Below the pieces are notes generated by a model, which saw only the letters and a program-made list of their open reading frames with translations, did not search any database and was not told where the DNA came from. Shown one piece after another: positions 1 to 34,683 of a stretch of 34,683 bases of DNA. The stretch is from a virus, in the IMG/VR virus record IMGVR_UViG_3300044712_002649, positions 1 through 34,683 of that record. One strand, given 5' to 3'. Made by a program: the position numbers and the translations under genes. The first letter of the stretch is position 1. Each line of letters begins with the position of its first letter.

Positions 1-372
1 ATGAAAACCTTACATGACATCCCGTGTCCGAAGTGCGGTCATCCGATTTCTGCGCATACAGTCAACGCTCGCGTGAATGGGCATTGCGGAGTGATACGAA
101 TAAGTGAAACAGATACTTCTAAAATCATTGAATGCCAGTGCGAATATTCGAGCAATGCGGCAGTGCTTGCTTTCATCGAGAAGATTGAAACGAAGTCCGC
201 AAATTTTGAGCAGGTTATCAACAAGGCCATCGAAGCAGTTCGAGCAGATGACCGACTGAAGGAAACGGTCACCATTGAAGAGAATGCTCCGCTTGCGCTT
301 ACGCAAGTTCAACTCGAAACGCAGATCGGGACTCTGCGATGGGTATTGAAAATTATGCAGGACGGTGAATGA
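1..372 (+). CDS. Small zinc-ribbon-like hypothetical protein
   Basis: This 123-aa protein has a CPKCGH motif at residues 9-14 and a second CxC pair at 45-47, which could form a small zinc ribbon. The rest looks helical and acidic, with no domain I recognise. The ATG is the first base of the window, so the ribosome-binding site cannot be seen and a longer upstream start cannot be excluded. Its stop overlaps the start of the Spo11-like gene (ATGA), so the two are probably translationally coupled. The function is unknown; a nucleic-acid-binding accessory role is only a guess from the cysteines and the neighbour. Confidence 0.7.
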   Translation: MKTLHDIPCPKCGHPISAHTVNARVNGHCGVIRISETDTSKIIECQCEYSSNAAVLAFIEKIETKSANFEQVINKAIEAVRADDRLKETVTIEENAPLALTQVQLETQIGTLRWVLKIMQDGE

Positions 373-1271
373 TGGCTAAAGAAAAGTTCGTAGACCACAA
401 ATTCAACAGGGCCAGCTTGGAACTGATCAACACGGCGGACAAGATATTGACCGATTACGCCAGACAGGGCTATCGCCTGAGCTTGCGCCAGTTGTACTAC
501 CAGTTGGTGGCGCGGGACATCATCGAGAACACGGTGAAGAGCTACAAGCGGATCGGCAACCTGGTCAGCGATGCGCGGTTGGCGGGACTGCTGGATTGGG
601 ACAGGATCGAAGATCGCAACCGCGAGGCGGTTATCCCAGTGGCGTGGAAGTCTCCTGCCCAGATCGTGCGAGCGGCAGCGCAACAGTTCCGTGTGGATCG
701 CTGGCAAGGTCAACCCTGCCACGTGGAGATCATGGTCGAGAAAGACGCGCTGAGCGGCATCCTGGAACCAGTGTGCCGAGAGTTGCACATCCGTTTCACA
801 GCCAATAAAGGCTACAGCAGTTCATCGGCCATGTACGAAGCGGGGAAACGCATGGCACGGGCACAACGCTACGGGAAGGATGTTCACATCTTCTATTTTG
901 GAGATCATGACCCTAGTGGCATTGATATGACGCGGGACATTGATGAACGCCTGGCAATGTTTGCAGAAACACATCATATCGAAGTGCATCGCCTGGCGTT
1001 GAACTGGGAACAGGTCGAGGAATGGCAACCGCCCGAAAATCCCGCCAAAGAAACAGATAGTCGCTACGAGTCCTATCGTGAGCAGTTCGGCGAATCATCC
1101 TGGGAACTGGATGCGGTTGAGCCGCGCACGCTGGCCAGCCTGGTCCGTGATCATGTTCAGGAATTGATCGACCAGGATCAATGGGACGAGGTGATGGAAG
1201 AAGAACGGCGGATGCGCGAAGAGTTGCAATCCTTCGCGGATGAATACGAAAACCGAGAGGATGGTGAGTGA
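369..1271 (+). CDS. Stand-alone Spo11/Topo VI A-like protein (5Y-CAP-like + Toprim)
   Basis: This 300-aa protein resembles the A subunit of type IIB topoisomerases and Spo11. Residues 38-45 carry SLRQLYYQ, matching the R-x-x-Y-Y catalytic-tyrosine motif of the winged-helix 5Y-CAP domain (candidates Y43/Y44). A Toprim domain follows: a VEK motif with E123 (residues 122-124), an NKG motif (145-147) and the metal-binding D178-H-D180-P-S-G. The C-terminal 100 residues are acidic and helical. No GHKL-type B subunit is encoded in the window, so it acts alone or with a host partner. Stand-alone A-like proteins (Mini-A) have been described in mobile elements, and this fits that class; the assignment is from motifs only. 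Starts at 369 and 372 are both ATG and cannot be separated. Confidence 0.75.
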   Translation: MMAKEKFVDHKFNRASLELINTADKILTDYARQGYRLSLRQLYYQLVARDIIENTVKSYKRIGNLVSDARLAGLLDWDRIEDRNREAVIPVAWKSPAQIVRAAAQQFRVDRWQGQPCHVEIMVEKDALSGILEPVCRELHIRFTANKGYSSSSAMYEAGKRMARAQRYGKDVHIFYFGDHDPSGIDMTRDIDERLAMFAETHHIEVHRLALNWEQVEEWQPPENPAKETDSRYESYREQFGESSWELDAVEPRTLASLVRDHVQELIDQDQWDEVMEEERRMREELQSFADEYENREDGE

Positions 1272-1672
1272 TGGCTACAAAGACACCTGAAGAAATTGAA
1301 GCCCTGAAGGCGAACTGGCGCAAGGATCCCTGCTGGGATATTGAAGACACGGAAGGCTTTGAAGAGATCAAAGCAGAACTGGAACTCTATCGTCTCGAAT
1401 TCGAAGCAGAGTGTGAAAGAAGAAACCAGGAAGAGAAAGCCAAGCGCGCAGAGATATTCAAGGCGGAGACTGGGATCTCTGATCCTAAGCTGATGGATAG
1501 CCTGAACTCGTTTAGCGAGATCGCACAATTGATTGTGCTTGACCCTGTTTCTGCCAACGCATTCGCTACGTTATTGCTGGCTGCACAGATGAAGCGCATC
1601 GCCGATGTCCTGGAAGCAAATGATGGAGATAACGGCTTCCTGGTTTCATCCATTGGTAGATACGAACATTAG
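1271..1672 (+). CDS. Hypothetical acidic helical protein
   Basis: This protein of about 133 residues is highly charged at the N-terminus (residues 5-60 rich in E, K and R, probably helical or coiled coil) and more hydrophobic from about 75 to 115. I recognise no family. The ATG at 1271 overlaps the TGA of the Spo11-like gene, and a GTG three bases upstream (1268) is an alternative start. GAGAGG at 1255-1260 can serve either. The tight coupling to the Spo11-like gene suggests a shared process, but no motif tests this. Confidence 0.65.
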   Translation: MATKTPEEIEALKANWRKDPCWDIEDTEGFEEIKAELELYRLEFEAECERRNQEEKAKRAEIFKAETGISDPKLMDSLNSFSEIAQLIVLDPVSANAFATLLLAAQMKRIADVLEANDGDNGFLVSSIGRYEH

Positions 1673-1711
1673 CGGGATTCTTTCTGCTACTGCAATTTAT
1701 TCGGAGGCGCA

Positions 1712-2056
1712 ATGAACGAAGGTTGGCTGATCGCAACTGTGTTTTTTATCGAGGTGTCGTTGCATTTTATTTGCGACACTGAAAAGCTGCTGGGGCGCAA
1801 GTTGCATCCCATCATTGCCTACGTTTTAGGAATGCTTGCGGTGATGGTCCCGTTCTCGTTTTGGCTTCTTGAATACGGCGACTGTGGGCGGATGCATGTT
1901 TTCTGGGCGCTGTGGAAAACGATTGTTGCTGCGGGCGTGGCAGTGCTGTTGAGCTATGGCGTTGAGTCAATCACGGATCTGTTGTGGAAGGAAAGGCACG
2001 CCACCGAGCGAGAGACCATCCTGGCTGATCAGGTGAAGAATGCCAAGAGCAAATAA
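1712..2056 (+). CDS. Small three-helix membrane protein
   Basis: This 114-aa protein has three hydrophobic segments at about residues 5-22, 31-55 and 63-87, followed by a charged tail of about 25 residues. It is preceded by a good GGAGG at 1703-1707. I recognise no family. Phage-encoded small membrane proteins in early regions often act in superinfection exclusion or host membrane remodelling, but nothing here shows which. It overlaps the next gene by 17 nt. Confidence 0.7.
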   Translation: MNEGWLIATVFFIEVSLHFICDTEKLLGRKLHPIIAYVLGMLAVMVPFSFWLLEYGDCGRMHVFWALWKTIVAAGVAVLLSYGVESITDLLWKERHATERETILADQVKNAKSK

Positions 2057-2282
2057 AGATTTGACTGAATTGCGTGCCGCGTTTGAAACCATTGCGGCAC
2101 AGGTGGCAGTGATCCGCAACGCAATGCCAGTGACCATCCTGCGGGTGCAGCAGGCGCGTCAACGCACTGGGCTGACCAGCCTGCTGTCCCCTGCGCTGGA
2201 TGAGTTGGACGGTATGTGCCAGGCAGTGGACGCAATCGGCGAGCAGGTCACCGCCACGCTGGCAGAGTTGTTGGAGTGGTGA
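2040..2282 (+). CDS. Small helical hypothetical protein
   Basis: This 80-aa protein starts with a short basic stretch and continues as an alanine/leucine-rich amphipathic helical protein, perhaps a helical bundle or coiled coil. AGGTGAAG just upstream of the ATG is a plausible ribosome-binding site inside the preceding gene. I recognise no family. It closes the first early block before a non-coding gap. Confidence 0.6.
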   Translation: MPRANKDLTELRAAFETIAAQVAVIRNAMPVTILRVQQARQRTGLTSLLSPALDELDGMCQAVDAIGEQVTATLAELLEW

Positions 2283-2371
2283 TGGCGCTCTTTCGTTTTC
2301 AATGCAGTAGTAGTAAGAATCGCCATTCTCCCATTTCCCTGCGTTGTGGCGGGCGGGCGCACGCCTCGTAG
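2282..2371 (+). CDS. Possible 29-aa peptide
   Basis: An ATG at 2282 overlaps the TGA of the preceding gene (TGATG), and a 29-codon frame runs to TAG at 2369-2371. GGAG lies just upstream. The peptide has two cysteines 15 residues apart and ends basic. The overlap and spacing are right for a coupled gene, but the length and lack of recognisable features make this tentative. Confidence 0.2.
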   Translation: MALFRFQCSSSKNRHSPISLRCGGRAHAS

Positions 2372-2398
2372 AAAACGATTGGTGGCCGTCAAAAATCA

Positions 2399-2425
2399 TG
2401 CAACATAACATGGGGTTATGTGGCA
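2399..2425 (+). promoter_or_regulatory. Operator-like 11-bp inverted repeat
   Basis: TGCAACATAAC (2399-2409) and GTTATGTGGCA (2415-2425) form an inverted repeat with ten of eleven positions matching and a 5-nt spacer. It lies in the roughly 300-bp gap upstream of the primase-helicase gene. No T-run follows, so it is not an obvious terminator. Size and symmetry suit a dimeric repressor or activator site controlling the replication gene; this is inference. Confidence 0.45.
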
Positions 2426-2483
2426 CGGATCAACGGGGACGGGGGGTGGGGTGGTTTCACTTCTATTTTTTTCGGCGGGCGGC

Positions 2484-2545
2484 TCGGTAAGTGTCCAGAA
2501 AAATCCGAGTAGTTCTGGAAAAACGCCCTGGAAGTTTCGGTAAGT
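2484..2545 (+). repeat. Second dyad and 9-bp direct repeat upstream of primase gene
   Basis: TCCAGAA (2494-2500) and TTCTGGA (2513-2519) form a perfect 7-bp inverted repeat with a 12-nt spacer. The 9-mer TCGGTAAGT occurs at 2484-2492 and again at 2537-2545, flanking it. Together with the dyad at 2399-2425 these make the 2283-2587 gap look regulatory rather than empty. A convincing -35/-10 pair is not obvious. Confidence 0.35.
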
Positions 2546-2587
2546 TCATCGGACGGTTGAAAAATTCTGCAAGTTTTGGACGGAAAA

Positions 2588-5500
2588 ATGACGATCATAG
2601 ATGACATCAAAACACGGATTGACCTGGTAGACCTGATCCAACAGGATGCGACGGTGCGGCTGCGCAAGAGCGGCAAGAACTGGACAGGGTTCTGCCCGTT
2701 TCACAGCAACACCCACACGCCTGCGCTGATCGTTTTTCCTGACACCCAAACGTGGCATTGCTTCTCCTGCCATGTTGGAGGGACGCAAATCGACTGGATG
2801 CTTCAGAAGAACAAAGGCTGGGACGTGAAAGAAGCTATCCGAGAGTTGGCGCGGATTGGGCAGATCCCCATGGGTGATGTAGACGGTCCCGAATTGAAGC
2901 AACGGTTGGCGGTGCGTGCTCGGGAAGATGCGCTGACGATAGCCGCTCGCATATTTTCGCAATGGCTGCTTGGCAAAAAGGATGAAAAGGGGAATGTGGT
3001 TTATGGTCCTGACGAAGAAGCGCTGGCCTACGCTCGCTCACGCGGGTGGAACGATGAAACGATTGCCGCCTCTCGGTTGGGATTTAGCGGGCGGGCTACT
3101 GCTGCTCAGGTGGCAGAGATGCGCGGCGAGTTCGACCTGAACGGCATCAAGCACGATTCCCCCGAAGCGGTGATGATCCTGGGCTACAAGGGCAACGTGG
3201 CAAAGTGGGCACAGGCTCATGGAATTGATCCACGATCATTCAAAGAGACGCACGTCCACGGGATGATGGAAAAGCCTGGGATAGTCTACGCGCACAAACT
3301 GAACGGGCGGATTGCGTACCTTTCGCGGAGGCAGTTGCCAGGTCATGACATGATCAAGGATTTTGAAACAGGCCAGGAACGAGAATGGAAATCGTTCAAT
3401 GGTTATGCCAGCCTGGCAGGGGAGAAGGTCCCGTTTTTCAATCACATGCATTTGCGAGACCGCTCGCGGATCGTGATCGTGGAAGGCCAGGGCGATGCCA
3501 TCACGCTTGGACAGTGGGGCATTCCAGCAATGGCGCTGTGCGGATCATCCTGGAAGAACCTGGATGAATATATTCAGGTCTTGACCGCCAAGGATAGCAA
3601 CGGCGAACCGAAGTATGAATCGATCTATTTCGCCACGGATGCAGACACGCCAGGCGAGGCGGTGGTGACGGGAACGGGGCAGGATAAGGACAAATTTCCG
3701 CTGACTACTGCTTTTGGGCCGATGCTGTGGGTGGCGCGCTGGCCGAAGTTCAAGTGGACGCGGCCTGATGGCCATCAAAAGGTCAGTAAAGACGCGAACG
3801 ATCTGGCGATGTATCACCAGGACGAGAAGATCGAGCCGCTACTGCAAGAGTCGAACGTTAAGAACGTTTTCGACAAAGCGGAACCGATCGTGCTGATTGC
3901 ATCTCAATGGGCAGGTCGCAAACAGGGAGCGGAACGCAACAAGATGTTGGAGATCGTGTTGCCGTTGATCGCTCGGATGCCAACGAATGCCAGGAATGAT
4001 TATCGGCTGAAGCTGGCGAAGGCGTTATATCCCGAAGATCTGTTCCCTGAATATAAAGGCGCGCCGCTTCGCCCGTTCACGAAATTGATCGGGGATGAGT
4101 TGAAGGACAAGAAGGGCGAGGACGACAAGCCCGTCGAGATCGAGGAGACGATTGGCGGTTGGTATCCCGTGAATGACGAGGGCACCGAGGGATACCTGAT
4201 CGAGATGATGTACGACACGAAAAATGGCAAGGCGAATTTTGCCTACGCTCACATCTGGTTCAACGGTAAGGTGACACGCGAGATCGGGACCGCCAATTTC
4301 CTGGACATCAATGGGATGCGATATGTGCCGATGATCGATGACAACATCCGTTATGGGACGGTGCGCCTGCCAGATATGCTGGGCGAGAAACGATCCATTC
4401 GGGAATTACTGGCGGAGATCAGGCTGTTCGTTGATCGGTATTTCGTCCTGGACAATTCGATCCACGCCATTCAGTTGGCACTCTACGCAGTGTTCACATG
4501 GGTCTACGATGCATTCCCCTATCTGCCTTATCTGAGCGCACGCGGCGGGCCTGGAAGCGGCAAGAGCGAGTTGATGCTGCTGATCGGGCGAGTGTGCTAC
4601 CGCATGATGACCACGGCAGGGCTGACGAGTATCGCAGGCTTCAAGGGCATGGCTCATATTTACAAGGGCACGCTCTTGATCGACGAGGTGGATCGAGCGA
4701 TGAAGGGAGGAAACAAGGACGACCGCGGCGAGCTGCAGGCGCTGCTGAACGTGCGAGCGATGAAGGAACAGGCTCGCATTGTGACGATGATGGATGTGCT
4801 CAAGGCAGATGGAACGCATACATTCAGACCGACTACCACGTTCGTTTATGGACCGACCCTGCTGACGGGATACAAGCCATTCACAGACCCCGCCACCGAG
4901 AGCCGCTGCCTGCCATTTAGCTTGTTCAAGCGAGACGTGAAGGATCTGCTGGCTCACAATCCACCTATTGAACCAGGTGTGATCCCGCCGCAGTTGGAGG
5001 ATGAAGCACGACAGTTGACGAACAAGCTGCTGTTCTTCAGGCTCAACACCTGGCTGCCGCGTATCGAAGTGGAACCGAACGTACATTTGACCGATCCGCG
5101 GGTGAGCGCACGCATGAACCAGGTGATGCGTCCGCTGAAGGTGTTGGCACATTTACAAGGCGATAAGGATCTGATGGCGGATCTGAACATGGTGGCCGAG
5201 ATCAACTTCGAGATGGAACAGGGCAGGGAGAGTGAGTCATTCGAGGCGATGGTGTTCCGCGCAGTAATCGCAGCGGATGAGGATGAGGAATTCGCCAAGT
5301 ATGTTCAGAATGGAAAGTTGGGCAAGTTCGGGCCTTGCCGTTACATACTGGCAAAAGACCTGGCCATGATCGTGAACACGATCATGGATACAGAGAATTT
5401 CGGGGACGGCACCCAGCGGAAGAAGGATGAAGGGGTGACGAGCAAGACGGTAACGAGCTATTGTCGGGATCTGTTCCGATTGCCAACGGAGCGCAGCGGC

Positions 5501-5623
5501 TCGAAGGGCGGCGGTGTGGGGATCGTGCTGGACGCCGAGAAGATCGCCGCTGGCAAGTTCCGCTTTGGTATCGAGGATAAGAAACCCGAGCCTGAGCCAA
5601 AACAACTGGAGATGAATTCATGA
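2588..5623 (+). CDS. Phage primase-helicase (CHC2 zinc finger, Toprim, P-loop ATPase)
   Basis: This 1011-aa protein combines an RNA primase and a replicative ATPase. The N-terminus carries a CHC2 zinc finger (C36, H39, C58, C61). A Toprim domain follows, with glutamate E299 in a VEGQGD context and the acidic pair D351/D353. The C-terminal half has a Walker A GGPGSGKS (653-660) and a Walker B LLIDEVD (D699/E700), consistent with a helicase-like ATPase. A TTG at 2576 is in frame, but the ATG at 2588 gives a DnaG-like N-terminus and has GGACGG upstream. It probably acts at the adjacent repeat array. The exact helicase subfamily is not resolved by eye. Confidence 0.9.
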   Translation: MTIIDDIKTRIDLVDLIQQDATVRLRKSGKNWTGFCPFHSNTHTPALIVFPDTQTWHCFSCHVGGTQIDWMLQKNKGWDVKEAIRELARIGQIPMGDVDGPELKQRLAVRAREDALTIAARIFSQWLLGKKDEKGNVVYGPDEEALAYARSRGWNDETIAASRLGFSGRATAAQVAEMRGEFDLNGIKHDSPEAVMILGYKGNVAKWAQAHGIDPRSFKETHVHGMMEKPGIVYAHKLNGRIAYLSRRQLPGHDMIKDFETGQEREWKSFNGYASLAGEKVPFFNHMHLRDRSRIVIVEGQGDAITLGQWGIPAMALCGSSWKNLDEYIQVLTAKDSNGEPKYESIYFATDADTPGEAVVTGTGQDKDKFPLTTAFGPMLWVARWPKFKWTRPDGHQKVSKDANDLAMYHQDEKIEPLLQESNVKNVFDKAEPIVLIASQWAGRKQGAERNKMLEIVLPLIARMPTNARNDYRLKLAKALYPEDLFPEYKGAPLRPFTKLIGDELKDKKGEDDKPVEIEETIGGWYPVNDEGTEGYLIEMMYDTKNGKANFAYAHIWFNGKVTREIGTANFLDINGMRYVPMIDDNIRYGTVRLPDMLGEKRSIRELLAEIRLFVDRYFVLDNSIHAIQLALYAVFTWVYDAFPYLPYLSARGGPGSGKSELMLLIGRVCYRMMTTAGLTSIAGFKGMAHIYKGTLLIDEVDRAMKGGNKDDRGELQALLNVRAMKEQARIVTMMDVLKADGTHTFRPTTTFVYGPTLLTGYKPFTDPATESRCLPFSLFKRDVKDLLAHNPPIEPGVIPPQLEDEARQLTNKLLFFRLNTWLPRIEVEPNVHLTDPRVSARMNQVMRPLKVLAHLQGDKDLMADLNMVAEINFEMEQGRESESFEAMVFRAVIAADEDEEFAKYVQNGKLGKFGPCRYILAKDLAMIVNTIMDTENFGDGTQRKKDEGVTSKTVTSYCRDLFRLPTERSGSKGGGVGIVLDAEKIAAGKFRFGIEDKKPEPEPKQLEMNS

Positions 5624-5906
5624 GGATCATGAGGATGTATGAGGCAAAAACGGTGTACGGGGGGAGGAATTTGTTTTGTGTGGCTGAAACCACTACAAAA
5701 CAAATTTCAAAGGGTATTTTCCCCAAAAACACCCTCATATTCCCTCATGACCCTCATGTTTTTGTAATTGTCTGACAAGTTTAGCGGAAAACATGAGGTT
5801 CATGAGGATGTATGAGGATACATAAATTAAAGGTTTTTATTTGCTTTGCAGTATTGGACGGCGCGGCCGCCCGAAAAACATGAGGCAAGTATGAGGATGT
5901 ATGAGG
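5620..5906 (+). repeat. Iteron-like array: four triplets of ATGAGG; candidate origin/operator
   Basis: Twelve ATGAGG boxes occur in four clusters of three. Forward clusters have boxes at 5620/5629/5639, 5793/5802/5812 and 5880/5891/5901. An inverted cluster has CCTCAT at 5733, 5743 and 5752. In three clusters the spacing is exactly 9 then 10 bp in the direction of the box, so all boxes face one side of the helix; the fourth is 11 then 10. The inverted cluster and the third cluster are symmetric around TTGTCTGACAA at 5768-5778. An AT-rich stretch (about 5817-5850) lies between the third and fourth. Position after the primase-helicase and before a putative DNA-binding gene fits a replication origin or a cooperative operator. 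The first cluster overlaps the primase stop codon. Confidence 0.7.
5668..5706 (+). other. Long hairpin within the repeat array
   Basis: The arm AATTTGTTTTGTGTGG (5668-5683) pairs with CCACTACAAAACAAATT (5690-5706). This gives 16 base pairs with a single bulged base and a 6-nt loop (CTGAAA). A second, weaker hairpin follows (AGGGT 5711-5715 with ACCCT 5731-5735, plus TTTT/AAAA inside). No T-run follows the first stem, so it is not a typical terminator. It could be an extruded cruciform or single-strand initiation structure of an origin, or an RNA element. Confidence 0.5.
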
Positions 5907-5918
5907 AAGAAGGCTGAT

Positions 5919-6431
5919 ATGACGAAAAAAGACGAACGGAAATCTCACCTGATTGATGCGATCCTGGCGTGCTGGAAGATTTGGGGACGGTGCGGGTCGC
6001 CGATGGAGTTGATGCAGTTGACGGATTTTTCCTATCACTCGATTTACAACTACCTTGTGGAGTTGGATCGGGAGGGGATTGTCAGCGGGTACGCGGATGG
6101 GGCGAAGAAGGTGCGCGTGGTGGCGGGGGGACGTCCTTCAGCGGAGATGCTGGATAAGGTGAGGGCGGGAGTGAAGCCGCTGCGGTATTCGGATATTTTT
6201 CCTTCCCAGCGCGGGATGGAGACGGGGATGCGGCGCGGGATGTACCGTCCGCGGCGGGAGAAGCGGAAAACGGTCAAGGCGGTGACGGCGGCGGTGGGGC
6301 CGAATCCGAAGGCTCAGGTGTGGGGCGACGGTTGGTATTTACGTCGAGATTATGTGCAGACGGCGGTCAGCGAGCAACGGTCAGATAGTGATCGGAGATC
6401 GTCGGTTAGCGATCAGCAAGAAGGAGGCTGA
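5919..6431 (+). CDS. Putative winged-helix DNA-binding protein
   Basis: This protein of about 170 residues has a basic N-terminus and a helix-turn-helix-like region at roughly residues 28-60, followed by a GYADGAKKVRVV strand pair that could be the wing. The central part is strongly basic (residues 100-125, many R and K). The ATG at 5919 has AAGAAGG upstream; an ATG at 5901 is in frame but lies inside an iteron box. The fourth iteron cluster covers the translation-initiation region, so the protein may bind the array and control its own synthesis. The last 25 residues come from degenerate 7-nt repeats. Initiator or regulator roles are both possible. Confidence 0.6.
   Translation: MTKKDERKSHLIDAILACWKIWGRCGSPMELMQLTDFSYHSIYNYLVELDREGIVSGYADGAKKVRVVAGGRPSAEMLDKVRAGVKPLRYSDIFPSQRGMETGMRRGMYRPRREKRKTVKAVTAAVGPNPKAQVWGDGWYLRRDYVQTAVSEQRSDSDRRSSVSDQQEGG
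6364..6419 (+). repeat. Degenerate heptanucleotide repeat in a gene 3' end
   Basis: From 6364 the sequence breaks into 7-nt units such as CGGTCAG (twice), TCGGAGA, TCGTCGG, TTAGCGA and TCAGCAA. It encodes the low-complexity Ser/Arg/Asp/Gln tail of the winged-helix protein. The period is not a multiple of three, which argues for a DNA-level repeat that entered the coding end rather than a protein repeat. Confidence 0.4.
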
Positions 6432-6432
6432 A

Positions 6433-7245
6433 ATGTTTGATGAACCTAGGAACTGGAAATGGATGACGCCGAGCGGGGCGACGGTGGTGCTGTTGGTGGC
6501 GTGGATGCAGACGGCGGCGTGGATGGGGCAGTGGTCGCTGATCTGGATCGGGTTGGCGGGGGTGTGCGCGGTGGCGGGGATCGCTAACCTGGTGCTGTAT
6601 GTGCGTCACCACGGGGCGAGCGCGACGGAGCGGATTTTGGTGGCTCGAAGCGTGACGCCGCAGGTGCGGATCGCGGAGGCGTTTCAGAAGATGCACCCTG
6701 AAGCGCAGGCATATTATGCCCATCATCAGCGGATCGTGTGGCGCTATAAGTATTTGCCTACGGTGGATTTGGTGGATTATGTGCTGGATGAAATCCCCAG
6801 CGTGCACATGTCGTTTGTGGCGTTCCTGTTGGAGAACAGTACGTCCAGGTCGCTGATGCCGATCTCGATGGCCAGCGAGGGTGCGTATATGTTTGACCCG
6901 TCGAAGACGGTGACGGACCGCCAGCAATATAACGATTTTGTGCTGTGGTTGCAGGCGCACATGATGGCGACGCAGGCATTTGGCAATCAGTCCGCGGCGT
7001 GGTTCCCGCCCTACGGGCCTGAGATGCTGCGTCATCGATTTGGGCTGGATGTGGAGGAGGGGACGGGTGAGTTGGGGAAGGTGGCGGAGCGCGCGGAGGC
7101 GTGGAAGGCGGAGAAGATTGAAAGTCAAAAGTCGAAGGTCGAAGGTCGAAAGGCGGATGACTCCATTCCTGAGTTGACGGAGGAGGAGGTGCGGGCGCAC
7201 GAGGCGGTGCGGTATCAGTATGATGCGATGCACGGAAATAAATGA
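6433..7245 (+). CDS. Two-helix membrane-anchored hypothetical protein
   Basis: The start at 6433 is preceded by AAGGAGG, giving 270 residues. Two hydrophobic segments (about 15-33 and 36-57) form an N-terminal hairpin. The remaining 210 residues are soluble, with aromatic-rich helical sequence and a charged, repeat-derived tail from about residue 220. I do not recognise the family. With the next gene it forms a membrane-protein block upstream of the actin-like ATPase, so it might anchor phage DNA or the filament; this is speculation. Confidence 0.65.
   Translation: MFDEPRNWKWMTPSGATVVLLVAWMQTAAWMGQWSLIWIGLAGVCAVAGIANLVLYVRHHGASATERILVARSVTPQVRIAEAFQKMHPEAQAYYAHHQRIVWRYKYLPTVDLVDYVLDEIPSVHMSFVAFLLENSTSRSLMPISMASEGAYMFDPSKTVTDRQQYNDFVLWLQAHMMATQAFGNQSAAWFPPYGPEMLRHRFGLDVEEGTGELGKVAERAEAWKAEKIESQKSKVEGRKADDSIPELTEEEVRAHEAVRYQYDAMHGNK
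7121..7155 (+). repeat. Five tandem heptanucleotide units
   Basis: Consecutive units AAAGTCA, AAAGTCG, AAGGTCG, AAGGTCG and AAAGGCG form a 7-nt tandem repeat inside the C-terminal coding part of the membrane protein. It resembles short tandem heptanucleotide repeats that occur between genes of some bacteria, notably cyanobacteria and, as I recall, Chloroflexota. It encodes a Lys/Ser/Glu-rich tail, so it is tolerated in the protein. Confidence 0.55.
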
Positions 7246-7322
7246 CGCCCATTTGGGCAGGAGTTGCGACAACGACCTAAATGAGCGTCGGGTCGAATTA
7301 TATCAAAAAGGAGTTGCGTGCT

Positions 7323-7880
7323 ATGAATAAAAATATGGTTCTGCCGATCCTTGGTTTTCTCTTGATCACCCTGTGTTTTACTTCCGTAGTTGGATGGATG
7401 ATCTATACAGTTAATCAATGGATGAACGATCCGTCGTATCAGGCTGCGCTTGTTGCGGATGTGTCCACTACTGATGCGAGCACGGTTGACTGGAGCGCGG
7501 TGGATTGGCAATCTGTTTTCCAGGTGGCTGGATGGATCATTGCGCTGATCGTGGCGTTTCTGGTACTGAAATGGATATTGGATAGCGGCCACGCGCTGAC
7601 GATTTTCATCATCCTGGGCGGCATTGCGTTGATTGTGTTGCTGGCGAATGTGTTCGTGTATGGCGATAAGAACGGCGACGGCGAGGGGGATGTGATGGTG
7701 CTTGCGGCTGTTCAACCAACGGGAGATTTGACCACCGACCAGGGATACGCCGAGGTGAATTCAGACAATGCTATGGCGAACGTGAAAAATGCGGCGAGTT
7801 TTACGATTTACGCGGGCATGATCCTGCTGGGCGTGATCGTGTTTTCTGGCGTTGCGATTGTGGTGAAGGCCAGAGGTTGA
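7323..7880 (+). CDS. Four-helix membrane protein
   Basis: Starting at the ATG at 7323, after AAAAAGGAG, this 185-aa protein has hydrophobic segments at about residues 5-28, 62-84, 88-111 and 158-182. The loop after the third carries KNGDGEGD, a short acidic, calcium-loop-like stretch. I recognise no family. An in-frame ATG at 7281 lacks a ribosome-binding site and was not chosen. The 77-bp gap before it holds only a short GCCC/GGGC hairpin near 7247-7258. Confidence 0.7.
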   Translation: MNKNMVLPILGFLLITLCFTSVVGWMIYTVNQWMNDPSYQAALVADVSTTDASTVDWSAVDWQSVFQVAGWIIALIVAFLVLKWILDSGHALTIFIILGGIALIVLLANVFVYGDKNGDGEGDVMVLAAVQPTGDLTTDQGYAEVNSDNAMANVKNAASFTIYAGMILLGVIVFSGVAIVVKARG

Positions 7881-7881
7881 G

Positions 7882-8082
7882 ATGAGCTATATGAGGCTTT
7901 TCTATACCAAGCAGCCATATTGGATGCGCAAGGAAATCGAACTTGCAAACGCAATGCTAAAAGAAAAGTTCCCAGATTATCCAAGCGCGAAATTTGTATT
8001 CCAGAATGGCCGTATGGAACTGGTCAATGCACCTGATGATGTGTATCAGGACATGATTGATGCGTCGATGGAAATTGAGTGA
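7882..8082 (+). CDS. Small hypothetical protein
   Basis: This 66-aa protein begins one base after the preceding stop, with GAGGTTGAG as ribosome-binding site. It contains an aromatic N-terminus, an amphipathic helix (residues 14-30) and an acidic C-terminus. I recognise no family. It lies immediately upstream of the actin-like gene with a 15-bp gap and is probably cotranscribed. Confidence 0.6.
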   Translation: MSYMRLFYTKQPYWMRKEIELANAMLKEKFPDYPSAKFVFQNGRMELVNAPDDVYQDMIDASMEIE

Positions 8083-8097
8083 TAAAGGAGATTCGAA

Positions 8098-9084
8098 ATG
8101 ACTATCAAATTCGGTTTGGATATGGGGCAGAGTTCGTTGAAGCTGGTGGGGGCGGCGGGCGGGTTGGCGTTCCCTTCGCAGACGGCGTTGTTTGCGCGGG
8201 ATGTGCAGGATTTCGGCGCGGGCGGTAAGCGCAAGAAACCTGTGATCGTGGAAGGGGAGTTCGGGAAGTTGTGGGTGGGGCACAATGCCCACGTCTATGG
8301 CGACGCGGTGGAGAATATGAGCTATGAGCGCCTGAGCGAGAGCAGCGAGATCAAGGCCGTGTTCTGCGGGGCGTGGACGGAGTGGATGAACCGCAACGGC
8401 GCCATCGCTGAACCTGTGCGGCTGGTGATCGGCCTGCCGTTTGAGATGCTGTACGGGGATCGGGCGACCGTGACCAGGTTCCGCAACTCTCTGAACGGGT
8501 GGATGGTGGGGACGCATTCGTGGATCGCAAACGGGAAACCGTATCAGGTCCAGGTGGAGGCGATCTATCCGTATCCGCAGGCGTTGGGCGCGCCGATCGA
8601 TTATGCGGTGACGATGGACGGTCAGAGCGCGGGTGCGGAGTTCGAGCAGGTGCTGGCGCGGGAGTGCGGGACGATTTCCATCGGATCGAAAACGGTGGAA
8701 TTACTGGTCAACAAGCGCAACGAGAGCACGCACAAGTTCAACGCGGGGAAGCCGATTGGCGTGCGGCGTTTGTGGAAGCGTCTAGACCCGAGCGGGCGGT
8801 ATACGTTCGGGGAGTTCTGCGAGGCGCTGGAATCCAATGACCTGCCGATGGATTGGGACGTGGACGCGCACCTGGACTCGTGGATGGAGGAAATCCGCGG
8901 GTACGTGAACGATGTGTGGGGCGATGCGTACCAGCGTTTCCATAAGGTCTTCATGGTGGGCGGCGGGGCGATCCTGTTGCAGAACCGTTTGAAGAAGAAG
9001 TTCAACGGGAAGGCGGTGTTTGTGAGTGATCCTGTGATGAGCATCGGGCGCGGGATGTTCAAGGCGGGGTTTGCGATCAAGTAG
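8098..9084 (+). CDS. Actin/ParM-like ATPase
   Basis: This 328-aa protein has the actin-ATPase fold signatures in order: phosphate-1 loop GLDMGQSSLKL with D8, a LVIGLPFEML strand near residue 103-112, a phosphate-2-like ISIGSKT at 193-199, and the adenosine motif MVGGGA near 285-290. The family includes plasmid-segregating ParM/Alp filaments and phage-encoded actins that position viral DNA. The phosphate-2 loop normally begins with aspartate (D-x-G), and here that position is serine (S194), so nucleotide hydrolysis may be altered. AAAGGAG at 8084-8090 sets the start. Downstream small basic genes could be its adaptor. A plasmid-like prophage state is a reasonable inference. Confidence 0.85.
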   Translation: MTIKFGLDMGQSSLKLVGAAGGLAFPSQTALFARDVQDFGAGGKRKKPVIVEGEFGKLWVGHNAHVYGDAVENMSYERLSESSEIKAVFCGAWTEWMNRNGAIAEPVRLVIGLPFEMLYGDRATVTRFRNSLNGWMVGTHSWIANGKPYQVQVEAIYPYPQALGAPIDYAVTMDGQSAGAEFEQVLARECGTISIGSKTVELLVNKRNESTHKFNAGKPIGVRRLWKRLDPSGRYTFGEFCEALESNDLPMDWDVDAHLDSWMEEIRGYVNDVWGDAYQRFHKVFMVGGGAILLQNRLKKKFNGKAVFVSDPVMSIGRGMFKAGFAIK

Positions 9085-9103
9085 ACCCCCATCGACCTTC
9101 GGT

Positions 9104-9142
9104 CCCTTCCCCCATTTTCAAAGAGCGAAAATGGGGGAAGGG
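9104..9142 (+). repeat. Palindromic repeat, family A copy 1
   Basis: CCCTTCCCCCATTTTC (9104-9119) and its exact complement (9127-9142) form a perfect 16-bp stem with the 7-nt loop AAAGAGC. It sits between the actin-like gene and the next gene. A near-identical element with loop AAAGAAC lies at 11449-11485. No T-run follows on the + strand, so termination would be weak; it looks like a dispersed REP-like element. Confidence 0.75.
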
Positions 9143-9163
9143 GGCTGATGATTGTGAGGAACT

Positions 9164-9427
9164 ATGCCAAGAAAAAAAGATGCAATCAAGAGCGAGCGCA
9201 TCCGCTGGGATGGGAACAGGAAGCGCGGGGTGAGCGAACGGTATGACCGTGTGTTCGCCTGGAACGATGCGAATGGGGGGGATAAGTTTGGCGCGGTGTG
9301 GGAACTGGTGGCTTCGGCGCTGGCAGGGGAGTTGGGGAGCGCGGTGCAGGAGGCTGTCAGTTCGGGCGATACGGTCAAAACCATGGAGGCACTGGGCGAT
9401 CTGCTCGGCGCTTTTGGTGATGAATAA
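9164..9427 (+). CDS. Small protein downstream of actin-like ATPase; possible adaptor
   Basis: This 87-aa protein has a strongly basic N-terminus (residues 3-30), a helical middle part and an acidic C-terminus. GTGAGGA precedes the ATG. In plasmid systems the gene after parM encodes the small DNA-binding adaptor ParR, and this gene has the right position, size and charge layout. I see no clear ribbon-helix-helix signature, so the ParR analogy is inference only. Confidence 0.6.
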   Translation: MPRKKDAIKSERIRWDGNRKRGVSERYDRVFAWNDANGGDKFGAVWELVASALAGELGSAVQEAVSSGDTVKTMEALGDLLGAFGDE

Positions 9428-9620
9428 GTTACGGTTAAAAAAACTTCCGCCATTTTTGACAGGTAAGAATTCTGCCTGCGCTCGGACAGGTGCGCGCATG
9501 GGGGCGCGAGCAGTGGTAGGGGAGGGGACACGGCGTAACCGCCTGGCCCTCAGCAACCGCCTCACGCCCCAGACCTCGGCATATCTGCCAGAGTTCAAGG
9601 GCGTGGGCGGAAGGCCGTGA
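9420..9620 (+). CDS. Small basic hypothetical protein
   Basis: A 66-codon frame starts with ATG at 9420, overlapping the end of the preceding gene by 8 nt. It encodes a very basic protein rich in R, K, G and L. The ribosome-binding site is weak (GGTG), so it would depend on coupling. I recognise no family. If it is not a gene, the 9428-9647 stretch is non-coding and holds nothing else I can identify. Confidence 0.35.
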   Translation: MNKLRLKKLPPFLTGKNSACARTGARMGARAVVGEGTRRNRLALSNRLTPQTSAYLPEFKGVGGRP

Positions 9621-9647
9621 AGATCAGTAATCAGAAAGGAGATTGTG

Positions 9648-9977
9648 ATGCGAACAATAAACTATCACGGAAATGTATTGAGCGAAAAACATTACATCCT
9701 GCCTGCCAATGAAGATGATCTGGCATTGCCGATCATAAAAACTCCATGCTATGTGCGTCCAGGTGAAATTGATCTGACGTTTTGCACGCAGGAGGATGCG
9801 AAGGTGAAGGTTTGTCCTGAATGCGGTTGTGACGTTATTTTTGCAACCATCGGCGGCGATATGAATGTATCCCACTGGCATTGTCTGCGCGGTCACGACT
9901 GGAACACTGAGCGTGGGATCATATTTATTTCGCAGATGGAATTGTTTGTGATGGAGGCCGAGAATGCCAGCGTATAA
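9648..9977 (+). CDS. Zinc-ribbon protein
   Basis: The ATG at 9648 follows AAAGGAG at 9635-9641, giving 109 residues. The middle carries CPECGCD followed after about 20 residues by HWHCLRGH, so two cysteines pair with a further Cys/His cluster as in a zinc ribbon. Small zinc-ribbon proteins are common in phage early regions; the partner is unknown. Its end overlaps the next gene by 14 nt. Confidence 0.65.
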   Translation: MRTINYHGNVLSEKHYILPANEDDLALPIIKTPCYVRPGEIDLTFCTQEDAKVKVCPECGCDVIFATIGGDMNVSHWHCLRGHDWNTERGIIFISQMELFVMEAENASV

Positions 9978-10392
9978 CTTTCAAAAGCAGTTTGTGCCCT
10001 TGATCCTTGATGGCTCAAAAACGCACACGATCAGGCGGCGCAGGAAATACCCCACGAAGGTGGGAGATATTTTGTCGCTGTATATTGGTCAGCGGACGAA
10101 GAATTGTCAGTTGATCGCCGAGGTTGTTTGCGTTGATGTTCTTCCGTGCGTGATCTGGCCGTGGGAAGAGCGTTTTGCGGCCCCCATCCATACATCCATT
10201 TATGATTTTTTCAAAAGTGATGGGTTTACGGATGCGGAATCGTTTTTCAATTTTTTCAAACGATACAAGCAGGACCGTCTGGATGATTTCGAGATCATCT
10301 ATTGGGACCCGAAGAAGATGATCAAGGCGGATGAGTTTATTTCGCGGCAATGCAAATGTGCGGTTGTAGAGGTGAAACATGAAACACGCTGA
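9964..10392 (+). CDS. ASCH-like domain protein
   Basis: This 142-aa protein begins with a pattern typical of ASCH/PUA-like domains: a FQKQFVPLILDGSKTHTIR stretch (residues 6-24), then a basic RRRK segment and GDILSLYIGQRTK. ASCH domains bind RNA or modified nucleotides; related phage proteins occur widely. GGAGG at 9953-9957 supports the start. It overlaps the genes on both sides, so it is part of one translational unit with the zinc-ribbon and nucleotidyltransferase genes. The assignment rests on motif resemblance. Confidence 0.6.
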   Translation: MPAYNFQKQFVPLILDGSKTHTIRRRRKYPTKVGDILSLYIGQRTKNCQLIAEVVCVDVLPCVIWPWEERFAAPIHTSIYDFFKSDGFTDAESFFNFFKRYKQDRLDDFEIIYWDPKKMIKADEFISRQCKCAVVEVKHETR

Positions 10393-11005
10393 TGCTCTGT
10401 TGATTGCGCAGGGATTGGTGGAACGATTGGCTCCTGCCTGTACACGGATTGAGATTGCTGGCTCGATCCGCCGCGGGATGTCGGAAGTGAAAGATGTTGA
10501 AATCGTGGCGATCCCTGATCTGACACCGTTGCCGCCACCAAGGCCGATGTTCGGCCAGCCGCGTCCACAATGGCACAAGACCGCGCTGGATAAGTTGGTC
10601 TTTGAAATGTGCCTGGAAGGCTGGATGCGTCCAGAAAAGAGCGGCGAAAAATATAAGAAGTTGATCGTTGATCCAGAACATTTCGGCATTGATCTAGGAT
10701 TTATGCGGAACAAGATAAATCTGGACCTGTTCCTGGTGACGCCTCCAGCCGAGTGGGGCGTGCAGATGGTGATCCGCACGGGTCCTGCGGATTTCAGTCA
10801 TTGGTGCGTGACGCGGATCAAGGTCGGTGGTGGGTTGCCGAATCATCTCATCGTAGAGGATGGAGCGGTGGGAGATCGTGTGGCTACGGATAAGGGCGAG
10901 GCGCGCCGCGGGATCATCCCTATGCCTGAGGAGATCGACTTCTTGAACATCCTGGGCTTGGGCTGGATCGAGCCTGGCGAACGGGAGGCGAGATGGCGCA
11001 AATGA
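10379..11005 (+). CDS. Minimal DNA polymerase X-type nucleotidyltransferase
   Basis: This 208-aa protein has the pol beta-type palm signature GSIRRG (28-33) followed by VKDVEIV with D39 and E41 as metal ligands, and a third carboxylate at D116 in a NLDLFLV strand. Then come RTGPADFSHW (133-142) and a C-terminal PEEIDFLNILGLGWIEPGER stretch, which matches the end of the pol X thumb. It lacks the N-terminal helix-hairpin-helix and 8-kDa domain, so it is a reduced polymerase or nucleotidyltransferase. Gap filling or end modification is possible. Glutamate replaces the usual second aspartate of the DxD pair. Confidence 0.8.
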   Translation: MKHADALLIAQGLVERLAPACTRIEIAGSIRRGMSEVKDVEIVAIPDLTPLPPPRPMFGQPRPQWHKTALDKLVFEMCLEGWMRPEKSGEKYKKLIVDPEHFGIDLGFMRNKINLDLFLVTPPAEWGVQMVIRTGPADFSHWCVTRIKVGGGLPNHLIVEDGAVGDRVATDKGEARRGIIPMPEEIDFLNILGLGWIEPGEREARWRK

Positions 11006-11427
11006 TCGAGGTCGAGAACATCGTCACCAAGGATTGCAGGCGCGTGCTGCACTTGATGTCGAATGTGGAGTATGCGGCGGATGTGCTGGCCAGCTTTGGC
11101 GCTCCTGATGACGTGCAGGCACGGATCACCCAGGAGGCGGGGGTGTGGCATCTGCGGGCGGAGTGGCCGTTCCGCGGTCCGCTGGAGATCGTGGCGGAGG
11201 GGTGGCCTGCGCCGAAGACGTTGCTCGTTTGGTCGCTTCAGGGAGAGCGGGTGAGCGTGGCGATCCGTGATGCGGCGGAGGCGTTCCACAAGTGGATGGG
11301 TCAGACGCCGCGGTTTGCGTTTGTGCGGTCGTTGCCAGCCAAGGCGGAGCGGTGGCAGGATGTTTATGACGTGATGTTGCTGGACGCCGAGTGGATGATG
11401 GCTGAATGTGTGGCTGTTGGCGGTTGA
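10993..11427 (+). CDS. Hypothetical protein
   Basis: This 144-aa protein starts inside the end of the nucleotidyltransferase gene (13-nt overlap) with GGGAGG as ribosome-binding site. It has alternating short strands and helices and many tryptophans, with no motif I can name. Its coupling suggests a role with the preceding nucleotidyltransferase, but this cannot be tested from sequence alone. Confidence 0.65.
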   Translation: MAQMIEVENIVTKDCRRVLHLMSNVEYAADVLASFGAPDDVQARITQEAGVWHLRAEWPFRGPLEIVAEGWPAPKTLLVWSLQGERVSVAIRDAAEAFHKWMGQTPRFAFVRSLPAKAERWQDVYDVMLLDAEWMMAECVAVGG

Positions 11428-11448
11428 CCCCACCTACCCCACCCCTGG

Positions 11449-11485
11449 CCCCTCCCCATTTTCAAAGAACGAAAATGGGGAGGGG
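11449..11485 (+). repeat. Palindromic repeat, family A copy 2
   Basis: CCCCTCCCCATTTTC (11449-11463) and its exact complement (11471-11485) form a 15-bp stem with loop AAAGAAC. It shares core, loop and flank style with the element at 9104-9142. It fills the 77-bp gap between two coding genes and is probably a dispersed host-type palindrome. Confidence 0.75.
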
Positions 11486-11504
11486 AAATTCGGACGGAGG
11501 ACGA

Positions 11505-11834
11505 ATGAATAATCTGGACGGTAAATCAGTTTTGAATGTGGAGATGTTCAAGCACTGGAAATGCCAGCATGGGCATTTGATGGGTGTGACGCAACGGGTG
11601 CGGGAGACGTTGCAGGTGAACGGCAAAACCATCCGTTATTACACGACACAGTTGTTGTTGTTCCGCTCGGCTGTAGACCTGGCGAATGTCCCTGCGGTGA
11701 TCGAGGTGGCGGGTTCGGGGAATGGAAAAATCCTGAGCATCGTTTGGCGGTGCTCGGTGTGCGACTCTGTGCGGGAGTGGCACGCCGAGAAGCACCTGGT
11801 GGAGTTGTTGGCGGCCACGTATTTGGCGGAGTGA
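11505..11834 (+). CDS. Small protein with zinc-binding pairs
   Basis: The ATG at 11505 follows GGACGGAGG, giving 109 residues. The N-terminal region has CQHGH and the C-terminal region has CSVCDSVREWH, which together could coordinate one zinc ion. An upstream in-frame extension through the palindrome was rejected because the ribosome-binding site favours 11505. I recognise no family. Confidence 0.6.
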   Translation: MNNLDGKSVLNVEMFKHWKCQHGHLMGVTQRVRETLQVNGKTIRYYTTQLLLFRSAVDLANVPAVIEVAGSGNGKILSIVWRCSVCDSVREWHAEKHLVELLAATYLAE

Positions 11835-11836
11835 GA

Positions 11837-12598
11837 ATGAAAAAATTTAGTATACATGAAGCGCATCCTGGCTCTAAAGCATGGAAGATTGAAGAGCAAT
11901 ATCAAAAGCCGATTGGAAAGATCATTCTTGATTTATCTGCAAGATATTCTCGCAGGGGAATATTGATGATCTTGGGCATTGATAAAAAGCAGTATAGAAA
12001 ATACCGCCCGCCCGAATTGCTTTTGAAAAACCTGGAGAAAACTCGCAATGGATCAGGTAAGGAAAGTTTCCGAGAATATTTTGACATTGATGAAGCGTTG
12101 ATGTTGCGAGATAAAAAAAGACTGCCTTATGAAGTGGTGGCAAGTTATTATGGCATTTCTCGCAGGACGCTTTACACAATGCGTAAACGTGGAGAAATAA
12201 ACTTTTTCCACGTTGGGAAAACTCGTGGAGGAAGATACGAAACAACCAAGCCTAAAAAATGGGATTTGCGCGCGCGTGAACTTGGTTATAGAAATGCAAT
12301 CGAGCTTGTCCGCAATATGCGGATGGAGAAAAAAGCGTTTTCTGAAATTTCTGCCGAAACAAAAATACCCGTCCATGCTTTACTGGCAGCCTGCCCAGAA
12401 GAAGTGAAAGGTATTTACGTTTTGACTAAAGACGGATTAGAGAGGAAGAGAAAAGCGTTTTATGAAAAGACGCTCCCAAAAATAAAGTTGAAAATCTTTG
12501 AAGGCAAACATGCCTGGCAAAAAGGGAATAAAACTTGTGGTCGTGAAATATCAATAAAAAACTTCAACAAAGCAAAAAAAAGGTTATTCAAAAAATGA
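11837..12598 (+). CDS. AT-rich gene: multi-HTH DNA-binding protein
   Basis: This 253-aa protein is very lysine-rich and its codons are much richer in A/T than those of its neighbours, which suggests recent acquisition. Three stretches look helix-turn-helix-like: residues about 36-55 (RRGILMILGIDKKQYRKY), 95-115 (VVASYYGISRRTLYTMRKRG) and 160-180 (FSEISAETKIPVHALLAACP). The C-terminus is a basic tail. It lies upstream of the putative late promoter-terminator leader, so a late-gene regulator is an appealing inference. The start at 11837 has only GAGTGAGA upstream. A repeated-HTH homing or transposition factor is the alternative. Confidence 0.6.
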   Translation: MKKFSIHEAHPGSKAWKIEEQYQKPIGKIILDLSARYSRRGILMILGIDKKQYRKYRPPELLLKNLEKTRNGSGKESFREYFDIDEALMLRDKKRLPYEVVASYYGISRRTLYTMRKRGEINFFHVGKTRGGRYETTKPKKWDLRARELGYRNAIELVRNMRMEKKAFSEISAETKIPVHALLAACPEEVKGIYVLTKDGLERKRKAFYEKTLPKIKLKIFEGKHAWQKGNKTCGREISIKNFNKAKKRLFKK

Positions 12599-12786
12599 GA
12601 TACATTGCTAATCTTATACAAAAATACATCAAAGCCGCTGGAGACTATCTTATTCAGTCGATCAAGCCAAAAATACAAAATAATAAATGTCAGATCAATT
12701 TGCTTTTCGATTGGGATTGTAAACAGCGCGGTTGGGAGCGTGAATATTGGTGTGAGAATTGCAAATCACGCTATCTGGAGCAGTAG
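12595..12786 (+). CDS. Small cysteine-pair protein
   Basis: This 63-aa, AT-rich gene starts in an ATGA overlap with the preceding stop. The C-terminal half has C-x(n)-C with a final CENC, and could be a degenerate zinc finger. The first 25 residues are an amphipathic helix. I recognise no family. Confidence 0.5.
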   Translation: MRYIANLIQKYIKAAGDYLIQSIKPKIQNNKCQINLLFDWDCKQRGWEREYWCENCKSRYLEQ

Positions 12787-12788
12787 GT

Positions 12789-13148
12789 ATGAGCGACATC
12801 GCTTTCCATACGGCGGTTATGTATCACGGAATATCTATGCTGCCAAAACTTCGTGAACTGACAAGGGAACAAACAATCGCAGTCATGCGAGAAGCCCAAG
12901 AGCATAGCATACGCAACCCTTTGCATTTATGCGCGGATAAAAAATTCCTTGTGAAATCTTGGGGAGAAAATTTATTATCTGGAGCGCAAGTTATAGCGTT
13001 GCTTGTCTATGGTTTATGGGTAAGCGTTGACGAAACTGAAGAACGGGCATTGGGTCTGATGTCTGATTGGCAAGAAATAAAAACAGCCAAAATGATTGAG
13101 CATTGGATACCTGTGTTTGGTAGTGCTTCAACCAGTATTACTGAGTAG
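12789..13148 (+). CDS. Hypothetical protein upstream of late promoter
   Basis: The ATG at 12789 follows GGAGCAGTAGGT, giving 119 residues. It is mostly helical with one hydrophobic stretch near residues 67-82 and no recognised motif. It is the last gene before the late promoter-terminator leader, the position occupied by antiterminator Q in lambda. No Q similarity is visible to me. Confidence 0.6.
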   Translation: MSDIAFHTAVMYHGISMLPKLRELTREQTIAVMREAQEHSIRNPLHLCADKKFLVKSWGENLLSGAQVIALLVYGLWVSVDETEERALGLMSDWQEIKTAKMIEHWIPVFGSASTSITE

Positions 13149-13152
13149 CGGC

Positions 13153-13198
13153 GCCATGCGCCAGGGTATAGGGGGCCTTGGCAGATCCGCCATGCGCC
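13153..13198 (+). repeat. 10-bp direct repeat in non-coding gap
   Basis: GCCATGCGCC occurs at 13153-13162 and 13189-13198, 36 bp apart, in the gap just after the last early gene. The first copy is part of a GGCGCCATGCGCC partial dyad. They lie 46 bp or more upstream of the -35 hexamer of the putative late promoter, so they could bind an activator. The rest of 13149-13243 shows nothing else. Confidence 0.35.
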
Positions 13199-13243
13199 GT
13201 TACGGGGGTGGGAAAATGACATAAAACACGCGTTCTAAAATGC

Positions 13244-13272
13244 TTGACGCGGGGAGGAATTGGTTTTAAGAT
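13244..13272 (+). promoter_or_regulatory. Sigma70-type promoter, putative late promoter
   Basis: TTGACG (13244-13249) matches the -35 consensus at five of six positions. It is separated by exactly 17 bp from TAAGAT (13267-13272), which matches the -10 consensus at four of six. Transcription would start near 13279 and point into the lysis and structural genes. It is the clearest promoter I see in the window. Confidence 0.6.
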
Positions 13273-13278
13273 TGAGGC

Positions 13279-13373
13279 ATACCTAAATTTTCTCCGCTGG
13301 CCTGGCATTTGGCGGGGCCCAAAATCTACGAGTAGAGCGCTCGTCGTGACATCAGTCACGGCGGGCGCTTTTT
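13279..13373 (+). ncRNA. Putative ~95-nt terminated leader RNA
   Basis: The transcript expected from the promoter at 13244-13272 would run about 95 nt to the intrinsic terminator at 13336-13373. It contains no start codon with a ribosome-binding site. It resembles the terminated 6S leader RNA of the lambda late promoter. The ends are estimates from the promoter and terminator. Confidence 0.35.
13336..13373 (+). terminator. Strong intrinsic terminator upstream of the lysis genes
   Basis: AGCGCTCGTCGTGAC (13336-13350) pairs with GTCACGGCGGGCGCT (13355-13369): 15 pairs with two G-U wobbles and a 4-nt loop ATCA. A T-run follows at once (13369-13373, then TTTT at 13375-13378). It lies 54 bp upstream of the first lysis gene, so the late operon needs readthrough or antitermination. 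Confidence 0.85.
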
Positions 13374-13426
13374 GTTTTCCAGTTCGTCCCCGAGGGAGCG
13401 GGGAACATTCCAAAAAGGAGTTTGCA

Positions 13427-13834
13427 ATGAAAGGTTTTCGTCTGTTCGTTCTGTTCGTTGTTATGGTCGTTCTGGCGTTTGCAGTTGCGCCTGCGTTCGC
13501 GCAGGGTGTGGGACCCAGCGACCCGCCTGCCACCGATCTGACCCTGCCCGCTGAGTTGCAGGCGTTGCTCGCGATGGGCATTGGTTTCCTGGTGACGCAG
13601 GGCCTGAAGTCCCTGTCGAAGTTGCTCGGAGTTGATCTGAGCGGCTGGGGTGCGGCTATCACGGCGTCCATCGTTACCACCACCATTTATTTTCTTCATG
13701 CGATCCTTTCGGCGGTCCCTGCGAGTGCAGCGCCTTCCGTTGCGATTGGGCTGACATTGCTGGTGTCCGTTTTGGGCGCGTTCGGCGTCCATGCCACCAT
13801 CAAGGGCTTCCAGCCTGCCGCGGCGTCGAAATAA
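13427..13834 (+). CDS. Signal-peptide membrane protein; holin candidate
   Basis: The ATG at 13427 follows AAAAAGGAG, giving 135 residues. A hydrophobic leader with an AFA-Q cleavage-like site occupies residues 1-25. Two further hydrophobic segments (about 44-60 and 76-95) and a glycine/alanine-rich segment (about 100-120) follow. Its position before a single-helix coiled-coil protein and a peptidoglycan endopeptidase suggests a holin or holin partner. No holin family can be named from sequence. Confidence 0.65.
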   Translation: MKGFRLFVLFVVMVVLAFAVAPAFAQGVGPSDPPATDLTLPAELQALLAMGIGFLVTQGLKSLSKLLGVDLSGWGAAITASIVTTTIYFLHAILSAVPASAAPSVAIGLTLLVSVLGAFGVHATIKGFQPAAASK

Positions 13835-13846
13835 CTTTTACCAGTA

Positions 13847-13869
13847 AGGGGCGGGATCTCCCCGCCCCT
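13847..13869 (+). repeat. GC-rich palindrome, family B copy 1
   Basis: AGGGGCGGG (13847-13855) and CCCGCCCCT (13861-13869) form a 9-bp stem with a 5-nt loop, in the short gap between the two lysis membrane genes. A similar GGGGCGGA/TCCGCCCC element lies at 22144-22165. No T-run follows. Confidence 0.6.
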
Positions 13870-13881
13870 ACGGTGATTCTT

Positions 13882-14223
13882 ATGTCATTGCCATTGACAG
13901 AAGGTGCATACAGCGTTTTATCGCAAATCCCCCTGGCTGGGATTGTTGTCGTTGTGGTGATCGTATTTCTGTATTACCTAGATAAATGGCTCAAGGCAGA
14001 ACGAGAATCACGAACAGCAGAATCACAATCCATCCGCGAGTTCCTGTCGGAAGAGCGAAAACAGAATGCGGATTTCCTGCGAGAACAACGCGAGGCCAAC
14101 GGCGTAACGATTGGACGCCTGGCAGACAAGATCGAAGCAATTGCAAAGGAAGTTACTACGTTGAGCAGCGCGCTCTCCGCGCACGATGCTCGCAGTCAAG
14201 AACGCTCGAAGGTGAAAGCATGA
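13882..14223 (+). CDS. Single-helix plus coiled-coil protein, holin-like
   Basis: Starting at ATG 13882 (or GTG 13873), this protein of about 113 residues has one strong membrane helix at residues 14-34, then a charged coiled-coil region to the C-terminus. This layout is shared by BhlA/UviB-type phage holins. Its stop overlaps the start of the M23 endopeptidase gene by ATGA. The ribosome-binding site is weak, so coupling to upstream translation is possible. Confidence 0.65.
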   Translation: MSLPLTEGAYSVLSQIPLAGIVVVVVIVFLYYLDKWLKAERESRTAESQSIREFLSEERKQNADFLREQREANGVTIGRLADKIEAIAKEVTTLSSALSAHDARSQERSKVKA

Positions 14224-15032
14224 ACTATTCATTCCCGACAGCTCCCAATTTACAAATCGCTCAGCGCTGGGGAAACATCAACGCGGCCATGTATCCCGCG
14301 CCAACGTACAAACACATGGGCGTGGATATTGCTGGCAAGGTTGGGTATTCGATTTTTGCGGCGGCCGATGGGGTCGTGGCGGATGTCAGTTTATATAACC
14401 AGCATGGATATGGGCGCTACGTGATCATCCAGCACGAGGACGGGATGTATGACACGCTCTATGCCCACCTGCACAAGGTCAACGTGATGATCGGGGATGC
14501 GGTGGTGGGTGGCCAGCAGATCGGCGAGATGGGCGGCCAGCCTGGGGATGATGATCCGATTGATGGAGCATCGAGTGGGGCGCATCTCCATTTCGAGTTG
14601 ATCCTGCCGAATCAGCCGAGTATTGAGTTCGTCAAAACGTGGAAAGGCTACACGGTTGACCCACTTCCCTACCTGACGCGGCGCGCATTCGGCGAGGCTG
14701 GATTGACTGGCACGGTACTTGCCAGCAGCCTGTACATCCGCAGTGCGGCCAGCGTTGCGTCTCCATCGTTGGGGGGCGTGGCGAGAAACGATGTGCTCAA
14801 GATCGTGGAGCTGATCGACGTGGGGAGTGATCAGTGGGCGCGGTTGTGGTCCCTGCGGCCAGAATATGTGGCGGTGAAATACGCTGGCGATTTGCATATC
14901 AGCGTGAGCGTGAATTCCGCAACCACCAATCCGCCACCCGCTATACCGCTGGATGTGGAACGGTCGGTGCGGATGGATGAAGTGCAGCGGATGATCAAGT
15001 TCCTGGAACAGAGAAAGAGCGAGTTGAGCTAA
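14220..15032 (+). CDS. M23 peptidoglycan endopeptidase with SH3b domain (endolysin)
   Basis: This 270-aa protein has LytM/M23 metallopeptidase ligands: H32 and D36 in KHMGVDIAG, H83 in the YAHLHK strand and H122/H124 in AHLHFE. A second domain from about residue 160 to 225 resembles bacterial SH3 (LYIRSAASVASPSLGGVARND). A proline linker and short coiled coil end it. There is no signal peptide, so release depends on the holin candidates just upstream. It would cut peptide cross-links of the host wall. It is the only wall hydrolase in the window. Confidence 0.85.
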   Translation: MNYSFPTAPNLQIAQRWGNINAAMYPAPTYKHMGVDIAGKVGYSIFAAADGVVADVSLYNQHGYGRYVIIQHEDGMYDTLYAHLHKVNVMIGDAVVGGQQIGEMGGQPGDDDPIDGASSGAHLHFELILPNQPSIEFVKTWKGYTVDPLPYLTRRAFGEAGLTGTVLASSLYIRSAASVASPSLGGVARNDVLKIVELIDVGSDQWARLWSLRPEYVAVKYAGDLHISVSVNSATTNPPPAIPLDVERSVRMDEVQRMIKFLEQRKSELS

Positions 15033-15718
15033 TGCCTATTTCGGCACCAGCCTATCAGTTGAAATTTGATCTGGACCTTCCTGAGGAAGAGTCCAATTCT
15101 GCTTTAAGCGCAGATGAAATTCGTATTCGATCAGAAGCTGCGCGCCATGAACTGGAAGGCGGCACTTTGTGGCCGAGCACGGGACAGGAAAGAATAGTCC
15201 CTGATTGGTACGAGAAATATCTCAAGCTGGTAGCGGGCGGTTGGTATTGGCGTGCGGCGGCATTGGTGGCCTGGCTCTCCCAGCCAAAACCGCGTTTCCC
15301 GAAGACGCAGGAAGAACTCGCAAAGATGCTCGGCTTGAGCAGCGATCGCCAGTTTTCGGTATGGCGCGCAAAGAATCCAGCCATCGACGCGCAGGTACGT
15401 GACATGCGTTATGCGATGGTCTACGAGGACTTGGGCGAGGTGCTTGCGGCGGGCCTTTCCGTGGCAAAGGAACATGACTACAAGGGCAGGGGCGACCGCG
15501 AGATGATCTACAAAATGGCGGGAATTCTTACGGACAAAATCGAAGCGGAGGTCTCCAGCAAATCGGCGGCGGACCTTTCGAAATTGTCGTGGGAAGAAAA
15601 ATTGCATCTGGCAGGCCTGGATAATCCCGAGGCGTTGATGGCGCTTAAGAAGAAACTCAGCGAACAGCAACCCACCTTTGAGGCAGAAGATGAGTCCGCA
15701 GACGGCAACCAGGATTAG
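15032..15718 (+). CDS. Terminase small subunit (putative)
   Basis: This 228-aa protein lies directly before the large terminase and overlaps it by 29 nt. Residues 88-115 (TQEELAKMLGLSSDRQFSVWR) look like a helix-turn-helix, as in small terminase subunits that recognise packaging sites. The C-terminus is acidic. Its ATG overlaps the stop of the endolysin gene. The call depends on position plus the HTH; the packaging site is not visible. Confidence 0.75.
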   Translation: MPISAPAYQLKFDLDLPEEESNSALSADEIRIRSEAARHELEGGTLWPSTGQERIVPDWYEKYLKLVAGGWYWRAAALVAWLSQPKPRFPKTQEELAKMLGLSSDRQFSVWRAKNPAIDAQVRDMRYAMVYEDLGEVLAAGLSVAKEHDYKGRGDREMIYKMAGILTDKIEAEVSSKSAADLSKLSWEEKLHLAGLDNPEALMALKKKLSEQQPTFEAEDESADGNQD

Positions 15719-17261
15719 TCCTGCCGCCATGCAGGCGGAAATCGGTCAGATCCTGTTGGCGCAGGAAGATCTGGCGTTTTTCGCCGAGTACATGAGCATG
15801 GATGATGATGGTCATCCGTGGTATCACGCGCGTGAAATGCATCATCTGATGGCGCAGGAATTGCAGAAGGTGATTCTTTATCTGCAAACCGATGGCGCCG
15901 AGGGGACACAGTTCCTGATGATCCTGACGCCTCCCCAGCACGGCAAGAGCGCGATGGTGAGCCAGTTCTTTCCCGCATTCGCATTGGGCAAGCTGCCCAA
16001 TTTGCGCATTCTGGAAGTCTCTTACGGTGCAGACCTCGCCACTACCAACAGCCGCATCGTACGCAACCTGATCGTTTCAGACCGCTACCAGGCTGTCTTT
16101 GGCAAACGTTCGGCAAGCGAGGAACCTGTCGTTTTGGCTTCAGATAGCCGATCTGTTTCGGCCTGGGATTTATCGGCTCCACATCGTGGCGGGATGATCG
16201 CAGCGGGTGTGGGCGGCGCCATCCCTGGGCGGGCGCGCGGGCTCGGGATTTTTGATGACCCGATCAAAGGTCACAAAGAAGCGGGCAGTGCTGAAGTTCG
16301 TGATGATGCCTGGGATTTCTACGTTTCTTCGTTGCGCGTGCGTATGCTCGCGGGCGTGGTCGTACAGACCCGCTGGCATCCCGATGATCCAGCGGGACGC
16401 ATCATCCGCAACATGATCGAAAAACCGAACGGCGATAAATATCGCATCATCATGCTGCCTGGCATCATCGAGGAGGGCATGTTTGCCCAGAACCGAGAAG
16501 AGCAGCGCAGGTACATGCTGGATGGTGTGTATTTGCCGTTACGTGATCCGCTGGGGCGTGCGGTGGGTGAGGTGCTTTGTCCACAGATGCTGACGAAATC
16601 CGAAATGATGAAGATCAAGAGCACGCAGGATGAATACTATTTTTCGGCGCTCTACCAGCAGAGGCCCTATTCGAAGGACGGCCAGGCTTATAAGCGCGAT
16701 TGGTTCAAGACCGTAACGAAACTCCCCGATGGCGTGACGATCAAGTTCATTGTCCGTCTGTGGGACAAGGCCAATTCGGTGGCAGGCGATTTCACGGCGG
16801 GCGTATTGATGGCCTATTGCTCGGATGGATTTTTCTACATCCTGGATATTGCCCGCAAACAGATGACCTCCTACGAGCGAGATCAGAAAATGCACAAGAC
16901 CGCCGAAACGGATCGGGACCTATATGGCAAGGTCAACATCTGGCACCAGCAGGATCCTGGCTCGGCGGGAAAAGACTCTGCCGAGGCTACCAACCGCGTG
17001 CTGATGGGCTTCACTGCCAAATACGAGACGGTAACGGGCGATAAGGAAGACCGCTCAGGTCCGCTCGAAAGCGCGTTCCAGGGCGGGTTGGTGTACCTGC
17101 TGCAAGGCTCCTGGAATCAGGCCTTTATCGATGAATGTGTCGCATTCCCGCGCGGTCGTTATGACGACCAGGTCGACGCGGCGAGCGGCGCATATAACAA
17201 GTTGTTGGAAATGATCGGCAAGGACAAACCGAAGCAACAGGCGAAAGCGTGGCAAGGATAA
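15690..17261 (+). CDS. Terminase large subunit (packaging ATPase and nuclease)
   Basis: This 523-aa protein drives DNA packaging into the procapsid. It has a Walker A-like PPQHGKS with K86, a Walker B-like GIFDDP with D189/D190, and a C-terminal RNase H-type nuclease with D359 (RLWDKAN) and DDQVD at 492-496. The ATG at 15690 was chosen over an in-frame TTG at 15678 because AGG lies at the right spacing. It ends three bases before the portal gene. Confidence 0.93.
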   Translation: MSPQTATRISPAAMQAEIGQILLAQEDLAFFAEYMSMDDDGHPWYHAREMHHLMAQELQKVILYLQTDGAEGTQFLMILTPPQHGKSAMVSQFFPAFALGKLPNLRILEVSYGADLATTNSRIVRNLIVSDRYQAVFGKRSASEEPVVLASDSRSVSAWDLSAPHRGGMIAAGVGGAIPGRARGLGIFDDPIKGHKEAGSAEVRDDAWDFYVSSLRVRMLAGVVVQTRWHPDDPAGRIIRNMIEKPNGDKYRIIMLPGIIEEGMFAQNREEQRRYMLDGVYLPLRDPLGRAVGEVLCPQMLTKSEMMKIKSTQDEYYFSALYQQRPYSKDGQAYKRDWFKTVTKLPDGVTIKFIVRLWDKANSVAGDFTAGVLMAYCSDGFFYILDIARKQMTSYERDQKMHKTAETDRDLYGKVNIWHQQDPGSAGKDSAEATNRVLMGFTAKYETVTGDKEDRSGPLESAFQGGLVYLLQGSWNQAFIDECVAFPRGRYDDQVDAASGAYNKLLEMIGKDKPKQQAKAWQG

Positions 17262-17264
17262 ATT

Positions 17265-18605
17265 ATGAGCGACATTGAATTGGCTTTTGAGACTATCAAA
17301 AACAAACGCAGTGGCCTGGATACGCTGTGGTCGTATGCCAATGGCGGACAACCATTGAAATACAGCACCGAACGATTGGAAGAAGCGTTTGGTGATATTC
17401 GCACGCATTTTGAATTGAACTGGTGTTCGGTGATCGTTGATGCGACACTGGATCGTTTGAATTTGACAGGCTTCGATACGCGCAAGCCCGCAGTTGATCT
17501 GAAGTTGAAAACATTGTTTGCCAATTTGCATTTGGACATTGACGCGTATCAGGTGCACAACGCGGCGTTGGCAACCACCGAGGCGTTTGTGATTGCCTGG
17601 AAAACGGACAATGAGATCGAGCTGTATTACAACGATCCGCGGCTGTGTACAGTGATCTACGAGAGCGCTCGCCCAAAGGTGAAACGATTTGCGGCGAAGT
17701 GGTTTGTGCGGGATGACGGATCCAATGAGATCACGCTGTATTACACGGACCGTCTGGAGCATTGGGCCAGCGAAAAAAAGGAATCGGAGAAGGCCGATAG
17801 CTTTGAGCTGATGGACACAGAAAAAAATCCATTCGGGGTTATCCCCGTGTTCGAGTTTGCGTCTCCTGGCGAATTCGTAAAAGTCATCACCATGCAGGAC
17901 GCGGTCAATAAATTATTCGCGGACATGATGGTGGCGGCGGAATTCGGCGCGTTTGTGCAGCGCTGGGTCATCTCGGAAAGCGACCCTGGACAATTGAAGA
18001 ACGGCCCGAACATGATCTGGTGGATCCCCAGCGGCGATGGACAGAGTCAATCGGCGAGTGTTGGTCAATTCTCGCCTACGGATCTGCAAACGTATTTGCG
18101 GGCGATGGATCAGATCGCCAACAGCATGGCCATCATCAGCCGCACGCCGAAACATTATTTTATGGATTTGGGATCGAACATCAGCGGCGAGGCATTGATG
18201 TCGATGGAAGCGCCGTTGACGAAAAAAGTAAAAAGCCGCCAGCGCACGTTTGGCGCGCAATGGCAGGAGGTGGCATCGTTCCTGTTGCTGATGGAAGGCG
18301 AAAATATCAAGCCCGCAGACATCACCGTGCTGTGGGAACGGCCCGAGACGATCCAGGTCTACACCGAGGCGCAGGCGCGGCAGTTGGCGGTCAATTCTGG
18401 CATCCCGTTGATCACGGTCCTTCGCAAGGAGGGCTGGACAGATGTTGAGATCGAGAAAATGCAGACGGATCAAGAACTTCAGGACAAAGCTCGCAAGACG
18501 GTGGCGCAGGCTGTATTGAATGATCTGCGGATCAAGCAGGAACAGCAGAACGCTTTCAATGTTCAGGAACAGAACAATGCCGCGGCGGGAGGAACGAATG
18601 CCTGA
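17265..18605 (+). CDS. Portal protein (SPP1 gp6-like)
   Basis: This 446-aa protein follows the terminase directly. Its pattern is that of SPP1-type portals: an N-terminal acidic helix, a long alpha/beta core with the FGVIPVFEF strand turn near residue 190, and helical IPKHYFMD/SGEALMSMEAPL segments before a final helix-rich region. The end is a glutamine-rich disordered tail. The portal forms the ring through which DNA enters the capsid. Its stop overlaps the next gene by 8 nt. Confidence 0.88.
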   Translation: MSDIELAFETIKNKRSGLDTLWSYANGGQPLKYSTERLEEAFGDIRTHFELNWCSVIVDATLDRLNLTGFDTRKPAVDLKLKTLFANLHLDIDAYQVHNAALATTEAFVIAWKTDNEIELYYNDPRLCTVIYESARPKVKRFAAKWFVRDDGSNEITLYYTDRLEHWASEKKESEKADSFELMDTEKNPFGVIPVFEFASPGEFVKVITMQDAVNKLFADMMVAAEFGAFVQRWVISESDPGQLKNGPNMIWWIPSGDGQSQSASVGQFSPTDLQTYLRAMDQIANSMAIISRTPKHYFMDLGSNISGEALMSMEAPLTKKVKSRQRTFGAQWQEVASFLLLMEGENIKPADITVLWERPETIQVYTEAQARQLAVNSGIPLITVLRKEGWTDVEIEKMQTDQELQDKARKTVAQAVLNDLRIKQEQQNAFNVQEQNNAAAGGTNA

Positions 18606-19599
18606 AAGCAATGTCATTCAAACGCTGCAAACATTCCGAGCGCAAATGGATGCGCTGGATGAGTCGTTAATGCGCGATCTGGGAACATCCTGGATGCGGA
18701 TCGAAAATCAGTTGTTGGGCGAGATGGCTGCACTGGCTGAGGAAATGGCGCGGCGGCGCGCCGAGGGCGAGGAGATCACCATTCAGATGGTGTACCGCTC
18801 CGAGAGAAACAAACTATTGCAGGAACAAATCGCCATTGAGATCCAGAAATACAACGAGAGCGCGGCAAAGACCATCAGCACTTATCAGGAGCGGGCGGCT
18901 ACGTTGGGAATCAACTCCGCCAAGTTTTCCATTATGGCCAGCTACCCGAACGCATATTCGGCGGCATTCAATCGGATCAACATTGATGCGGTTGAAGCGA
19001 TGATCGGTTTGGCGGGTGATGGAAGTCCGTTGTTCAATTTGTTGATGAAGGATTACGGCTCAGCGGTGCAGGGTTTATTGGATGCGTTGATCTCTGGCAT
19101 TGCCACTGGCAAGGGCGTCAAAGAAATTGTCCAGGGAATGGTGGAAGGTTTTGGATTGGGCCTTGACCGCGCCTTGTTGATCGCACGTACAGAAACCCAG
19201 CGGGCGTATCGCATGGGGAGCACAGAGCAATATCGCCAGAGCGGCGTGGTGTCTGGTTTCATGCGCCTGGTAAAGAAAGAGGGCGCGTGTCTGGGATGTT
19301 TGCTGTTGGACGGCGAAATATTCACGACCGCTGACGAACTGGACGATCATCCGAACGGACGTTGTACTGCGGTGCCAATCGTGCGCGGTGTGGATGCACC
19401 CGAATGGGAAAAAGGTCCTGAATGGTTGCAGCGCCAGCCTGAAGCGAAACAACGCGAGATCATGGGCAACCAACGCTATGAGTTATGGAAGAGCGGCACG
19501 CCGTTGGAAACGATGACGGGCAAAACGCATAACGAGGTGTGGGGCAATAGCCCCAGACCGACCCCGATTGAGCAATTAGTCGGATCGTCAGAAGCCTGA
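18598..19599 (+). CDS. Minor head protein (SPP1 gp7 / Mu gpF-like)
   Basis: This 333-aa protein starts at ATG 18598 with GGGAGGA upstream. It is helical through residue 200 and then has RTETQRAYRMGS, typical of the Mu F/SPP1 gp7 fold. Two putative zinc-ligand clusters follow: C-x-x-C near residue 231 and HPNGRC near 256-261. It is thought to help genome ejection and capsid morphogenesis. Portal followed by gp7-like is the usual order. Confidence 0.82.
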   Translation: MPESNVIQTLQTFRAQMDALDESLMRDLGTSWMRIENQLLGEMAALAEEMARRRAEGEEITIQMVYRSERNKLLQEQIAIEIQKYNESAAKTISTYQERAATLGINSAKFSIMASYPNAYSAAFNRINIDAVEAMIGLAGDGSPLFNLLMKDYGSAVQGLLDALISGIATGKGVKEIVQGMVEGFGLGLDRALLIARTETQRAYRMGSTEQYRQSGVVSGFMRLVKKEGACLGCLLLDGEIFTTADELDDHPNGRCTAVPIVRGVDAPEWEKGPEWLQRQPEAKQREIMGNQRYELWKSGTPLETMTGKTHNEVWGNSPRPTPIEQLVGSSEA

Positions 19600-19644
19600 T
19601 GATCTGATTGTTGAAACCTGAGAGATTCAGAAGGAGTAACCGAG

Positions 19645-20169
19645 ATGGCTACAGATCAAACGCAAGACCTGCAAGACGAAGAAACTGTCGAAGGTGAAAC
19701 GTTGACCTTTGACGGCTGGATCAAGGACCAGCCTGATGATGTTAAAAACCTGCTGGAAGGTCATACCAAGGGCCTGAAAAGCGCGTTGGAATCCGAGCGG
19801 GGGAGCCGCAAGGATTTGGAAAAACAATTGCGCGAACTGGCAAAGAAGGCGGAAGCGGGCAGTGACACTGAAGCTCAGTTGACCGCCCTGGCAGACCAGC
19901 AGGCCACGGCCACACGTCGCGCCGATTTTTACGAGTCCGCACATCGGGAAGGTGTGACGAACCTGAAGCTGGCGTACACGGTGGCGGTTTCGGATGATCT
20001 GTTCGACAAAAAAGGGAATGTGGACTTTGCCGAGATGAAGAAGTCCTACCCTGAATTGTTCGGGCAGGCTCCAAGTGCAAACGCAAACGCTGGGAGCGGG
20101 ACGAAGGTCCCGCCCAAACCAACTAAATCCATGAACGACTTCATTCGAAAATCGAGTGGGCGTTCGTAA
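19645..20169 (+). CDS. Capsid scaffolding protein
   Basis: This 174-aa acidic, glutamate-rich protein is predicted to be mostly coiled coil (residues 35-100), with a lysine/arginine-containing C-terminal segment that usually binds the capsid protein. It lies just before the major capsid gene, the standard place for a scaffold. AAGGAG at 19631-19636 sets the start. There is no protease domain, so the capsid is probably assembled without prohead cleavage by this gene. Confidence 0.82.
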   Translation: MATDQTQDLQDEETVEGETLTFDGWIKDQPDDVKNLLEGHTKGLKSALESERGSRKDLEKQLRELAKKAEAGSDTEAQLTALADQQATATRRADFYESAHREGVTNLKLAYTVAVSDDLFDKKGNVDFAEMKKSYPELFGQAPSANANAGSGTKVPPKPTKSMNDFIRKSSGRS

Positions 20170-20200
20170 TCCCACCAGGCAACGATAAGGAGAAAATATC

Positions 20201-21169
20201 ATGCCATACAATTCCGTAATCACCCGCAGCAATGCGGAAGCGCTGATCCCTGAAGAAGTCTCCAACGAGCTGTTGGTCAATGTCGAGGGATCGAATCCCG
20301 TCATGCAAATGGCGCGCCGCCTGACACCGATGAGCCGCAACCAGAAACGGATGCCTGTCCTTTCAGCGCTGGCTACCGCCTATTTCGTCACGGGCGATAC
20401 GGGTCTCAAACAGACCACGAAGATCGAGTGGGCGAATAAGTACATCGATGCCGAGGAATTGGCTGTGATCGTGCCGATCCCCGAATCGGTGTTGGATGAC
20501 GCCGATTACGATGTTTGGGGCGAGATCCGTCCTGAACTGGAAAAGGCGTTCAACAAGGCCATCGTGCAGGCCGTGCTTTATGGTTCGAATATCCCGTCCA
20601 CGTGGACAACGAACATGGGCGCGGCTGGACTGGTGGCGGGCGCGCTCGCCGCTGGGCACGTGATCGACGCGGCAGATTACGCTGATCTGTACGAGGCCAT
20701 TCTGGGCGAGAAGGCCGATGGAACTTCGGGCCTGTTCGGCCTGGTCGAGGAAGACGGCTTCATGATCTCGGGCACGCTGGCCGATATGTCCATGCTCCGC
20801 AAACTGCGCAACGTGCGCGATACCGAGGGACAGCCGATCTTCCGTTCGGGAATGACTGGCCCAACCGCGTACGCGCTGGACGGAACCCCCATCTTCTTCC
20901 CCGATGATGGCTCGGTTGACAAAGACCAGAGCTTACAGATCTCGGGCTTGTGGTCACAGTTGGTCTATTCCATGCGCAAGGACGTGACCTACAAGGTGCT
21001 GGATCAGGCCGTCATCCAAGATCAGGCTGGCAACATCATCTACAACCTGGCCCAGCAGGACATGATCGCCCTGCGCGCCGTGATCCGTTTGGGCTTTGCC
21101 CTGCCGAATCCGATCAACCGCATGAACACCAATGCTGCCACGCGGTTCCCGTTCGCAGTCTTGAAGTAG
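20201..21169 (+). CDS. Major capsid protein (HK97 fold)
   Basis: This 322-aa protein follows the scaffold after AAGGAG. Its pattern suits an HK97-type coat: an N-terminal arm, an E-loop-like segment around MPVLSALATAYFVTGDTGLKQT (about residues 50-70), a long spine-helix region and a C-terminal P-domain with the strand LRAVIRLGFAL. Many copies form the shell. It is the best-conserved structural gene in the window after the terminase and portal. Confidence 0.9.
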   Translation: MPYNSVITRSNAEALIPEEVSNELLVNVEGSNPVMQMARRLTPMSRNQKRMPVLSALATAYFVTGDTGLKQTTKIEWANKYIDAEELAVIVPIPESVLDDADYDVWGEIRPELEKAFNKAIVQAVLYGSNIPSTWTTNMGAAGLVAGALAAGHVIDAADYADLYEAILGEKADGTSGLFGLVEEDGFMISGTLADMSMLRKLRNVRDTEGQPIFRSGMTGPTAYALDGTPIFFPDDGSVDKDQSLQISGLWSQLVYSMRKDVTYKVLDQAVIQDQAGNIIYNLAQQDMIALRAVIRLGFALPNPINRMNTNAATRFPFAVLK

Positions 21170-21178
21170 GAGGATGCC

Positions 21179-22129
21179 ATGGGTCTCTTCCCGAAATCTG
21201 CCGAACTGTACAAGGCCCTTGTGGGCATTCCCCGCGGGCCGTTTTCCAAGATTTTCATCGTGGATCCGCAACACGGCGACGATGACAATCCTGGCAACAC
21301 CTTCGAAGCTCCGCTGTTGACCGTGAAGGCCGCTTATGACCTTTGCACGGCCAATCACAACGATGCGGTGCTGTTGGTGGGTGGACCGACCGCCAATGCG
21401 CTGGCTGCCTCTCTGGACTGGGCAAAGGCGTACACGCACCTGATCGGCCTGAGTGCTGACCTGCCTGGCGTGGGCCAGCGGGCGCGCATCACGGGTTCCG
21501 CCGCACTGGACTTGACGTACCTGATCGATTTTCAGGGCGCGGGCTGCATCGTCAAAAACGTGCAGTTCTTCAACGGCGGTGATGCGGATGCGGATGCGGG
21601 CGCAGTGATCGTCTCGGGTGGCCGTTGCTATTTCGAGAACTGTTTCTTCGCTGGCATGGGTCACATTACCCCTGCCGCTCGCGCTGGATCGTACTCGCTG
21701 AAGTTGACGGGCGATGAGTGCACGTTCAAGCGCTGCACCATTGGCCTGGCCACCGTCCTGCGTGCGGCGGCCAACGCCGAGTTGTGGATGGCAGGCGAGT
21801 GCAATCGTGAGAAGTTCATCGACTGCGAATTTGTTTCGTGGTCGAACACGGCGGGCAAGTTCCTGGTGAAACTGGATGCGACGGCAGTGCCGTATACCAC
21901 CCAGTTCGAGAACTGCCTGTTCAACAACTTCAAGAGCAACAATGGCGCAGCAGGCACCAACCTGACCGACGCCATCAGCGATGCGGCCACTCCGTTCCAT
22001 CAGATCATCCTGCGCGGCGATAATCCGCTCGTGGGTGTGACTGGTTACAGCAACGTGGTTGGCAATGTGTACAGCGCCTGGCCTGTCCCGAATGCTGGCT
22101 ATGGCGTAGCGATCAACCCGACCGCGTAG
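21179..22129 (+). CDS. Right-handed beta-helix capsid-associated protein
   Basis: This 316-aa protein has a pectate-lyase-type beta-helix pattern: short repeating strands with cysteines and aromatics stacking in turns (CIVKNVQFF, CYFENCFF, CTFKRCTI, FENCLFNNF). The N-terminus begins with a characteristic VDPQHGDDDNPG turn. It sits between the major capsid and a second small structural gene, so a surface decoration or carbohydrate-binding role on the head is likely. No catalytic residues can be named. TAGGAGG precedes the ATG. Confidence 0.75.
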   Translation: MGLFPKSAELYKALVGIPRGPFSKIFIVDPQHGDDDNPGNTFEAPLLTVKAAYDLCTANHNDAVLLVGGPTANALAASLDWAKAYTHLIGLSADLPGVGQRARITGSAALDLTYLIDFQGAGCIVKNVQFFNGGDADADAGAVIVSGGRCYFENCFFAGMGHITPAARAGSYSLKLTGDECTFKRCTIGLATVLRAAANAELWMAGECNREKFIDCEFVSWSNTAGKFLVKLDATAVPYTTQFENCLFNNFKSNNGAAGTNLTDAISDAATPFHQIILRGDNPLVGVTGYSNVVGNVYSAWPVPNAGYGVAINPTA

Positions 22130-22143
22130 CCACTGAATTTGAA

Positions 22144-22165
22144 GGGGCGGACACAGATCCGCCCC
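22144..22165 (+). repeat. GC-rich palindrome, family B copy 2
   Basis: GGGGCGGA (22144-22151) and TCCGCCCC (22158-22165) form an 8-bp stem with a 6-nt loop. A T7 run follows about 12 nt later, too far for a classical intrinsic terminator but possibly partly terminating. It sits in the short gap after the beta-helix gene. Confidence 0.55.
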
Positions 22166-22198
22166 AACAAGCTAAAGTTTTTTTGAAGGAGTATAACC

Positions 22199-22609
22199 AT
22201 GACCGTTTCAACTCAAGTCAACGACCAGCGCGGAATGATGAAGATCGAAGTCACTGGCGTGGCTTCGGCCGCTAACGCTGGAATCGGCGAGGTCGCCAAT
22301 CCCGAGGGTGTCAAACTCGGGATCCTGCGCACGTATCTGTATGCCCGCACTGGCTCGACTGGCGCTGTCAACCTGGACGTTGGCATTGCTGCGTCGGGTG
22401 CGAAGGGCACCGACATCCTGAGCACCTTCGATGGCGTTCAGGCGACCATCGGCGGCAAGCTTTTCTATTGCCAAGCCGTGCCCGTCAACGAGACGGAAGA
22501 CGCCGTGATCTGGGACGCGAACGAGTATCTGACCTTCACAGGCTCGGCTTCGTCCGTGGGCCTGGATGCGGATCTGTATGTCGAGTACATCCGTCTGGCG
22601 TCCGAGTAA
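22199..22609 (+). CDS. Head decoration or fibre protein (putative)
   Basis: This 136-aa protein has a strand-rich Ig- or jelly-roll-like pattern of alternating hydrophobic strands (VKLGILRTYLYARTG, VNLDVGIAAS, YLTFTGSASS, ADLYVEYIRL). Its position after the major capsid and beta-helix genes supports a capsid-surface role. AAGGAG at 22186-22191 sets the start. I recognise no named family. Confidence 0.65.
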   Translation: MTVSTQVNDQRGMMKIEVTGVASAANAGIGEVANPEGVKLGILRTYLYARTGSTGAVNLDVGIAASGAKGTDILSTFDGVQATIGGKLFYCQAVPVNETEDAVIWDANEYLTFTGSASSVGLDADLYVEYIRLASE

Positions 22610-22625
22610 CCGCTCACAACCCCAA

Positions 22626-22663
22626 CCCTTCCCCCAAATAGTTTTTTGAATTTGGGGGAAGGG
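22626..22663 (+). repeat. Palindromic repeat, family A-like copy 3
   Basis: CCCTTCCCCCAAAT (22626-22639) and its complement (22650-22663) form a 14-bp stem with a 10-nt T-rich loop. It sits between two structural genes. The outer arm CCCTTCCCCC matches family A copy 1. Confidence 0.7.
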
Positions 22664-22676
22664 AGTTAGGTGAACA

Positions 22677-23099
22677 ATGACCACACTTGTCACGGCTGAA
22701 CAAATTGCTGAAGTGCGGCGCATGGTTGGAGAACCGACCACTGCGACGTATTCGGATGATCTGTTGATCACGTACATCGAAAAATATCCGCACCTGGACG
22801 AATATGGCGAGGAACCTACCACAGAGGATGGCGAGGCCAATTCTGAATGGACACCCACCTACGATCTACATGCGGCGGCGGGAGATATTTGGGAAGAAAA
22901 AGCGGCAACCGTTTCAGGAAAATTCGATTTCTCCGCGGACGGTGGAAGCTATTCTCCCAGCCAGGTCTATCAGCAATTCATGGCGCAGTGCAGGCATCAT
23001 CGTGCTCGGCGGATGCCATCCACGGCAAGAATGGTCAAATCGCCGCCTGAAGAGCGGATGGATATGAGTTGGATCGCCAACTTACGGGACACGGATTGA
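22677..23099 (+). CDS. Head-tail connector protein (putative)
   Basis: This 140-aa protein opens the connector block. It has an N-terminal helical segment (VTAEQIAEVRRMVGEP), an acidic loop and a helix-rich middle, in the style of SPP1 gp15/HK97 gp6 adaptors that bind under the portal. Its stop overlaps the next start (TGATG). The fold is inferred from order and size. Confidence 0.7.
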   Translation: MTTLVTAEQIAEVRRMVGEPTTATYSDDLLITYIEKYPHLDEYGEEPTTEDGEANSEWTPTYDLHAAAGDIWEEKAATVSGKFDFSADGGSYSPSQVYQQFMAQCRHHRARRMPSTARMVKSPPEERMDMSWIANLRDTD

Positions 23100-23479
23100 T
23101 GTTTGACGCTGCCGATCTTTCCCACATGCGTACAACGCAGACCGACCACATGCAGGATACCTGCGTGGTGCTTTCGTATGCCGCGGGCGTTTCCAATGAA
23201 TTCGGAGAGAAAGACTCACCCACCTACACCGAGCAGGCTGTGACTGTGTGCGGGTTGGACATGCGTCCAGGATTTGAGCGCCACGGGCAAACGTTGATTA
23301 GCGTGCAGTATGACGCCACGCTGAGATTACCCATCGGCGCGCAGATCAAAGAGACGGATCTGATTCGGATCGTCTCCCGCTTCGATGAACCTGTAGAGGA
23401 TATGGTTTATCAAATCCTGTCTCCAATTCAGCGCGGGCCATCTGGCATCCGTGTGGTGCTGGGAAAGGTCGTGCTATGA
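23099..23479 (+). CDS. Head closure / stopper protein (putative)
   Basis: Starting at ATG 23099, this 126-aa protein is strand-rich in its second half (TLRLPIGAQIKETDLIRIVSR), resembling SPP1 gp16-like stoppers. It overlaps the neighbours by one and four bases. An in-frame ATG at 23069 lies inside the previous gene and has no ribosome-binding site. Confidence 0.68.
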   Translation: MFDAADLSHMRTTQTDHMQDTCVVLSYAAGVSNEFGEKDSPTYTEQAVTVCGLDMRPGFERHGQTLISVQYDATLRLPIGAQIKETDLIRIVSRFDEPVEDMVYQILSPIQRGPSGIRVVLGKVVL

Positions 23480-23931
23480 GCGGCAAGACGTATACCATTC
23501 CGCAGTTCGAAGAGGCGTTGAAGCGCCTTGGCAAAGAGGTCCGCGGCAAGGTGCTGGGACGCGCGGCGATAGCTGGCGGTTACGTGATCGAAGCCGCGGC
23601 CAAGATCAACGTAGGGAACACGTTCAATCCAAATTCTGGCAATCTGGCGGGCAGTATCAATACAGAGTTGGTCAAGACTACGGATCAAAACGCAGAAGTG
23701 GCGGTTGGTCCCAGTGTGATCTATGGTCGTATTCATGAACTTGGCGGAACGGTGAAACCTGTTCTGGCAAAGATGCTGCGCTGGAAGGATAAAGACGGTA
23801 ATTGGTATTCAGCCATGAGCGTGACTCTGCCTGCCCGTCCTTACCTGCGGCCTGCGGTCGATAACAACGAAGAGAAGATCATGAAAGCGGTTGCCGAGAA
23901 TTTGCGGATTGAAATCGAGGGCGCAATATGA
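23476..23931 (+). CDS. HK97 gp10-like neck protein
   Basis: This 151-aa protein has the gp10 pattern: a basic helical N-terminus, a TGNLAGSI-like stretch (SGNLAGSINTE), a GPSVIYGRIHELGG segment near residues 75-89, and an ARPYLRPAVD motif near 115-124 before a final helix. These proteins join tail to head. The ATGA overlap couples it to the stopper gene. Confidence 0.85.
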   Translation: MSGKTYTIPQFEEALKRLGKEVRGKVLGRAAIAGGYVIEAAAKINVGNTFNPNSGNLAGSINTELVKTTDQNAEVAVGPSVIYGRIHELGGTVKPVLAKMLRWKDKDGNWYSAMSVTLPARPYLRPAVDNNEEKIMKAVAENLRIEIEGAI

Positions 23932-24335
23932 GTGACATCCTGGCTTCGATGGCGGCCTACCTGGCGTTGAATGCAGACGTGACGGCGCTGGCAGGGACGC
24001 GCATTTATCCCATGCGGGCGCCCGCTCCCAGCACGAAGGAACCAAACACGTTGCCCTATCTCACGTTCCAGTTGATCGATGAACCTGTCGCTATCACGCA
24101 CGATGCGAAGAGCACGTACAAAGCGCGGGTACAGGTGGACGCGCGTGCAGAGACGTACAAAGCCGCTCATGCGTTGGCGGATGCGGTCCACGCGGCGTTG
24201 CATGGCTATCGTGGTAACTGGTCTCCGTTCGATGTTGGTAGTGTTCTGCGCAAAAGCAAGGCCGATCTATCCGATATGGAAGTTGGTCTGGAGCGCTTGA
24301 GCCAGGACTACGTAGTCACGTATCGAGAGGAGTGA
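23928..24335 (+). CDS. Tail completion protein (DUF3168-like)
   Basis: This 135-aa protein begins with LASMAAYLALNADVTAL and has YLTFQLIDEP and RVQVDARAETYKAAHALADAV, the usual DUF3168/SPP1 gp17-like pattern. It caps the tail at the neck. The ATGA overlap places it directly after the gp10-like gene. Confidence 0.82.
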   Translation: MSDILASMAAYLALNADVTALAGTRIYPMRAPAPSTKEPNTLPYLTFQLIDEPVAITHDAKSTYKARVQVDARAETYKAAHALADAVHAALHGYRGNWSPFDVGSVLRKSKADLSDMEVGLERLSQDYVVTYREE

Positions 24336-24336
24336 C

Positions 24337-24552
24337 ATGGCGAAGAAAAGTCAAAAATCAAATGTCGAAGAGCCGCAAGTGAAACGCGATGAACTTTTCA
24401 CGCAGGAATCTTGGAAGGGCGTGAAAACGGTTTTCAAATGCGCACAATGTGGAGCGTTTCGCGATGAGCGGGATGCAATGATCGAGCATGTCCTGACGCA
24501 CTATCCAGTGAGCGAGCAGGAAAATATTTTCAATCAACTTGTAAAGGAGTAA
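24337..24552 (+). CDS. Small C2H2-type zinc-finger protein
   Basis: This 71-aa protein has a basic N-terminus and a C-x2-C-x12-H-x4-H arrangement (CAQC ... HVLTH), a plausible single zinc finger. GAGAGGAG sets the start. A zinc finger inside the tail block is unusual; it may aid assembly or be a nucleic-acid-binding regulator. Confidence 0.65.
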   Translation: MAKKSQKSNVEEPQVKRDELFTQESWKGVKTVFKCAQCGAFRDERDAMIEHVLTHYPVSEQENIFNQLVKE

Positions 24553-24556
24553 CTGA

Positions 24557-24937
24557 ATGGCTGCACCAACTGCAATTACTGTTCAACAGGTCAAAGGTCC
24601 GTTCGAGGCGATTACCGCGGGGGGAGCGGATTTCACGTTTGCGGCGGGCACGATCACCGATGGCGATACGTTCGTTTGCACAGGACGCGAACTCCTGTTG
24701 GTGACGAACACTGAAGTGACCGATCCCAAAACCATTACTATCACTTCGGTGGATGATGAAAAGGGCCGCTCGGAAGACATCGCCACCTATTCGCTCGCGG
24801 CTGGCGACTTCGCCGTTTTCGGCGTGGGTCTCACCAACTCAAAGGGTTGGAAGTCCACAGCGGGTACGATCCGCATCACCGTGTCCGCAGCGACCGTGAA
24901 GGTGGCTGTGTTGCGCCTGCCCGCGGGCTACCCGTAG
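24557..24937 (+). CDS. Small strand-rich structural protein
   Basis: This 126-aa protein is beta-rich and threonine/alanine-rich, with no membrane or enzymatic signature. It precedes the tail tube and may be a decoration or tail accessory protein. AAAGGAG precedes the ATG. I recognise no named family. Confidence 0.6.
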   Translation: MAAPTAITVQQVKGPFEAITAGGADFTFAAGTITDGDTFVCTGRELLLVTNTEVTDPKTITITSVDDEKGRSEDIATYSLAAGDFAVFGVGLTNSKGWKSTAGTIRITVSAATVKVAVLRLPAGYP

Positions 24938-24952
24938 AAGAGGAGCATCACC

Positions 24953-25387
24953 ATGTTTCAATCTTCAGCTATCTGGGCCTATGGCTCGAAACTTCAACTG
25001 GGCGATGGGGCGGCGTCGGAAGCCTTTTCGGATATTGCCGAGATCACCGAATTGACTCCGCCACAGATGAGCCGTGACGACATCGACGTGACATCGCATT
25101 CGTCGAGCGATGGTTACCGCGAATTCATCAGCGGATTGCGTGACGGCGGCGAGGTGACTGGCAAGGCCAACTGGCTGCCCACCAACGCTACACACGATGA
25201 CCACACGGGAATGCTGGCATCGTTCAACGATGACAGTAACCATAACTGGCGCATTGTCCTGCCGAATTCGCTGGTCACGATTGCGTTCCGCGGGTTTGTG
25301 ACGGCGTTCGAGCCTGATCTGCCGCTGGAAGAGCAAGCGCAACTTTCGTTCACGATCAAGATCAGCGGGAAACCGACGGTGCTGTAA
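24953..25387 (+). CDS. Major tail tube protein
   Basis: This 144-aa protein matches small siphophage tube proteins: an N-terminal strand with AEITELTPPQMSRDDIDVTSHSS (residues 24-46), GLRDGGEVTGKANW, then beta strands ending in LSFTIKISGKP. Hexamers stack to form the tail tube. It lies before the tail chaperones and tape measure, the expected order. Confidence 0.88.
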   Translation: MFQSSAIWAYGSKLQLGDGAASEAFSDIAEITELTPPQMSRDDIDVTSHSSSDGYREFISGLRDGGEVTGKANWLPTNATHDDHTGMLASFNDDSNHNWRIVLPNSLVTIAFRGFVTAFEPDLPLEEQAQLSFTIKISGKPTVL

Positions 25388-25551
25388 TGGCGCCAGCCAT
25401 ACAAATCAAAGCCAGCCAAATCGCGAAGGACATCACAGTCACGGTGGATGTGAGCGGCTTTCGCGGATGGCAGATCCGATTGCAGGCCGCATTGCTTATC
25501 ATGCGGTTTGCAATTTGGATCGCTGGATGCAGTATTGAAATCGAGGAGTAA
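25387..25551 (+). CDS. 54-aa small protein between tail tube and chaperone
   Basis: A 54-codon frame starts at ATG 25387, overlapping the TAA of the tail tube gene, and ends at TAA 25549-25551, three bases from the next ATG. Its last codons (GAG GAG TAA) also form the ribosome-binding site of the next gene. The protein has a short beta-like N-terminus and a hydrophobic segment around residues 34-48. Small proteins of this type occur in other phages, but the function is unknown. Confidence 0.6.
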   Translation: MAPAIQIKASQIAKDITVTVDVSGFRGWQIRLQAALLIMRFAIWIAGCSIEIEE

Positions 25552-25553
25552 CC

Positions 25554-25958
25554 ATGCCACTATCACGTGATGATTTTTTTGCCATTGATGATCTGACCGT
25601 CAAGGAACTCACCATTCCCGTAACGATTCCGAGTTGGGGCGGGAAAAAGGTGCTGATCCGCCAGCTGACGCGCGGCGAACAGGATGCGTACATGAAGCGT
25701 CAGTTTGGGGATGCAAGGATGCGCACCCAACGCAAGGACATGAACGGTGAGATTGCGCTTTCGGGGCTGTTTGGTCACGATGCCTGGTTGTGCGTGCGCG
25801 GCGTCTGCGATGAAAACGGCAAGCCGATCTTCAAGGATTCGGACGTTGAAAAGTTAAACCAGAAAAGTGGCGAGGCTATCGGTTGGATCGCCGCAGAGAT
25901 CGTGAAATTCTCGCACATGGAAGAGGATGTGTCTGCTGAAGAGGCGCTAAAAAACTAA
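25554..25958 (+). CDS. Tail assembly chaperone, upstream frame (gpG-like)
   Basis: This 134-aa protein lies before the tape measure. It is helical and acidic at the end, like lambda gpG-type chaperones. A slippery A AAA AAC at 25949-25955 lies just before its TAA. A -1 shift there would join it to the next frame and give a gpG-GT-type fusion of about 247 residues. Such chaperones bind the tape measure during tail assembly. Confidence 0.82.
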   Translation: MPLSRDDFFAIDDLTVKELTIPVTIPSWGGKKVLIRQLTRGEQDAYMKRQFGDARMRTQRKDMNGEIALSGLFGHDAWLCVRGVCDENGKPIFKDSDVEKLNQKSGEAIGWIAAEIVKFSHMEEDVSAEEALKN

Positions 25959-26001
25959 CGGCCAACCCTGACCAGATGTTCGAACATCGGTTGGGGTTGG
26001 C
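25949..26001 (+). promoter_or_regulatory. -1 programmed frameshift site with stem
   Basis: The heptamer A AAA AAC (25949-25955) is phased exactly as X XXY YYZ in the chaperone frame. After a -1 slip, the next codons run without a stop into the ATG at 25976. A stem of GCCAACCC (25961-25968) with GGGTTGGC (25994-26001) begins 5 nt downstream, and the short palindrome ATGTTCGAACAT (25976-25987) lies in its loop. These are the standard parts of a -1 frameshift signal. Confidence 0.8.
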
Positions 26002-26296
26002 GCTACACAAGAGCATCGGCGAAATCCGTGCCATGCCGTTTTCTGAGTTTAAGCGCTGGCAATTGTTCTATCTGGTGGAGCCATGGGGCTGGCCGAATGA
26101 CGAATATCACACTGCCGCGATCCTAGCGATGCTATACAACGCCAACCGTGGCAAGAACAAAACAAGAGACGTAAAGGATTTCCAGCGCAACATGCTGGAG
26201 GCCGCGTTGAGAGAACTGGCCGAGCCGCTCGACATTACGCAGATACCACGCGATGAACTGGTCAAGATGATCAAAAAGGATTTTGGAATAGCATGA
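25976..26296 (+). CDS. Tail assembly chaperone, downstream frame (gpT-like)
   Basis: This 106-codon frame is probably expressed as the C-terminal part of the frameshift fusion. It has FYLVEPWGWPNDEYHTAAIL (residues 31-50), the pattern of tail assembly T-type (DUF4035-like) proteins. The ATG at 25976 has no ribosome-binding site, which supports the fusion. Its stop overlaps the tape measure ATG. Confidence 0.8.
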   Translation: MFEHRLGLALHKSIGEIRAMPFSEFKRWQLFYLVEPWGWPNDEYHTAAILAMLYNANRGKNKTRDVKDFQRNMLEAALRELAEPLDITQIPRDELVKMIKKDFGIA

Positions 26297-27651
26297 CTAC
26301 AGCCGCAACGATCACAGCAAATTTAGTCCTGGACAGTCGTGGATTTCAGCAGGGTGTCACGGCTGCGGGTGCTGCCACGGATAAACTGAAAGGCAAGATG
26401 AATACCCTGTCGGGCTTCATACAGCGAAATGCGGTGGCTATCGAAAAAGTGGGAGATGTAATGCAGACTGCTGGAAAAAAGATGACGTCATTCATCACAA
26501 TTCCGATCCTTGCATTTTTTGCATTGCTCCTCAAAAAGGCGCTGGATGCAGATACGGCAATTGGAAAACTAGCCAATGAATCTTTACAGCGGTTGAATAC
26601 GTCACTGGCCCAATTGGGAGAAAAATTCCTGCCGATCTTTATCAAGGTCGTGGACTGGTTGACGCAAATGATCGACAAGTTCAACAACGCATCTCCAGCC
26701 ATGCAGAATTTTATTTTTATCTTGGTTGCGCTGATCGCATTGGCGGGACCGTTGTTTAGTTTTATTGGAACGATCATGTCGGTGGTGACTACGTTATCCA
26801 CGATGGGGACCGCATTATCCACGTTGACGCCAGCGGTGACATTGTTTGGAACCACGCTTTGGACTGCCCTGGCTCCGATTATTCCAATCATTGTGGCGAT
26901 CATTGCGATTGTAGCTGGCCTGTCATTTGTCATCTGGGCATTCGCCACTGATTTCATGGGTGTAACTACCACCTTGAAACAACTGTTCTTCGTCATCGGC
27001 TATGAGTTCAAGCGGCTTGGCGAGGGGATGAAACAGGGCTGGTCGGATGCGATGAACTGGATGGATAAACAGGCATCTAAAAGCGCGGACACCTGGAGCA
27101 GAAATTTCGAGCAGGCAGGTCAGATCATCCAAAAGGTTTTTGGCATGTCAATCGAATTTATTGCCAAAGCCTATTTTGGATTTATCGCGGGAGCTATTGC
27201 GAAAATCAATGAGTTCCGCAACTGGATGGCCAGCGCTGCCAGCTATGTTATGAACGCATTTAGCAGCGCATTCAACTATATTGCCAACGTGGCCTATAGC
27301 GTCATCAATGGCATCATCTCTGGAATCAACTCATTGATTGATGCCATCAACTCTTTGGGTTTCTCACTCCAAAGTTTGGAAATCCCGCCTGAATTGACGC
27401 CTGGCTCGCCTACGCCGTTTGAGATGGGTCTGCGCGGCATTACGAAGGCGATGGATAGTTTATCCACGCAGAGCATTCCGCAGTTGAATTCCTCGTTCGC
27501 CGCTCCGAATGGGATCGCGACCGTGGGAGCTGCGAAAACAATCAACATTACCGATAACCGTCGCTTCGCGGCTGGCATGGACGCGGGGATGTTGCGGACC
27601 GCACTGGATGACCGACTTGATGGTCTTACTGCCGCGCTGGGAGGCGTCTAA
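26293..27651 (+). CDS. Tape measure protein
   Basis: This 452-aa protein has the usual features: a basic amphipathic N-terminus, hydrophobic helices from about residue 60 to 220 and long helical stretches with frequent alanine. At about 1.5 angstrom per residue, the tail would be roughly 65-70 nm, short for a siphophage. It lies after the chaperones and before the tail-tip genes. The end carries a small proline-containing domain. Confidence 0.87.
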   Translation: MTTAATITANLVLDSRGFQQGVTAAGAATDKLKGKMNTLSGFIQRNAVAIEKVGDVMQTAGKKMTSFITIPILAFFALLLKKALDADTAIGKLANESLQRLNTSLAQLGEKFLPIFIKVVDWLTQMIDKFNNASPAMQNFIFILVALIALAGPLFSFIGTIMSVVTTLSTMGTALSTLTPAVTLFGTTLWTALAPIIPIIVAIIAIVAGLSFVIWAFATDFMGVTTTLKQLFFVIGYEFKRLGEGMKQGWSDAMNWMDKQASKSADTWSRNFEQAGQIIQKVFGMSIEFIAKAYFGFIAGAIAKINEFRNWMASAASYVMNAFSSAFNYIANVAYSVINGIISGINSLIDAINSLGFSLQSLEIPPELTPGSPTPFEMGLRGITKAMDSLSTQSIPQLNSSFAAPNGIATVGAAKTINITDNRRFAAGMDAGMLRTALDDRLDGLTAALGGV

Positions 27652-28079
27652 TGACCGCACCTACTAATTTTCTGATTGCTGCACTTGCCACGGGTTCCAA
27701 TCCAGATAACTGGTCGCAAGTGGAAACGCTATTGTTAACCGCCTCGGCAGATGTGACCCTGCGGGCTTTGGAATGGGAATATCAGCCATATTCCAAAGCG
27801 GTCGTATTGGGAGACGGTGCACAACGCGGGCTAGGCTATCCGCGGGCACGCTGGTTATTCAAAGGTCTGCGTCCTGAACAACGCGAGAACCTGAAAGATT
27901 TTGTGGCTTCGTTGTCTTCCGAGGTATATATTCGCACCCCCACCAACGAGACCAGCGCAGGTGTGCGCGTGTGGGATGATTTCCAATGCCTAATGCACTG
28001 GACCGCTGAGCCTGAATTAGTAGGTGTCAATTCTGTGGAAGGAGTGGAGATCCGCTTCACTCATTTGGTGGCAATCTAA
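27651..28079 (+). CDS. Minor tail / distal tail protein (putative)
   Basis: This 142-aa protein begins at an ATG overlapping the tape measure stop and has GYPRARWLFKGLRPEQRENLKDF, a helix-strand mix. The position between the tape measure and the tail-tip hub suggests a distal tail adaptor. I recognise no named family. Its stop overlaps the next ATG. Confidence 0.65.
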   Translation: MTAPTNFLIAALATGSNPDNWSQVETLLLTASADVTLRALEWEYQPYSKAVVLGDGAQRGLGYPRARWLFKGLRPEQRENLKDFVASLSSEVYIRTPTNETSAGVRVWDDFQCLMHWTAEPELVGVNSVEGVEIRFTHLVAI

Positions 28080-31000
28080 TGCGCGCCATAACTGTTACTG
28101 AACTTGGAAAACTGCGCTCCAATGGACAGTGGAGCAGGTTGTACCTGGCGGGGTTGGAAGCGCCTGCGGTGGTGTTTGCGGCGCGGGTGAATCAGGCGTT
28201 TGCGACGGCGGCGACGAAAGATAGCGTTTTGCAGGTCACGTATGACACGGTGACGGCGGGCGCGTATGGCGATATTGTGGTGGGACAAACGCTGTGGATC
28301 GGCTCTGCGGCGGGGCTGTGCGACGTGGGACAGGCGCGCATCCGCAAGGCGGCCACGTCAACCGTGTTGTATATCGGCACGGAGAGCGAGATCGATTGGG
28401 ATAACAATCTATATTTGACGGTGGTCAACGAGTTCGGGCTGTGGCCGCGGCATTCACTGTGGACGAATGGCGTGCCCTACATGGACGCAGACGTGGCGTA
28501 CAGCAACCAGCACGATGAATTTGCGCCGATTCCCGTGATGGGTTCGGATGCGGTCGTGGATGTGGTTGCCTATCCCGTGACGGTTTCATTCAGCGCGGCG
28601 GAATCGTGGGTGCCTGGCGGGACCATCTCCAGTTATCTGTGGGGCAAATCTGCGGGGGCACTATCGAGCACCACTGCATCCAGCACCACGCTGACAATAT
28701 CATCCTATCCGAGCGACGGCGTGATCCGTGTTTCGTGCCGCGTCACGTCGAATGACAACGTGCAAACCACCGCGTACCGATTTGTGCACGTCTACGACGC
28801 CACGCATCGACCGCAGGCGGCGCAAATTGCCAGCATCGAGGGCAGTTATGATTCGGGCGGGTGGGCGTTTGATGTGGCGATGTACACGGACGTTTCCACG
28901 GTGCGGGACCGCACGCCGATCATTTTGTTTGCCAAAGACTATTACAGCGGCGTTTTGGAAAGCATCGGCCAGCAGAGCGGACGTGAGAACATTGTGTGCC
29001 AAGGGTGGGTGGATGGTGAGACCATCGACTGGGACGCGGAAGCGGGCATGGTGCGTTTTACGGTCAAGGGTCCGCAGTTCTGGCTCGGAAAAATGCCTGG
29101 CTTCCCGCCTGCGCTGACAGAGCAACGCTCCGCAACGGGATCATGGACGGGCATCCCGTCGCTGACAGTGGATCGGGCGCTGTGGCATTTGCTCCACTGG
29201 CATTCGACCGCCACGACCGTGCTGGATGTTAAGCTGACAGGCGATACACTTTATGCGGACACGCTTGAAGAATTGCCCACCGAATCACTGTGGGCGCAGA
29301 TCAAAAATATCGCAGACCGAATTGTGGCCGTGCCTGGCTGTGACCGTTTCGGGCGGCTGTTCGTGGAAGTGGAACCGCAGTGCGTGCCAGTGGCGAACCG
29401 CACGTGGGTGGAAGTGATGACCATCACCGACGCCGATTGGACGGGGAGCATCAAATTGACGCGGCGCACGGTGGGAGCGGTGGCGCAACTCGATTTGTCG
29501 GGAATGGCCTACACGGTCCCGAATGCGAGCGGACTGCCGTTTTATAGTTTGTCCGCTGGGCACACGTTCACGCGCTACGGGTCGATCGAGTCACGGGAAA
29601 AATTGTTGGTGGCCAGCCAGGCGCAATCCAATGCCCTGGCGGGCTTGATCATGGGCCAGCGTAACAATCCGCTGCCGAATATCGAGTTGGCGTTTGCAGG
29701 CAATAACCGCATGTTGGATGTTTTCCCGCGGTCGTTTTGTAATCTGGCGTTCGACGCCTCCACCAACCTGCGCGGGCTGGAATATGATGGACGGGTGATC
29801 GTGCGAAACATTTCGATGCAGTGGGATGCCGAGAATGGGTCACTGAGTCCCACTGTCACGTGCGAGGCGGAGAGTTTCCCGATGCTGGCTGTCAATGGCG
29901 ATCCGCCCGCGGGCACGTCGCCGTTCCCACCAGCGCCGCCACCGCCTCCGCCACCGCCACTTCCGCCCACGGGTGGGGGAGGAGGCGGGACGACTGAAAA
30001 AGGTCCGCCCTTCGCGGCCATCTCCACCACCAATTACGGCATTTTGTATTCGCTGAATTTCGACAAGGAAAATCCTGAATGGCTGTTCTGGAACGGCGGG
30101 TTGTCAGCCACGCAATACGAGGGCACTTCGGTCAGCCGCCCTGGCGTGCGGATCATGCTGAGAGATGCGGCGAGCGGATATTGGTATATTTTGGTGCATG
30201 ATTCTGCCGATGCTGTTGTTGCGGCGGATGGAGATTGGCGCGGGTGTACGCACATATTTTGTTCGCCTGGCCCTGGCGAGGACTGGGTGGAAGTGCTGTA
30301 TGCAGGCGATACCAACGTGGGCGCTCCAGAGCGCATCGATGAACTTGGAATTATGCGCACGATCTACCAATACAATTCCGACGCCAGACGAATTATCGCC
30401 CTGCTGGTGGATAGCGCTGGACAACTGGCGGCCATTGGCGGCACACGCGGCAACATGCTGTTGTATTATGGCAACGCGGGCGGCATGGTTGAAATTCCGA
30501 AGGCGTATGGGGTAAATTTCGAACTGTTGGCGTATTTCCCCGAGGCGGCGCTATTTGAAATCAACAGCGGCACATACTATGTCGTGTTTTCGGAAAACAA
30601 CGTATTCCAAACGCGCTCCAGCGGACTGGCAACCGTAGGCGGAATCTATCAAGGAAGTTTTTTCCCGAATAATGATTTTGGGAATTTGACAGATGGCAAT
30701 GCACCTGCGGAGGCGTCGGTCAATCGCTGGGGCTGGATGCTGCCCATTACGGGAGAGAAATTCCTGTGGGGCAAGGGCGATCTGCTTTTGTGGGGCGATG
30801 GCAGTGACGCCTGGATATGGCAGGAAGATGATCTCCCCATTCTGCCCGCACCCATGACAGGACAGTGCTACATTGCGAGGGATGCAACAGGCGCATTTAT
30901 GATGGGCGGAGGCTATGGCGTCATCGGTCAGCGTTCCAGCGATGCTGGCCACACGTGGAGCAATGTTGGCCTGGGCGGTGATGGCGGCATGACCGTGGGA

Positions 31001-31168
31001 TTTGACCGCTGGGGAAATTGCGGCGATGAAGAGCAATGGGTTTCTGCCACCGTGGAAAAAGTTTTGCTCACGCTGGACGGCGGCGATACCTGGATCAACA
31101 AACAGGGCAACCTGGCGCACGTTGCGCCTCTGTGCAGTATCGTGCATGTCTTCGGATGGTATCAATAA
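28079..31168 (+). CDS. Tail-tip protein with PKD-like domain and Asp-box propeller
   Basis: This 1029-aa protein is the likely tail-tip hub and receptor-binding protein. The N-terminal part has strand-rich structural sequence and a PKD-like domain near residues 160-245 (VSFSAAESWVPGG, ISSYLW). The middle region (about 270-600) resembles baseplate hubs. A proline run (about 617-632) and a glycine run (about 634-640) form a flexible hinge. The C-terminal part of about 385 residues has two Asp-box motifs, S-x-D-x-G-x-T-W (SSDAGHTWSN, TLDGGDTWIN), typical of sialidase-like beta-propellers. Glycan binding or cleavage on the host surface is likely. Confidence 0.8.
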   Translation: MRAITVTELGKLRSNGQWSRLYLAGLEAPAVVFAARVNQAFATAATKDSVLQVTYDTVTAGAYGDIVVGQTLWIGSAAGLCDVGQARIRKAATSTVLYIGTESEIDWDNNLYLTVVNEFGLWPRHSLWTNGVPYMDADVAYSNQHDEFAPIPVMGSDAVVDVVAYPVTVSFSAAESWVPGGTISSYLWGKSAGALSSTTASSTTLTISSYPSDGVIRVSCRVTSNDNVQTTAYRFVHVYDATHRPQAAQIASIEGSYDSGGWAFDVAMYTDVSTVRDRTPIILFAKDYYSGVLESIGQQSGRENIVCQGWVDGETIDWDAEAGMVRFTVKGPQFWLGKMPGFPPALTEQRSATGSWTGIPSLTVDRALWHLLHWHSTATTVLDVKLTGDTLYADTLEELPTESLWAQIKNIADRIVAVPGCDRFGRLFVEVEPQCVPVANRTWVEVMTITDADWTGSIKLTRRTVGAVAQLDLSGMAYTVPNASGLPFYSLSAGHTFTRYGSIESREKLLVASQAQSNALAGLIMGQRNNPLPNIELAFAGNNRMLDVFPRSFCNLAFDASTNLRGLEYDGRVIVRNISMQWDAENGSLSPTVTCEAESFPMLAVNGDPPAGTSPFPPAPPPPPPPPLPPTGGGGGGTTEKGPPFAAISTTNYGILYSLNFDKENPEWLFWNGGLSATQYEGTSVSRPGVRIMLRDAASGYWYILVHDSADAVVAADGDWRGCTHIFCSPGPGEDWVEVLYAGDTNVGAPERIDELGIMRTIYQYNSDARRIIALLVDSAGQLAAIGGTRGNMLLYYGNAGGMVEIPKAYGVNFELLAYFPEAALFEINSGTYYVVFSENNVFQTRSSGLATVGGIYQGSFFPNNDFGNLTDGNAPAEASVNRWGWMLPITGEKFLWGKGDLLLWGDGSDAWIWQEDDLPILPAPMTGQCYIARDATGAFMMGGGYGVIGQRSSDAGHTWSNVGLGGDGGMTVGFDRWGNCGDEEQWVSATVEKVLLTLDGGDTWINKQGNLAHVAPLCSIVHVFGWYQ

Positions 31169-34035
31169 TGGACTCAATCAAAAAATTATCGCTGAAAATC
31201 CAAGAGACAATCACGCGCTCATCACGCGTGAAAATGTGGCCTGCCACCATCACGGGCGATGGCTCGAAAACGGGATACTCCAAGGTCAAGTTCACCAACG
31301 GCATGGAAATGGACGTGCTGAATTTGCGCATGTCCAGCGTGAACGGTCTGAAGGTGCGCGTGGGCTATGACCCGATCATGCCCGAACTTTTGCAGGTGCT
31401 GGGCCTGCGGGAGGAGATCAACGTTGGCGGAGGCGGTGGGGGGAATTGGAATTATCACATCCCGAACCATCACGGCAATCACGAATATCCTGGACCTGAT
31501 ACGGTCTGGATGCAGGGCAAACAATTCCTACCGTTGGCGGTCATGCCGAAATCGGGTTTGACGGTGCGCGTGTATGGCACAACGGTGAAAACATCCACGG
31601 GCTGGTCGCAGATCGCGTATCAGGATCTGGACTTGACCGATCACTACGCCGAGACGGATTATCTGCGCGATACGATCTATGTGCTGATCGAGTTGCTGGC
31701 AGATGGCACGCTGCACCTGGTGGACGGCGCTACGCCTGTGGCATTGTCCACGCTGAGAGCCAGTGACATCCCTGAACCATCGGCGGCGGATGCGCGTCCG
31801 ATTGCGGCGGTGAGGCGGAGCACGCACAACCAGGACGAGATCAAGAGCGACGTGCGGGCGGGACAAGTCAACGATATTGTGGATCTGCGATGGGGGTTGC
31901 TGGCGGAAGGTTTGACCGATGCTCCCGCCGATGGAACCACTTACGGACGTAAGGATAATTCCTGGGTGGAAGTGGCCAGCACGCTTATCGACCATGACCA
32001 TTCTGCCGCGGGCGCGGGCGGAACGACTCTGCAATTCGCAAAAGACATTTTCCGTTTTGGGTTCGTGGTCAACTACGCGGGCACGCAGGAAACCACAATT
32101 GCATTTGACGGAACCAACACATTCACGCTTGCGCCAACAGGAACGACCTGGAGCTATTACCGAGCGGGAATCAAGTACACCATCACGGGCAGTAAAACCG
32201 TCACGCTGGCAGTCAGCCCGCCCGCGGCGCGTGGAAAATATTACATCTACATCGACGCCACCGATGGGACCTTGACCGCATCCACCAGCGGATGGAATTT
32301 GCGCGATACGAAAGTGCCCGTGGCGAGCATTGCCTGGAATAATGCACTGACGCCAAAATTCAAAATGAGCGACGAACGCCACAGCTGCGCAATGGATCGC
32401 CGCTATCACTGGGAGCATCATTATTCGGAAGGAAGCGAAGCCATCGTCTCGCCCGTTTTGAGCGGGTACAGCGTGGCGCCCGTCTCGCCTACGGACACAG
32501 ATAACACATTCGCGATTGCCGAATCCTCAATGGCGGATGAGGACATGTATCACGTCCTGGCCGCGCTGGCAGATGGAAATGGAACAACGGCGCAATACAT
32601 GACCACCTATCCCGCCACGGGTGCGTTCGATTGGGCGCTCTCTGCCGTCCCGTTCAAATATGGGACATATATCCAATACAACAACGCGGGCACAATGGCC
32701 GATGGTCAAAGCGGAAAATACTATAACTGGTATTTTCTGATGACAAACTTTGACGGCGATGGCCGCTTCGAGTTCCTGCCAGGCAAAGCAGAATATGCCA
32801 ACCTGGCCGCGGCGCAGGCTGAAACATTTCAGAGCCTGACAAAGACCAACCTGCCGCTGGATGAATATATCGCCTGTTATCAAATCACCTATTATGCCAA
32901 TTCATCCTACGCTACAAAGGGAAAATGCCGCATGGCCGCGGAGCCGAAGTTTATTTCGATCTCCGCTTCGGGCGCTTCGGCGTCTGGTTCGGCGGATCAC
33001 GAAGCGCTTTCTGGACTTTTGGGCGGTGCGCCAAACGATCACTATCATCTGACGGGAACGCAGGCCACCGATCTGACTGACGGCGGCGCGAGCACGCTCC
33101 ACAAACACAGCCACACTAATATGGATGATATTGGCACGAACACCCACGCCACCATTGACACGCATCTGGCCAGCACGGCGAATCCGCATGGCGTGACCGC
33201 AGCACAGGCGGGGGCGGTCCCGAACGATGGATGGATCGCCACCACGCTGACGGGCACGCCGCGCACGCAGGCGTACACCAACGATCCCGCGGCGGGTGCA
33301 AACATCACGCTCAACATGGTCAACACGAGCGGCTTCGCGGCAGGCGATTACGTTTGGGTTTCATCCAGTGCAGGCGGCGAAATGGCGCGCATCGCGTCGG
33401 TGGTGGCGAATACCAGCATCACCGTGGACAACCTGACGCTCAACCACACGACCACCACACCATTGGTGGCCGCGTATTGGTTCACGCCGAGCGCAGACCC
33501 AACGGCATATTTGCAAAAGGGGGACAAACTAAAATTTACCCAATCCACGACGAAATATTATTACGTTGTGGCCGTGACCGCTTCGGTGGTGACTCTCGCA
33601 CCAACCACGGATTACACGCCGAGCGCGACGGCCATCTCTGCGATCTATTATTCCAACATCGAATCGCCGTTCGGTTTTCAACCCTGGTGCAACTATGTGC
33701 CATCGTACTCTGCCAGCGGGTCCATGACGTTTACAAGCGTGACAACGACCGCGGCGAAATATATCCTGATGAACTCCAATACCGTGTTTGTGATCGTCAA
33801 TGGCACTGGTACTACAGGAGGAACCGCTGCCACCAATTTGAGCGCTACGCCACCTATCGCATCGGATGGCGTTGGCGTGAACATGGCGTGTACCACCCGT
33901 GACGCCACTTCGGGCGGCGCGGCGCTGGGCACTGGCCGCATCGCAACTAATCTGCTGGTCAGCAAGGCGGATATTTCAAACTATGGTCTGGGATCAGGCC
34001 GTATTATGTTCATTTCTGGGTTATATACCTTCTAA
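31168..34035 (+). CDS. Tail fibre protein
   Basis: This 955-aa protein begins with an ATG overlapping the previous stop. It has a glycine run (INVGGGGGGNWNYH) near residue 90, many small repeats and beta-strand sequence, and a DHYHLT/KHSH metal-ligand-like stretch near residues 624-655 followed by ANPHGVTAAQ near 671-680, a motif frequent in phage tail fibres. The C-terminus is threonine-rich and strand-rich. An in-frame start at 31036 lies inside the previous gene and was not used. Confidence 0.78.
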   Translation: MDSIKKLSLKIQETITRSSRVKMWPATITGDGSKTGYSKVKFTNGMEMDVLNLRMSSVNGLKVRVGYDPIMPELLQVLGLREEINVGGGGGGNWNYHIPNHHGNHEYPGPDTVWMQGKQFLPLAVMPKSGLTVRVYGTTVKTSTGWSQIAYQDLDLTDHYAETDYLRDTIYVLIELLADGTLHLVDGATPVALSTLRASDIPEPSAADARPIAAVRRSTHNQDEIKSDVRAGQVNDIVDLRWGLLAEGLTDAPADGTTYGRKDNSWVEVASTLIDHDHSAAGAGGTTLQFAKDIFRFGFVVNYAGTQETTIAFDGTNTFTLAPTGTTWSYYRAGIKYTITGSKTVTLAVSPPAARGKYYIYIDATDGTLTASTSGWNLRDTKVPVASIAWNNALTPKFKMSDERHSCAMDRRYHWEHHYSEGSEAIVSPVLSGYSVAPVSPTDTDNTFAIAESSMADEDMYHVLAALADGNGTTAQYMTTYPATGAFDWALSAVPFKYGTYIQYNNAGTMADGQSGKYYNWYFLMTNFDGDGRFEFLPGKAEYANLAAAQAETFQSLTKTNLPLDEYIACYQITYYANSSYATKGKCRMAAEPKFISISASGASASGSADHEALSGLLGGAPNDHYHLTGTQATDLTDGGASTLHKHSHTNMDDIGTNTHATIDTHLASTANPHGVTAAQAGAVPNDGWIATTLTGTPRTQAYTNDPAAGANITLNMVNTSGFAAGDYVWVSSSAGGEMARIASVVANTSITVDNLTLNHTTTTPLVAAYWFTPSADPTAYLQKGDKLKFTQSTTKYYYVVAVTASVVTLAPTTDYTPSATAISAIYYSNIESPFGFQPWCNYVPSYSASGSMTFTSVTTTAAKYILMNSNTVFVIVNGTGTTGGTAATNLSATPPIASDGVGVNMACTTRDATSGGAALGTGRIATNLLVSKADISNYGLGSGRIMFISGLYTF

Positions 34036-34044
34036 GGAGCAATC

Positions 34045-34683
34045 ATGAACCAAGTTTTACAGACGGATTTTGAAAATGCGTTGGATCCAAATATCGAACT
34101 AGTGGGAACCTGTCTGTTCGATACTCCTAACGCACTGGTCGGTACCACGTCACTTCGGATGGTGACAGATCCATCCGAAGCGCCTTATTATTTTTGGTAT
34201 TGGCACCATAACCTGCCAGTGCAAAGCGGTGTCGTGCGGTTGGAAGTAACCGCGGCCATCAACAACAACGTCCGTTCCTTTGGCATTGGATGGCAGATCG
34301 TAAAAAATAACATGCTGGCGATCATGTTTGCCCGCATCAATTACGCCAACAATCGGATCGAGTTGGTACAAAACACCAATCCACACATTTGGCAAACTGT
34401 GGCCGAACCTGTCCCGTTGGCGCTGCGCAGTAATAATCCGCTCAAAATTTTTCGATATTCGCTTGACCTGGATGTGGATACGCTGACCTATAAACGAGTC
34501 TGCATCCATGACTTTTTGAGCCGCACCCTGCCAAACGAATATATCTATCTGCTGAACATCGTCAACATTCCCACGCCCTACCAGGAATCAGATAGCATGA
34601 CGATCAAAATCAATCCGCAGGGCACTGAGGGCGTCACTGCCGCGGTATGGCTGGACAATATCCGTGTGTTCAATGAAGTGTGA
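34045..34683 (+). CDS. Tail-associated protein, possible carbohydrate-binding fold
   Basis: This 212-aa protein is preceded by AAGGAG and ends with TGA at the last base of the window. It is aromatic-rich and strand-rich (FWYWHHNLPVQSGVVRLEV), consistent with a jelly-roll or lectin-like fold. The position after the tail fibre suggests a fibre tip or accessory adhesin. I recognise no named family. Confidence 0.65.
   Translation: MNQVLQTDFENALDPNIELVGTCLFDTPNALVGTTSLRMVTDPSEAPYYFWYWHHNLPVQSGVVRLEVTAAINNNVRSFGIGWQIVKNNMLAIMFARINYANNRIELVQNTNPHIWQTVAEPVPLALRSNNPLKIFRYSLDLDVDTLTYKRVCIHDFLSRTLPNEYIYLLNIVNIPTPYQESDSMTIKINPQGTEGVTAAVWLDNIRVFNEV

Follow-up and report, generated by a model that had tools for sequence, protein, structure and literature searches.

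In SaPIs and PICIs, the origin directly follows the Rep gene on its 3' side and has sets of iterons flanking an AT-rich region (PMC6092414), and it is the C-terminal domain of Rep that recognises the origin (PMC6092414, PMC7581432). SaPI primases are AEP-type (PMC7581432). In the case of SCCmec, the gene of the helicase Cch2 is immediately followed by a 23-bp site with three iterons, to which the isolated C-terminal domain of the protein binds (PMC7581432), and in the crenarchaeal plasmid pRN1 the origin lies just downstream of the gene for the multifunctional replication protein (PMC4234260).

Here, we describe an array of short boxes in a virus record of 34,683 bp (the window, meaning the whole stretch of DNA that was analysed). 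We consider it about 80% probable that this array, at 5620-5906, is a phage replication origin of the iteron type, bound by the primase-helicase encoded upstream via its C-terminal winged-helix domain. Like the PICI and SaPI origins, the array is found directly 3' of a helicase gene, in the window as well as in its relatives, and it places short iteron sets around an AT-rich stretch; unlike them, it goes with a DnaG-type (CHC2/TOPRIM) primase fusion instead of the AEP-type primase of SaPIs, and it is built from four ordered triplets, one of which is inverted. In contrast to a PICI, the 34.7-kb record is that of a tailed phage with its own terminase and portal, not a satellite, and only its origin is PICI-like. 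Cch2, a D5/SaPI5-Rep-like helicase with AAGTG iterons, resembles the window helicase in arrangement, not in any demonstrated protein sequence homology: the triplet measures 23 bp there and 25 bp here, and AAGTG/TAGTG boxes occur in one relative of the window (L136), whereas SCCmec has a single triplet, compared with four in the window, and a separate polymerase-type primase. With pRN1, the window shares the position just downstream of the replication gene, but the pRN1 origin is a stem-loop without iterons. A further likely parallel is the alpha protein of satellite phage P4, in which a TOPRIM primase, a helicase and a C-terminal winged-helix origin-binding domain are combined, and whose type I iterons occur in both orientations at ori and crr, two sites that are separated from each other; no significant sequence match to P4 was found.

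Layout of the box array

ATGAGG occurs 16 times in the window, which is fewer than the mean of 20 in shuffles, and 12 of these 16 copies are packed into 287 bp (5620-5906) as four triplets. The features of the locus are as follows:

2588-5623, plus strand: primase-helicase gene, proposed initiator; CHC2 zinc finger/TOPRIM primase fused to an AAA+ helicase, with a predicted C-terminal winged helix
5219-5620, plus strand: predicted C-terminal winged-helix domain, residues 878-1011 (AF2 model ma5c340214bad)
5441-5473, plus strand: predicted recognition helix, residues 952-962 (AF2 model)
5620-5644, plus strand: cluster A, three ATGAGG boxes at 5620, 5629 and 5639, spacing 9,10; overlaps the primase stop codon
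5668-5706, no strand: inverted repeat AATTTGTTTTGT / ACAAAACAAATT (also given as ATTTGTTTTGT/ACAAAACAAAT), between clusters A and B
5733-5757, minus strand: cluster B, three inverted ATGAGG boxes at 5733, 5743 and 5752, spacing 10,9 on the plus strand
5768-5778, no strand: palindrome TTGTCTGACAA, between clusters B and C
5793-5817, plus strand: cluster C, three ATGAGG boxes at 5793, 5802 and 5812, spacing 9,10
5818-5847, no strand: AT-rich stretch ATACATAAATTAAAGGTTTTTATTTGCTTT, between clusters C and D; proposed melting site
5880-5906, plus strand: cluster D, three ATGAGG boxes at 5880, 5891 and 5901, spacing 11,10; the last box overlaps the ATG of ORF 5901-6431

The motif count confirmed the original prediction of 12 boxes in four clusters of three, at exactly the positions claimed, as well as a 9-then-10 spacing in three clusters, one of them inverted (cluster B reads 9,10 on its own strand), the fourth cluster being 11,10. 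That this order exceeds chance was also borne out: the commonest 6-mer reached a mean of 3.3 and a maximum of 8 copies in 2,000 dinucleotide shuffles of the array stretch, compared with 12 in the real sequence, and in a scan of the whole record in steps of 20, all segments listed with at least nine copies of any 6-mer overlap the array. Two further claims held in part. The boxes of a triplet lie on one helix face only approximately, 9 and 10 bp each being about one turn, and the proposed mirroring of clusters B and C about TTGTCTGACAA is correct in that the palindrome is present and near the axis, but the axis, at about 5775 (arms 5733-5762 and 5788-5817), does not fall exactly on it.

Relatives of the array and the elements between its clusters

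Relatives were sought by scanning viral contigs for ATGAGG triplets, then by searching viral contigs, and subsequently genome contigs, with a primase alignment. The triplet scan yielded at least two viral contigs (L029 and L067) whose four triplets, ordered as in the window, lie behind primases 70-73% identical to that of the window, and the primase alignment led to ten viral-contig loci, including these two contigs, in which the array follows the gene. Thus, as the origin proposal had called for, the triplet clusters are kept in relatives, and the A(+) B(-) C(+) D layout recurs 3' of the genes for primase homologues, both in other viral contigs and in Chloroflexota MAGs. Single-protein searches with the window primase or actin returned no relatives, which were found by alignment- and pattern-based searches; likewise, a first scan of genome contigs with primase alignment A4 returned none and one with alignment A6 gave matches. 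The array region had no DNA match in the phage collection, and the examined parts of the virus Rctr41k, which encodes a homologous actin and a fragment of a primase, revealed no comparable array. Because most of the genome contigs with a related primase belong to Chloroflexota MAGs (Anaerolineae, Anaerolineales), the host group is probably Chloroflexota; two of the genome contigs (L158 and L159) carry arrays of an RTGAAC type.

Multi-triplet matches in three other contigs (L031, L064 and L084) were rejected, being mostly direct repeats of 9-bp period over open frames without the array layout. In addition, ATGAGGG triplets in both orientations were seen in a prophage-like contig of 64% GC (L066:1000-1600), beside a D5_N/DUF5906/Pox_D5 helicase gene, and TGAGGAT triplets in both orientations in another (L078:4390-4660), beside a BT4734-like/PriCT/DUF5906 primase-helicase gene, which suggests that boxes of the ATGAGG kind recur with D5/DUF5906-type helicases in at least these two other phage contigs.

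In the eight close relatives, boxes are spaced 9/10 in clusters A and C, 10/9 in B and 11/10 in D, with some A clusters at 9/9, 10/9 or 8/9 (in L131, some degenerate boxes escape the motif count). The gaps between successive clusters are 93-94 or 103, 41-42 or 52-53, and 68-69 or 78-79 bp, so that appreciable differences amount to 9-12 bp, about one helical turn, which reads as helical phasing and not as a codon period. This bears on the idea that the boxes are not DNA sites but the trace of a small conserved peptide (MR.MR.YE...). Short ORFs do cross part of the array in several phages, but their frames and lengths vary, one cluster is inverted, and the coding explanation is largely refuted, and in our view hardly credible, because the 9-11 bp gap differences, together with box spacings of 9, 10 and 11, break the frame. 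The 9/10 spacing of cluster C persists in the distant L134, L135 and L158, whereas cluster D in these three and in L006 is + 22 - 10 -, compared with + 11 + 10 + in the window, with similar turns and strands that are partly opposite.

The elements between the clusters are conserved to different depths. The inverted repeat at 5668-5706 (DNA fold z -5.2) is near-invariant in alignments of close relatives, with a loop of variable length, and gives way to A/T runs in L134, L135 and L158. TTGTC(T/A)GACAA or close variants of the palindrome are present in several relatives, including the distant L006, but missing from L130 and L132, although both keep the array; we take this palindrome to resemble operators of the GntR/FadR type. 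Finally, the AT-rich core of 5818-5847 is conserved in alignments of close relatives. This 30-mer belongs to the least stable 0.02% of 30-mers in the window, and the corresponding C-D stretches of L128, L129 and L130 rank among the lowest 0.01-0.04% of their loci, those of other relatives being less extreme.

No DnaA boxes were detected in the window array, and they formed no pattern in close relatives. The GC-skew check at the arrays showed no step consistent across the window and its relatives, and hence gave no independent support for an origin. The origin that was originally proposed as one of two roles for the array is nevertheless well supported by comparison, namely by the position 3' of the primase-helicase gene, the conserved layout, the coherent change of the boxes and the unstable AT-rich stretch; the array is most likely the start site of genome copying because its layout is kept in relatives even when the box sequence changes.

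Box switching and candidate readers of the boxes

ATGAGG boxes are found in six phages, including L130 with one ATGAAG, while L131 and L137 have predominantly ATGAAG boxes, L134, L135, L006 and L158 have boxes of the RTGAAC type, and those of L136 contain AGTG. The type I iteron of P4, presumably GGTGAACA, would resemble the RTGAAC boxes of L134 and L006; its sequence was not found in the open literature. Because the primases of L131 and L137 are not mutual nearest neighbours, the distribution suggests two independent switches to ATGAAG. The simplest cause of such coherent change of the boxes within an array would be a single trans-acting reader.

The only window genes present in all 11 array-bearing contigs are those for the primase-helicase, TerS and TerL. 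A terminase recognition site (cos/pac) with boxes bound by the small terminase is thus compatible with this shared gene set, but we consider it very unlikely: some 9 kb lie between the array and the window's terminase genes, the array adjoins the primase gene everywhere, and divergence of the boxes does not follow TerS or TerL once the primase is controlled for. In partial Mantel tests on 12 genomes, in which the box of each genome was the dominant word read from its array, box distance correlated with primase distance given TerL (r 0.67, p 0.0014) and given TerS (r 0.71, p 0.0018), although physical linkage in mosaic genomes could partly underlie this correlation; given the primase, partial r was 0.05 for TerS (p 0.36) and -0.02 for TerL.

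The second role originally suggested was that of a cooperative operator, at which a repressor or autoregulator on the clusters would control the genes from 5901 onwards. ORF 5901 starts right at cluster D, and helix-phased repeats with inverted clusters would suit DNA looping. An operator is unlikely, however, because the downstream genes are not conserved, the gene after the array differing from genome to genome, and because no sigma-70-like promoter was found, bearing in mind that Chloroflexota promoters may differ; moreover, no repressor gene is common to all array-bearing contigs. ORF 5901/5919-6431 has no homologue in any of the 11 array-bearing contigs, and the expectation that the binder is encoded at 5919 was therefore not supported. 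A search for close relatives with ORF 5919 gave a single weak match of 53 residues (L004), inside an unrelated gene without an array. Should the primase itself be the autoregulator, this would agree with the origin reading.

Iteron clusters are also typical of parC/tubC-like centromeres, and the window encodes the two proteins of a putative phage actin-type segregation module with a ParR-like adaptor:

8098-9084: ParM/Alp-like actin (Pfam ALP_N 8.5e-10; PHROG partition protein 8.6e-17)
9164-9427: ParR-like small protein, resembling small proteins behind other phages' actins

Nonetheless, that the array is the centromere bound by this adaptor is improbable, and judging from gene content we reject it, because the pair is missing from three array-bearing contigs (G003, G004 and G008, the last of which was searched over its whole 48 kb, have no detectable actin) and distant in another (in G012, the actin is far from the array). 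Pairs of an actin and a small ParR-like protein are also present in L130, L135 and L006, and may form a segregation-like module with a centromere other than the array. The window actin had no match in plasmids.

The primase-helicase and a proposed route to initiation

The primase-helicase consists of 1,011 residues, and its assignment as a primase is based on a Pfam match to Zn_ribbon_DnaG (3.2e-21), a weak Toprim match and a PHROG match to DNA primase (1.8e-27); no Pfam matches to D5_N, DUF5906 or DUF927 were obtained. In the AF2 model of the C-terminal half, an AAA+ domain is followed by a winged-helix topology, and Foldseek matched this half to the helicase region of the phage NrS-1 PrimPol, staphylococcal PriRep1 with DNA, vaccinia D5, MCM, ORC and SV40 LTag, with E-values of 3e-6 to about 2e-4 and low TM-scores. 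When the C-terminal 134 residues were modelled alone, the same topology (helix-strand-helix-helix-strand-strand) was obtained with a mean pLDDT of 76, and the winged helix is thus a prediction from the topology of a moderate-confidence model; on its own, this domain had only weak Foldseek matches in the PDB (E >0.1), including the winged helices of ORC1 and forkhead proteins, and it had no Pfam match. The VIA-align rows are mostly MCM AAA+ domains and are not informative on the winged helix. When residues were compared between ATGAGG and ATGAAG specificities, two of five shared private residues were located in the predicted recognition helix, a count that control pairs equal, and no residue change in this helix was found that cleanly explains the difference.

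In the proposed model, the primase-helicase produced from the gene directly upstream would use its C-terminal winged-helix domain to bind the ATGAGG boxes, and several subunits would sit next to one another on each triplet, whose boxes are roughly one helical turn apart. At the four turn-phased triplets, one of them inverted, helicase rings would then start to form around the AT-rich stretch (5818-5847); this stretch would melt, and the fused DnaG-type primase would subsequently prime synthesis. Binding by the winged-helix domain, the order of assembly, melting and initiation are all steps that we infer.

What distinguishes the array from these known origins is its association with a DnaG-type primase fusion, its layout of four ordered triplets, one of them inverted, its phasing by helical turns and the coherent switching of its boxes. 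More tentatively, the array might represent an undescribed class of tailed-phage origin, in which four helix-phased triplets, one inverted, seat opposing helicase rings and the boxes switch with the initiator (ATGAGG, ATGAAG, RTGAAC, AGTG). If so, box switching would generate mutually exclusive origins among related Chloroflexota phages, a replication-level identity code. The origin reading itself would give Chloroflexota phages a specific origin together with a specific initiator, and the natural variants, with equal geometry and different boxes, form a set in which to study origin recognition and opening by a self-loading primase-helicase, as well as joint change in initiator and origin. The spacing within triplets and the one-turn steps between clusters also lead to testable predictions on ring assembly. 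Elsewhere in the window, a GAAAGTC-type tandem repeat is located at 7113-7152, within ORF 6352-7245.
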